In this document: piece after piece, positions 1-64,000 of the stretch
Numbering within the stretch: position 1 is the first letter of the stretch
How the letters are laid out: every line of letters starts with the position of its first letter
From: Sycon ciliatum
Lineage: Eukaryota > Porifera > Calcarea > Leucosolenida > Sycettidae
DNA length: 64,000 nucleotides
Assembly: GCF_964019385.1 (NCBI RefSeq)
Contig: NC_088643.1
Location: 186,001-250,000, forward strand
Reading direction: 5' to 3'
Notes under the pieces: model-generated
What the model was told of the DNA's origin: nothing
Database searches by the model: none
What the model saw: the letters and a program-made list of their open reading frames with translations, nothing else
Translations under genes and position numbers: made by a program

Positions 1-70
1 TTTGTGTACAACCCCGAGATCCCGTTGCAGGCGGGCTGGCCCGCCTGTCGACCAGCCCGGGCTGGAGCTG
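1..70. repeat. Dispersed repeat fragment
   Basis: The first bases, including a GTCGACCAGCCCGGG block, recur in inverse orientation around 14010-14090. It is a fragment of a dispersed repeat cut by the window edge; no coding capacity is visible. Confidence 0.5.
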
Positions 71-175
71 CACATATAATCACCCCCTTAGTCTGAATAG
101 TCAGCTAAGTAATAGTTACTAGCTAGTACTAGTAGTACTGTAATCTGTATACTAACTGTTAGTATTACTTATTAC

Positions 176-583
176 TAGGGCTCAAACGGTCACGGTTTTA
201 CCCCTGACGGTTAACTGCTAAGCTAACGGTCGGTTAACCGGTTATAACCTATAAGCCACGGCAATCCTGCGGACTCTTTTTTAACCGTATATTTGACTAT
301 ACTCATTCAAAAAATGTACCCTATACAGTACAATGCACACTTGTACATTCTCTTGCATGCTCATTCATACATACTCTCACACCAAGAGACCAGATATGAC
401 CGAGTTGACAGCCCAGAAATTGCGTACGCGTGCGACAGCCCGCGAAAGTGCACACTTTGCAACGACCTGATACTTGAAAAATTGACTGAAAAGTTACTGC
501 GTAACCGTTATCTTTATCGGTTAACCGTTAATACTTCGTAACCGGTCTGCAACCGGTTAATCGGACTAATCGTTTGAGCCCTA
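176..583. mobile_element. hAT-type MITE with perfect 8-bp target duplication
   Basis: The element begins TAGGGCTCAAACG and ends with the complement CGTTTGAGCCCTA. It is flanked on both sides by CTTATTAC (168-175 and 584-591), a perfect 8-bp target-site duplication, which is the hAT hallmark. At 408 bp with no transposase it is non-autonomous. Its interior has many copies of GGTTAACCG-like palindromes, a plausible subterminal transposase-binding array (inference). Short reading frames inside show no protein features. Confidence 0.88.
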
Positions 584-591
584 CTTATTAC

Positions 592-852
592 TCTGATTAG
601 TCGCTATTCCTATTACTTAGTAGGTACTAGTACAGTCATGACTGCACCGCACGGCAGGCTTGCAAGAGCGTGGAGTTCCACGTCGCGCACTGCATGCAAT
701 GATACATCGCCATTCGTGTGTTCATGAGGCATGCGTGTGTCACTGAGTCTGTCACTGTCACTGTCAGTCAATGCACTATGATACCGTGACTATGCACTGC
801 CACCAGCGCTCGACGTCGCGGACTTGGTCGATTTTGATTGTTTTATTGACAA
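592..852. other. No gene seen
   Basis: Simple-sequence-like DNA with repeated GTCACTGTCA motifs near 735-770. I see no gene or mobile element. Confidence 0.5.
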
Positions 853-1052
853 NNNNNNNNNNNNNNNNNNNNNNNNNNNNNNNNNNNNNNNNNNNNNNNN
901 NNNNNNNNNNNNNNNNNNNNNNNNNNNNNNNNNNNNNNNNNNNNNNNNNNNNNNNNNNNNNNNNNNNNNNNNNNNNNNNNNNNNNNNNNNNNNNNNNNNN
1001 NNNNNNNNNNNNNNNNNNNNNNNNNNNNNNNNNNNNNNNNNNNNNNNNNNNN
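853..1052. other. Assembly gap (200 N)
   Basis: Exactly 200 unknown bases, the same length as the other gap in this window, so probably a fixed-size scaffold gap of unknown true length. Confidence 0.95.
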
Positions 1053-1654
1053 ATCAATCATCAGGCAATAGAAACAAACTGATACAGGGCAACTAGATCA
1101 CTACAGGTTATATACCCAGTCACACAGCAAGCGCGAAAGAAGGCACTAAGTTAGGGGTGAGAATATTCCGTGCTAAAAAAGCAGGCTTCAGGTGGCAATG
1201 TTTAGGGCTCTGTACTTGTACTGTGTGCATGTGTTGGATATGGTGTTGGGTATGGTGTATAAATTGGCAGAGTGTGCAGGCAGTTTGGGGACACCAAAAT
1301 TAGTGTACCGCTAAAGACACGTTGTCGACACGTTGTTGACACTTTGTTGACACGTGACCCAATTACCGGCCTACCAAGTGCCTTTGGCGATCGCTAACAG
1401 CAACTGTGGAACAGTTCCAGGCCCTTTTTGGAGCAACGTACGAGTAGTGCCCATGGATTATGACCCCGCGACCCCAATCTACGTGGCAGTCCGCAATTCG
1501 CTACTTCATACTGACTGGCGTCCGGCATCGTCCCGAATTTGGCCGCAATCTGCTCTCGGGACCCTATAGGGCTCCCTGACCTGCTCCATCTCCGCCATCG
1601 TCAATGTACTATACTGCGCATCCACCCAGGCCAGGACTGCACTTACTTACGGGA
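1053..1654. other. No gene seen
   Basis: Unique-looking sequence. Around 1317-1350 there are four close GTTG(T)(C/T)GACAC repeats. No protein or RNA family was recognised. Confidence 0.4.
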
Positions 1655-1995
1655 AGGAGTATTTGCAAGATGGAACCTAGGAAGTGGAAGACGACGAAGA
1701 AGAAGCGTGGGAATCCGGCGGCAATGGCTGGGATGTAAGTCCAACATTGCTGGTGCTAGAGTTGCCACTGCTTGCTTATAAGGGAATCATGTGTGTTGCC
1801 TTTTTGCCTTTTCCGACGTCCTCCGACTGTACTCCCAGGACTGAACTTACGGGAAGGAGTGCTTCCAAGATGGGAGACGAAGAAGAAGAAGAAGCCGCTG
1901 AATCCGGCGGCAATGGCTGGGATGTACACGTAAGGCCAACATTGCTGGTACTAGAGTTGCCACTGCGTGTTTATAAGGGATTCATGTGTGTTGCC
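1655..1995 (+). repeat. ~190-bp tandem duplication carrying an acidic ORF
   Basis: Two diverged direct copies (about 1655-1800 and 1845-1995) share the order: TTACGGGAAGGAGT, an ATG-containing acidic segment, GGCGGCAATGGCTGGGAT, a GTAAG-like donor, then CTAGAGTTGCCACTGC. An ORF from 1684 to 2073 (129 aa) reads through both, each with an acidic stretch followed by ESGGNGWDV. The GTAAGT and GTAAGG after each block could be splice donors, so duplicated exons are possible. No family was recognised. Confidence 0.45.
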
Positions 1996-2239
1996 CTTTT
2001 TTGTCTTCTCCTATGTTCTCCTCCGACTGTACTGGTGAACGCTGTCACATATGTTGCCCTTTCCACGCAGTAGAAGGGAGGGGCGGGGGGGGGGGCAGCA
2101 CATCCTGGCATCCAGGAATGCTGGGTGGAACTAGGCAACGTGTCTGACCTTTCCTCTTACTCCAATGATGGTATGGATGGGGAGTTCTTGAACGTCCTCA
2201 GTCTTGTTAGAGTGAACTGTGCAACTCGGCAATCGGTGA

Positions 2240-2560
2240 TAGTGTAGTATCCCTGCCCGATCAATACGGAAGTAGTACGGAACTAATACGGAGCTTTGCC
2301 TGATGTATAGTTAGTGTATCTCCGAATGTAAGCGTACGGCGTCTGCTGCATAAAAGCGGCTGCGCATTTCTGTTTTGATGAAGATGAGATTTTGATAATA
2401 ACGAGCTATTCAACCTCCAGGTGTGCACCGGAGAGAAAGTCAGTTATTTTGCCGCTTCTTCTTTCACTAATAATTATATCTCAGTTATATCTCAGGTGTG
2501 TACCTGAAAGAAGTAGAATAAAAGTAATTCTTGTTGAATTACAATAGCAGAGGACCAATG
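2240..2560. repeat. Dispersed repeat related to ends of the 12.2-14.8 kb insertion
   Basis: The part from GTAGTATCCCTGCC to GGAGAGAAAGT matches the reverse complement of 14590-14781. The part from GCCGCTTCTTCTT to about 2545 matches the reverse complement of 12210-12300. It therefore looks like a short or solo copy of the element whose two ends bound the later insertion. Confidence 0.6.
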
Positions 2561-3547
2561 CCGATGGCGATGCTCCTTCCTTTTTCTCTGTCACAGGCTG
2601 CGTTCTCGAGAAGAAGCGTTTCTGCATTCCAAGAAGGACGGCACAATAGTGAGTGGAACTTCGTGGGTGTGCAGCCCTGCTAGTTGAGTTGTAAATCAAC
2701 CATTCTTCCTGTCTCTGACTTCTTCAATGTCCTTCTCAGTGTCGGACTGTCCGCGTCGCATTGAACTGGTCCGATGAGGCTGCTATTGCACACACAGTGA
2801 GGGAACTCCCATACGGGAACTCGGAAGTACTGCTACAGTACAGGTAAGGTGGCCATTGCTTATGTTCGTGCGCCGTTGTTGTCAACTTTTAATTCAGCCA
2901 GATGTACTCGAACCTACATGGAGTCTGAAAGTAGTCAGCTGGCGAACTACAATTGAAGTTTAGACGTTAGATGCGCTTGGTCAGCTTTTTCAGCTTCACA
3001 ATGCATTGCACTCAGCACCGCTTCTCGGAATATCTTGTCAGGATAGCTGTGGAACGCATCCTCACCAGTGGGGGAACGGCAAATGTGCTGTTCATTTTAG
3101 GCTTGCTTTTATGGTACGTACAAATCCCCATTGAAAAGACATAGTGGAGACGAGAAACTGCAAATAGATGTTGGGAACCGCGAAGACCACCCTTCCTTGC
3201 CAAGTTCCCTGAGGGTGTGGAGGGGGGGGGGGGGGGATTCTCATTGAGCTTTGACTTGAGGCACGTCAGCAAGGCGCTGTTGCATCGCTGACGTCTTGTC
3301 GTGATTCTGTGAATGGTATTTTGTGCGAGTTTGCATCGCGCGCAGAATCGCAGGTCGTGTCGCATTGCGCAGCACACTCCCAAATTGCTTCTGTGAATCC
3401 CATGTGAATGAAAATTCCAATGGGAATGTGATCCATTGCCAACAGGTGTATTCCCGAGCTGCGCATCATACTGCAAAATTGCTCCTGTGCATGCAAGTGG
3501 ATTTCATTGCACTTCTCAGTTTGGGAAATTCTCGATTATGACAATTC

Positions 3548-3592
<45 letters not shown>

Positions 3593-4279
3593 ACCAGCCC
3601 TGAACATACATTTAGATGACCCATTTGTGGTGTCTCATAGCCTACCTCACGACCTTATGCTTTCTTTCTGCATCACTTGTATCTTGCAGGTATATCATCC
3701 CGTGACGACCACATCGAAGTCTGAATTTGAAGTGTGAAGATGCTTCAGCAATCCCTTCATATTTTTCCATTGCTTTTATTGTGCTTCTACTGTGCATGTG
3801 TGTAACTTGTGGGGTATGCATGTGATGACAATGTATGCCGGTGACACGGTCAGATTTTGTCCATGCGTGTAACGTACACCTGCATGCTATCGTTGAAAAG
3901 GATCTGCCACTTACGATCTTCGGACGAGTATCAGGTCAGCTTGCTTTTGTGTGGGCTGTACCAGAGACTGTTCATTTCTCTATCTGTTGGATATGTGACT
4001 TTCTGCAAGTTTCTGGTGCATGGTGGCCACTTCTTTGCTTGTCTTTGTATGATATTACAATCATTCTGTATTCACTGCTTCCATGGTTTGGTCTGCAAAC
4101 TGCAATCCTTAGGCAAATATCATCACGGTTTGCAATGTTGTGCTTTGGCCGCCAGCTTACCTACGCATTGTAGTTGAATTATTTTTGTTTCACAACTGAC
4201 TTCCCGAAGTAAGGTGGCCACTGCTTTGCATGGCATTATACAATGTTCATCGAGAATTTCCTGTTTGGGTCGTGTGTGT

Positions 4280-4353
<74 letters not shown>

Positions 4354-4557
4354 CGTGCCCATGTATGTGTGCCATGTGCATTTGAGTGTTTGTCACAATG
4401 TGTCTGTGTGCGGGGTAGCGAGGTGGGGAGGGCTGGAATGTATCAGTGTGCTATTGCAGTCGCATGGCTACATACAGTGCATCGCGCGCGTGCTCACCAT
4501 GTTTATCTTCGGAGCTGGGCCGGGGTGGGGGAGGGAACAGAAAAAGAACTGAAATTA
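2561..4557. other. Non-coding stretch with GT microsatellites
   Basis: I recognise no gene. It contains (GT)n at 3550-3591 and 4269-4345 and a G run near 3222-3236. Reading frames across these are low-complexity artefacts. Confidence 0.5.
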
Positions 4558-5091
4558 CCCGTATAAAAACCGCTCTGTGAGCGGTTCTGAAAAACCTCTA
4601 CTGGTGTAGCTCCGTCGTAAAAGTAAGAAAACCTCTACTGGTGTAGCCCCGTCGTAAAAGTAAGAAAACCTCTACTGGTGTAGCCCCGTCGTAAAAGTAA
4701 GAAATTAGAACTGGCGCATTGTCTTCCCAAATGTGAATTGATCCACCTAAATCGCGATCGACGGTACCCGAACGCACACGTAGCACGAGGTCGGGAAGGC
4801 ACAGGATCACAGCAATGGGCCGACGCCGTCGCTGATCAAGTAACAGTTACCATACAACACTTACAGTACCCCGAAGCCCACCTTTGGCTTTGGCAATGGA
4901 CCAGCGTCCCCGGCTGCATCCACAGGTAGGAACCTCGTGCTACTGGTGCGTTCGGGTCCCGTCAATCGCGATTTAGGTGGATCAGTTCACATTTGGGAAG
5001 ACAATGCGCCACTTCTAATTTCTTACTTTTACGACGGGGCTACACCAGTAGAGGTTTTTCAGAACCGCTCACAGAGCGGTTTTTATACGGG
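4558..5091. mobile_element. Foldback element with long inverted arms and TA target
   Basis: The left arm starts CCCGTATAAAAACCGC and the right arm ends with its exact complement; TA flanks both sides. The arms stay complementary for about 165 bp, through ACCTCTACTGGTGTAGC and CGCGATTTAGGTGGATC. A hairpin (AACCGCTC, loop TGT, GAGCGGTT) sits at each tip. The left arm has three tandem ~47-bp units (about 4589-4702) where the right arm has one. The central ~140 bp is unique. No transposase is present. Confidence 0.82.
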
Positions 5092-6480
5092 TAATGGCCT
5101 TACACCCCCTGACGCCAGGCATGCGCTAGTTAAGTTGGCTCGCGCCTATTTCTAAACTCGTCTTCTGCGCAGGTTCTCGCGCATCCTACGTTCGAGAAAA
5201 GTGCATGCGGAGTTGGCGTAGCGAGTTTGTAGCGCACTCCAGTTTCGAAGGGTCCAGCTCGAGGATATGGCCTGAGTACGAAACTCTCGTACTCGAGTCT
5301 ACAGTGGTCTAGGGTGTGAGCTTTTTTCTTCTTTTTTTCACTCCTTCACTTGGCTACTTTTTTTTAGGTGCATTTTTTACTTGTGGAAATTGTCACCTGT
5401 CAGAGAAGTGTTGGGATGTCCCTTCCAGCAGGCACTGCCCATGCCCATGGTCGGCTTCGGAAAAAGAGTAGAATAAAAGCGTTGGAGTCTATGTGGATGT
5501 CTTGGAAGGAATGGGGGACGGCACAGACGGGTACGTGAATGTGTAAAACCTGAGTATTTTGTATTTTCGTTGAATTGGTTCAAGTGACTTGGCGAGTCCC
5601 TTCCACAGTAGAACGCCATCCTTCACAAAATTTGTCTGACTATTTTGTCAAGAATGGCCGTTCTATAATGATCAATCGACTCTGAAGCCAGTGGATTGTG
5701 GAGGTCGCCCTTGCATATAAATTGAAATGGTCACGAATGTACGAAAGTATTTTTGACTCGAACATGTACTGGACAACGTGGTTGCATTGTGTCAGTAGAG
5801 GGTACTACTGTAGTATCTCACCATTTCTTTATGGTAATCGCTGTCCACCAAGAACTCTCCTATAGGCTATAGCTATTGCCACGGCTTGATCACAGCGGTA
5901 CACTGAGTTTTTGTTGAGAAGTTCCTTCAATTTATTGTCTTATCAATCTGACTCAGTGCTTGAGCGTTTTATTCAGGATGCATTTTTTAGAGATTGATAT
6001 TTACCAGTATGTGTTTCACATCACTCCTGATGAGAATAAAGCATTTGAAAGCAACACTGTCTGACAGCAATCATGCTCCCCAGGCTCAAGTGTGTGTGTG
6101 TGTTACAAGGGTGTGCAAGGCAATTTGGTAGAGTATGTGTGAACACAAAGTCCACTATATATTCACAAACTCAAGTACATCGCAAAATTGTGCCTTCGTA
6201 TCGTATATTGTGCCTTCATAACTTTGACTAGCCCTAACCTGCTGTCTGACAGGTGTGTCATTGGTGAATGTACATGACTCTATACTGTCTCCCTTCACAA
6301 CTACGTGCATGTAACACAATATTTACAATGCACTTGCAGTGTATATAGCTAGATCAATGCACAGTTATCAGTAAATTGTGGCTGCCTCTGTCACATTGTC
6401 ATATTCACGCGACGTACATTCTAAATCATCGAAAATGCCCAAACCTATTTCTACGTGTGCAGGAAGAAGATTGAACACAT
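5092..6480. other. No gene seen
   Basis: AT-leaning sequence without recognisable coding or RNA genes. Confidence 0.4.
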
Positions 6481-6600
6481 TCTTTCCTTGCATCTGCGCC
6501 TTGATCCTTGAAGGATGATGGCGTTCCTACGGATGCGGAAAACTCGGCCTCTAGCCGAGTCTGACGCGAACCGTGATTTTTTCCTTGACATTGGTGGATG
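6481..6600 (+). mobile_element. SINE family A, 3' part
   Basis: The block from GCATCTGCGCCTTGATCC to GCGAACCGTGA recurs at about 22930-23015, and a shorter part near 27385-27430. These match the 3' region of the tRNA-headed repeat seen most completely at 44377-44690. Confidence 0.55.
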
Positions 6601-6712
6601 GCATCAGTCACATCTAAGAGTGACACTCTATCTCAAACATATATATGCAAAGAAGTAGTAATCTTATCTTCATTGGAGCGATGGTCTGCAGGCGTGCGAT
6701 CATGTGTGTGCC

Positions 6713-6713
<1 letters not shown>

Positions 6714-6768
<55 letters not shown>

Positions 6769-6838
6769 AGTCACTGTTTACACGCACGTTTGTGCGTGTG
6801 TGTGTGGTGGGTGGGTGTGTGTGTTGTGTGTGTGTGTG
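6714..6838. repeat. (GT)n microsatellite
   Basis: A pure GT run to about 6767, then GT-rich sequence up to the start of the adjacent LINE fragment. Confidence 0.95.
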
Positions 6839-7354
6839 GCCTGGTATGAAGTTGCTCAGGATAGGTCTGCCTGGCGGGTGGACTGTCTTATCTGCCATCG
6901 GTCGTTTCGCCAGCCAGGTGACAAACAAGGCACAAATGTGGCGCGGAGCAAAGTCTCCCCATCCAGGATCAGCGTGGGGCTGTGCAGTGTGGTACATGCA
7001 GAAGGTGGTTTCACTCTCGTGGTGGCCTGCGTGTGCATCATTGTTTGCCCCCTTGAACCATCGAAAGTGTCCGCGCCGGCATCATCTATTCCGCTCAGCG
7101 TCCAAGCTTCTCTCTTGTGTTTGACATGCAATCGGCAATTCAAGTAAGTGCCTGGTTTCAGACGTCACATGTGCGACCGTGGCCATCGGGCAACCAAGTC
7201 TGACAGAGCGTCATATGGTGTCCGCTGTTCTCGCTGCAGCCGTCAGTTCCGTCGACAGAGTGACCTGAGTTGTCATCTCCGTTTCTGCTCCTGACAATGA
7301 CTCTGACTTCTTTCGGAATGGTGTGGCCCTTGAGCAACCATGCTACAGTAGCAG

Positions 7355-7356
<2 letters not shown>
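6839..7356 (+). mobile_element. 5'-truncated LINE with C-terminal zinc fingers, flanked by (GT)n
   Basis: Translation gives a short RT-tail motif (EVAQDRSAWR) then C2HC-type finger motifs CLICHRSF, CLTCNRQFK...RRHMC and CSRCSRQF...CHLRFC, ending with a stop near 7293. This matches the C-terminus of the longer copy at 60337-61588. A TAA interrupts the second finger and other frame breaks exist, so the copy is dead. Both flanks are (GT)n with GT on the sense strand. Confidence 0.7.

Positions 7357-7388
<32 letters not shown>
7357..7388. repeat. (GT)16 microsatellite
   Basis: Pure GT between the LINE 3' end and the tRNA-like sequence. Confidence 0.95.
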
Positions 7389-7389
<1 letters not shown>

Positions 7390-7391
<2 letters not shown>

Positions 7392-7461
7392 ATATGGTGC
7401 AGTGGTATGTGCAGTCGATTTCCAATCGAGAGGTTGCGGGTTCAATTCCCGACGATTATGG
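7390..7461 (+). tRNA. tRNA-Gly(UCC)-like sequence, probably a SINE head
   Basis: A cloverleaf can be drawn. The acceptor has five pairs (CCATA with TATGG). The D-region is GGTGCAGTGGTA. The anticodon arm has TCGA/TCGA with loop TTTCCAA, giving anticodon UCC. The T arm is CGGG-TTCAATT-CCCG with B box GGTTCAATTCC. Weak points are acceptor mismatches and a G-G at the base of the anticodon stem. A CT-rich tract follows and (GT)n lies before and after, so a tRNA-derived SINE is at least as likely as a functional gene. Confidence 0.4.
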
Positions 7462-7595
7462 TCGCACACGTCTTTCTTCTCTTTCTCGGACTCTTCCTGA
7501 CTTTTCTTTCATTCTCCTGGGTGGTTACCAACAGCCAGTGTATGCCTGAGTGTGTGGTGTGGTGTGTGTGCGTAAAAAAATGGAAAAATGAAAAA

Positions 7596-7786
7596 TAGGG
7601 ATTCACTGGCCAGAAAAAGTCACTTCAAACAGCTGTGTGGTGGATACTAGGCTAAAAATAGTGGCGGTCAATTCATCAGCCTTGCAAGCTGTTGAATGGT
7701 GTAATCCCAGCACAAGTTGCTATGTCTAACATAGCTGTTCGCTATCATCGCTTCCGCGATGGGCATGTCTGAGGTGAGGTCTGAGG
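7596..7786 (+). mobile_element. Short (GT)-tailed retroelement
   Basis: The sequence from GGATTCACTGGCCAGAAAAAG to the GT tail is repeated in inverse orientation at 58757-58985 inside a gene intron. Just before the tail lies a hairpin (ATCGC, loop TTCC, GCGAT), followed by short AGGT direct repeats running into (GT)n. It is a SINE or LINE 3' end. It may be the body of the tRNA-headed element just upstream (inference). Confidence 0.6.
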
Positions 7787-7804
7787 TGTGTGTGTGTGTG
7801 TGTG

Positions 7805-7863
7805 TTCTGCCTCGCCTAATAGCTATCATCGCCTTCGGCGATGGGCTTTCCAAAGGTCCAAAG
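7805..7863 (+). mobile_element. Retroelement 3'-end fragment between two (GT)n arrays
   Basis: It contains the same tail design as its neighbour with changed stem bases: hairpin ATCGCC, loop TTC, GGCGAT, then tandem CCAAAGGT leading into (GT)n. (GT)n lies on both sides. Confidence 0.55.
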
Positions 7864-7893
7864 GTGTGTGTGTGTGTGTGTGTGCGTGTGTGT

Positions 7894-7988
7894 CTGGAGC
7901 GCCACCGGGTGGCGTGCTCTTTCTCTCTCTCTCTCTACTGCCCCTCCGGGGCCCACGTGACCCTAGTGGTAGTGGCTCGACAGGACAG
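7894..7988 (+). mobile_element. 3'-terminal fragment of the zinc-finger LINE
   Basis: It encodes LERHRVACSFSLS and then a CCCC-TCC-GGGG hairpin and GACAGGACAGGT running into (GT)n. The same end occurs in the minus-strand copy near 60337-60440. (GT)n flanks both sides. Confidence 0.7.
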
Positions 7989-8019
7989 GTGTGTGTGTGT
8001 GTGTGTGTGTTTGCATGTA

Positions 8020-8059
<40 letters not shown>

Positions 8060-8075
8060 TGTACACGTGTGTCAA
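7989..8075. repeat. (GT)n microsatellite
   Basis: Imperfect GT array forming the 3' tail of the preceding fragment. Confidence 0.9.
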
Positions 8076-8865
8076 TGTGTATTGCAGGGTTGGGGTGGGC
8101 TAGTAGAGAAGAGTAGATGTATATGGACATGTACATAAGATATGTAGGTGTGCATGTACATGCACCAAAGCAAACTTATCAAAAAGGCATTTTGCGCCTA
8201 TATGGCGAAATTGAGCATTGAAGCATATTTTTTTTTCTCATTGGCATGTACACAGTTAGTCCATTCAATAACCAAAAAATGAGGAAGATTGTAAATCAGG
8301 TTCTTGATGAAATACCCGTCCGCTATACATCACAAATCCTGTACAAATTTGACAATTTAGTGAAATTATCATCGCCTATATCTCAAAAGTTAGCATTGAG
8401 ACCCCGTTTTTTAACTCGCCATTTGCATACACTACCTAAGAGCAACCGCCCACCAAATTTTCAGAGCAATCGTTAATTTTTTTGAAATAGGCGTGAGCCA
8501 CCTTAACTCCAGATTTACGTGCTCCATTCAGCGCTTGTTACAGTAATGGACAATTGATATCAATATTTTACACTGCCTGCACCTAGCAGTAACTCTTCAC
8601 TCTTCACACTTCACGCTTTCTTTTTGTGCGCCTTGCTGTGTAGTTGTGTATTTCTTTAGTGCCTGTGGACCTGACAGCCCTGCTTTAGTTAGAAAAGTTG
8701 CCTGACGATTGAAAGACTCAAGAAACTCGGAGTAGCAACGGATTGTGTTTTCTTGGTGAGGACCGCTTCCATTGTATATATATATATATATATTAACTGG
8801 TTTGAGGGAAAGAGACAAACGGGAAAAGTCTGAAGAAAAAATTGACTGTCACCACCAGGACTCGA
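8076..8865. other. No gene; short shared block among AT microsatellites
   Basis: No gene was recognised. A ~46-bp block (8794-8840, starting ACTGGTTTGAGGGAAAG) next to (TA)n is repeated at 56205-56249 next to (TTA)n. Confidence 0.4.
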
Positions 8866-8906
8866 TATATATATACACACAACAACAAGGTTGTCAGTTT
8901 CATAAT

Positions 8907-8939
8907 ACTAAAAGCTTTTCACCCATTTTCATCAGTAGT
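8907..8939 (-). ncRNA. Hammerhead-ribozyme-like motif in Penelope 3' UTR
   Basis: On the minus strand the order is stem I half ACUA, core CUGAUGA, helix II region AAAUGGGU, core GAA, helix III AAGCUU (a palindrome), U as cleavage-site base, stem I half UAGU. Helix II is very weak (one closing pair), so activity is doubtful. It lies about 190 nt after the ORF stop, the same distance as in the second Penelope element. Hammerheads in Penelope-like elements are established. Confidence 0.45.
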
Positions 8940-9125
8940 TACATGGGAATGAGCAAGAACGAAAACGGAGCCAGAATTTATACTGGGGGTAGAGAATCAG
9001 CAAGAATATTCTTACGCGCCTCAAGTTCACACTACACTACCAAAAGAATGTATGGAGCAGTGGCAAAATGCGGGAAACAACACATGAAGGGAATGCAGTA
9101 CCAGAACAAACACGTGATAAAGTTG

Positions 9126-11265
9126 TCAGTCCGGTTGCAGCTTGAACAGCCGCAGCACCTTGATGTGCTTCTTTTGTCGACACAGCTCTGGCCTCAAACT
9201 GCGAATGTACAGCGCCTCCAGTGTGAATCTGTGCGCGCTGTTCTGGGCTGGTGTGATGACACTGAAGCTGCTGTTGCGCTCCTGCGGGATGCATTCAGGT
9301 TGCGCCTGCAAATGCTTTGTGATGGCGCTATCACTTGTTGCCACACGTTTGTCAGGCGGCTTCTTGTACAGCTTGTCTGGGATATGCTGCTTGATCCTTT
9401 CCGAGAATCGCTGACATGTCTCACCAACGTACGTCCGCTCACAGCGACACGCATACTTATAAATAAAATTACTATTTTCAAGAGTTGGTGAAACATCCTT
9501 CGCGATAGACCTGAATGCGGGCCTGGTTGTATAAATTACAATGGGGGATACTGTAGGATAGCAGTTCAAAATTGCAGCTTTAATCTTTTTGCGGAAGGCA
9601 ATGCAATTTTGCCCTTTCCACGGCAATTTTGTGATAATACGCGTTGCAGGTTCAAGTTGTGCAGAAGCTGTGTCTGGGCTGGGTTCAAGAACGCTTGTCA
9701 TGACTCGCTTGAGTACTTTGAGTGGGTAACCGTTAGAACACAGAATATCCTCTAGCTTAGCAATTTCAGCTGATAATAGTGATGGTGAGCAGATGGTTCT
9801 AGCTCTGAAAGTTAATGATCTGATCAAATTGATTTTGTTTCTAGTGTCACAAAACGAGTCCCAGCGGGTGTAAAGACCTGTGAACTTCGGCTTTCTATAT
9901 ACTGTGGTGAGCAATTCTGTGGAAGAATGCTGAATCAATACATCAAGAAACGGCAATTCTCCATTATTCTCCTCCTCCATTGTAAACTGGAGAGCTGGGT
10001 GAAGATTATTTAAACGCTCAGAGAATTCCAATGCCAGTTTCCGGTTGTGAAATGCTGCGAATGTGTCATCCACATAACGCCTATAGAATTGGGGCCAATG
10101 ACTGTCTGGAATTGTGTTCTCAAAATATCCAACAAAGATATTGGCTAGCACGGGGCCCAAGGGTGAACCCATGGCTACTCCGTCCCTCTGTGCGTACATA
10201 TTGCCATTGAAACTGAACTGCACGTCCGATGTGGCTTTGAAAAGCAGCTTCTTGAAAAGATCTTGGGGTATTTGCGGGGCTGATATTTCATCATCATGGT
10301 ATAGCGACTGTATGCAGATGTCCATTGTTTCTTTGAGAGGCACGTTTGTAAAGAGGCTGACTACATCGAAAGAGCACAGGAACAGCGATCCAGAGTTCTC
10401 TGCCTGCTGCTGACCAAATTCCCTTACATCATCCACGAACTCGAAGGTATCCTTGGTTGCGTGGGCGGAATATTTATTCAGGACTGGATTTAGTAAGTCA
10501 GCTAGCCACTTGGCCATTTCGTGTTGGGGAGCATTGATCATGGACAGGATTGGTCTAAGTGGCACATCTTTCTTATGTATTTTCGGTACGCCATAGAGCA
10601 CAGGTCGGCACGAGCCAACGGGTCGGATCCGGTCGTAATCTATATTGAGTATTTTTCCAGCCTTTTTGTATCGCAATAGGTATGCCTGCAAGGCGCGTTC
10701 ATCCAGGTAAGTGCGGTCATGCGTTTCCGTCGGTCCCAGGAGTTGAAACTTCGATGCATCAGCCAATATAGCATTCATCTTGTCATTGTAATCACTTCGC
10801 TGCATTATCACCACTCCATTCCTTTTGTCCGGCCTGCTGATTATTATATCTTTGTCATTCTTTTTTTTCCTGATGGCTGCCATATGCTTGTCGTTGAGGG
10901 GATAATCGGTTTTATCTGCTTTACTGTTACTAAACTCTTCTGCAAGATTCGCCAACGCTGCTTGGCACGTATCCTTCTTGGCATCACTCACTGGTACGCA
11001 GCGCTCCAATTGATCATTTGTTAGTTCGAATTCTGCCTGCACAATCTCCTTGTCCATTTTGGAACTAGGGGGGGGGGGGGACTCCAAACTTCAAGCCCCT
11101 GCACAGTACGTCTTTTTCAATATTAGTTAGCATAACTCCGGCCAAGTTGAGTAGGTGGGAGTGTTTCAATTCGCTTGAGCCCTTCTCATAGCGCACCTCC
11201 CTCCTGAGTGCATCGTCAAACTTACTTTTGATCCGGCATTGTAATCTGGAGGAGGTATCCCCCAT
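9126..11265 (-). CDS. Penelope-like reverse transcriptase/GIY-YIG endonuclease (frameshifted)
   Basis: The main frame (653 aa from 11087) carries reverse transcriptase with YVDD near residue 337, GSPLGPVLANIF before it, and a C-terminal GIY-YIG endonuclease starting near residue 536 (FIYKYACRCERTYVGET) with the cysteine pair typical of this clade. The true start is upstream: MGDTSSRLQCRIKSK at 11265, in a frame offset by one base and joined across a 13-G run (11068-11080). A homopolymer slip or sequencing error there explains the break. The product copies the element RNA at the endonuclease nick. Confidence 0.88.
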
Positions 11266-11324
11266 TGTAATTTATACAACCAGGCCCGCATTCAGGTCTA
11301 TCGCGAAGGATATTTCACCAACTC

Positions 11325-11693
11325 TTGAAAAATAATAGTAATTTTATTTATAAGTATGCGTGTCGTTGTGAGCGGACGTACGTTGGTGAGACATGTCAGC
11401 GATTCTCGGAAAAGATCAAGCAGCATATCCCAGACAAGCTGTACAAGAAGCCGCCTGACAAACTTGTGGCAACAAGACTTAGTGATAGCGCCATCACAAA
11501 GCATTTGCAAGCGCAACCTGAATGCATCCCGCAGGAACGCAACAGCAGCTTCAGTGTCATCACACCAGCCCGGAACAGCGCGCACCGATTCACACTGGAG
11601 GCGCTGTACATTCGCAGTTTGAGACCAGAACTGTGTCGACAAAAGAAGTACATCAAGGTGCTATGGCTGTTCAAGCTGCAACCGGACTGACAA
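11325..11693 (+). CDS. Penelope-like GIY-YIG endonuclease domain, truncated copy
   Basis: This open 121-aa frame matches the last ~120 residues of the neighbouring element with few changes (SEKIKQHIP for SERIKQHIP, an added RLSD). It has no reverse transcriptase and is the coding part of the 5'-truncated inverted copy. It has no evident promoter. Confidence 0.8.
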
Positions 11694-11876
11694 CTTTATC
11701 ACGTGTTTGTTCTGGTACTGCATTCCCTTCATGTGTTGTTTCCCGCATTTTTCCACTGCTCCATACATTCTTTTGGTAGTGTAGTGTGAACTTGAGGCGC
11801 GTAAGAATATTCTTGCTGATTCTCTACCCCCAGTATAAATTCTGGCTCCGTTTTCGTTCTTGCTCATTCCCATGTA

Positions 11877-11909
11877 ACTACTGATGAAAATGGGTGAAAA
11901 GCTTTTAGT
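11877..11909 (+). ncRNA. Hammerhead-like motif in the inverted Penelope copy
   Basis: A second copy of the motif at 8907-8939, with the same core CUGAUGA and GAA, palindromic AAGCUU helix III and ACUA/UAGU stem I. Confidence 0.42.
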
Positions 11910-11950
11910 ATTATGAAATTGACAACCTTGTTGTTGTGTGTATATACATT

Positions 11951-12181
11951 TTGTTCGCCTACCTCTCTATTTAAATTTCAATCTCTGTTCTCTTCTCAAC
12001 TTACAAGTGTGTTAGATTTGCGTTATTAATGAATATTCCGGCAGGTAAAGAGATGATGTCATTAGCCTGAAGGTCCCTACAAAGAAAGAAGAGGCAATAC
12101 CCTGTAAGGTACTTTCTCATAATAGAACAACACACATTACTGGTGTAAATGTAAACCTCCTGGTTTATAAGTTAGGGTACT
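11951..12181 (+). repeat. Left half of a dispersed repeat split by an insertion
   Basis: It matches the left part of the intact copy at 17497-17995 up to TTATAAGTTAGGGTAC. The right half resumes at 14782. Confidence 0.75.
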
Positions 12182-13296
12182 GTAACAGGTAGCCGAGTGG
12201 TAGGCGCGGTGCAATCAACAAGAGTTAGTTTTATTCTTCTTCTCTCAGGTACACACCTGGGATATAATTATTAGTAAAAGAAGAAGCGGCAAACGAGAGA
12301 GCTTGCAAGCTCAGGGCCCTACGCTATGCTTTTTTGCCTTGATGACCTACACAAAAAAAGCATACGGATGTTATAAATTCATATAAATTTTCCTTTTTTT
12401 AAGACATAACCTGGGATTCGAACCCGCACTATCGCCCTGCATGCATCCCCCGATACATTTCGCATACATACTAATTCTTCCAAGTTGCTTCACGTTATGA
12501 TCTTGCATTTGAAAGCCCTATTTGAATATGCATTGTGGCCAGCCGTCTTTGATGGCACGGTACGGAACGGGACAGTTACGGGACAAATACAGGACAGATA
12601 CGGGACAGGTATGGGACAGGTACGGGACAGGTACGGTCGAGGGTAATACGACACCGTCTACCGCCTTGATGACCTAGGCATAAAAAAAGCATAGGGATGC
12701 TATAAATTTTTCAATTCTCCTATTTTTTTGGCATAACCTGGGATTCGAACCCGCACTATCGCCCTACATGCATTCCCCCATACCCTTCGCATTCATACTC
12801 ATTCTTCCAAGTTGCTTCACGTTATGATCTTTTGTTTGACAGCCCTATTTGAATATTGCGGCCAGCTGTATGTGGCCAGCTGTGTTTGATGGTACGGTAC
12901 GGTACGGGACAGATACGGGATAACGCCAGGCGTGACACAAACACACAAACAAACAAACAAACAAACACGAAACGAGAGAGCTTGGAAGCTCAGGGCCCTA
13001 CGCTATGCTTTTTTGCTTGCTCATCATGCATGTGACGTGTCAAAGCTGTGTGAACCCTGGCAAGCGCCAAACGATAAACGATACTGAAGTAACGTCTGTT
13101 GCATAGCTAGGGATTATTATTTTTAGTTTATTTTTAATTTTTAATTTTTTTGTGTCACGCCTTGTGCTAGCCCGTATTTGTCCCGTACCGTACCGTACCA
13201 TCAAAGACACCAAGCTGGCCACAAACAGCTGGCCACAATCTTTTTTGTTTGTTTGTGCCATCGTCATGCCTGGCGCTATCCCGTACCTGTCTCGTT

Positions 13297-13827
13297 TCTG
13301 CCGATCACGGGGGTTCTGGAGTCAACAGGATGTCTGTCCTGACGTTTCCTGTGAACGGTAGGCATATGCGGATAATGCCGGCAGAAAAATTGACAAAATT
13401 CAGTACTTTTTTGGTAAGTTTCATGCATGTTTGGTATGTGGATAAAGAAATGGAGCAGAATTTGAGGAATTGCCCGCCATAGGTTTGTATGGTTCTGCCA
13501 ATTTCACTGCTTTTCGAGCAGAATCTGCCACCTTTTCGAGCATTATCCGCACACCCCTAGTGACCGGCGCTGACTCTGCCGATCACGGGCATTCTGGGGT
13601 CGACGCGATGTCTGTCCCGCCGTTTCCTGTGACCGGCGATGACTCTGCCGATCACGAATGTTCTGGAGTCGACGGGATCTCTCTTCCGACGTTTCCTGTG
13701 GCCGGCGCTGACTCTGCCGATCACGGACGTTCTGGAGTCGACGGGATCTCTCTTCCGACGTTTCCTGTGAACGCCGCTGACTCGCCCGTTCAGGATTATT
13801 TTGGAGACGACGGGATCTCTCTTCCAA
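13297..13827 (-). pseudogene. Fragment encoding 22-residue arginine-rich repeats
   Basis: Four tandem 66-bp units (13555-13827) plus one separated unit (13297-13358). The minus strand encodes about QRRSQETSEERSRRLQN per unit. Repeats of this kind (ET-EQR-RL spacing) are familiar in repeat-bearing ORFs associated with Helitrons and other transposons (recalled, not checked). The plus strand is also open over 133 aa, a by-product of the periodicity. No flanking domain is visible. Confidence 0.5.
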
Positions 13828-14272
13828 AGTTTGTTTTTGCTGACGCGTCCTGTCACCTATTCGGCAACTAACGTCTATTCTAATTGAGTTTCCTCGTCTC
13901 CCTACTTCGTATTTCTTTCCAGAAAATCTCCCTATACAGCAGGGAGTCGTTTACATAATACAACTCCCTGCTATACATCTATATACGGTATAATTATTAT
14001 GCTATCGGCCTACATGCGATTCCCGGGCTGGTCGACAGGCGACCCAGCCAGCCTGCTATTGGGAACTCGGCCTCGCACACAAATCCACACAAAATGATAC
14101 TGTACTATCGGCCTGAATGCATTCCCCCGATGCACATATTATATACTCATTCTCTTTATGGTACCGTGCTCTTGATGGTACGGGACATCAGGTACGGAAT
14201 AGCGCCAGGCATGTTTACCGAAGGCACAAACAAACAAAAATATTGTGGCCAGTTGTCTTTTGCTGGTACGGT

Positions 14273-14577
14273 ATGGTACGGGACAGATACGGGATATCGC
14301 CAGGCGTGACACAAACAAACAAACAAACAAACACCAAATTAAAGCTGTGTGGACCCTGGCTAGCGCCAGACGTTACTCAAGTAACGTCTTCTGCATAGCT
14401 ACGGGGATTAAAGCTGTTTGGACCCTGGCTAGCGCCATACGGTACGGTACGGGACAGATACGGGATAGCGCCAGGCGTGACACAAACAAACAAACAAACA
14501 AACACCAAATTAAAGCTGTGTGGACCCTGGCTAGCGCCAGACGTTACTGAAGTAACGTCTTCTGCATAGCTACGGGA
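14273..14577. repeat. ~174-bp tandem repeat, two copies
   Basis: Each copy runs GGTACGGGACAGATACGGGAT, CGCCAGGCGTGACAC, (AAAC)n, AAAGCTGTGTGGACCCTGG, an ACGTTACT...AGTAACGT palindrome and CATAGCTACGGG. Related pieces lie at 12895-13100 and 13140-13280 in mixed orientation. Confidence 0.75.
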
Positions 14578-14781
14578 ATAAATAACTTTCTCTCCGGTGC
14601 ACACCTAGAGGTTGACTACTTCTTCTTCGAGTTAGCTTTGTCGTTGCTATATCTCATCTAAACAGAAATGCGCAGCAGCTTTTATGCAGCAGACGCCATA
14701 CGCTTACATACGGAGATACACTAAATATACATCAGGTAAAGTTCCGTATTAGTTCCGTATTAGCCAGGCAGGGATACTACA

Positions 14782-15053
14782 GGTACCTCAACTCGAACTT
14801 TCCAAATACGGTCCCTTTGCTGCACACGTTACTTCAAAATAAATATTGATTCACCAAATTGTCGGGTATGGGTTAGAGTTGGGGTACTCTAATGTATGAG
14901 TGACTGCAATGGAGTCTGCCAGTGCTTAGAAAAGGTTTATAAGTTTCATAGTCAAATGATCATGGAAATGTGGTTTTGATAACTGGATTTCGTTCTCATC
15001 TCTAATGGTTCGTACTGACACTAGTATCATTTCACTTCATGGCATCTAGAGTA
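14782..15053 (+). repeat. Right half of the split dispersed repeat
   Basis: It matches 17712-17993 from CTCAACTCGAACTTTCC to GGCATCTAGAGTA. Confidence 0.75.
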
Positions 15054-15224
15054 TTAATTAATTAATATTGTTTTACTCGTTCAATTACCGGTGTTATTAT
15101 AGATAGACATTTCAATGTGTAAATAGGTGTGTAAATAGTCGAAACGGTCTCCTGGCCTCGTTTTTCGTCACATTTGTTCTTTTTTTGGCCGTTCACATGG
15201 ATCCGACAATCAACCCCCCCCCCT

Positions 15225-15812
15225 GCCAATATCGACCAATGCCTCTCGCATGGAGTAAAGCTCAGCTCTTTCGCCGATGACACTACCGTGTACAGTCTGA
15301 TCAGACCAAACGACAACCTCCAGGAGAAGGCAGCATCCTTACAGACAACCCTCAGCAATCTTGCCGCATGGGGCCAGCAATGGCGGATCCAGTTCGAGCC
15401 CACCAAGAGCCAGCGCCTGATTTTGTGCAATGCTCGAAAGCGCCCTGACTTTCCACCAACCACCTTTGCCGGCGAGATTATTCCGGACTCGGACCACCTA
15501 AAGCTGCTTGGAGTTACATTCGACTCTAAGCTTGGGTTCCAGCGCCATATTCATGCTGTCGCTGTCAAGGCCAGCCAGCCCCTGGGATTCTTACGCCGTG
15601 CCGCTTGGCTTCTGGGTCATGAGGGCCGCCTTGCCGTGTATAAGGGGTTCATTCGGCCCATCCTGGAGTACGCTCCCCTAGCCACCATGTGTGCAGCCCA
15701 ATCCCACCTAGCACGCTATGACAGGGTGCAGGAGAAGGCAATGCGCATCATCGGACCTGGCACGATCCTTCAGAGCCTGCAGCTCAGGAGGGCAGTCTCA
15801 GGGCTTGCATAT

Positions 15813-15813
<1 letters not shown>
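15225..15813 (+). pseudogene. LINE reverse transcriptase C-terminal part
   Basis: This open stretch holds the RT active-site motif SFADDTTVY, then LGVTFDSKLGFQRH and FIRPILEYAPL typical of the RT thumb of Jockey/CR1-like LINEs. It matches the family of 34935-36081. It is cut off in frame by the T run of an inserted LINE tail on the other strand. Confidence 0.75.
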
Positions 15814-15848
<35 letters not shown>

Positions 15849-15960
15849 TGATCACAGCTCACAGGCAAAGACAAAAAAATTGCATAGTGGGAGCATAGTG
15901 ATGGTGAGGCTTTTTGCCCTCAGCCGACCTGAGGTCTCGACGTCATGGGGACATAAAACG
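15814..15960 (-). mobile_element. LINE 3' end with A tail inserted into a LINE
   Basis: Seen from the minus strand, a 3' UTR ends in an A run (T run 15814-15844 on the plus strand). It carries the stem-loop GTC-GA-GACC-TCA-GGTC-GGC at about 15916-15934, shared with LINE 3' ends at 16614, 36417 and 40628. How far it extends leftward on its own strand is unclear. Confidence 0.65.
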
Positions 15961-16453
15961 CACCAAAAAAAGAAGAAAAATGAAAGGAGTGACAGGTACA
16001 TGATACGAAATGTTAGGAGGAGAGACAGTACATTAGAAGGAGGGGAATGACAAGACAGACAGTGCTAGGAGGAGAAGGAGAGAAAAGAAGAACAGTGCAT
16101 TCCATGGCTAAATTTGACGATGTTCCATTCTCCAGTCCCACAACGATCACCTTGTCTTCACCCCACTGAACTGTACCTTGCTCCCTAGAGCTCTCGAATC
16201 ACCTCAGTGCAGAATGTTTTGCGTTAGTGTTTATTTCTTCTCTTCTTTCCTTTTTACTGCTTTTCGTGGCCCCTTTCTCGCTGATCCAGTGCCTGCACAC
16301 TACTCTGCCTGGCAGCAGCTCCGATCTAACTTCTCAGTATTGCCCCCCCCCCCCCCCCACTGAAAGCAACGCTGCTGTTGGTCCATTGCCATAGTTTCCT
16401 GAACCAATCTGGCACTCACTCACTCACCCGCCCCCGTCCCCCCCCCCCTATCT

Positions 16454-16454
<1 letters not shown>

Positions 16455-16528
<74 letters not shown>
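16455..16528. repeat. (TC)n microsatellite
   Basis: Nearly pure CT repeat, preceded by C runs. Confidence 0.95.
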
Positions 16529-16532
<4 letters not shown>

Positions 16533-16599
16533 ATTGTCTGGCTCTCAGGTTCTCACTCTTCACACACAGTCTTTCTTCTCTCCATTTACCCCCATGGTG

Positions 16600-16785
16600 C
16601 GTGATGTGCGCCTTGATCCCGAGACCATTGGTCGGGGGAGCGCACTTCACCTCACTGGCACAGCTCAATAGCACCTACACGCCCTTTGTAGTCCCCTATG
16701 TTCTCTTGATGTTGTTGTTGTTTTTCTCTTCCATTCTACATGTAGGCATGTGCACTTTCATAAAAAAAACAATAATAAAACATTG
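16600..16785 (+). mobile_element. LINE 3' UTR with conserved bulged hairpin
   Basis: It contains CCC-GA-GACC-ATT-GGTC-GGG near 16618-16636 and ends in an A-rich tail with AATAA units near 16770-16785. It resembles the 3' ends at 36417 and 40628. Confidence 0.55.
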
Positions 16786-16800
16786 TTTTTGCAATTTTCA

Positions 16801-16887
16801 TCATGTGACGAGTGTTGTCGTGTGGCCTGCTTTCAACTATTCCTGGAGTGTGATTGGTGCTTCCACGACAACACTTGGCACATGACG
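16801..16887. repeat. Imperfect inverted repeat
   Basis: CATGTGACGAGTGTTGTCGTG and CACGACAACACTTGGCACATG form imperfect arms around about 40 bases. It could be a small MITE; no target duplication was found. Confidence 0.4.
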
Positions 16888-17109
16888 AACTAACTTACTT
16901 TGGCAGATCCTTTGATCCCGTGTAGACGTGCAAAAACGATACAAACCGAGACCACTTCGGACCAGCTTTGATCGTGTAAACGCACGAAAACGAAAGAAGA
17001 AATGCGGGACTGAAAACGGAAAACTGGCCGTGCGTTGTCGTGTAAACGCAGCCTTAATATGTGAAGAAGAGGTTGGTGCGACTTAGGCAATACTTGGGCA
17101 ATTGTGTGT

Positions 17110-17405
17110 TTCTCCCTACATGGGAGCTTGCGCTATTCCTGCCGACTAGAATTCTCACTTGCCTGACACACAACTGCCATCCAGAGTAAACGAGAAGTCC
17201 ATAGAACCTTCCAGTCGGCAAACCTGCAAGAAAGCACCATCCCTACTCAATACACAGTGTTTTGGGAAATTCAAACCTCATCAGTTGAGCTTGAGTAGGG
17301 TGATGAAGATTGTGCTTGAAGAGCACCACTCTCCAGGCACCAACATCACCAGGGCTACAAACTCACAGAGACGCTCCATTTCCAGCGCAAAATTTAATAT
17401 GGCAT
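17110..17405 (-). repeat. Hammerhead-bearing dispersed repeat, degenerate copy
   Basis: It matches 40806-41115 over about 300 bp (GCGCTATTCC, ACTGCCATCCAGAG, CGGCAAACCTGCAAGAAAGC, CAGAGACGCTCC). It encodes no protein. Its ribozyme core is damaged. Confidence 0.75.
17245..17290 (-). ncRNA. Degenerate hammerhead motif
   Basis: It keeps stem I as GCUCAA with UUGAGU, core CUGAUGA, helix III ACAC-U-GUGU and A before the second stem I strand. Helix II has lost pairing and the GAA core reads AAA. It supports the better copy at 40955-41000: stem I there has a U-G pair where this one has C-G. Confidence 0.5.
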
Positions 17406-17496
17406 AATAATTATTTGCTTCCATCCAACGCCCCCCCCCCCCTCCCCCCCACTCTCTGTAACTGTTCTCACTGTAACAAGTTGCATGCGTGTACTT

Positions 17497-17995
17497 TGAA
17501 TTTCATTCTCTGTTCTCTTCTCAACTTACAAGTATTCTAGATTTGTGTTGTTACTGAATATTCCGACGGGTAAAGAGGTGATGTCATTATTAAAAAGGTA
17601 CCTACAAAGAAAGAAGACGCAATACGCTGTAAGGTATTTTCTCAAAAAATGAACAACACACATTACTGGTGTAAATGTAAACCTCCTAAACCTCCTGGTT
17701 TATAAGTTAGGGTACCTCAACTCGAACTTTCCAAATACGGTCCCTTTGCTGCACATGTTACTTCAAAATAAATAAATAAAAAATAATTGAATTCACCAAA
17801 TTTTCGGGCATGGGTTAGAGTTGGGGTACTCTAATGTATGAGTGACTGCAATGGAGTCTGCCAGTGCTTAGAAAAGGTTTATAAGTTTCATAGTCAAATG
17901 ATGCTGGAAATGTGTTTTTGAAAACTGGATTTTCTTCTCACCTCTCGTTGTTTGTACTGACACTAGTATCATTTAACTTCACGGCATCTAGAGTA
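17497..17995 (+). repeat. Intact copy of a ~500-bp dispersed repeat
   Basis: It contains in one piece both halves found at 11951-12181 and 14782-15053, which defines the empty site of the 2.6-kb insertion. No coding sequence is recognised. Confidence 0.75.
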
Positions 17996-18289
17996 CATTG
18001 TGTTACTCATTGAATTACCTTTGCCAGAAAATTCCTTCTGAAGAAACGGCAACGAAAACGTTCAAAGAAAATTTAATCTCTGCAAATGGTATGTGTTTTC
18101 GACTGTGCAATTTGCTTTACTAATTGCATTGAATGTGTTTCATTGATCATTGGCCGCTGGCTCACTTTGAGTACTACCAATGTTACACTTGTATCGCATT
18201 GAATAGGTTGAAGGCCGCAGACATCAGGCAACTACGTTACTTGTTCGACATGTATGACTGTGTATTTTATAACAAAAATATTATTGAAA

Positions 18290-18325
18290 CCCAGAATCGA
18301 TTTTCTCGTTCCTATCATCAGTGGG
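18290..18325 (-). ncRNA. Hammerhead-ribozyme-like motif, Penelope 3' UTR
   Basis: Minus strand: stem I CCCA, core CUGAUGA, helix II region UAGGAACGA (weak: U-A, mismatch, G-C), core GAA, palindromic helix III AAUCGAUU, C as cleavage-site base, stem I UGGG. It lies about 170 nt downstream of the end of the Penelope-like endonuclease frame on the same strand, matching the position in the first element. Confidence 0.5.
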
Positions 18326-18494
18326 AAAAAATACGGAACCAAAGGATACAACCAAAGAAACTGAAGTTAAGTACTGTAAATAGAAAGGTGTTAGAAAAAC
18401 CATCAAGATACAAGTGCAATAAAACCACTAGAGGAAACGCAAAAAGTTAACAAGATTACGTGACCAAAGGTGAGAAGGCACTGAACGAAGTGTC

Positions 18495-19430
18495 AACCTA
18501 CCAATACAACCTCAGTGCAACAATGTGCTCTTTTTGCTTACACAAAACAGGCTTATGAATACGTATACAAACTACCTCAAGGGTCATCATACACACCAAG
18601 ACAGTCAGGACGAGATAACAAGTGTAGATACATAGCCGACTTCTTACGATCAACACATTCATCCGCCTCATCTCGCTCTTTCCCACCCGACTCCTCCTCG
18701 TCCATCTCATCGTCCTCTTCCTCGTTCCTCTCGTCATCCTCACGATCATCATCACTACCATCATCTGCCTCATCCTCTGTCTCTTCACCAACCGTTTCGT
18801 CATCCAATTCCTCTTCCATCCTCTGATCATCCGTCTCATCCTCTGTTTCTGTATAAACCACTTGTCTCCCATTTGCTAGCTGCTCGTCCCGTGACCGGAG
18901 TTGTTCCTCCAGATCCGCTTCACTCACTGACTCATGATACTGCTCGACCCTCCTCCTGTTGGTACTGTCCACAACGCGCGGTCCTTGGCCGTTTCTGGCA
19001 TAAATCTCTGTGGAGTAGTTTGCTGTTGCCCTCCGAGGTCTCTGGATTAATGTGGGCGCCGTGGCAATTCGTGTGAGAGTTGGTGATGCCAGCGCGTGTG
19101 TAGGTGGGTCCACCCCAGCCCCGCCAGAAGAAGAGCCGGTGGCGGTTCTAGTGGTGGCAAGGGCAACGGTGGTGCTGCTGGAGTTGGCAACTTGGGCGGC
19201 CTAGCTCTCCCACACGGCACTGCATTTTGTGTTGGCTCAGTCTGTACCTCAGGCACAGGGGGTGGGTTTTTGCCCGGTCGCCCACGCTTCGGCCGCTTGG
19301 ATTTAGCTGCATCCGGCAGAATATGCAGCGGTACATGCTGTTTGATACGTGCGGTCAGGTGTTGAAGGGTCCTACCAACGTACCGGCTACCACAATCCCG
19401 GCACTCAAATTGGTAAACCAAATGGCTCAA
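18495..19430 (-). pseudogene. Penelope-like GIY-YIG endonuclease with Pro-rich and acidic insert
   Basis: The start (YQFECRDCGSRYVGRTLQHL...RIKQHVP) is the first half of a GIY-YIG domain with its cysteines. The end (AMYLHLLSRPDCLGVYDDP, then PVLCKQKEHIVALRLYW) is the second half in another frame. Between lie a basic/proline-rich stretch (KRGRPGKNPPP, PPLPLPPLEPPP) and an acidic stretch (EEELDDETVGEETEDEADD). At least two frameshifts are needed. No reverse transcriptase was found upstream, so the copy is 5'-truncated. Confidence 0.65.
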
Positions 19431-19506
19431 AAGATGGGACAGTCATACATGTCGAACAAGTAACGTAGTTGCGTGATGTCTGCAGCCTTCATCCTATTCA
19501 TAGCTA

Positions 19507-19684
19507 CAGTCAAACCTCTTTAGGACGAACACCAAGGGACCGATGATATTAAATTTTCTCTGCAATAACGGGAGTTCTTCTTATCCGTATGGTATACCCA
19601 GTGAATACATAGTGATTTATCCAATGGAGTTACTTAAAAGCAAACATTTGTCTTATCAGTGTTCCTCCTAACGAGGTTAGACTG
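19507..19684. mobile_element. 178-bp MITE with TA target, Tigger/pogo-like ends
   Basis: The left end CAGTCAAACCTCTTTAGGA and the complement of the right end, CAGTCTAACCTCGTTAGGA, are imperfect terminal inverted repeats. TA flanks both ends. Starts of CAGT-AACCTC with a TA target are known from pogo/Tigger-like elements (established). No transposase is present. Confidence 0.8.
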
Positions 19685-20423
19685 TATATTAAAATTATTA
19701 TCTCCACGTAGATTATTTGTATCACATTGTTGAATATTTAACCTTTGTTTTAATCACTTGATGGCTCCAGGCCCGTACTTTCCACGGATGACTGGGACAA
19801 GAAAATCTCTGGGAACAAATACACCTGCACATAAAACAAGTTGCCATCGTTTTTGGTGATATCTGCTTTTTTCCATAGCTCTAACTGAAAATGCCTCTTT
19901 AAAATTATTCAACGAGAATCAAAAGGTAAAGATGGTGCTGAGCAACAAGTGGCAGCTTGCTTGCAAACACTCATGGCTTGCATAATGCATCATAAGTATC
20001 AGCGGCCATGTTTGTATAATTTTAGTAATGCGACCCAATGATGGTGGTATTGTAGGTGTTCAAGAAAGAAGATTGTAGTCAATGGTGAAGGACAACCTGC
20101 ATGGAATGCACTCCACAATACCCGAGTCGCAGTCAACCAATTCCCTTCTCCAACGAAGTCGAATGTTGGCTCTGTTCTCGTTGATAGATCACTTTATACT
20201 GGCAGCCTGTCTGCACATGAAGCGATTAGCCAAATGGGAAGCCAAACCCGACTTCTGTAGAACAGATCAGGACTTGTAAAGATAAGAAAAGACACCTGGG
20301 TTTCGAGTTAAGAGTAACTGCCCATTGCTGTAACAGGGCAATAGAGCAGTCATAAAGTTTCGCACTTTCTGACTGCTTTATCTCTTTTTGCAGTGGTGAA
20401 AAGTTGCTTATACAGGTGGAATC

Positions 20424-20616
20424 TGTAGTGGATCTGGGTCCATATTTGTGTTATAGTGTTTGACCTTTGTCTATGCATTAATCTACCCCATTGCCATTTA
20501 TGTCTGACTGGTGACATCATGCATACTACGCACGTGCACCGTACGACCTTGCGGCATTCACACTGTATGCTGATGGCAACTCATACTACTTTATCTATAG
20601 GTTTTATTCTAGGACA
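20424..20616 (+). repeat. Gypsy 5' LTR (193 bp)
   Basis: It begins TGTAGTGGATCTGGG and ends CTAGGACA (TG...CA). It matches the 3' LTR at 23070-23269 nearly base for base, with a small indel near CCATAC/ACAAC. The 13 bases just before it (TACAGGTGGAATC) equal the end of the TIR element finishing at 25651. Confidence 0.82.
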
Positions 20617-22185
20617 AGTTAGCAGTATGCGCAAATTGAAAAGGAGTGCCACGGCGTGGTTTGGGCCTGTGAACGGTTCCATGGCTTTGTGTACGGCGAC
20701 CCATCATTGACAGTCCACACTGACCACAAGCCATTGATACCTCTGATCAACACGCGCGACTTGAACCGTGTACCACGGTGCTGCCAGCGACTGCTCATGC
20801 GTCTTATGAAGTACAACCCCGCAGCTGTGTATATTCCCAGAAAGCAGCTAGTTGTAGTGGATGCCCTATCATGCGCTCCGGACGCGTCGGTCGACTCGCC
20901 GACGTCTCAGCTGGCGGAAGAGATCTCTCTTCACATATCAACGATCAACAGCGAAATCGTCTCGGCACGCAAAGCGGAAGAGCTTGCGGCCAACACTGCA
21001 GCAGACACCATCTTGCAGCAAGTCCTGCAGTACACGAAGTCTGGGTGGCCCGACTCAGCCCATCTTGTAGAGGATGCAGTCCGCCCGTTCTTTCACGAGC
21101 ATGCCCTACTGTCATGCAGCAATGGCATCCTGAATCATGGCACCAGGATCGTCATTCCACCCAAGCAGCGTGCCTCTGTCCTTGCCACTCTACACGAAGG
21201 CCACCAGGGTGCCACAAAGTGTAAGGCATTGGCGCGAAACTCAGTGTGGTGGCCAGGCCTTGCCAAAGAAGTAGATGCACTGGTTGCAGCATGCCCCGTC
21301 TGCTGTAAACACCGCCTCCAGCACAGCGAGCCACTTCAGCCAGTTCCGCGCCCTCAGCTCCCATAGCACACCATTGGCTGTGATTTGATGGAGCATGATA
21401 GTAAAGTGTACCTCGTGGTAGTTGACTACCTCTCGCGATCTCTCGACGTCATCCCGCTGCGTTCCACGATGTCTGCCAGCATTGTCTCCAAGCTGCATGG
21501 TCTCTTCGCCACCCATGGCATCCCTGGATGCCTAGTGAGTGACAATGGTCCCCAGTTTGCAAGGGCGGACTTCCGTAGCTTTGCCCACTTGTACGACTTC
21601 AGTCACTGAACCTCCAGTCCTCGTTACCCCCAATCGAACGGCGAAGCAGAACGAGCTGTCCGAACTGCTAAGGAGCTTCTCAAGAAGAACCTGAGTCCGC
21701 CTGATGCTCTCCTAATGTATCGCAACACGCCACTAGCCAATGGCTTTGCGCCAGCTCAGCTCTTGTACGGTCGACGTATCCGCACGACCGTCATGACGTC
21801 TGCAGAGCAGCTTCACCCAGAATGGCCCGAGATCACCGCTCTCTTGACCACTGAGTACACCCTGCAGGAGAAGCAGAAAGAGGTTTACGACAGCCGCTAT
21901 GCTGCCCGACCTCTGCCGCCATTAGAGCCCGGTGACAAGGCGTGGATCCCAGACTTGAAGAAGGAAGGGAAAGTAGTGGAACGCCTGTCAAACCGTTCGT
22001 ACAATGTGGAGACAAACACCGGCACTGTTCGTCGCAACCGCCGACACGTCATCAAGCAACCCTTGGACGACACCGCAGTTGTTGTTGGTGTTGAGCCGAA
22101 CACCGCTGACCAGCCAGCAGTGCCACGTCGGTTGGAACGGGCCACTCGAGGTGTCCCAGCAAACCGTCTGCTGGAACAGATGTGA
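20617..22185 (+). pseudogene. Gypsy Pol remnant: RNase H end and integrase
   Basis: The open order is the end of RNase H (YAQIEKECHGVVWACERFHGF, HTDHKPL), the integrase zinc-binding region (HEGHQGATKCK, CPVCCKHR), the integrase core (VDYLSR, VSDNGPQF, PQSNGEAERAVRTAKELL) and a C-terminal region (PLEPGDKAWIPD). Stops at 21365 (TAG) and 21607 (TGA) break the frame. Gag, protease and reverse transcriptase are missing because the internal region begins inside RNase H. It is non-functional. Confidence 0.85.
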
Positions 22186-22256
22186 ACTGTGTATGCTAGT
22201 TGGATTCTGATCCATGATTGTGATCTCCATACTCGCCTTTACTTGTTCGCTTCTTT

Positions 22257-22774
22257 AGGCCATGTAAAATATATTGATTGTTTATCGTCAGATTTTCCCG
22301 AGAAATCGGGGCGGACGGGAGGTATTTTATTTTATTTTTTATTTTGCATGTATGGCTGTATGGTAGGTGCTCGCAACCCTTAGATATGCCTCTTTCTTTA
22401 CTTTTCTTCTTTTGAAGCCATTTTGCACAGAGTGAGATAAATCCATGTGATGCAGATGAATAACATCTTGCAAGATAATTTTGAGGACGCAAATAGGGAA
22501 AAGTGAATCAACCAAAGCAGGACAACGAAGAGAATCAGGCAGCTGATAATCTCTTTCACTTTTCAAGCCTAGCAACTACACGTATGATTCAATCTGCGGA
22601 CTTCGCCTTCCAAGATCTACAGCCATGCTGATTGGAGGCCATTATAGGCATAGATCGCAGTACATACGGTATGAGCGTACATTTACCGGAATTAAAAAAT
22701 AAAATAATTTGGCCGGGAGGGCGAAAAATCGGGCCGGGCGCGGACGATAAACAATCAATTTTTTTACTTGGCCT
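22257..22774. mobile_element. Probable TIR element nested in the Gypsy 3' region
   Basis: The left end AGGCCATGTAAAA...TTGATTGTTTATCGTC is complementary to the right end GACGATAAACAATCAA...TTACTTGGCCT. Inside are paired CGGGGCGGACGGGAGG and CCGGGAGGGCG blocks. I found no clear target duplication, so exact ends are uncertain. Confidence 0.6.
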
Positions 22775-22836
22775 TACGTACTGTACTTAAACTCTGTACT
22801 TATTGCTTCTTGCGATTATTTTCACTCGGTTTAGCC

Positions 22837-23040
22837 TAAACATGGGAAACATGGATGCAGTGAATGGGATTTCGGTCTTTGACCACTTTGTGGCGGGTCT
22901 GATCTACTCACCGCCCACCGCTTAGGAGCTGCATCTGCGCCTTGATCCAAGAGGGTGGTGGCGTTCCTGCGGATGCGGAAAACTGGGCCTTTTGCCGAGT
23001 CTCACGCGAACCGTGAATTTTTCTTCTTTTTTTTAGTCTA
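22837..23040 (+). mobile_element. SINE family A copy nested upstream of the Gypsy LTR
   Basis: It shares ACATGGATGCAGTGAATGGG, CCACCGCTTAGGAGCTGCATC and GCGGATGCGGAAAACT with the family copies at 26772, 44377 and 6481. The tRNA-like head is missing. Confidence 0.6.
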
Positions 23041-23069
23041 AAAGAGGATTCTTTATCTCAGAGGGGAGA

Positions 23070-23269
23070 TGTAGTGGATCTGGGTCCATACACAACTTTT
23101 GTGTTATAGTGTTTGACCTTTGTCTATGCATTAATCTACCCCATTGCCATTTATGTCTGACTGGTGACATCATGCATACTACGCACGTGCACTGTACGAC
23201 CTTGCGGCATTCACACTGTATGCTGATGGCAACTCATGCTACTTTATCTATAGGTTTTATTCTAGTACA
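23070..23269 (+). repeat. Gypsy 3' LTR (200 bp)
   Basis: It begins TGTAGTGGATCTGGG directly after the purine run GAGGGGAGA (polypurine tract) and ends CTAGTACA. Flanks of the two LTRs do not give a clear target duplication. Confidence 0.82.
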
Positions 23270-23340
23270 GTGTTTATTAGTTAGTTGAAAACAGGACGAA
23301 GTTGAGTGTTGTGTGTTTTAGATGACTGCGAAAGTCATTA

Positions 23341-25651
23341 CAGAATCCTGATAATTCGAACCTCAAAATGCCAGGAAAAAACTTTTAATTATCCGGACAT
23401 TCTAATTATCCAAACATGAACGCACAACACAATATGTATGTCAAAATGCTCAAATGGTCACGCAGAGTTGCGCTATGGACCTTAGACACATATTTCAAGG
23501 ATACTGAGCTGACCGGCACAGCCTGCTTATGCCAACTGAACTGACCAGTACACTGTACAGTTGTCACCAGTGTCTGCTCCAGAGCCGGGTGAGCCGGGTA
23601 ATCGACCCGGTTGGGCGGCGCTTGGACTCGGTTGAAATTATAGTACCGGGTCACCTGTGACCCGGTTGGTACTTTACACCAGGGAGTCGTGCTTTACGAC
23701 TCCCTGGTTTACACGTTCGAACTTTGAAAGGACTGACTACATGGCTTGTATGTGTGACAGATCATGCAGAGGCGCGCGTCGAAGTGAAAGTAGTCGGTAT
23801 CCAGCGAAGAGGCGAATTTCGGGAATCCACAGGCCCTGCTTCCAGGACTCTTGGAAAACAGGTCGTCCATGGTTTGTCTACGACATGGAGACGAAAATGA
23901 TGACCTGCTCCTGGGGCGCGACGCATTTGACTCGGCTGGTGAGACAGCGCCAGGTACATGTGTACCCGGCTCCGGCCCGGTTCAAATGGTTGCCCCAGGT
24001 TCACGTGTACCCGGCTTTCCTACAATCCTAGAGCAGACATTAGGGAGGTTCTGCTCTACGTTTCGGGAACGCGACGCAAAGAATCACGCGAACTCTCTTC
24101 GCGTTCCTGTAACGTAAACAAATCCTGTTCTGCTCTACGCTTCACCTAGAGAAGTCACGTGGAATGTGTACTGGGAATTCCCCTTCCATATTTGGCAGTT
24201 TTCTGCATGCAGTTGATCGATACCCAGCAAATTCGTACGCATTTTCTCTGGGTGTGCCACAACGTAATGAAACTCATCTCCGCGTAGAAATCTGGAGCCA
24301 AAACACGCGAAGCCGTAGACTCTAACCCAGACACCTGCTCTCTATGTAATTTCTCTACGTTTCACGTATAGCAGAACCTCTCTACTGGTCACGTCCCTGG
24401 ATGTGACAACTGCTGCCTGATAGTCCTGTGACAGCAGGATCTACCTAGTGAGCAGCTCTGTGCTGAGCTGTCACGCCCCACTAGTACAACGTGGTTTGGT
24501 CAGTGTCTTGTCCCACGTGCTTAGCATGTAGGTTGAGCGACACGCGCTTTCCCACATAGGTGACATGCCTTCTTGGCATGACACATCATGTGATCCAAGG
24601 CGGAACCTGGTCAGGTAGGTTCTCGCGTTGTACGTTTCCTGGAAGTGCTTCACTTCCGGGAAATGTGACTCCAGGCTTTGTGCAAAACCACGTCACTACG
24701 ACGTTCTACAGGTTTCCACGATGCCTCGGTGCTTTGTGCAAAGAGCCAAGACTAACCAACCGAGCTAAGTGCAAAGAGTGCAGAGCCAAGACGTGTGCAA
24801 AAACCAAAACCGTCACCGCACGAGACGTCAGAGTATCACGCAAGCAAGACCAAGAATGCAGCAGAACTTACCACAAGAAACCGCTGAACTATGGCACGTT
24901 GGGTGAGCGGGCTCCCCAACGTGACCCTCATATACACACATTGTACTCTGGCGTGGGTGAGCGCGCTCCCCACGTCCCAATTTGGTCTTTCTTCTCCATG
25001 TCTTTCTTTCTTTTCGAATGATTACGTACGTGCATTCTGCTTTTCTGCATACTGGCTGCTCATATTCCAGTTTTATCTGTTCTAGTAGTTCCTGGAAATA
25101 CCTCGTTCCGTTCTAGGCAATGATCAAGCCATATCTCTAAATTGCGCTATAAAAGAAGCTCTCGCTTTCTCTTTTACTGCAGTCGAGACTCGGTCTCAGT
25201 TCTCTGTCTTGGTTTACTTCGAGCTCGGGCTTGAATGACTACTCACAACATAAAACTAACAGTCTTTGCCGGTTGATCGTGTGGGGTTGAACTTGGACCA
25301 AGCCAAATATACTGTTGGCCCCTGGGTTGTGTTGGGCTTGTCGTGAGGCCACACGTCTATATTCAGTCGCCGCTCGTAGTGATTTCGGGGTCTGGTCACT
25401 GAGAGCCAGGGATGCGACACAGTGAACTTCGAATTACACTTTGCTATTATCAGCACAAATCCCACACATTTCTATGTAAGTGGAATCTATGGGACTTCTA
25501 ATTAACCGGACATATCCAGTTCAAGGTTCGAATTACTAGTATCAGAATTTTTTATGTGGGAATCGTATTGATAGAAATTGGTCGTGGAAAAACTTCCAAT
25601 TAAGCGGTATGTTCGAATTAAGCCATATTCGAATTATCAGGATTCCACCTG
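23341..25651. mobile_element. ~2.3-kb TIR element, no transposase seen
   Basis: The left end CAGAATCCTGATAATTCGAA and the right end TTCGAATTATCAGGATTCCACCTG are inverted repeats with a small indel, flanked by TA. Subterminal ATTCGAA and AATTA-CCGGACAT motifs recur near both ends. The interior has several short frames (for example about 24560-25021) with no recognised domain. A Tigger/pogo-like non-autonomous element is likely. Confidence 0.6.
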
Positions 25652-26356
25652 TAGCTCGTAACCCACACCTCCTTTCTTATCTTTACATTTAACTATTGGC
25701 CCAGTACCCCACATCATACTAAACAATGTTATGTTATTATGCACACATTTTAACATCAGTTCCGATGAGCATCTACCTGACCTTTACTGGCACCCAACCC
25801 TACACACCAGAAATTTGGGCTCTTTCCAGTACGAAAGGTTTTCAAAAAACAAAAACAAATTATCATGAGAGCAGCTCAAACAAGTACAGGTTTGAAGCGG
25901 AAACAGAAGAAGAAAGACGAAGAAGCAGAGCAGAACGCGATTAGACTGAGAGAGAATTATCAGCGTAAGTAGAAGAATAGCATGAACGCTTGGAATAACA
26001 GAATAGCCTACGACATGGCTACAGATTAGAGCATCTGCACATGTGCATTCGCACCAACTTGACTCAGCGGAAAATGAATAATATACAAAAAAAGGTGAGG
26101 TGAGGCGAGAATCATTCAAAAAGGCTGTCTTGAAAACATGTGCCATAAGCAAGTGGCGATAACGTACTAGTACACTGTTTGTTATCGACACTAGCACTTG
26201 GGTGACCCTGATGCCTAAAGATGTGTAGGACTGGAGCCATGGCCAGGCACTGAGCAATACTGAAATGCACTATGGTTCATACACAGGGGACAGCAAGGCA
26301 TAGAGGGTGGAGGCAGGATTATGGTAGAGCAAAAATCTCAAAGCAAAGTGGGCGAG

Positions 26357-26358
<2 letters not shown>

Positions 26359-26424
<66 letters not shown>
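26359..26424. repeat. (TC)n microsatellite
   Basis: CT repeat with one interruption. Confidence 0.95.
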
Positions 26425-26426
<2 letters not shown>

Positions 26427-26771
26427 AGCAAACTGGCGGCAGGTCGTTTCTTTTTTGGTTGAGGTACGTGTGCGTGGTTTCATCCCGGACTCTCTTCGGA
26501 GGGCTCTGAAAGCGCTTGTGTTTTCTAATCGAAGAATAAAGTGTATTTGTAATTTGTGCAGTAAGACGTCTCTGCGAAGCAGTTACATCATCTGGTTGCG
26601 ACGTCAACAAAAACACGGTTGTGTGGAGATTACAAAGTCACGCTGAATCTGCAGTTGAAGATTAATCACTACCCGCTACCCAAGCCGAGTTATATATTCA
26701 GCACACTCAACCAATCTGCAAGTGCCCCTGGACGACTAGTCGCAGGTGTTTATAATGCTAACAATGCACAA

Positions 26772-26980
26772 GGGGACCATAAGCAGGCATAGTGGGATTG
26801 TCTAAGACCATGATTGAGAAACGGAAGGATTTTTGTCCAGCCATGCTGCGACCCACAGGTAATTGAGAACTCGTGGCCTGTCTCGAGGGAAACACGGATA
26901 CAGTGAATGGGATTTTCAGTCTGTGACCACTTTCCTGGTGGGCTAATCTACTCATCTCCCACCGCTTTATGGCCAGGTTC
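26772..26980 (+). mobile_element. SINE family A, partial copy
   Basis: It shares AAGACCATGATTGAGA, CAGCC(A/G)TGCTGC(G/T)ACCCACAG and CTCCCACCGCTT with the 44377 copy. The B box region is degraded. Confidence 0.6.
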
Positions 26981-27666
26981 CACTCCGGCTCCGCTGCTCG
27001 TCATCCATGGCTTGAAACATCATCATTACCATAGTGACGTCGGCTCGAGCTGGAGCAACGAGGCTGCAGCTCACCATGCGCTTTCACTACGATCCTTGAT
27101 CAAAAACTGCGAGCAGCGGTCGCGGCTCGACCTGATTCCCGTACTTTGTAGTGTTTTGTATGTGAGAATTTTAAAATTCAAATTTTAGTTCGTTGCGCAG
27201 GCCAGAACATGGGGATTTTCTTATTTCGCGCTGCGCGTGCGCGCTCAGGAAGGTAAAAATCATCAAAAAATGTGGAGCCCCACCGCGGTACCGCGAATGG
27301 CGAGTGTCAGTGGAACCGCACTGCTCCGCTGCAGGCAGCCAAGTGCCACGGAGCAGAGGAGCCGCAGAGCCGCAGTGGAACCCGGCCCTTAAGAACTGCA
27401 TCTGCGCTGGGTGGTGGCGTTCCTACGGGTGCTGACAACTCAGTAAGGCTGCAACCACACTAGATACAAAATCACTTTTTTTCGACTGCACTGACTGTGG
27501 ACAGTTGTGATTTTTCAGCTCCGTAGTGTTTGACAGCCCAGCCGGCAACAGGCCGGTCTGGAAGTAGGACAGTAGTATTAGTGGCAGTGTAGGGTAGCAT
27601 AGTGTAGTAGGGTAGCGTAGTGTAGGGGTGTAGGTAGGTAAAGCAGTCAGGGAGAACTTCTTCGCC

Positions 27667-28960
27667 ATGGGCGAGCTCGCAGGAGAGCCTGCGATGAAAC
27701 TTCTCTGCTCCCTCCCGGGTATAGAGCAGACTCTGCTCAGCGTGCTGCAGACCCTGACTTTTCATGTCAGCGAGTCAAGGGATCGTGAGGCGCGTCTCCA
27801 TCAGCGTGTGGACGACCTCTCCGCGCAGCTCCTAGGCCTCCGTGAGGAATTTTGTTCCCTGCAGAACCGCCATTGTTCCCGCCAAGGCCCCTGCACGATC
27901 TCAGCACCAAGCCCAAGGCGACAAATCTCGTACCCGTACGAAACCTCCCGAGCTTGACCTAGCAGCAAACCAGCTTGACCCAGCCAATGCAGATGATGGA
28001 CAACAGTCAGGGCAGGCCGACATGACCTCTGGCTCTGCACAGCACAAAACCCGTACCCGTACGGACGACCCCGGCTTGGTCGATCCTGAGCCTGTGGAAT
28101 CAAACTGCGAGAAGAGCCAACCTATCCTGGCCGTCATCAAGGATGACAGTTGGAAATTAGTTGCCGCGGGCCCGCCAAGAAAGAAGCGATCGGTGTTCTT
28201 TGTGGGCAACTTGAGCCCCGCCTGTACGGTGGACAGCCTCACTGAGTTTGTACACCGTAGGTCGGAAAGCGTGGGGACGCCTGTCAAAGCCCACCAATGC
28301 AGCCTACACACAGCCGGAAACGGGCAAGTGGCCGCCAGGATATCAGTTGATGCCACCTGCAAGCTGACAGTGATGTCAGCCAATTTCTGGCCAAGGCTGC
28401 TCTACTGCAGGCCGTGGAGATTCAACACCTCCACAAATGCAAATGCAGCCAAAAGCATCAGCAGCAGCAAGAGCAGCAGCCACAAAAAGCACAACAACAG
28501 CAGCAGCAGCAACAACGCCAACAACAACACCAGCAGCAGCAGCAGCACCAGCACCAGCAGTCGCCGCAGCAGCACCAGCGGTCGCCGCAGCAGCACCAGT
28601 GGTCACCGCAGCAGCACCAGCAGTCGCCGCAGCAGCAGTAGCGACAGTAGCACCAACCAGCTGGAAGCACAGCAGCATGATCAAGAGCAACAGCAACTTG
28701 AGATTGGCGCCACAATTAACGACTTCCTGAGCGCGAGTCGTGGCCTGTCCGCTGCCGCTGCCGGCACACCTGTAACCCCCCTTCACAGCCACAAACGTTC
28801 CTCTGCAGAACGGTCACCAGATTTGCTGCCGCAGGATGCAAAGCGAGCTGACCAGCATGGTGCGCAGCCACCCCAGCAGGATACACAGACCCACGAGCCC
28901 ACCACCCAATGTAGGCCATGCACCAACCCAAACAACGCCAACGGTCACAATGAAAACTAA
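27667..28960 (+). pseudogene. LINE ORF1 protein (frameshifted)
   Basis: The N-terminus (MGELAGEPAMKLLCSLPG, then a helical segment with RVDDLSAQLLGLREE, a likely coiled coil) lies in one frame. The rest continues in another frame from about 27860. An RRM-like nucleic-acid-binding segment follows (KRSVFFVGNLSPACTVDSLTEF...), then FWPRLLYCRPWRF, a pattern usual in LINE gag-like ORF1s, then a long serine/asparagine tract from CAG-type repeats (28450-28640). The stop TAA overlaps the ORF2 ATG at 28950 by 11 bases, suggesting re-initiation. Confidence 0.7.
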
Positions 28961-30385
28961 CGCCCCCTCACTCCGTCTTCTGCTCACGAATGCATTCAGC
29001 ATCTACAACAAAATGGATGAGCTTCAGCATACTCTGAAAAGCCTGCATGTAGACATCGCTGTCGTCACTGAGACCAAACCATCGCCCGACAAGGCTACAG
29101 TTTCGGAAGTCTCAATCCCTGGCTATTACCCCCCAATACATCGAGACCGGACAGCGCAAGGCGGCGGAGTCGCCATATGGCTGAAAGAAGGGATGACGTA
29201 CAAACAACTGGACATCAACTCTGAGTGTGAAACTCTTGGGATTAGTGTTGCTGCACCGTTAGGAATGAAATTTGGCATCTGTGCTGCCTACAGACCTGGG
29301 ACGAGTGCAAACAGCGACTGCAGTATCTTCACCCAGCTGGAATCTGACATCGACAAAGCCCGGCAGTCCTGCTCACACATTATTGTGGCAGGGGACTTCA
29401 ATGCCCACAACCGGGAATGGCTTGGAAGTCCACGCACCTCGGCTGCTGGAGAAGCTGCAGAAGACATGTGCTGTGTACATGGTCTCCGACAACACGTCAC
29501 CTCAGCCACTCGTGGAGAAAACATCCTTGACCTCGTCATGTCAGATGTGCCTGGAACTGTGTCTACCCCCACCCAACCACCTCTTGGCAGATCAGACCAT
29601 GCTGTTGTCATAGCCGACTTCCAGCTTACTGCATCTGTAGACCAACCCACCACTCGTACAGTATGGCGATACCAGCGGGCGGACTGGCCCCGCCTCTCTG
29701 CCTTCCTCCGGACTACTGACTGGGACACAATAATCGGCGACGACCCTAACATATCATGTGAGCTTCTGACCATGCGAATCACTGAGGGAATGCAATGCTT
29801 TATACCATCCAAGGTCTTCAAGACCAGACCGCAGGACCCAATCTGGTGGACGCCAGAATGCTCTGCAGCAGTTGACAGAAAGCGCAATGCCTGGCGGAAA
29901 TTCCGCGATGACCCCAGAAATGGAGCGCTCCAGTGTACGTACAAGCTAGCATTCCTTGACTCAACAAGATGTCTAGCAAGAGCCAAAGCCAGACATCTCG
30001 ACCATGTCAAGCAACGGCTCCGGACGGGCAGCCTGCAGGACAAAGAGTGGTGGAGCGTGATTAAATGAGTTGGAGGGCATGGCCGGGACAGCTCCATCCC
30101 AGTCCTGGTTGACCCCGATGGCATGGAATGCACCAAAAGCCACGACAAGGCTAACGTCATCGGGAAGTACTTTGCCCAGAAGTGCAGCCTAGATGATGAC
30201 TTTGCAGAACAGTCGGGGCCGTTCCCGCATGTCCGCCAGCGCACCGCAAATACGCTTGCAACAGTCCACTTCCGCCAAGCCACCGTACGCCGGACACTCC
30301 GAGCCCTGAACCCAAGTAAAGTCACAGGGCCTGATGCAGTACCTGCTAGAGTGCTGAGAAAATGTGCCGACTCTCTGGCCCTGCC
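28950..30385 (+). pseudogene. LINE ORF2: endonuclease and start of RT, one nonsense codon
   Basis: An APE-type endonuclease is clear: LLLTNAFSIYNKMDEL, VVTETKP, GGGVAIWLKEG, AGDFNAHNREW, ILDLVMSD and GRSDHAVV. A TGA at 30066 interrupts; after it the same frame goes on into the RT N-terminal region (SHDKANVIGKYFAQK, LNPSKVTGPDAVPARVLRK). The frame is then broken by the BEL/Pao element. It nicks target DNA and primes reverse transcription in intact relatives. Confidence 0.85.
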
Positions 30386-30972
30386 TTTTAGAGATCCTAC
30401 TCTGGTTCTGCCCGTACTAGTAGTAGTAGAATCCTAAAGGACGTTTTGGCTCTTCGTTGAGCTCATTTAGTTATTACACACAGACACTCAGTGTCTTTCC
30501 ACTCGGAAATAATTCTCCTCATACTTCAGTAAGAATCATTATCATTAGTATCAGAGATACTCAAACTCGTGACTGTCCTCCAAGTAGTAATGATGAGGAA
30601 GCGCCTACATCACGACGGCTGGGGTAGATATTCCCACCAGCCGTACGCGACGCAGAAAATGCTAGTGTCAGGATAAGGACATCGTGGAGGCGAATAGAGA
30701 CATACCGTAGAAGTCTCCGGTAAACGAAAGCAATACGACGGGAAAAGAAGAAGACTGTATAACCATAAACGGGACAAGTCATGGCAGTAAGTATAGAACT
30801 AGACTGAAACGAATGGGAACATAACAGGGTTGACTTGACATAGAACGTACATGTAACAATAAATCGTAATGTTGTCCGACGGTAACACACAGTAGCCATA
30901 CATACAAGAGATGCATGCAGCCGTCAAATCAAGAGTCAATGTACAGAGTGAAGACGCATGCAATATCTAACA
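30386..30972 (-). repeat. BEL/Pao 3' LTR
   Basis: Read on the minus strand it starts TGTTAGATATTG right after the purine run CGGAGGGAG (polypurine tract) and ends at the TCTCTAAAA that also borders the primer binding site in the other LTR. The polypurine tract plus LTR start is duplicated as a 29-bp tandem (30961-31018), so the start could be 31001. About 340 bp match the other LTR almost perfectly. Confidence 0.78.
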
Positions 30973-31049
30973 CTCCCTCCGTTGAGGTACAATATCTAAC
31001 ACTCCCTCCGTTGAGGTACATAAGGCTGATCGAATGCATGTATTGTAGC

Positions 31050-34000
31050 TCAACAACGAATACTTATGATATTGCAATCAAAGGTGTAGGATCTTCTTGA
31101 GTCAAAGAACCCGCCCCACCAGGGGGGCTTCTCAAGCAGATGGGGCTTCTCCAGCAGGTGGGGTCCCGCGTTGAGGCAGACGTTGATCGACGAGCCCTTG
31201 CCTGAGCGGAATGACGCATCGTACACAACACGCACTCTTGTCGTGGTCCTATCTTCTCCACCAACGGCTTGATGTGGCGCATAGTGTATATATCTCACAT
31301 CACCAAATTCTGGGTTCTTGACTTCCTCGATATTGCTGATTCGGAAGTTGTCAGGTAGCGTTGCGTGGACTTGATTCTCCGTTATTGGATGTATTCCAAG
31401 AGACTCCAGCTCCCAGGATTGTTGGAGCTGCTTATCAAGGACCTGCGCTGTCGTCGTTAAGCTGTGCACCTCAGTAGCGAGGCATGTACCTGTCGTACTA
31501 GTTGTGCCTGATGCAGGACCAGACAAGACCCAGCCAAGACGCGTATGGATGGCTGTCGGACCAGCGGCCGTCGTGATCGTCTTGCCCATCATAAATTGCC
31601 AGTACTGATCGGCTCCAATCAATAGATCGATTGTGGCTGTGCCGTCGCTGTCGTCTGCCAGTGTGAGGCCTTGTAGCGCACCGCAGCACTGGACTGCTTG
31701 TGCAGGGTGCTGGTTCTGGACTGGTGCACAAATTGATTCAATCACAATACACTCCAGCTGCAGGGGGTCTCCCTCCGTACTCTGTACGGTCAGATTCACC
31801 ACGTCTCTTAAACCGCTGTCCCCAACAGAGCAATCACCGAAGGCATTGACATTCAAGCCTTCCTGCCTGTCTGTCTTTAGGTCCAGCCGCCTTTGCACAT
31901 CACGTGTCGCGAATGAGCGCTGGCTCCCTCCGTCGAACAACAACCTCACAGGGATCCCGTTGTCTCGGACTGGTAAGCCTGGTGCAACTATAGCTTTAGC
32001 GGTCTGCAGCAAAACCATATTGTTGTCCTTGCTAGATGACGTCAGAGCACTGACAGACGACAGTGTAACGCTGCTGGCGGATGGATTGGTCGGTCCCTTC
32101 TTGCTTGGAGCCGATGCTGCCCTAGACTGGTTGTTAGCGGCCGGCTTCTTTTCATAGCGCGACGTGGGTGGTGTCACAGGTGATGGCCTGTCAGATGTTG
32201 AGTCACACAGGGTAGTGTCGTGTCGACGTTGGCACTTGGCGCATTTCAACTTCGACTGACAGTGACGGATTATGTGGTTCGGTTTCAGACACAGAAAGCA
32301 CCTTCCATTGCTCTTAACTATGTCCTTCCGCTTCTCTGTGTTCGTAACGACAGAGCACCTGGCCGTCTCATGACTCTGTCCACAGAACACGCAACTGGCA
32401 CTTGCCGGGGACGTAAAGGCTGCTAATGCTGCTGCTGTTGGCTGTTCTCTGTAGGTCTGTTTGTTGCGTGTACCGGTCCCCTCAGGCTGTGTGGTGATGC
32501 CTATGAGTGTCTCCTGTGCTGTTGTTCTGTAGTCCGCTTCTCTTAATGCCCAGGCCAGCAGAGTGCATACCGTCTCCGCTTCACCTCTCTCTGTCATCTG
32601 GCGGTAGTACTGCGTCAAGAGAGACTGTGGCAGTTTCTTCAGGAGCTGCTGATAGAATGCACCAGCCTGAAGTTCCTGGCTGCGTCCGGCGTCTTCTAGG
32701 TGAATGACAGCTACTTGGAGAAGATCAGCGAACTTCTCCAGATCCTGGGCAGCTCGTTCCATTCGTATCACTGGTAGCCGCGCCAGCGCCTCTGTATGCA
32801 CTGCTGTCTGTCTTCTATCGCCACCAAACTTCTGTTCTAGACGCCTGATTGCTGCGGTGTACGCTGCTGCTGAGTATCCATAAGATTCTATCGCTTTCAA
32901 TGCTGAGCCCGTCAAACACTGACGTAGTTGCAATAATTTCAGCTCTGGCGATAAATCTTGCTGCTCTACGCAAACCGAGAATGCTGCTTTCCATGTTCTG
33001 TATGCTGTTTTATCGCCACTAAACGTAGGTATCTTCACTTTCTTCAGGTGTCGGTACACGTCTGTTGGTGCTGCTGTTGACGATGTTGAGCTGGCTGTCA
33101 TTCCAGACCAACTGGTCTGCACGGGTTGCTGCTGCTGGTATTGTTGCTGTTGACGCTGCTGCTGCTGTTGCCGCTGCTGCTGCTGCTGTTGCTGTTGCTG
33201 TAGTTGTTGCCGCTGCTGCTGCTGTTGTTGTAGCCCAGACAACGGCTGTGGCCTGGGCCTCGGTAGCGGCGTGGAAAACCGCTGCGGCGGTAGCATGCGT
33301 GATAACGGCTGCGGCATAGACGACGGCTGCAACGTAGACAAAGGCTGCGATGACTTCGGCACATAGACCGACTGGGACGCGTACAACGGCGGCAACGAGT
33401 GCTGCGACACAGGCAACGGCAAAGACTGATCTGCCGACAATGGCGGCAACGACTGCTGCGACACGGGCAGCGACTGCTGCGATACAGGCAGCGACTGCTG
33501 CAACACGGGCAGCGACTGCTGCGACACGGGCAGCGACTGCTGCGACACGGGCAGCGACTGCTGCGACACAGGCAACGGCAAAGACTGAGACGCAGACAAC
33601 GGCGGCAACGACTGCAGCGACACGGGCAGCGACTGCTGCGACACAGGCAGCGACAAGTACTGATACGCAGACAACGGTTGTGACATACATGAAGGCAAGG
33701 GCTGCGACAAAGACTGCGACACATACAAAGGCTGTGTGTGTGTGTACTGCATGCGTGTGCGCTGTGATTGCATCCTAGACACAGGTTGCGATGCAGTCTC
33801 TGGGGTCTGTTTGCCAGGTTGCCACAATGTGTCCATGGAGTTGTTGGTGTGGGCCAATGGTGCTGTCCCAGTGTTGAACTGCTGTGCATTCTCAATCATA
33901 TACTCGGTGCTTTCTGGAACAATCACTGGCGTAGCAATGTCTGGCACGAAAGCGTTCGCCCACGTTGTATCACTATTTGCAGTTGCACCTTCTACGTCGT

Positions 34001-34556
34001 TTGGATACTCTTGCCGATCCTTCGTATCTGCCTTTTGATGATGACCATAGCCTTGTAAAGCCGTCTGATCACCAGCGGGTTCGCATAACGGCGCACTCTC
34101 GCCCGTTTCGGGAACCTGTGCGTCTGCCTGTGCACGACTCGTGCTGTCTGTTTGCTGCATATGGCCGCTCAGGACAAGGCCTGCAGCTCCTGGTGCGTGA
34201 TCCGTGTCCTTATCTAGACTCGCTAAGTATGCTTTCACCTTATCGGCATTCCGGGTGTACTGTACACCGCTTATAGAGCTCGCACGTGAACTGTTGTAGT
34301 TTGAACAAATTCCGTACATGTACTCACTAACCATAGCCACTGTGTTTGCATACATTTCTTGTGTTGCTACATACTCCTCGAACAACTCTGGATCCTCCCG
34401 CAATGTACTAAGCAAGCAATGTACTTTTAGGTCCAGCTCCACGAGTGACAGTTTGACAGCACTTACAGGTGATCCATTTTCGATATCGTTCAGAACCGCG
34501 ATTCTTGCTTTGGCGAAGGCGACACTCTGGTCAGCCTTTCTCGACCTCGCATCCAT
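31050..34556 (-). CDS. BEL/Pao Gag-protease with truncated RT
   Basis: A 1168-aa open frame starts just inside the primer binding site. It has a helical N-terminus, a long Ser/Leu/Gln repeat region (SLPVSQQ about ten times) and polyglutamine. A BEL-type Gag domain follows (KVKIPTFSGDKTAYRTWKAAF, LPQSLLTQYYRQM), then three zinc knuckles (CVFCGQSHETARC, CFLCLKPNHIIRHC, CAKCQRRHDTTLC) and an aspartic protease motif (LLFDGGSQRSF). The RT begins (RVVYDASFRSGKGSSIN) and stops after LLEKPHLLEKP. The rest of RT, RNase H and integrase are deleted, so it cannot move by itself. Confidence 0.85.
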   Translation of the reverse strand: MDARSRKADQSVAFAKARIAVLNDIENGSPVSAVKLSLVELDLKVHCLLSTLREDPELFEEYVATQEMYANTVAMVSEYMYGICSNYNSSRASSISGVQYTRNADKVKAYLASLDKDTDHAPGAAGLVLSGHMQQTDSTSRAQADAQVPETGESAPLCEPAGDQTALQGYGHHQKADTKDRQEYPNDVEGATANSDTTWANAFVPDIATPVIVPESTEYMIENAQQFNTGTAPLAHTNNSMDTLWQPGKQTPETASQPVSRMQSQRTRMQYTHTQPLYVSQSLSQPLPSCMSQPLSAYQYLSLPVSQQSLPVSLQSLPPLSASQSLPLPVSQQSLPVSQQSLPVSQQSLPVLQQSLPVSQQSLPVSQQSLPPLSADQSLPLPVSQHSLPPLYASQSVYVPKSSQPLSTLQPSSMPQPLSRMLPPQRFSTPLPRPRPQPLSGLQQQQQQRQQLQQQQQQQQQRQQQQQRQQQQYQQQQPVQTSWSGMTASSTSSTAAPTDVYRHLKKVKIPTFSGDKTAYRTWKAAFSVCVEQQDLSPELKLLQLRQCLTGSALKAIESYGYSAAAYTAAIRRLEQKFGGDRRQTAVHTEALARLPVIRMERAAQDLEKFADLLQVAVIHLEDAGRSQELQAGAFYQQLLKKLPQSLLTQYYRQMTERGEAETVCTLLAWALREADYRTTAQETLIGITTQPEGTGTRNKQTYREQPTAAALAAFTSPASASCVFCGQSHETARCSVVTNTEKRKDIVKSNGRCFLCLKPNHIIRHCQSKLKCAKCQRRHDTTLCDSTSDRPSPVTPPTSRYEKKPAANNQSRAASAPSKKGPTNPSASSVTLSSVSALTSSSKDNNMVLLQTAKAIVAPGLPVRDNGIPVRLLFDGGSQRSFATRDVQRRLDLKTDRQEGLNVNAFGDCSVGDSGLRDVVNLTVQSTEGDPLQLECIVIESICAPVQNQHPAQAVQCCGALQGLTLADDSDGTATIDLLIGADQYWQFMMGKTITTAAGPTAIHTRLGWVLSGPASGTTSTTGTCLATEVHSLTTTAQVLDKQLQQSWELESLGIHPITENQVHATLPDNFRISNIEEVKNPEFGDVRYIHYAPHQAVGGEDRTTTRVRVVYDASFRSGKGSSINVCLNAGPHLLEKPHLLEKPPWWGGFFDSRRSYTFDCNIISIRC

Positions 34557-34560
34557 TGAA

Positions 34561-34577
34561 TCCGGCTCGAAGGACCA
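34561..34577 (-). promoter_or_regulatory. tRNA-Tyr primer binding site
   Basis: The minus strand reads TGGTCCTTCGAGCCGGA next to the LTR end, the complement of a tRNA 3' end TCCGGCTCGAAGGACCA. This equals the 3' end of animal tRNA-Tyr as I recall it. It would prime minus-strand DNA synthesis. Confidence 0.75.
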
Positions 34578-34578
34578 A

Positions 34579-34920
34579 TTTTAGAGATCCTACTCTGGTT
34601 CTGCCCGTACTAGTAGTAGTAGAATCCTAAAGGACGTTTTGGCTCTTCGTTGAGCTCATTTAGTTATTACACACAGACACTCAGTGTCTTTCCACTCGGA
34701 AATAATTCTCCTCATACTTCAGTAAGAATCATTATCATTAGTATCAGAGATACTCAAACTCGTGACTGTCCTCCAAGTAGTAATGATGAGGAAGCGCCTA
34801 CATCACGACGGCTGGGGTAGATATTCCCACCAGCCGTACGCGACGCAGAAAATGCTAGTGTCAGGATAAGGACATCGTGGAGGCGAATAGAGACATACCG
34901 TAGAAGTCTCCGGTAAACGA
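34579..34920 (-). repeat. BEL/Pao 5' LTR, truncated
   Basis: It matches the other LTR from TTTTAGAGATCC to GGTAAACGAA, then the LINE resumes. Roughly 230-250 bp of its outer part are missing. Confidence 0.8.
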
Positions 34921-34934
34921 AGATATTAGATATT

Positions 34935-36081
34935 GTAGATATTGCCGGGGCCTTCGACAAGGTCTACCACAACGGCGTCCTCCACAAGGCTGAGCGGTGC
35001 GGCATAAGTGGCCCCCTCCTTGCCTGGCTCCGGAGTTACCTGACAGACCGCCACATCCGTGTCGTCATAGGTGGCCAGTCTTCACCGACCCACCGAATCC
35101 AATCTGGCGTGCCACAGGGCAGCATCCTCGGCCCCACCCTCTTCCTTCTGTACGTCAACGACGCAGAAGACCACCTGCCTGATGGGGCGAAGCTGGCTGT
35201 ATACGCCGACGACACAACTCTCTACAAGTGCATCACCACCCGACTCAGACTGCCAGAAGAGACAGCAATCCTCCAGCAGGCAGTAGACTCACTGGCAGCA
35301 TGGGGAAGCAGGTGGAGGATCAAGTTCGAGCCCACAAAGTCGCAGGCCTTGACCATCAGCCACCACCGCTCGCCAACCCCCCCCCCCCCCCTCGAACGCA
35401 ATACGCTTCCAAGGAGCAGTCGTGCCAGAAGTAGAGGAGCTCAAGCTTCTTGGCGTCACCTTCGACAGGCAGCTGGCATTCCGCAGCCATATCCGACAGC
35501 TTGCAGTACGCGGAGCCCAGCGGCTCGGCTTCCTCCGTAAGGCATCGGCTGTGCTAGACCCAAAGCACCGGACAATCGTGTACCGTGGCTTTGTCCGCCC
35601 TGTGTTAGAGTATGGCATGCTGGTGTGGATGAGCGCAGCCCCCACCACCTTGGCCCGCCTCACTGCCATCCAGCGCCGTGCCCTGCACATAATTGGAGAT
35701 GGATCATACCTCCCGAGCCTCGACATTCGCCGTACCGTAGCGGGGCTCTGCTTTCTGTACAAGCTGCACTTTGTGGAGGGTCCGGATATGGTGAAAGCCA
35801 TTCTGCCACCATCAGCAGCCGCACCGCAATGCCGCATGTCTACTCGTGAGACAACCAGATCTGCAACACATCATCCATCGCAACTCACCAGTTGTCTTCC
35901 TCCTCAGGCACGAAACAACACGCTCCGCTCATTTCCCCACTCCCTCATCGCAACGTGGAATCAGCTCCCACCTACCCTTCTGCAGTCTCCCCCTTCTCGC
36001 AGAGGTATGCACACGTTCAAGAAAAACGTCAACGACCACTTGCGGCGCAGCAAGTGGGAGTGGGCCACAGACAGGCTATGA
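34935..36081 (+). pseudogene. LINE reverse transcriptase, continuation after the BEL insertion
   Basis: The RT resumes at catalytic motif A (VDIAGAFDKVYHNG) and continues through SGVPQGSILGPTLFLLYVND and YADDTTLYK. A C run near 35381-35391 shifts the frame. The thumb follows in the next frame (ELKLLGVTFDRQLAF, FVRPVLEYGMLVW, RALHIIG), ending RRSKWEWATDRL. About 130 residues expected between TGPDAVPARVL and motif A are gone, so the BEL insertion site also lost LINE sequence. Confidence 0.82.
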
Positions 36082-36545
36082 TCTCTGCCAACACACCAGC
36101 CTAATTATACTGACCGCATTCCAGCTCCCTTCTACCCCTCTTTGATCCCCTTCGCTCAGCCTTCAAATCCGATTACCAGTTCACTCCATCTTCCTACGGT
36201 GCACTGCTTTTACTATTGTTTTGTCCTATCTCAATCTCAAATTCTCCCCATTATCGTTTGCAAAGCTGGTGCTTCCCTCTTGGATGCACATTTCATTTCA
36301 TTTATTTATTGCAACATCTCAAGACTCAGCGGAAACACCGGCCAATGTTAAGAGAGTGGGTGACACATGTTTCTTTTCTCCTATGTATCGGCGCACAGGA
36401 GTAACGATGACTCCGAGACCTTTGGTCGGAGGAGTTACTTTTGCCCCGCCCCCACTTCCATCCAATATGCCACCGCCCCCGCTGTGCAGCATCTGATGGT
36501 ACTGTGGTATTCAGTAAAAATAAAAATAAAAAAAAATAAAAAAGG
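36082..36545 (+). mobile_element. LINE 3' UTR and A-rich tail
   Basis: It contains the bulged hairpin CTCC-GA-GACC-TTT-GGTC-GGAG (about 36417-36436) and ends in AAAAATAAAAATAAAAAAA. The same fold occurs in three other LINE 3' ends in this window. Confidence 0.7.
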
Positions 36546-37304
36546 ATGAACAGCGTTACTGTAGAAATCATCTTGGCAACGGGCAAGAAATGCAAAACAG
36601 GTTTTCAGCAATCAACGCACCCCTGTAGAAAGACACGTTTATTGTTTTCGCGTTCGATCTCTTGTTCACAGCTAGCTGGTCGTCGAAGAGCTCTTCTGTT
36701 TGTTTTTGAACTCAGTTTGCCGTTCTCGGCCTTTGTGCTCCTCAGTGATGAAATACAGTTTCTTCTGAAACTCCTCCGAGTCGGAGTGTTCTTTTGTGCC
36801 ATAGCTGTGCCATTTGTGCATTTTCCGTAGACCATGCAATCTCGTTCTCAGGATGAGTAGCCCACAATAAACGTCTGGTGCTCTCTGGTGCGACTCAGCG
36901 CGAAGTAGGTGACAAGGTGAATGTGCGCTCTCAGCTGCTGCATCACCAGTTTCCAAGCATCGTTCTGAGCTGCAAGGATAACTGTAATCCTTCGCAGTGC
37001 CCATAGAGAAACAGTGCATTGTCTCCAGGAGAAGGAAGGCATAGCCACAACAAATCGCAACTGCAGTAGTGCAAGTTCACGACACAAAAAAGAACAAACT
37101 ATCCAGACGCAATGTTTGCAACGACCAGAAGGCCAGCTATTTCACTGGTAGGCCGGAATTCACTCATGCAGCAATGCTGCCACCAAATATCCCAACGCAA
37201 TTGTCCCCCCAATGGTGGTGCCGAGCAAGCGGAATGGTCCAGCGCAAAGTGGAGTGGAGTTGTGACTAATAGTTCCTATCCTGTTAACATAGTAGATACC
37301 CATG
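36546..37304. other. No recognised gene
   Basis: There is a minus-strand open stretch (about 36672-37019) with an EEFQKKLYFITEEHKGRERQ segment but no family match that I can name. Confidence 0.35.
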
Positions 37305-37832
37305 TCCATATGCAGGCATGCATCTACCATTCCCATACCAACAAATCCATATGCAGGCATGCATCTACAGGGGCGTCACCCGTGATGGGCATGGGGGCAC
37401 GTGTACCCCCTAAAAAATTCGACCTTGGTTTTTTGCGAACTCCTGGTTATGAAAAGTGTAGTGCTGGTAGAATCTACTAAAAAACTGCTTGCACTAAAAC
37501 TAGTTGGCCTTGTACTAGAATCTACACTCACGGCGGCGTGCTGGGTGTTTGTTTGAAACAGAAGAAATAAATAATTCAGTGTGGTTGCAAGTAAGTTGGT
37601 CAGGTCACCACACTTGAGGAGTCTTTGGAGCTGCTGCCTCTAATTTAATGTCGTCTTCTCGAAAAAGGAAAGCGTCTGGCCAGCTCACTATCAGCGAACT
37701 TTTTCGTGTTTTCCTGTGCAAAATTTTTCCTGTGCAAAATTCCTGTGCAGGGGTCTGGTGACGCCTGATCTACCATTCCCATACCAACAAATCCATATGC
37801 AGGCATGCATCTACCATTCCCATACCAACAAA
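37305..37832. repeat. 41-bp tandem repeat split by an insertion
   Basis: Units of CAGGCATGCATCTACCATTC, CCATACCAACAAATCCATATG occur on both sides of the 400-bp element at 37368-37767 and join perfectly when it is removed. Confidence 0.75.
37368..37767. mobile_element. 400-bp TIR element with 5-bp target duplication
   Basis: The left end CAGGGGCGTCACC and the complement of the right end, CAGGCGTCACC, are inverted repeats. ATCTA flanks both sides (37363-37367, 37768-37772). It contains a GGGGGCACGTGTACCCCC palindrome and no transposase. The CAGGGG-type end recalls hAT or CACTA-like ends; the 5-bp duplication does not decide. Confidence 0.75.
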
Positions 37833-38841
37833 TTCGTAAAGTGTGCACAAATAAAGGACACAATCGACAGACTATGAACAGGATTTGGGCTTTTATGTTT
37901 ATTTCAAAGACAAGAGAAAGAAGAGTGCATTCAACTTACAGACGAGTCACAGATGGAACATTTTGAAAGGCACCAGCTAGTACCGTGGTTATGCCATGAT
38001 TGGACACAACGCTGAAAACAGAGGAAGTGAGAGGATTGACTCAAATAAGTAAACTGCAAGTAGGACATGATAGCCTATTTGGATGAGAGACAGAGGGTGA
38101 GAGAGAGAGATGCACACAGACAAATAGACAGACAAACAGACCAGCACATTAATGGACAGACAGACGGATGGACAGACACACAGAGGCTGGAGACGATTAA
38201 ACAATGCAATAATGAGAACAATTGATGCCGACATAATACAATGAAACAATCATGCCATGAAAAATGTTTTAAAAAATGTGATTCATAAATAGTCCGGGGC
38301 CAAATTAGGAAAAAGTCACGTCTAATAGATTTCGTTCCGAGTGAGAGGGCACCAAGTTGTTTCGATTTGAATGTCAAGTATCTTCAAAATGCTGCAAGAT
38401 GGTATACCATTCAATCAAAATTTCCATCGGGAAGGTCATACAATGAAGGTGGAAAGAATTGATGATGGTTGCCATGGCAACAAATCAGTTAATTCAAATT
38501 CACAGGAGAACTATGCGATATTTTGACAAAATTCCTGGTGGATATACTTCGAAGTAAACGTATCCAATACGTATGACTGGTTGACCAAGTTTGACTGAAA
38601 ACAAATAAACTTCAGGGCCTCAAAGGTGAATTATAAAATCGGATCTACTGCAACTATACATTACTGTACATAGGTAACTAAATATGCATGCATACACCGA
38701 TAACTGTACAAATATATTGGTGACCAGTGTACATGTGACATCTATAAAGCCTATTAGAAAAGAGTTAGAAATGAATAGAGCAGTCTGTGACCAATGGTGA
38801 TCTAATGGATATACATGTACATGTACATGTATGTATGTATG

Positions 38842-39500
38842 GCGAAGAGGAAAATGTAGAGGAAAACAGAGCACGCCAAAGCAGTTCTCTAAGTACCTAT
38901 CAGTTGGTAGCAACAAAGAGGAGCTTGTGGCATTCTTTGCTGGTGCAGTGGCAGCTCCCGGACAGCCTGGACAAGGTGCCCCAAGGCAAGGAACTGGTTG
39001 TCACTGCGGGCCAAGTGTGCATAATTGTCAAGTCGGCTGGTGCAAGCATGGTGTCTACTGCTGTGGAGGAGTTGCTGTTAACCCAGGAAGAGGCTGACAC
39101 CAGATTGCTCCTTAATGCAAGGCATGCAGCTGTCAGCGGGTATGAGACCGTTCTGATAAGAACACGAGATACCGATGTTGCCATCATTGCTTGTTCTGTT
39201 AACCATGTTATGCCGTGTACGTTGCTGGTGGAGGTTGGTGAAGGCAACAACCGGCGTACAGTCAACATGACCGCTATTGCAGAGAAGCTCAGTGCCGATG
39301 TTTGCAATGCTCTGCCCGGCTTACATGCATTCGCTGGTAGCCGTTCCACCAGCGCGTTTGCCTTCAGTGGGAAAAGTGCTGCCTTCAACATTGTCCGTGG
39401 TGCAAGGCAGTACAAGCACCCTTCATACCTCGACATTGCCTTGGAGTGGAAGCAAATTCACCATGAGTTTTCCAATTCGCTACAATCGATCTCGGGGTGA
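38842..39500 (+). pseudogene. Transposon-associated ORF with EEADTR/DTDV motifs, copy 1
   Basis: Motifs in order: FSKYLSVGSNKEELVAFF (other frame), GKELVVTAGQVC, EELLLTQEEADTRLLL, YETVLIRTRDTDVAII, NMTAIAEKLSADVCNALPGLHAFAGSRSTSAF and SGKSAAF. I recall this family from invertebrate repeats; the spaced acidic residues suggest a PIN/FEN1-like nuclease fold (inference). One frameshift near 38995 breaks it. No partner transposase is visible. Confidence 0.6.
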
Positions 39501-39652
39501 TGATCGTGTCTTCTTCATCACCACTGCAGCCTGGACAGCCTTCGGGAAGACATGTGTCACTCTCCTGCTCAACAGATTCCTACATCTAGATTTGGTTACC
39601 GTCAGGGAACGAAATAGAGCTGCAAAACATCAAAGTAATTGTTTTCGTCCAT

Positions 39653-40180
39653 TCAATTACACTGCTGAGCATGCAGTGTAATTGATGTTGAAGGCAGCAC
39701 TTTTCCCACGGAATGCAAACGCGCTGGTGGAACCTCCACCAGCAACGTACACGGCATAACATGGCTAACAGAACAAGCAATGATGGCAACATCGGTATCT
39801 GGTGTTCTTATCAGAATGGTCTCATACCCACTGGCAGCTGCATGCCTTGCATGAAGGAGCAATCTGGTGTCAGCCTCTTCCTGGGTTAACAGCAACTCCT
39901 CCACAGCAGTAGACGCCATGCTTGCACCAGCCGACTTGACAATTATGCACTCTTGGCCCGCAGTGACAACCAGTTCCTTGCCTGGGGGGGCACCTTGTTC
40001 AGTTTGTCCGGGAGCTGCCACTGCACCAGCAAAGAATGCCACAAGCTCCTCTTTGTTGCTACCAACTGATAGGTACTTAGAGAACTGCTTTGGCGTGCTC
40101 TGTTTCCCTCTACATTTTCCTCTTCGCCATGCTGCATTAACATAACTTACAAACTGCATTTCATCACCGGTCCGACTCAA
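39653..40180 (-). pseudogene. Transposon-associated ORF, copy 2 with internal deletion
   Basis: Opposed copy of the previous ORF. The N-terminal half is mostly continuous (WRRGKCRGKQSTPKQFSKYL, EEADTRLLLHARHAA, IRTPDTDVAIIACSV). It then jumps from LLVEV to PPARLHSVGKVLPS, dropping the region corresponding to about 39236-39345 of copy 1, probably by slippage between short GGTGGA-like repeats. Confidence 0.6.
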
Positions 40181-40805
40181 TTGCTAGCAGTCCTCCCACC
40201 AAGGCTTGAGCCCCGTGACGCCACTCGCACTCGAAACGATCTCCGCATGGCCGCCGGCCACAGTTACCAGCTACGAAATCCGCTACCGCGTCAAGCACCA
40301 GACACCATTCTCCGCAGCTTCCCACATTGTGCAATCCAGCTGTGGAATTCCCTGCCGCCAGCTTTTCTAGACTCCGCCCCAACTCGCAAAAATCTTCAAA
40401 GGTTTAAGTGCAACGTCAACAAATACCTCCGCCGACAGGATCGGCGATGTTCCACGGACATTCTGCCTGTCGACCCACCTACATTCTAGTGCCCCGTCAA
40501 CGACTCCCATTGCTACGAATGCGCTGCACACCAGTACTAGCTGTTGCTTGCCCTTGCTTTCTTTTTATTTTTGCTGACCCTTATAGCTCTATCTTTTGTT
40601 TTTGGTGCGTGTTTCTGGCCGTGATGCCGAGACCTCAGGTCGGCAGAGCCATCAATGCCCCACCATCACTGCTGCACCTCGGTGCAGCCCCTTCTCAGTA
40701 GTTGTCACGTTTGCCCTTGTCTCAGTACCATTGTCTTCTGTAATATTTATGAGTTGGGTATGTGAACATAGTAAAAAAAAACAAAAAACATACATGTACA
40801 TGTAC
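40178..40805 (+). mobile_element. 5'-truncated LINE 3' end
   Basis: It encodes the ORF2 C-terminus (RTRNDLRMAAGHSYQLRNP, TILRSFPHCAIQLWNSLPP, NVNKYLRRQDRR) with a stop at 40487. The 3' UTR has hairpin GCC-GA-GACC-TCA-GGTC-GGC (about 40624-40642) and an A-rich tail near 40770. Same family or a near relative of the LINE at 27.6-36.5 kb. Confidence 0.75.
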
Positions 40806-41385
40806 AAAAAAGGGTTTGCTCCCCACACCGGAGCTCGCGCTATTCCACCACCGACTTTACTTGACACTTGACTGACTCACGACTGCCATCCAGAGCACAC
40901 GAGAAGTCCATCGAACCTTCGACTCGGCAAACCTGCAAGAAAGCACCACTCCCTGCTCAATACACAGTGTTTCGGGGAATTCACCCCTCATCAGTTAAGC
41001 TTGAGTAGGCTGAGGAATATTGTGCCCGAAGAGCACCACTTATATAGTGCTCTCCAGGCACGACCATCACCAGGGATACAAACTTACAGAGACGCTCCGT
41101 TTTCAGCGCGACAAACACCTCGTGAGCACCAGATAGCAGCGTGAGTCAGTGTCGCTCCTGGACGGTGAGACAGACGTCGAGGACCCTCGGTCATTCGCAA
41201 CGCTGTCACCTCCAAACCAACTAGTCGCAAGCCCGCGCTGGGCACAACAGTACGAAGTAGTGGTTGCGACCTCGGCGATGATTTGTAAGAAAAGGGTTTG
41301 CTCCCCACACCGGAGCTCGCGCTATTCCGCCGACTTTACTTGACACTTGACTGACTCACGACTGCCATCCAGAGCACACGAGCAC
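40806..41385 (-). repeat. Hammerhead-bearing dispersed repeat, one full and one partial tandem copy
   Basis: The unit beginning AAGGGTTTGCTCCCCACACC occurs at 40806 and again at 41290 in the same orientation, a period of about 484 bp; the second copy is cut at the inverted-repeat arm. The unit carries a hammerhead motif on the minus strand and no ORF. Tandem hammerhead units without coding capacity resemble animal retrozymes or pseudo-LTRs of Penelope-like elements. Confidence 0.65.
40955..41000 (-). ncRNA. Hammerhead ribozyme, well-formed
   Basis: Minus strand in order: stem I GCUUAA; core CUGAUGA; helix II GGGG, loop UGAAUU, CCCC; core GAA; helix III ACAC, U, GUGU (palindromic, suited to dimers); A as cleavage-site base; stem I UUGAGC (pairs GCUUAA with one U-G). 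All core bases match the hammerhead consensus. A degenerate sister at 17245-17290 keeps stem I pairing by a U-to-C change. Confidence 0.72.
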
Positions 41386-41485
41386 TATGTACATGTACAT
41401 GTATATCCATTAGATCACCATTGGTCACAGACTGCTCTATTCATTTCTAACTCTTTTCTAATAGGCTTTATAGATGTCACATGTA

Positions 41486-41507
41486 CACTGGTAGTAGTAG
41501 CAGTACT

Positions 41508-41547
<40 letters not shown>

Positions 41548-41915
41548 GCAGCGGCAGCGGCAGCGGCACCGGCAGCAGCACCGGCAGCAGCACCAGCAGC
41601 AGCACCAGCAGCGGCACCAGCAGCGGCACCAGCAGCGGCACCAGCAGCGGCACCAGCAGCGGCACCAGCAGCGGCGGCAGCGGCGGCGGCAGCGGCGGCG
41701 GCGGCGGGAGCGGGAGCGGGAGCCGGGAGCCGGGAGCCGTAGCCGTAGCCGTAGCCGTAGCCGTAGCCGTAGCCGTAGCCGTAGCCGTAGCAGTAGCAGT
41801 AGCAGTAGCAGTAGCAGTAGCAGTAGCAGTAGCAGTAGCAGTAGCAGTAGCAGTAGCAGTAGCAGTAGCAGTAGCAGTAGCAGTAGCAGTAGCAGTAGCA
41901 GTAGTAGTAGTAGAA
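41486..41915. repeat. Compound triplet/hexamer microsatellite
   Basis: In order: (AGC)n, (AGCGGC / AGCACC)n, (GGCAGC)n, GGGAGC repeats, (CCGTAG)n, (CAGTAG)n, then (TAG)n. The stepwise one-base change between blocks suggests serial expansion of mutated units. Reading frames of Ala/Val or Ser/Gly here are artefacts. Confidence 0.9.
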
Positions 41916-42765
41916 TTTATTATTTTGATAGGGAAGGCCCTACAGACGTTGCCGTCTTGTTACAGGGAACCCTAAGTGCTCTTTACAGAGCGAAACGAAA
42001 ACGGATAGATGGTCAACCTGACGACACGAGACAGGTCACCAATATATTTGTACAGTTGTCGGTGTATGCATTTTAGTTACGTATGTACAGTAATGGATAG
42101 TTGCAGTAGATCCGATTTTATAATTCACCTTTGAGGCCCTGAAGTTTATTTGTTTTCAGTCAAACTTGGTCAACCAGTCATACGTATCGGATATGTTTAT
42201 ATCCAGCAGGAATTTTGTCAAAATATCGCATAGTTCTCCTGTAAATTTGAATTAACTGATTTGTTGCCATGGCAACCATCATCAATTCTTTCCACCTTCA
42301 TTGCATGACCTTCCCGATGGAAATTTTGATTGAATGGCATACCATCTTGCAGCATTTTGAAGATACTTGACATTCAAATCGAAAAAAAACTTGGTGCCCT
42401 CTTACCCGGAACGAAACTTCAAAAATAATCCCCCTGGCCCCCAGACTAAAACTGTTGCACTGTACTCTTCAATGTAGTACATGCATCTGCGTGATCCACC
42501 CAGTCCAAATGAACACTAAGGAAATTTAGAACCGAACGTTCTGTTCCCATACTGGCTACTTTGTACTACTACCATACTTAGATTCTTTTCACTCTTAACT
42601 TTCTTTTACACTGCTTTCACATCATTGCGACAATACAATCACTCTTACACCCTTGCACCCTTGCTGCTATTGTAGTTTTTGTTACCTCCAATCACGACAG
42701 TGAAGCTTTGTTTGAGCACATGTATTAAAAAACTGTATTGTTTATTCACCTGTAAGTCGATGTAG

Positions 42766-42803
42766 GTTCACTGATGAGCATCGAAAGAAAAACGTTTATG
42801 AAT
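42766..42803 (+). ncRNA. Hammerhead-like motif, weak
   Basis: Stem I GUUCA with UGAAU, core CUGAUGA, short GCAUC for helix II, core GAA, helix III AGA...UUU, A before stem I. Helix II has a single closing G-C pair, so this may be decayed or chance. Confidence 0.3.
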
Positions 42804-43032
42804 CACATTTTTAAACAAACGGCGAGGAGACAATAATTTGATAACCGCAATCAATAAGACATGCCGAATCGACATGTGTGTACACTTTATTCATGCAATG
42901 TAAAACGGTCGAGACAATGTGCAATAAAACGATTTGTTGTTGTTGTTGATTTTTATTTTGCTTCGCAAGGCCAAACGGGCAATGGTGCCCAATTCTATGG
43001 AAGCGAATTTCAAAAGGGAGAGAGCTACGGGG

Positions 43033-43068
<36 letters not shown>

Positions 43069-43093
43069 AGGGAGGGAGATGATAAGCAATTTT

Positions 43094-43297
43094 GTAGCGT
43101 CAACAGAGCGATTTTGCAGTGTCAATAGAGCGATTTTGAAGCGTCAACAGAGGGAACACAAAGAGTTCATAAGCGCACAAGCACGCAGAGCAATTTTGTA
43201 GCGTCAACAGAGCGATTTTGCAGTGTCAATAGAGCGATTTTGAAGCGTCAACAGAGGGAACACAAAGAGTTCATAAGCGCACAAGCACGCAGAGAAG
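43094..43297. repeat. ~103-bp tandem duplication
   Basis: Two near-identical units, each with three inner GAGCGATTTTG / AGCGTCAACAG sub-repeats followed by GAACACAAAGAGTTCATAAG. A (GA)n tract lies at about 43031-43059 upstream. Confidence 0.85.
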
Positions 43298-43341
43298 AGT
43301 AAATGACGTGGTGTGTGGACGGGAAAAGTCAGACAGAGCAT

Positions 43342-44091
43342 TCATTGCAAGGTGTAGGGGATGGAGGCAAGCTTAAATTGCTGGGCAGCCTTGATCTCCC
43401 TTACACTCCTTGGGAGAGCGTTCCAGGCCAAGGCTGCCTGAAAGGCCAGGCGAGATCTGCCGGCTTCTGACTGTGCCGAGGGGACAGTGAGGCCCCTGGA
43501 AACCTGGTGCCGGGTGGTGCTGCCAGCTGATGGTGAGAATAGGTCCTGGAGGACACTGCTGGCTTTCCCATTGACACAGCGCCACACCAGGACGAGCCGC
43601 TTCTGGGCGTAGCACTCCCGAACTCTGTACAGGGACATCCGTTCGAGCAGAGGCTGAGCCGAGGTGTGAGGCGGCAAACCGTATACCGCTCTCGCCGCTC
43701 GGTTCTGCAGGACCTGAAGGCGATCAAGCTGCGAAACCTTGAGGGAGGAAGAGAAGGCGTTAGACCCATATAGGAGGTCAGGCATGATGACTGACCTCAC
43801 ATACTGGATGCGACTACTGAGGCTCAGACATCTGCGGGACCGCCACAATGCTCCAATCTTCTGCACAACTTTCTTCGCCATCGCGTCAACATGGGGGTCC
43901 CACTTCACAGCGGCGTCAAGGGTCACGCCGAGGTACCTTGCTGTTGGGCTCAGGGGAAGCTCTGTCTGGTTGCAGCGGACAGCGACATGCTGACCCGCAT
44001 TGCGTTGTGGTACAATTGACAGGACCTGGCTCTTCTTGTCATTTAGTAGCAGATGTCGATGCTTGATTAAGATCGTCAGGCGAAATAGCAC
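43342..44091 (-). pseudogene. LINE RT C-terminal part
   Basis: An open 249-aa frame: SQVLSIVPQ, ARYLGVTLDAAVKWDPHV, YVRSVIMPDLLYGSNAF, LQNRAARAVYGLP, FQAALAWNALPRSVREI. This is the thumb and C-terminus of a Jockey/CR1-like ORF2. The palm with the catalytic aspartates is absent. A different LINE subfamily from those at 35 kb and 45 kb. Confidence 0.78.
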
Positions 44092-44376
44092 GTCAGTACT
44101 TTGAGATCAGCGGGAAGAAGATGACGACGTCCACTAATTTAGTATCTGTGCACACGAATCTGCTGTGTGTGTGACTCTGTGTGTCAGTTATGATAATTAT
44201 CATCTTCTGTGGTTCCATGCCTAGCATGTACGTCTGAACCAGGGATGAGTACAATACGGTATAGGGCTTGAAAGTGCTACGTCACAGCATAGCAACAATT
44301 TCAAAAATTCAAAAATTGGATCCACTTGGATCCAGTTTTTGTATGGATCCAAGCACATTTCAAGCCGTCTTACTCA

Positions 44377-44690
44377 CAGGCAGGCACAGTGGGTTGGTCA
44401 AAGACCATGATTGAGATACGAGAGGTACCTGGTTCAAGTCCTGCCTGGGAGCGGTTTTTCCAGCCGTGCTGCTACCCACAGTCAACTGGGAACTTGTGGC
44501 CAGGCACAAGGGGTACATGGATGCAGCTAATGGGGTCGTTTTCGGCACTTGTGCCAGTGGTTGTGAGACTTGCCCACTCACCCCCACCGTTAGGCGCTGC
44601 ATCTGCCGCTAGGGTTTATCGGGTGTTAGCGGCCGTCGTGAGTTCCCTTCGGGAACGGATACGATAATTTACTTAATTATTTACTTTTAC
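44377..44690 (+). mobile_element. SINE family A, most complete copy
   Basis: It starts with a tRNA-like head: CAGGCAGG pairs with CCTGCCTG, and the B box is GGTTCAAGTCC. A body follows with CTGCTACCCACAG, TGGATGCAGCTAATGGGG and CACCGTTAGGCGCTGCATC, and an AT-rich end (ACTTAATTATTTAC). Partial relatives lie at 6481, 22837, 26772 and 27385. Confidence 0.65.
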
Positions 44691-44740
44691 TCACAGCAAG
44701 GTGATGTAACCAGTGAAACTGACTGATTTCCTCAGTCTTT

Positions 44741-45207
44741 GACTGTGAATTCTCTGACCATCGCATCATCACAACCTCCGTGCCTATCACTCCCCTGCAG
44801 ACTGACACGCCAGACCACAAGCCAAGGCAGCCCAGTTGAGACTATAGTTCGTTCTGTATGCAGGAATTCCACAAGTTGCTGAAATCGGTATCCCTACACT
44901 CTTTTTCATCCACGAACCCCCACCAAATGGCCGCTGAGTGGGTGAAGAAGTTCAACTGTGCACTGGATGAACTCGCGCCAATTGTCTCACGAAGAGTGGG
45001 GAGGCCTACCTCTAAAGTAAGATGCCCTTTCATGACTGAGGAGCTACTGCACATGATACGACAACGCAAAAGTGCCTTCCGCCGATTAAAAGCCTCAGCT
45101 TTCCAAGATCCAGTTACTGCACTCCAATTCAGGCAACTGCGCACCCGATCCAACAACCTGTATTGCCAGCTCCGCAACAAATATTTTGCGGAGCTCTGTC
45201 AAGACTA
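44741..45207 (+). pseudogene. LINE ORF2, first segment (endonuclease end onward)
   Basis: It begins inside the endonuclease (FDCEFSDHRIITTSVP, the conserved SDH) and, after a TGA near 44838, continues as HKLLKSVSLHSFSS, FMTEELLHMIRQRKSAFRRL and RNKYFAELCQDY. It is split after this Tyr codon by the MITE at 45208-45562. Confidence 0.75.
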
Positions 45208-45562
45208 CCGTACTGGCAATATATGTTGCCGCAGTGAGGCCATGAAGCGTTACATTGGCACATGTTTGCCGCACGCAGGGCGTTACATGCAAAGTCGCAC
45301 AGGAGCCGTTACACAGGTTTCTATATTGCCGCAGTCCTTTTTTTGCTATTGCAGGACTTCCTGCTGCGTCCAGTTTTGAACTTTTCACCACGCGGTACAC
45401 GTGCTTTCACAGTTTTCAGCCTTTTTTGCAATGAAAAGATCGCCGCACCCCGCCGGACGCGCGTTACGAACGCAACGAAAATTTGTCGCACTAGCCTGGT
45501 CGCGCGTTACGCCGCACCCCCCTGCGTTACGCGTTACGCGGCAACATATATTGCCAGTACGG
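45208..45562. mobile_element. 355-bp MITE with 25-bp perfect TIRs, TA target
   Basis: The ends are CCGTACTGGCAATATATGTT then GCCGC and its exact complement, flanked by TA at 45206-45207 and 45563-45564. The interior is rich in CGTTACGC repeats. No transposase is present. Element plus TA is 357 bp, a multiple of three, so the host LINE frame is the same on both sides. Confidence 0.9.
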
Positions 45563-45564
45563 TA

Positions 45565-46883
45565 TGAACAATCTCCTCGGAAGTTCTGGTCGGCGATCAA
45601 TGGCGTAACAAAACGCAAACCCGCTAAACCCAAAACCTCAGTCGAAGCAGAGACGCTGAATAGATATTTCCATTCAATCGCTCACGACCCCGATGCCTCC
45701 TACAACATACCGCTCGGGCCTGTCTCCTTCACCGATTTGGAGTCGTTCGCATCTGTCACCATTGCGGAAGTAGAACTTCTTCTACTAGACCTGAAGCCCC
45801 ACAAAGCCCCGGGTCCAGACAGTATACTGCCCTGTCTTGTAAAGTCTGCCGCTTACATTCTTGCCCCATCACTAGCAATCCTGTTTAATGCCTCCTTTTC
45901 TTCTGGTATACTCCCGTCCATGTTCAAAGAAGCGAACATTTGCCCAGTGTTAAAGTCAACGCAGTGGCAGATCAGACCCATCCCAGTACCGGCCCATATC
46001 CCTTAGTAGTGTCATTGCCAAAGCCCTGGAGAAAGTCGTTCTTAGACAGCTCCAGCAGCTATTTGACGACAAGTGCCCATACCATGAAGACCAGTATGGC
46101 TTCTGCCGCCATCACTCTACTGCCCAACTCGTCACCAAGGCTGTAAGCCAGTGGACTGCGAGCCGGGATACTGGACACACTACCATGATTGTGTTTTTAG
46201 ACCTAAGTAAGGCATTCGATCGGGTGAACCACCAGTGCCTCCTCATTTCACTGCAAGCCAAGGGTATTGGAGGGACAGCACTAGCATGGTTCGCCTCATA
46301 CCTGTGTGATCGTCGGCAGAAAGTCACTCTGCCACATGCTACATCCAGAGTCCTCCCAGTTTCGCGTGGAGTCCCGCAAGGTACTGTTCTGGGTCCTGTA
46401 CTCTTTAATGTCTATATAAGCCACCTCCCTACCATAGCGGATTCCTTCACCTGTTCCCTTCCCATGTTCGCAGATGATATGACCCTCTACCGAAGTGCCC
46501 CCTCACTCAAACTGTGTATTGCCTCCGTCATTCCCTGCTTGAATGTACTATGTGACGAGCTACAAAAGCTCCACATGATGATCAATGTTAAAAAGTCAGG
46601 TGTTATGATCATTTCCCCCGGCCGAAACCCCACGACGCACCCAAGTGTCATTAGCCTTCAAGGTGAGCCACTTAATTTTGTGACCGAAACTCGTCTCCTT
46701 GGTATCCAAGTTGACAACTGCCTGTCATGGACCAAGCATATCGATGTAATTGTTAGAAAAGTATCCCAGAAGGTGGGTGTCTTACGTCGCACCTTCCGGC
46801 AACTGAGCAAACTTGCACGCCGCCAGTACATCCTGTCTGTCGTTCTTCCTGACATTCTGTACTGCATCTGTTCCTTCGTCACA
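45565..46883 (+). pseudogene. LINE ORF2, middle segment (reverse transcriptase)
   Basis: It continues as EQSPRKFWSAINGVTKR, LKPHKAPGPDSILPCLVK, then (after a small frameshift near 45960) DPSQYRPISLSSVIAKALEK, FLDLSKAFDRVNHQ (motif A), SRGVPQGTVLGPVLFNVYI, MFADDMTLYR (active site) and ETRLLGIQVDNCLSWTKHI. It is split after Thr in SFVT by the element at 46884-49980. Confidence 0.82.
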
Positions 46884-47261
46884 CCAAGAGTCCATAACCC
46901 CCCAGAGTGTGTAACTCGTGATCCTTCTCAGCACAAATCAGTGCCGCAACGAAATCCAAACTTCATACGTCATGTAGTGAGTAGCTAAGACGAAATGGGA
47001 AGTTTGGCCCGGACCTACTTCGCCCGTTTGCCCAATTTGGGGTCTTTCTTTACGAATCCACGGCCAGGTAATAGATGACTTGCACAAAGATTGTCTGGGT
47101 TCGAGACGGGGCAAGTGGACCTTCTGGACTGTACTTCTGACTCTGACTTCCCCACCTTTTGAGTTCGTGACTTTTATTTCGAAGTTTCGCTTTTTGCCTG
47201 ACGAACACTGAGCTATTTTTTTGGCTAGAGAGTAGAGTTGTTTTGATTCGGCTTGTATCGT

Positions 47262-47369
47262 CATGCCGAAGCGCTGCTACGCTCCTGAATGCACTAGCAG
47301 ACGAGAGATGGAACTGAGGCTCCCATTCCATACGTTCCTTTCCGAGCCGGCCGGGAGGCAGAAAAAATG
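47262..47369 (+). pseudogene. THAP zinc-finger N-terminus
   Basis: MPKRCYAPECTSRREMELRL then PFHTFLSEPAGRQKK and a stop. It matches the start of a THAP domain: MPK, two early Cys and an FH-F motif. THAP domains bind DNA in P-element and several other transposases. The second half of the domain may lie in the next frame (KCDNFPAVEAKSSTMKVCGR, about 47418-47490). Confidence 0.5.
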
Positions 47370-49416
47370 AGGGAATATTATTTTAGTATCATTGGTGTAG
47401 GCTGCAACAAGCACGTCGTGGTCCTGAAGTGTGACAACTTTCCCGCAGTGGAAGCGAAATCAAGCACAATGAAAGTTTGTGGACGTCTGAGAAAGAACTC
47501 GATTCCCTTCGATTCGGCTGCACTAGCTCCAGAGCGACCCTCTCCTGAGGACAGACTGCGGAGAGGCCAGGAACCTGCCGAGTCAAGAGTGGAAGCCCGA
47601 ACCACGAAAATGAGGGGTGGAAGGACTGAGTGTGAGAGCCAGATGGCCTTTAGTAGTACTTCAAGTAGTATCTGAGTTGAAGGAGAGAACAAGTGTGCTG
47701 GAGAAACGCTGCGAAGTCCTCAGGCCTGATGTGTACTAGCTACTGTTGAAGTCTCACTTGTTCCGATATGAACACTTCATCAGCCCTGACTCTGAGCAGC
47801 TGTATCTAGACTTAGACTTAGGCCAGAGACATAGCATTGTTAACCTTACTGAAGCCATATGTATCCAATGCCTGGCTCTAGTGAGAAAGCAGTTTGGCGC
47901 AAGCTCGCAAACTATGATTGAATCAGGGAGTGGTGGAAAGTCACATTATACCTCCCCATGATTAGCTGGTAATGACGACGATGCGGCTCCGGCTGGGTCT
48001 CAGTCTCAGAAAGGATTTGTTGGAGCATCATCAAACAGTGCATTCGCCTTCATCATACACTGGCTCCGTTGCCTACAGTAATTCACATTTTGACAGGGCG
48101 CGCTGGGACGATACGGAAGGAGCGGCGGGAACCATTGGAGTGCTCATGATGCTGGTTAGCGGAGACCGATGTGTCAAGAACGGGAACGCAACCGCACTAC
48201 TGTACAGATCAGGAAGCGATGGAAGAGTTGAATCTGCTCAGCCTTCCATGCCGTGTACAGGGACACAAGCGTAAAAATGGCTACATTTCAAATGTGAACT
48301 GGCGATGGCATTGTGTGGCGACGAACACAACTGCAACTGTTCAAATTTCAGCATTTCGAACATTATGCTTCCCATGATAACTCACCGAATGGCTTACATG
48401 ACGGAGTTGGACATTACCAGGCTAGGATAATCATTTGCTGTATTTATGGATAGTCCTTGAGTTTTCAGATGAAGTGCTTTATCTTTTACCTGTCGTTCCT
48501 TTAGTATGGCACAATGTCCATGGCTGCTTCCTTGTCTTCATAACAGACTGGTATAATCAGCATGATTCTGCTTTTTTGAGAAGAAATAAAACTGTCCTTT
48601 CGGAAAGGAAGCCCAGAAACGTCAACCCCCATGGACTGTGCTTTATGACTCTCGTCCATCGACGTTAACCGTCGCAATAACTGCTGCATGTATGTTGTGC
48701 TGTGCGAACCGTACAAGATTTTACACCTCACCCACGCCTTCCCAACAGGCTCCTATATCCCGTACCGTTAGCGTTACATTGAATATGAACTAGGCTAGCA
48801 CAGTTATCCTTCGTTCTTTTGATGGCGGCGGGTAGCATGGAACTTGACGTGTTCTTGGGATCCTCGTGCAACACTTGCAGTTCCCGGATGCCATATTATT
48901 GGGTGCATCGAGGTTGCTTCTATGCTCACTGTTGTTTAGTAAGACAATTTTTTATAACTATTTCACCAAAGAATAAGGCAAGAGTATTTTGGGTTGGTTT
49001 GGACGCCTGGCTTCTCTTCACATAATAATCCAGTCATGTACTTCCACTCAGGGAGTAGTACAATACCTGCTTCCACTAACCCTACAAGTGCACATGCATG
49101 ACTCATGAGCTGCTGAAGACAGTGACGGTACTGATCATGTACATGTACATGTACATGCCGTGCACCGTTCATTCACGCTGACAAAAAAAGTACACTACAC
49201 TAGTCTACAGACGGTGTAGCTACGTAGGGTGCCCGCAGTGTAGCCTGGGTGCACAGGGTGCACTTGCCCCGTCTCACTCGCGGCTCGGATCTTTGTGCAA
49301 GTCATCTATTGTACGTAACACGCCTGGAATTAGGGAAGGCTCAAGTACACAAAGAATTATTTTAGAGTTGTCGAACAGTTTTCTCTTTTGAGTGTCTCTC
49401 CGATAAGAGAAGAACA

Positions 49417-49728
49417 ATGGCCACTGTTGAACCTAAAGCAAAGCGCTCCCCATTGTCGCCGGAGTGCAGTGTCTCTGTGGACGATATTCGTCAGTTTTTG
49501 CTCGATCTGGGCTCCTCATTTTCTTCTCTCGATTGTCGAGTGTTGGAAATTGTTAATTCTTCCAGCACCTGGATAGAGATTTCGATCGGGTCTTCATGCC
49601 GTGTGCCAAGAGCTATTTCCATCAAATCTTGTAAATCTATATCCATGCCTATTCTTGCTATCCCGGAGTCACGAACTCTCCCAATACAAGCTTTTCAGAC
49701 AACGAGCAGAGAAACTCTCTTCAAATAA
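49417..49728 (+). CDS. Unrecognised 103-aa ORF inside the transposon
   Basis: It starts MATVEPKAKRSPLSPECSVS, then VDDIRQFLLDLGSSFSSLDC, and is serine-rich afterwards. I recognise no family; it might be a remnant of a LINE ORF1-type protein or of the transposon itself. Confidence 0.3.
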   Translation: MATVEPKAKRSPLSPECSVSVDDIRQFLLDLGSSFSSLDCRVLEIVNSSSTWIEISIGSSCRVPRAISIKSCKSISMPILAIPESRTLPIQAFQTTSRETLFK

Positions 49729-49985
49729 AAAAATTCTGTGACTGTGAAATCAAAGCCGTTCTGCTGACACTGCATAGCCCGTAGAGCAAACGTTTTACGT
49801 GACACTTCCGTGGCTTGCTTCAAAGCAACCTTCAACTTGGAACCCCCGCCGGATGTACCAGATATGCACATGGCCCCATCCGCCCATGCTTGCCCCGGGA
49901 ACGGATGACGCAATGTTTGGATTTCGTTGCGCCAGACCCCAACCTGGAGTTGCACACTCTGGGGGGTTATGGACTCTTGGTCACA

Positions 49986-50447
49986 CTCATTACTGCGAAG
50001 GATCACAATCGTTAAGTAAGCGTGTACAATAGAGCTATCCGAGCGGCTTGTGGGTCTTCGAGCCGGGACAGTATTTCTGGTCTTCTGAAAAACCTTGATG
50101 TTAAGCCCCTGGACTACTATTTTCTGGTGTCAACTGGGAAGTTCATTTTCATTAATCATATTCTTCGCCCTTTGCCTGTATTTACATCGTTATTCCCAGC
50201 CCCGCAATCTACCCGGAGCACGCGTAATCGCGACACACATGATATCCCGTATTTAAAATGCAGAACAACACTCGGTCAAAAATCCTTTGTGCTTCGTGCT
50301 GCTCTGTTTTTTAATGCTCTACCTAATGACTTGAAATCCTCTTTGTTTACCTCTCAGTTCGATCGTGGTTTTAAGCGCTTATTGGATGATCCAGTTTGGT
50401 TTGAACGATATCGTGCAATTTTGTTTGACAACGTTGGCAACGTTTAG
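49986..50447 (+). pseudogene. LINE ORF2, C-terminal segment
   Basis: It continues in the same frame as the segment ending at 46883: LITAKDHNR, a TAA, then VSVYNRAIRAACGSSSRDSI, LDYYFLVSTGKFIFINHI, FVLRAALFFNALPNDLKSSL and RAILFDNVGNV with a final stop. The TAA is one substitution from a leucine codon. Confidence 0.78.
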
Positions 50448-50689
50448 TCTCTCACCAGCTACATGTATAATATTGCCCAGGTTCATTCAGCATACGTTTT
50501 TCTTCTTTTCTCTTTATGTTCACCACTCATCCCCCTTTTTTCTAAACATTTGAACATTTACACTGATGTATGAACATTTACACTGATGTATATACATTGT
50601 TTGTTTTTTTGTTTGTTTTTATTTATTTCTTTTGGTCCCATCGGCCTCTTCATATTTGTGCAGCTGCACTGTTGAGCTTCCGATGTAAA

Positions 50690-50930
50690 ACAAATAATAA
50701 TAATAATAATTTGAAACTCGGATGTTGAGCCATAAATAAATGTGGAAGAGAAAAGGACATATGGACATTCTTTGTTCCGTTGGGACTGTAGCTTTTGCTC
50801 GTTTTCGTTGCGCTTGCCTTCCCCTCTTTGGTCTTTTCCATAACCTTGAACCTTCCAAGTTGGAAGGCTGTCGGTTAGCGCTACGGAGATGTGTTGTTTA
50901 TTATTATTATATATATATTTGAGGATTTCC
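50690..50930. repeat. (AAT)n and flanking short repeat
   Basis: (AAT)n at about 50693-50712, next to GTGGAAGAGAAAAGGACATATG, which occurs inverted beside (AAT)n at 52168-52222. (TTA)n and (TA)n lie at 50899-50920. No gene. Confidence 0.7.
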
Positions 50931-51190
50931 CAAAGACGTAGTCTAAATTGAAGGGAGTTCCATTACAATGGGAGGCTGTAGGGTTGAGATAGCAGACAGT
51001 GGAGGGCTAATAATTCGTAATGAACAGCCTAGCAAGAGAAATACAATTATGCTGAATGTTCCAGAATGGTCCTTTAATCAATGATACCTATAGCCTCGGG
51101 GTATGCCTTGAAATACGAAATGTACCGAAACAGAAACACAAAAATTAATAAGAATAAGCGCAACGCACAAAGAAGGAGGACAGAGGCATG

Positions 51191-52030
51191 TCAGTGCGGA
51201 GTGGCATTGTGTTTGGTGTCAGAGAAGTGCGTGCAAATGTGACTGTGAAACAGGGACTGCGAGGCTGTGGCTCTCAGGTCTGCGGGCAAGGCATTCCAGA
51301 CAGTAGCGGTGCGGAAGAGAAATGACCTCCCGGCGTGTTTCCCAACCCGTGGCAGAGTGAATGCGAGTTGGCGGCGGCGACTACGCGTGGGGCAGTATCC
51401 CGCTGCTTCAAAAGTTCTGGTTGGGTGGTGACCAAATGGAAGAATTCCATAAGGAGGCGATCTTCCTGCGCCAGGATAGACTTGGCCACCCCAGCTGTTT
51501 AAACAATGATGACTTGGGCTCGTCTGATGGGCAAGGGCATCTCTCAAGCCGCATGACTGTGCGAGCTACTCTGGCTTGCAGCCGTTCAAGGGTGAGCCGC
51601 TGTGCAGCAGAGAGGGAGGACTCCCATACTGGGGCGGCGTATTCTGCTGTGGGGCGGACATACGTAAGGTACAGCTTCCTGACGATGTCTCCTGTTAAAC
51701 GGTCAGCCATATGGCACAGAAGAACGCAGCGCTGTCTAAACTTGCTTATTGTCTGTTCAATATGCTCCTGGAAGCTAAGTGTTTCACTCAACAACACTCC
51801 CAGGTGACGGTGACTGGTTGACGGCTGGATACCGCGGATGGTCTCTGCAGCTCCTTCCTCAGCGAATGAGATAACATCGGTTTTCGATGGGTTGAAGGTT
51901 CCGCCTACTCGGTCGGCCCAGGCAAATGTGTCCTGCAGGGCAGTCTCCATTGGGCTGGTACCTTTGGTTCGTGCTTGGCCGACGGCGGTGTCATCCGCGA
52001 ACAGGTAAACATCAGCGTGCTGGTTGCGTT
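51191..52030 (-). pseudogene. LINE RT palm to C-terminus
   Basis: Active site DVYLFADDTAVGQ near 52020, then FNPSKTDVISFAEE, HRHLGVLLSETLSFQEHIE, YLTYVRPTAEYAAPVWESS, LQARVARTVM. A frame change near 51420 leads to LAFTLPRVGKHAGRSFLFRT and ATVWNALPADLRATASQSLF. A third LINE subfamily in this window. It is 5'-truncated. Confidence 0.78.
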
Positions 52031-52192
52031 TCGAGGCTCTGGGTAGTTGAAGCTAGGTGTCAGGACGTCGAATGTTTCAGTACTCTGTCAGTTTTGTGCC
52101 TAGTTATTGCACTTTCTGACTGTATATAGTATCATGTTACAGTGATGGAGAGTTACTCTTAACTCGTATCCATATGTCCTTTTCTCTTCCAC

Positions 52193-52222
52193 AATAATAA
52201 TAATAATAATAATAATAATAAT
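52193..52222. repeat. (AAT)n microsatellite
   Basis: About ten AAT units after TCCTTTTCTCTTCCAC. Confidence 0.9.
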
Positions 52223-54027
52223 TTGGCTACTGGGGGCGGGTTACAACTGGGGGCGAAGTAAAAGTCACCCCTGCACACGACATGAGTGGGTTGCTATGCA
52301 CCAGGGAGTAGTACAGTATTGTACTACTCCCTGCTAGTGCATGCTATGCACCCACATACTGAGGCAATAGCAAAGTCACACCTTAGTGGATCCAAAACAG
52401 AAATCTGATGTCAACTTAGTACTCCCTGGCCGTTTTTACCGTCATCACTTTCAAGCCCTATTGTACTACTCCCTGGTCTGAAGTTCTGAACCATCCTGCA
52501 AAGTTTGAATGACGTAGGTTGAGCGATCGCTCCGCGAAACATACTTTTTGAAATTCTCTTCAGATATCTTCCACCATTGAAATTTCGAATTTCATGCTGA
52601 GAGGGGTGGCTTGCAACCTCGATATGGCTTGTTCCAGGCATGCTTTGGAGCCATCTTCTGTTGAAGTAGTGGCGAGGATCTGCCCTGCAACTGCTACAAC
52701 AAAAAATGATTCGATCTGAGAAAGGGTGAGACCGCGAATCTCGGTTGAATATCGAGTATTTCAAGCCTTTTTACGCGGACGAAGATGGAGTTCTTTTTGG
52801 AGATGGACGTCGCGGCAAAGGACATGGTGTCCGACTTCTGGCGTCTGGTGAAGCCAGAGATCATTTGTCCAGTCAGGTCGGCAGCCTAACCGTCGGTAAG
52901 CTTGTGTTTGGATCCCGTTCTGCTCGATGTGGTAGATCACAAACAATTTGATATCGCACAAATTGATCTCAGCATCGTCCGTACGGTATTTTATATTCAG
53001 AAAATCCCAAAGTGTCTCTGTGTGGCCGTCCTATGCCACGAGAAACTCCAATCAGGCTCCTATGTCCTCTGCCTTCATGATTGAATGTCCACTTCGTTTG
53101 AACAACGAACACACCAATCGAGGACGGCTTTGCAATGAAAAATACAGCTATGCTGGAGCTGAAAAAAAGAAGAAAAAACGTGCTCAGGATGAGACTCGAG
53201 TACACGCATACTCTCCCAGCAGGTGAAACGCAAATTTTTGTGAAAATTCACACCACAGAAGAGATGAGCCAGTGGGGTGTCATGTCGATGTCGCAAGCTT
53301 ATATTGAACGTGAGCACGACATGATTATTGTGATCATGATGACGTATAACATAGTTCGCGTGAAATGATCGGACTGGGCCGTCTAAGGCCGCCCATCTGT
53401 AACATAGTATGATAGGAACAAATAACGCCATCTATCGGCTATGAAAGAGCGTTTGAAAGAAGACCCATGGGGTCATGTAACAATCATAAAGGCTGGGTGT
53501 ACCAGTACATTGCTATGGCAACTGCATGACCACTAAGTACTTGGTAGTACCCACAAGTATATTAAATTGTATTGTCTGCGGCAGCCGATGGATGTGCACC
53601 ATGCGGATTTCGTGCCCATCGGCTGAGCCCGTGCCTCCCCTCCGTCCGGTAGGTGTGGGCGGGTGGTAAACAAAATTGCGTGGCGAGCACTCACAGCAAA
53701 ACAGACAACTGGCAAAATTACACCAGCCAGCAGTAGATGAGCCGTCTACGGATGCATCCGCCAGGCGAAGGGTGGCTCATACGGGATGTCGTACGCGAGT
53801 GCGACCCGAATGCGGAACTCTGCAAGAGTGCGTGCTTGCGCAAGTCGGCTGCGGCGGCACGGCGGAGTGCGTAAGGTCACCTAAAGTCATCTTGCGGGAA
53901 TATTCCCCTGCGGGGGCGCGGCCCGTGGCGTGCTGGTTAACTACGGTTTGCGCAACGCAAACCAACATTGTCGACGACTGACCGGTAATTTCGCCTGACG
54001 ATGAAGAAATAGTGTAGAGAAAATAAG
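52223..54027. other. Intergenic stretch, no recognised gene
   Basis: The plus strand has a 60-aa open stretch at 52902-53084 with DVVDHKQFDIAQIDLSIVRT that might be a decayed exon; I cannot name it. A GC-richer block at 53680-53980 has an open frame without a known domain. Confidence 0.3.
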
Positions 54028-54064
54028 GATTCAAACAAGTTTCGTACAACACTCATCAGGAATC
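54028..54064 (-). ncRNA. Hammerhead-like motif, inverted partner A
   Basis: Minus strand: stem I GAUUC; core CUGAUGA; helix II GUG, loop UUG, UAC; core GAA; helix III region ACUUGUU (one A shorter than partner B); U; stem I GAAUC. All core bases are present. About 90 bp around it is repeated inverted near 55938-56028. Confidence 0.6.
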
Positions 54065-54143
54065 GTCGTTGTACTAAAGGACACTGAAACAAAATTGAGC
54101 TATTATAGAAATCTAATTTCAAATTTGGACTTCACGGAGAATT

Positions 54144-54352
54144 TCAAAGTATTAGGAAATCAGAGGCCACATGCCACGTAATGCTCTTTTCTCTCCGAAA
54201 CTCAACACTTGCAAGCCAGATATGAAAGAAAGAAAAATCATCAGTCACACCACCCGGACTCGATCCAGGGACCTTGCTATTCACAGGCAATGCTGTAACC
54301 AACTGAGCTACAGTATGACTCTTATCCGCAGTGATGGTAAATATATCCTTCT
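54144..54352 (-). mobile_element. SINE family B (tRNA-headed)
   Basis: Minus strand: a leader GAAGGATATATTTACCATCA, then a tRNA-like head (TGTAGCTCAGTTGGTTA, D stem GCTC-type, T arm CCTGG-ATCGAGT-CCGGG), then a body TTTCTTTCTTTCATATCTGG, CTTGCAAGTGTTGAGTTTCGG and GGCATGTGGCCTCTGATTTCC. Other copies: 55134-55330, 55018-55117 and 56057-56166. The anticodon loop lacks the invariant U33, so it is not a functional tRNA. Confidence 0.75.
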
Positions 54353-54430
54353 TTGATCAATCCATATCTGGCTTTCATCCTACTGGCAACTCACACCAAT
54401 CAAGAGGGCCCTCGAGCCTCGAGCCTCGGC

Positions 54431-54903
54431 TAGGCCTTGACAGATTATGCTAGCATAATTTTTCGCATAATTCCTACCAAAATCGTATAATCGCATAATT
54501 CGAGGCAAATTGCATACGAATTGCATAGAATTGGAATAATCCGCCTGTTCGCATCAAATTCCATACAGGTGTACATGTTCTACAAGTACAAGACAGATGC
54601 ACCAGGAAGTCGTAGGTTTACGACTCCCTTGAGAACATGTCCAGTCCACTACAATCAGTGACGGTCGTAGCTAGGTCGAACGGTGCGTTGGACCCCGTTG
54701 AACTTTTGCTACTACAGTACAACGCCCTCTAAAAAAATTCCCCTGTTATTTTGCACAGAACCATTATACATTAGCAGCATATGTGAGCATAATGCGGCAT
54801 AATATGATAACTTTTAGCATAAAAATAGCGTAATTCTGCAATTTTTTCAGCAATGTGAAAAGCATAATTTCACGAAAATATTAGCATAATCTGTCAAGGC
54901 CTA
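54431..54903. mobile_element. 473-bp hAT-type MITE
   Basis: The ends are TAGGCCTTGACAGATTATGC and its complement, followed by TAGCATAAT. Flanks GCCTCGGC and CCCTCGGC form an 8-bp target duplication with one mismatch. The interior carries many GCATAAT motifs at both sides. No transposase is present. Confidence 0.82.
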
Positions 54904-55017
54904 CCCTCGGCCATTTGCTTGATATCATGGGGAGGGCTACAAACTATTTCACTGCGAGCAAATACAAAATTGCAATTTCAAATTAGGGAGTCAGAGGCCA
55001 CATAACTTAGATTTTCT

Positions 55018-55117
55018 ATGTATTAGGAAATCAGAGGCCACATGCCACGTACTGCTCTTTTCTCTCCGAAACTCAACACTTGCAAGCCAGATAAGAAAGA
55101 AAGAATAAATCATCAGT
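55018..55117 (-). mobile_element. SINE family B, 3' part
   Basis: Body only, from the TGACTGATGA-like start to GGCCTCTGATTTCC. It abuts the next copy head-to-head, giving a palindromic arrangement. Confidence 0.7.
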
Positions 55118-55133
55118 CATACCACCGGCGCCG

Positions 55134-55330
55134 TCGAAGAAGGATAGATTTACCATCACTGTGGATAAGAGTCATGCTGTAGCTCAGTTGGTTAGAGCAT
55201 TGCTCACGAATAGCAAGGTCCCTGGTTCGAGTCCTGGTGTTGTGACTGATGATTTTTCTTTCTTTCATATCTGGCTTGCAAGTGTTGAGTTTCGGAGAGA
55301 AAATACATAGAAAATCTAAGTTAGAGAAAT
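55134..55330 (+). mobile_element. SINE family B, tRNA-headed copy
   Basis: Leader, then a tRNA-like region 55174-55247 with a perfect anticodon stem TTGCT/AGCAA, loop CACGAAT (apparent anticodon CGA but A at position 33), and T arm around GGTTCGAGTCC. The body ends after TTTCGGAGAGAAAATACATAG, a different 3' end from the minus-strand copies. Confidence 0.72.
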
Positions 55331-55937
55331 AACATGCCAACCATGCATCGACTAGGTACCAGGCGCGAACTGATGGTGGCCAAGCTTGGCCGTTAATGTT
55401 CTAGGTGTAATGTACTGCTGTTATTTGTTATCACTTTGTCCTTCCTTCTTTCTTTCTCTTCTTTGTTCATTTTTCAGGTGCACGTTTATTGTTAGTACAC
55501 GCATTCGTTATTGCTCTCGCTTTCATTGATTACTGGTTTATTATGTACTATTATGAGATGAAATAAAACAGGAAAGGGCACAGGCCCTGATACGTGCAAG
55601 GGATAGCAATCAACCTTGCACATGAATTGAGCATGTGTTCTAAATACATGTAAATGTAAATGCAAAACAATAAAAACAAAAACACAAACAATGAGCAATA
55701 ACCTCAGGACTGGGCACAAGTCCTAAACCAGTAAAAGGTGCAAGGGATAATGATCAACCTTGCGAGTTCAAGTCAAAGCATGCGGACTCACAACAAAATG
55801 GCATCAACGTGAGCACAGAGGAAGAAAAGAAAGGAAACTGCAAAACAAAAAGCAAAGCTTTCATTGTTAAAAATCACACTTGTAAATTTCACTGCTGGTT
55901 GTTCTTAGTGTTATTTCTCTAAGTTAGATTTAAATAG
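55331..55937. other. No gene seen
   Basis: It contains a loose ~120-bp direct repeat: CAGG-CTG-CAC-AG plus GTGCAAGGGATA-CAATCAACCTTGC occurs near 55585-55620 and 55712-55765. No coding sequence is recognised. Confidence 0.4.
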
Positions 55938-55973
55938 TTCAATTTTGTTTTCAGTGTCCTTTAGTACAACGAA

Positions 55974-56011
55974 GATTCCTGATGAGTGTTGTACGAAAAC
56001 TTGTTTGAATC
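55974..56011 (+). ncRNA. Hammerhead ribozyme-like motif, inverted partner B
   Basis: In order: stem I GAUUC; core CUGAUGA; helix II GUG, loop UUG, UAC (3 bp); core GAA; helix III AAC-UU-GUU, nearly self-complementary, better as a dimer helix; U as cleavage-site base; stem I GAAUC (5 perfect pairs). All conserved core bases fit. The downstream GAATCCTTATTTTCTCTAC also recurs beside partner A. Confidence 0.68.
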
Positions 56012-56056
56012 CTTATTTTCTCTACACCATTAATATTTGCAATTTCAAATTTGGAC

Positions 56057-56166
56057 TTCACGGTGGTGTGACTGATGCTTTTTCTTTCTTTCATATCTGG
56101 CTTGCAAATGTTGAGTTTCGGAGAGAAAAGAGCAGTACGTGGCATGTGGCCTCTAATTTCCTAAAC
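56057..56166 (+). mobile_element. SINE family B, body only
   Basis: GTGTGACTGATG, TTTCATATCTGGCTTGCAA, GTTGAGTTTCGGAGAG, GGCATGTGGCCTCTAATTTCC. It lacks the tRNA head and is followed by (TTA)n. Confidence 0.7.
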
Positions 56167-56573
56167 CATTAATATTATTATTATTATTATTATTATTATT
56201 TTCACTAGTTTGAGGGAAAGAGACAAACGGGAAAAGTCTGAAGAAAAAAATATTATTATTATGATTCTTTATTCCACTCCAAATTGAAAATAAAAATAAA
56301 AATTGGAGGTACTACACTAACTCACCGGACTTATCATAGCCAAAGGTAAGCACGGATAAATATATGGAAAAAAAGTAAGGTAGAGAGAGAGGAAGGGAGA
56401 AAGAGAATTTTTCCTTGGATAGAATAACCCCAACTGCCCTTCTCTACAGTAACACCAATGCACAAGAAGTGTAGAGCTGGCGAGTGGATGCAGTTTTTGG
56501 CGCTCCGGAATCATTCAATCCTGTGTGTATGTATACCTGTTAGAAATGTCTCGAGTATGTTCCATACAGCTGA

Positions 56574-57077
56574 GTGGCAACCTTCCCTCGAAGGACCATG
56601 CCTTTTATTAGACTGTTGCTTTCCTCTGGTGTCAAACCAGATGAAATAAAACAAATTGACCTGAGCGGAAGGCGAGGAGTTTGTAGAGTTTCGTTCTCCT
56701 CCACATCTGTCAGAGACGAGGTGTTATCCAGAGGGCTCACTGTCGACGGAGCTCAATTAGTACTGTTAGTTGGTGATGGAGCTATAGTCTCTGTGCATAT
56801 CTTTGGCGTGGCGGATAATACTCCGCTGTCGGCCATTACATCGGCGATGGAGAAGTTTGGAACCACCGTTGGTCTCCCAAAGCGGGAAGAAAAGTCTGTG
56901 GATGGCTGTACGTTCACGACTGGCACTGTAATGTTGTACCCAAGTCCACCGTACCGTCTAAAATCGTGCTGCCTGGCTCCGGTCAAAAACTTCGCGTTTG
57001 GCACAGGGGTCAAGTTCCCACATGCTTCAAGTGTGGCTCCCGTACGCACCTCGCGAAGGACTGTGGCCAGCACAACA
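56574..57077 (+). pseudogene. LINE ORF1 (gag-like) with CCHC knuckle, frameshifted
   Basis: It begins near TFPRRTMPFIRLLLSSGVK and shows the RRM/gag-like pattern of LINE ORF1 proteins (VHIFGVADNTPLSAITSAM, EKFGTTVGLPKRE). A frameshift near 56935 leads to LPGSGQKLRVWHRGQVPT and the zinc knuckle CFKCGSRTHLAKDC (CX2CX4HX4C). It is cut by the assembly gap. Confidence 0.7.
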
Positions 57078-57277
57078 NNNNNNNNNNNNNNNNNNNNNNN
57101 NNNNNNNNNNNNNNNNNNNNNNNNNNNNNNNNNNNNNNNNNNNNNNNNNNNNNNNNNNNNNNNNNNNNNNNNNNNNNNNNNNNNNNNNNNNNNNNNNNNN
57201 NNNNNNNNNNNNNNNNNNNNNNNNNNNNNNNNNNNNNNNNNNNNNNNNNNNNNNNNNNNNNNNNNNNNNNNNNNNNN
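57078..57277. other. Assembly gap (200 N)
   Basis: Exactly 200 unknown bases. It lies where the next exon (rest of the third WW domain) of the ligase gene might be expected. Confidence 0.95.
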
Positions 57278-57387
57278 CTAGGACAGGTGGTGGCCTTATC
57301 CGAGTGGTCGCCTTGACAGGTTCTACTGTACACCGTAGGAACACACGACATAAAACAATTATAATGATGGTGCTACGCAGCACTCAC

Positions 57388-57688
57388 CCCATCCCTCAGG
57401 CAGTGGTTCGTCTTCCACTGACGCTGGCGTAAAGGTAGCCTGCGCTGCACCGTCGCCTGCTGGTGGTGGCGGTGGTGGTGCTCCAGCTCCACCTGCAGCA
57501 GAGACCGGTACAAGAGCACCCGCACTGCCGGCCGCTGCGGCGCTGACACCACCAGGGGCAGCAGATCCCGAAGCAGCGTTGATGGACGGTGGGGCATCGG
57601 TCGGAGTACCAGCTGCGCCGGCCCCACCAGCACCAGTGCTGTCGCCGCTGGGAGCAGCTGCATCAGTTCCATCGGCATTGGAGCCGAC
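57388..57688 (-). CDS. NEDD4-family ligase exon: linker and start of third WW domain
   Basis: The acceptor (CACTGTAG) precedes GTC at 57688 and the donor is GTGAGTG after G at 57388. The 301-bp exon starts in phase 0, exactly matching the end phase of the preceding exon at 58517. It encodes an Ala/Gly/Pro-rich linker and then SVEDEPLPEGW with a split next codon, the usual start of a WW domain in ITCH/WWP proteins. The rest of the protein (later WW domains and catalytic HECT domain) was not found to the left. Confidence 0.8.
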
Positions 57689-58390
57689 CTACAGTGCAGG
57701 AAACAGGGAACACAACAAAACATGGAGCCCACACGCACACACAGGCACACACGCACGCACACACAACCATACAAACACGTACACACACCCACAAAATCAG
57801 TACAAGGATATAGTCTACTCTAGATAAGCCACACACTTGATTCTGGGGATAAACATGCGTAAAAAAAGCTTCCGAGCGCAAAAGCGGGACAAATTGCAAA
57901 CAGTTGATTGACTGCGCTCCGCTCAAACTTCATCGTAGAGAGTTGGGAGTTGCTCCAGCCATCAGTTGAGACATTCTACAACCTGATGGTCTGTTTCTTG
58001 CACAGGGTGAAGAGCTGCCAGAGTTACAGTCGATCTACAGTGTTGCTCAATGAAAACCAGCCGCGTCACTCAAGTACGCGCCGGGCGTTGCGCAGCCCCA
58101 GACCTGCGGACACCGGCCGACGAAATGATGCAAGGCGCAAACTTGATTGCCGCGACTGGATTCCATTGAGCAGGACTGTAGCACTCGCATGCATGCATTG
58201 TTCCAAATGACGTACCGTAGTCTCTTGTATTAAAGCCTATCTCATATAGAAGCCTGTTTTGAATAGAAGCCTGATTATCAAGATACACTATCGGCACATA
58301 AGCCTGGTTTTAGTGCTGACATGCATAGAAACACCTGGCATGAATAGAAGCCTGATGTGAATAAAGGCCTAGCCCTGACATCGGCCTCTA

Positions 58391-58985
<595 letters not shown>

Positions 58986-59013
58986 GTACCACACATACAA
59001 GTACTAGTACCGG

Positions 59014-59204
59014 CAAGAGTCCACAACCCCCAGAGTGTGCACACATAAATGTCTGTCACGACTCGTTTTCAACATTACGTCATTTTTATGTAGCTGCGCG
59101 TGCAGGCCGCGACATCCGCTACATGAAAATGACGTAATGTTGAAAACGAGTCGTGACAAGACCCTATGGCGCGTTGCACACTCTGGTGGTTATGGACTCT
59201 TGGT
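59014..59204. mobile_element. ~190-bp MITE of the THAP-transposon family
   Basis: The ends CAAGAGTCCACAACCCCCAG...and the complementary CTGGTGGTTATGGACTCTTG match the 3.1-kb element at 46884-49980. TACCG and TACTG flank it as a 5-bp duplication with one mismatch. An inner perfect palindrome with ~38-bp arms (GTCACGACTCGTTTTCAACA...) spans 59057-59157. Confidence 0.8.
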
Positions 59205-59469
59205 ACTGGTACATGTGGGTGACTGCAAGCTCAGCACACACTACTTTACTTGCCGTCAAGGCCAATAAAATAAGCTCAGCCATGGAAGGTACCCCACCCA
59301 ACCAGAATTTCCCAAAATTAATTCGCTTCAGTAACCCGCAGCCATTCCAGAAGCCTCCCAGAGACACCCACAGACACATGCACACACGAAAGCATGCAAG
59401 CGCACAGACACATAGACACATACACACACGTGCACGCACACAGCCGCAGCAGGCCTACAAGTGACATAC

Positions 59470-59565
59470 CCAGTGGGCAAAGGTAGTGGTCTGGTCCATG
59501 TGGTGGTCCTGGACGCATGATCCACAAAGTATGTTCTACCCTGCGGATCACGACGCTCTTCCCAG
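59470..59565 (-). CDS. NEDD4-family ligase exon: first WW domain
   Basis: The acceptor is TTCAG before C at 59565 and the donor GTATGT after 59470. The 96-bp exon encodes [20 protein letters not shown] then [12 protein letters not shown], a canonical WW domain, and ends inside the Gly codon completed by the next exon. The first base completes a Gly codon, so an upstream exon must end ...G-G in phase 2. Confidence 0.9.
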
Positions 59566-59800
59566 CTGAACAAAACCATGGCAACACAACACATACATAC
59601 CACACACACACACGGTTACAGGTGAGCTTCAGTGAAGATAATATATTACTGGGGACTACATTGCACTAGTATTTAGTACAACCCCAGACCTGCCAACACT
59701 GGGATAGTGAGCTGATGCAGGGAGCAAGCTTGACCCAGGCGATAGGATTGTATTAGCAGTACTGTACAATACATAGTTCACAGACTGGGAAGGAAGTGAG

Positions 59801-60094
<294 letters not shown>

Positions 60095-60234
60095 GAGGGG
60101 ATCGAATATACTCACTTTCCTGGTAGTGGTGGCAGAGCTATGCAGAATCACAAAGAGAGACACAAACACACACAGACACACACATGCACACGCACACAGA
60201 CACACGTGTATACGTCAATATTATAGATTAGTAG

Positions 60235-60336
60235 CACACACACACACACACACACATACACACACACACACACACACACATGCACACACACACACACATG
60301 CACACACACACACACACACATGCACACACACACACC
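60235..60336. repeat. (CA)n array, GT tail of the adjacent LINE
   Basis: CA array with a few TG interruptions. Read on the minus strand it is the (GT)n following GACAGGACAGGT at the LINE 3' end. Confidence 0.92.
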
Positions 60337-61850
<1,514 letters not shown>

Positions 61851-61894
61851 GAAAATTCTCACTAAACCAACTACATGCCAGATGATGAACTAAC

Positions 61895-62230
61895 CTTCGC
61901 CATTAGTCGCGGCAGCGCCTGCTCTGGGGCCACCAGCCACTGGTGGTCCCACTGGGGCAGTTGTGGCAGCGCGATGAGAAGCAGCCGCGGCAGCTGCACC
62001 GGCAGCAGCACTGACCGGTGCAGCTACCACACCTGCTGCTGGCGGCGGTGGTGGTGGTGCCTGAGTAGCGCTAGTGGTGGAGCCACTGCCACCAGCTGAG
62101 CTAGCCGATGGAGTGGCCGCAGCTGGAATCAGATTGGCGTCCACCTCCAGGCCGTCAAGCTTAATCTCCAGGTCACCGGCATAGCCAGCCTTCTCGCCCT
62201 TCAGCTGCAGCGTCATGGACAGGTTCATCA
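61895..62230 (-). CDS. NEDD4-family ligase exon: end of C2 and Ala/Pro linker
   Basis: The acceptor is GTGCAG before T at 62230 and the donor GTTAGT after 61895. Joined to the upstream exon it reads GKLMNLSMTLQLKGEKAGYA then GDLEIKLDGLEV, the last C2 strands of ITCH/WWP proteins. A low-complexity linker follows (TPSASSAGGSGSTTS, APPPPPPAAG, poly-Ala). It ends in phase 1, whereas the WW exon at 59565 needs phase 2, so an exon between them is unseen. Confidence 0.82.
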
Positions 62231-62335
62231 CTGCACCAGTGCAAACACGCATGCACACAGGCACATACACGCGCACACACAGACACAGACACACACACCC
62301 ATAGAAACAGACACAGGCACAGACACACGTGCACG

Positions 62336-62338
<3 letters not shown>

Positions 62339-62413
<75 letters not shown>
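62339..62413. repeat. (CA)n microsatellite
   Basis: CA array in the intron between the C2 exons. Confidence 0.95.
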
Positions 62414-62417
<4 letters not shown>

Positions 62418-62825
62418 TGCACAGAGGAATTGAGAACTGGAAATTCCTGTTGTGGTCTGCTGACAGACAAAAGTGGTAAAAGTAGTGTGTCAACTGTCAA
62501 GTAACTTCAAAGCATTCTCAAGAGTCAATCGCCTGCATTACGGCGTTCAGGCAGGGGCGTCGGCAGGTATTTCAGGGTGGAACGGTCAGCCATCTGAGGT
62601 ATACTCGAGGTGGAGGGGGAAGGGGTCTCTGCTGAAAATTAAGAAAATTTAGAACCCAAGTTAGGGCATTCTAATGATTCACGGGGTACCTGGGGGCAAG
62701 TAGTGGTGCGGTCAATACGGTAGTGACCGTAGCGTTTCCAATGCCCCTGTCAGGAGCCATAAAAGTTCGTGTAGCTACAGCCATTTAGAGGGTGGGGTGG
62801 GAGAGATAGTCACTGAGTCGCTTAC

Positions 62826-62950
62826 ACTTTCCATGATGTGCTCGCAGCAGTGACGCAACGTCCAGGCTGGCCGTGCCCAGCAGGGTGGGAGAACGAATTG
62901 CGCTGTGGTTGAACACACGTAACTCCACTGTACTCTTGGTCTCGACAAGC
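62826..62950 (-). CDS. NEDD4-family ligase exon: C2 domain part
   Basis: The acceptor is TTTTCACAG before G at 62950 and the donor GTAAGC after 62826. It encodes LVETKSTVELRVFNHSAIRS then PTLLGTASLDVASLLRAHHGK, matching the C2 strand with V-SH and LLGTA-LD typical of ITCH/WWP. A donor two bases upstream (GTGTAAG) would break the frame with the next exon, so GTAAGC is chosen. C2 domains place these ligases at membranes. The first C2 exons and the promoter are not identified. Confidence 0.82.
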
Positions 62951-63690
62951 CTGTGAAAACAAGAGCGACATGAACGACACGATGACAACAGTAGTAGCAG
63001 CAGCAGTGACAGCAGCAGCAGTGGCAGCAATAGCAGCAGCAACAAAGGACGACAACAGGAGGGACAGAGTGTTAGAGGACCTGATGAAAGATGGAAACTC
63101 TGGTATTAGCCATCAAGAGAGCAGATATACACACAGCTACAGCAATAAACACAGCAAGCCACTACATCATATGTAACCACACTATACTATCAAGAGTATG
63201 TGTACATAACTCACAACAGTGTACAACTCTAGTCTATGGGGTCTGCGACGGCAGAACTTCACATCACGTCACAGACCCATACACATTATTGGCACCCCGT
63301 GCATAACAGCTACAGTGCTGTCCACAGCCCTGCGTTGAGTACATCTCTCTACTGGTTACTCTGCACCGATTGCCAGCGTAAGCTTTTGAACCATGTCACG
63401 CGATGTGAAGTTCTACCTTTGCAGCACTGCATAGAGGTTAACTGTACAAGCTCCTGCATATTCTTGGGATTATGTACACTTGATAGAGATATAGCAGCAA
63501 GAAAGTATGCCATGATTACATGATAGATGATATCTCCAGTAGACTCTCACACATCAACAATCACCCATGACGATCAACACCACGCAAACGCCGTGCTAAT
63601 ACTTCTAAATGGGTATCACGTTTGTCTGTATGCGTGTGTACGTGTGTGCATGCGTGTGTGTCTGTCTGTGTGTGCGTGTGTGTGTCCCTT
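62951..63690. other. Upstream intron or flank; exons not identified
   Basis: It contains a (CAG)n tract (62990-63045) and GT-rich sequence at 63628-63690. No further C2 exon was recognised on the minus strand. Confidence 0.4.
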
Positions 63691-64000
63691 GAGTTCGTGG
63701 GGGACGGTTTGGAGTTTTTTCGCTCTTCAATTTTCTGAAGTTTGCTGGCTCTTGAAAGCGCCAAGGGGTGGCCTTTGGCCATCCCAGTTGGCTAGAGTGT
63801 CAGAACATCTCCTGGAAACTCAGGCGTCATGTCCGGGGCAGAGATTGATACTGCCACTTGTCGCCTGACAAGAGTTGCCACTCGTCGCGGTGTGACGAGC
63901 CCGCGAGTGGGTACTGACAAGAAATCTGTCCATAGAAGAGTGGAGAGGGAGAGAGAGAGTCTTCAGCTGGCTTCCTGGAATGTTCGCTCTCTGCTGAACG
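63691..64000 (+). mobile_element. 5' end of a LINE directly after a GT-rich repeat
   Basis: A short candidate 5' UTR (63691-63828) follows the GT repeat; the ORF then starts and runs off the window. It probably belongs to the same (GT)n-associated group, which only the continuation could prove. Confidence 0.6.
63829..64000 (+). CDS. LINE ORF N-terminus (endonuclease start), cut by window end
   Basis: Open from ATG at 63829: MSGAEIDTATCRLTRVATRR, then a basic stretch, then LQLASWNVRSLLN, the WNVRSL signature that begins the APE-type endonuclease of many LINEs. The 57 visible residues have no stop. The GAGAGAGAGAGT just before the motif is coding (ERERES). Confidence 0.75.
   Translation, partial: MSGAEIDTATCRLTRVATRRGVTSPRVGTDKKSVHRRVERERESLQLASWNVRSLLN

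What the first reader, a model, noticed from the sequence alone, without database searches (positions are those of the whole stretch)
40955..41000. Well-formed hammerhead ribozyme in a non-coding dispersed repeat
All hammerhead core elements are present in order on the minus strand (CUGAUGA, then GAA, then A at the cleavage position). Helix II is GGGG/CCCC, stem I is GCUUAA/UUGAGC, and helix III is a palindromic ACAC-U-GUGU suited to dimers. The sister copy at 17245-17290 changes stem I U-G to C-G, keeping the pair, while its core has decayed. The host repeat (about 300 bp, no ORF, two tandem starts 484 bp apart) resembles a retrozyme or a Penelope pseudo-LTR.
Basis: partly seen in the sequence, partly recalled or inferred. 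Interest (0 to 1): 0.85.

Follow-up and report, generated by a model that had tools for sequence, protein, structure and literature searches.

The report
Self-cutting RNA in Penelope-borne repeats
The window holds one of about five thousand copies of a small gene-less mobile element with a self-cutting RNA (hammerhead ribozyme), and the way its copies sit in the genome suggests that ring-shaped RNA is copied into both sides of a DNA break by the enzyme of a larger mobile element.

Summary
The hammerhead motif is real. A covariance model built from other hammerhead families of this genome, with this one left out, finds exactly 40955-41000(-) as its best window hit (28.8 bits, E 2e-6). The 40-nt core occurs 4964 times in the genome with up to 3 mismatches, 2791 exactly; the reversed-pattern control gives 0. 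Rfam's models miss this family but hit a sister family. The host is a gene-less unit of about 478-482 bp (not 300), in tandem, in two-armed inverted arrays in 28 of 42 sampled insertions, 23 of 42 beside (AAT)n. It is best read as an animal-type (non-LTR) retrozyme carrying a Penelope-type integration signature. The outer ends of one insertion lie at two sites about 35-40 nt apart, one arm using each (25 of 27 two-arm arrays, four of them re-read by eye). Tandem units and both arms share family variants (1.5-2.2% discordance against 25% between insertions). This supports mobilisation by a Penelope-like element from a one-unit, endless, probably circular RNA. Family E and the autonomous PLE-1 show the same kind of ends. 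No RNA was tested.

The parts
40955..41000 (-). type I hammerhead ribozyme, family A; predicted cleavage between 40961 (A) and 40960 (U)
   Evidence: sequence; model hit 28.8 bits, E 2e-6, 72 genome copies
40808..41289 (-). one full unit of repeat A (482 nt here, 478-479 nt most often), no gene
41290..41382 (-). 5'-truncated second unit, in tandem
40791..40804 (.). left copy of the repeat flanking the insertion, TACATGTACATGTA (possible target duplication in a simple repeat)
41390..41403 (.). right copy of the same 14-nt flanking repeat
17109..17388 (-). old, decayed relative of repeat A (84% to family majority); GAA of the core lost
9126..11090 (-). open reading frame of an autonomous element called PLE-1 here; Pfam finds the reverse transcriptase domain only; other genomic copies show the same two-site ends

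Best explanation
Repeat A is a non-autonomous, non-LTR retrozyme with a type I hammerhead. Proposed cycle: a tandem array is transcribed; the hammerheads cut the RNA into one-unit pieces, which are closed into circles (inferred). A Penelope-like protein supplied by another element, most likely one targeting (AAT)n such as PLE-2, makes a staggered cut in (AAT)n or AT-rich DNA (inferred from flanks and 12-15 bp duplications). The 3' end of each cut strand primes reverse transcription on the RNA: one at site S (about the unit end, ...CCCTTTTCTTAC), the other at site L (unit 35-47, mostly 39). Each copy runs past the sealed ribozyme site, in 36 of 70 sampled arms for one unit or more, giving tandem units; the two copies are joined in the middle, giving an inverted two-armed insertion. 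Shown from sequence: hammerhead motif, tandem units, two arms, S/L ends, target preference, duplications, one template sequence per insertion. Inferred: cleavage activity, the circle, the identity of the helper.
For: Ribozyme; in arrays not used for ascertainment the hammerhead differs at 3/314 places against 127/2704 elsewhere in the unit. Two-armed tandem arrays, up to 7.3 units per arm. Ends: of 25 two-arm arrays with both ends called, the script gives 21 long plus short, 4 short/short, 0 long/long; the 4 were re-read by eye as long/short with a divergent or 3-nt-inserted tail. Single template: at 25 family-level variable sites discordance is 30/1975 within an arm, 22/1023 between the arms of one insertion, 9431/37740 between insertions (sampled pairs). 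Of 606 array-sites 22 are mixed, 78 fixed for the rarer base. No ends at the cut: 108 of 108 segments cross the cleavage site without an indel, 1 of 70 inner ends lies within unit 327-333. Target: (AAT)n flank in 23 of 42 arrays against 38 of 2879 random places. Replication: family E, 6 of 7 arrays S+L, discordance 17/433, 18/451, 2106/5755; PLE-1 ends at two sites 29 nt apart. An Anolis PLE starts at two adjacent internal sites that bound the genomic tail, cuts at ATT and extends both strands (PMC11167929).
Against: In vitro, hammerhead mutants of the Anolis PLE still inserted, and the authors found no reads ending at the cleavage site (PMC11167929), so the ribozyme need not be required. RNAfold does not favour the hammerhead. 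Rfam models miss it. Unit size and G+C (0.539) lie above the ranges given for animal retrozymes (150-450 bp, below 50%; PMC7229834 passages). Two of 27 two-arm A arrays (L026, L046) and one of seven E arrays (L052) have an end at neither site. No transcript data. That PLE-1 and PLE-2 are Penelope-like is not firmly shown by Pfam: PLE-1 gives only a reverse transcriptase, PLE-2 a reverse transcriptase and a GIY-YIG match, both below the curated cut-off; the name rests also on layout, ends and motifs read by eye. PLE-1 ends mostly in (AT)n, not (AAT)n; the link to PLE-2 rests on a shared target in a few loci.
Confidence: 0.72

Rival explanations
1. Same element and PLE machinery, but the template is a linear multimeric transcript; the hammerhead is incidental to insertion or acts at another step.
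For: [quoted passage not shown] the 108 segments examined run through the uncut site.
Against: A variant born in one unit of a source array should reach daughter arrays as a mixture; 22 of 606 array-sites are mixed while 78 are fixed for the rarer base, so each generation seems to pass through a single unit. In L014 private differences persist (350/10958) while inherited sites stay concordant (12 of 511 discordant).
Confidence: 0.2
2. Repeat A is the pseudo-LTR (or a deletion derivative) of an autonomous Penelope-like element whose full copy was not sampled.
For: Penelope-type ends, hammerhead, tandem arrangement; PLE-2 frames lie in the 9.5-kb surroundings of A in L009, L012, L022, L023, L027.
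Against: PLE-2 has its own 3' region with a different hammerhead, ending at (AAT)n (L012, L025); in L012 A sits next to it as a separate insertion. No frame of 180 aa or more lies between A units in the 20 contexts, which are a small part of the copies.
Confidence: 0.13
3. Satellite DNA: units and arms were homogenised after insertion by unequal crossing-over and gene conversion.
For: Tandem units, high identity inside arrays.
Against: Target duplications, dispersed places, S/L ends; L014 keeps 3.2% private differences yet is concordant at inherited sites.
Confidence: 0.04
4. The hammerhead is a chance match or dead fossil.
For: Rfam gives no hit for A; ordinary folding energy; decayed copy at 17109-17388 without better-kept ribozyme.
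Against: Independent model hit, thousands of intact copies, fewer changes in the ribozyme than around it.
Confidence: 0.02

Closest known systems
Non-LTR retrozymes of animals (Cervera and de la Pena 2020, PMC7229834; passages and discussion seen)
   Same: gene-less tandem repeats with type I hammerhead, many copies, no LTR features, co-occurring PLEs, target duplications longer than 4 bp
   Different: unit about 478-482 bp and G+C 0.54 here; two-armed inverted arrays with two fixed 3' ends are described here and were not met in the parts of that paper seen
Penelope-like elements with hammerheads, e.g. Poseidon of Anolis (PMC11167929; parts 1-2 of 4 and passages seen)
   Same: AT-rich/ATT targets, both strands extended, two adjacent reverse-transcription start sites bounding a 30-40 nt tail, tandem copies, hammerhead
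   Different: A has no reverse transcriptase or endonuclease; within one insertion each arm uses another start site, whereas the paper saw no difference in start site between strands; helix III is longer than in the minimal PLE hammerheads described in PMC7761336 (passages)
Newt/axolotl satellite hammerheads (Amex1/2 in PMC7229834, passages seen)
   Same: short helix III suited to dimers, tandem units (330-350 bp there)
   Different: sequences not compared here; A lies in dispersed insertions, over half beside (AAT)n
Plant LTR retrozymes (PMC4918200, seen in search listing only; described in PMC7229834 and PMC7761336)
   Same: idea of hammerhead-made circles as mobile RNA
   Different: type III hammerheads, LTR features and a Gypsy partner

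Membership tests
Type I hammerhead ribozyme | conserved core CUGANGA ... GAA ... H with three helices, open end at stem I | tested here: met
Type I hammerhead ribozyme | hit to curated Rfam hammerhead models | tested here: not met
   no hit at gathering or at E up to 10; of the loci with families A-E scanned only one E copy hits RF00163 (34.6 bits against 34)
Type I hammerhead ribozyme | self-cleavage | not testable with these tools
   needs RNA
Animal non-LTR retrozyme | tandem units with one hammerhead each, no gene | tested here: met
Animal non-LTR retrozyme | unit 150-450 bp, G+C below 50% | tested here: not met
   478-482 bp, 0.539; a described range rather than a mechanism
Animal non-LTR retrozyme | target duplications longer than 4 bp | tested here: met
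   12-15 bp shared flanks in L003, L006, L008, L010, L017, L019, L024, L039; in simple-repeat flanks not decidable
Animal non-LTR retrozyme | expressed as circular RNA | not testable with these tools
   no transcript data; indirect genetic support
Penelope-like element (pseudo-LTR) | reverse transcriptase plus GIY-YIG frame between the repeats | tested here: not met
   no frame of 180 aa or more between A units in 20 contexts of 9.5 kb; PLE-2 frames nearby are separate
Penelope integration signature | two start sites 30-40 nt apart bounding a tail, AT-rich target, both strands primed | tested here: met
   for A; 71 for E; 78, 89 for PLE-1; compare PMC11167929
Penelope-like element (PLE-1, PLE-2 as helpers) | reverse transcriptase and GIY-YIG domains | tested here: inconclusive
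   PLE-1: RVT_1 E 2.2e-10, no GIY-YIG up to E 10; PLE-2 in L012 and L027: RVT_1 E 1.3e-5 and 4.7e-4, GIY-YIG E 0.047 and 0.086, all below cut-off

The most novel reading that the evidence does not exclude
Each insertion is the record of one single RNA circle copied by two reverse transcriptases at once: a Penelope dimer holds one ribozyme-made circle, each half feeds one 3' end of the staggered break to one of two start sites 35-40 nt apart, and both copies run round the same circle, often more than one turn. The two start sites of Penelope-like elements would then exist to serve the two DNA strands, and the hammerhead to make the endless template.
Probability: 0.42. Interest if true: 0.85.

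Novelty: new member of a known kind. Interest (0 to 1): 0.66.

Why it matters
The literature seen here states that animal retrozyme repeats show no motif that tells which autonomous element moves them, and that a circular template is a hypothesis (PMC7761336 passages, PMC7229834 discussion). The insertions described here carry a Penelope-type signature at both ends and a genetic mark of a one-unit endless template. That makes both open questions testable from genome sequence alone in other species with retrozymes, and suggests a role for the two start sites seen in vitro.

Tried and rejected
Rfam search of the window and of two loci in it: no hammerhead hit. Single-sequence folding: not informative. 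Reading the mosaics (A next to PLE-2) as template jumping: dropped, because in L012 both sides end in (AAT)n, so a shared target explains the neighbourhood. Assigning the hammerhead at window 8702 to PLE-1: dropped, it lies outside the PLE-1 end. A Pol III reading of the TTTT at the unit end: not pursued. Organism: not identified; COX1 not found in the assembly, and a search for the assembly size in papers gave nothing. The first conservation figure (11/920 against 361/6932) is biased because loci were fetched by matches over the ribozyme; the figure from arrays not so chosen is used instead, where other units of L001-L008 give 6/522 against 138/4155 and the old 17-kb copy alone 5/46 against 41/248. 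A first alignment of all families misplaced B and F and was replaced by C, D, E only; its pair counts lean towards pairing because the scanner that chose the sequences asked for it. Sample limits: L001-L028 come from the best 41 matches, L037-L046 and L047-L053 were picked from listings because several copies lay close together, so the sample leans to young and tandem copies. L045 repeats L009 and was left out of counts; L004 was left out of the end counts (cut by the locus end).

Full report
What was checked. A motif scan for core plus three helices gave 3 hits in the window against 2 in total over 20 Markov sequences of that length. Rfam 15 gives no hammerhead hit in the window or, with a lax threshold, at the locus. 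A covariance model built from seven hammerheads of three other families of the same genome (C, D, E; family A left out) finds window 40955-41000(-) as best hit: 28.8 bits, E 2e-6, full length, all pairs standard. One copy of family E passes Rfam's own threshold for Hammerhead_1 (L026 7412-7455, 34.6 bits against 34); in the same scan of seven loci, which hold copies of A, B, C, D and E, no other hammerhead passes.

Copies. The 40-nt core occurs at 4964 places in the 538-Mb own genome with up to 3 mismatches, 2791 without any; the reversed control pattern gives 0. The 15 commonest forms of the 46-nt ribozyme in the fetched units cover 100 copies: 77 the majority form, 7 the window's form with U instead of C in stem I. 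In arrays that were not the reason a locus was fetched, the ribozyme differs from the majority at 3 of 314 places, the rest of the unit at 127 of 2704. The old copy at 17109-17388 shows little such protection (5/46 against 41/248). Recent activity: among the 40 candidates scored of 454, 36 places, the window's own included, match a 186-base stretch of the unit at 100%, many in 479-spaced series.

Anatomy. The unit is 478-479 bp most often (19 and 14 of 56 spacings counted), 482 in the window, G+C 0.539, without a gene. Units stand in tandem; 36 of 70 arms hold one unit or more, the longest 7.3. The sample is 42 arrays (155 segments). Of these 28 are two-armed with the RNA 3' ends outward; L042 holds one insertion inside another. 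Outer ends fall at two places: SHORT, at the unit end (...CCCTTTTCTTAC), or LONG, at unit 35-47, mostly 39 (...CTACTTCGTA). Of the 28, one is cut by the locus end (L004) and two have an end elsewhere (L026, L046). Of the other 25 the script called 21 as one LONG plus one SHORT, 4 as SHORT/SHORT and none LONG/LONG. Read by eye, the 4 (L016, L027, L037, L044) have a LONG tail that is divergent or carries 3 extra bases, so 25 of 25 are mixed; by my arithmetic random pairing of 25 long and 25 short ends would do this with probability about 3e-7. The window's own copy has a SHORT end on one side and a 5'-truncated end on the other; a second arm cannot be made out there with confidence.

Targets. 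(AAT)n or its permutations flank 23 of 42 arrays within 26 bases against 38 of 2879 random places of the same loci. Where the flank is not a plain simple repeat, 12-15 bases are shared by both sides, for example L006, L008, L010, L019, L024, L039.

One template per insertion. At 25 sites where both bases occur in at least four arrays, two units of one arm disagree in 30 of 1975 comparisons, units of opposite arms of one insertion in 22 of 1023, units of different insertions in 9431 of 37740 (4000 sampled unit pairs). Of 606 array-sites with at least two units, 22 are mixed and 78 fixed for the rarer base; looser or stricter site choices give the same picture (33 of 840; 18 of 345). So a variant that must have begun in one unit appears in all units of later insertions: each round passes through a single unit. 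A linear self-cut monomer would end at the cleavage site, yet 108 of 108 segments cross it with no indel, and 1 of 70 inner ends lies within 327-333, which is what chance gives (7/482 of 70, my arithmetic). A one-unit template without ends is most simply a circle. Later homogenisation is unlikely: L014 keeps 350 differences in 10958 comparisons but disagrees at inherited sites in only 12 of 511. A fold-back origin of the arms would give two equal ends, which is not seen. Inner ends are not even: 18 of 70 lie at unit 108-141, unexplained.

Who moves it. The window frame 9126-11090 (PLE-1) has a reverse transcriptase domain and at least 68 matches in the genome. A second family, PLE-2, 43-46% identical in protein over the main stretches, lies in the surroundings of A in L009, L012, L022, L023, L027 (5 of 20 contexts). 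Both are called Penelope-like from layout, ends and motifs read by eye (the GIY-YIG motif is recalled); Pfam gives PLE-1 no GIY-YIG match up to E 10, and PLE-2 weak matches to reverse transcriptase and GIY-YIG below the cut-offs; the PDB search is uninformative (best a reverse transcriptase, E 0.0048). PLE-2 ends at (AAT)n as A often does, and has its own hammerhead B between frame and end (L012, L025). PLE-1 copies end at two sites 29 nt apart; of 8 loci fetched 4 show both ends, one of each kind: L029, L031, L032, and L034 with a more complex layout. (AT)n follows 9 of 11 ends printed. Family E, 352-bp unit, ends at about 272 or about 311 with one of each in 6 of 7 arrays (L052 is the exception, L050 not judged), and shows the same template result (17/433, 18/451, 2106/5755). 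A purified Anolis PLE cuts AT-rich DNA at ATT, extends both strands, and starts at two adjacent internal RNA sites that bound the genomic tail (PMC11167929, parts 1 and 2 of 4 and passages seen). That paper saw no difference in start site between strands; here, within one insertion, the two arms use different sites. It also found that hammerhead mutants insert in vitro, which speaks against a need for the ribozyme there.

Literature. PMC7229834 (passages and discussion) and PMC7761336 (passages) propose circles as templates and PLEs as candidates, and the latter says that animal retrozyme repeats show no motif that tells the partner. In the listings of my searches no title or abstract start announces the two-site end rule or the one-template test for retrozymes; only three papers were opened, most subscription papers are not held, and two key papers could not be read. 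So absence from print is not established.

Verdict. A hammerhead motif under constraint in a recently active, gene-less retrozyme family. What is shown: motif, copies, anatomy, ends, targets, one template sequence per insertion. What is inferred: self-cleavage, circle, helper.

Noticed in passing
window 8696-8740 (+): Another well-formed hammerhead (family F, GUUGC-CUGACGA-UUGA/UCAA-GAA-ACUC/GAGU-A-GCAAC); relatives in L034-L036 have helix II GUGC/GCAC instead. It lies outside the neighbouring PLE-1.
   Followed up: partly
window 54028-54064 (-) and 55974-56011 (+): Two PLE-2-type hammerheads (family B) in inverted orientation about 1.9 kb apart; weak model hits, E 0.018 and 0.13.
   Followed up: no
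L011 3700-4540, L015 6317, L016 1594, L026 7000-7800: At least three more hammerhead repeat families: C (226-bp unit), D, E (352-bp unit); 79 motif hits, A included, in 255 kb of 36 loci against 0 in 5 Markov sets.
   Followed up: partly
L026 5150-5781, L011 5463-5530, L015 6981-7048, L036 1115-1182, window 55173-55245: A tRNA-like sequence, in L026 repeated at 282-bp spacing, beside the hammerhead repeats; could be a further non-autonomous family.
   Followed up: no
unit positions 108-141 of repeat A: 18 of 70 inner (5') ends cluster here; possibly a stop for reverse transcription or a transcript start.
   Followed up: no
window 11320-11960 (+): Second, inverted partial copy of PLE-1 beside the main one, the two-armed layout.
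   Followed up: partly
window 42765-42804 (+): Weak hammerhead-model hit (16.1 bits, E 0.021) with unpaired helix II.
   Followed up: no
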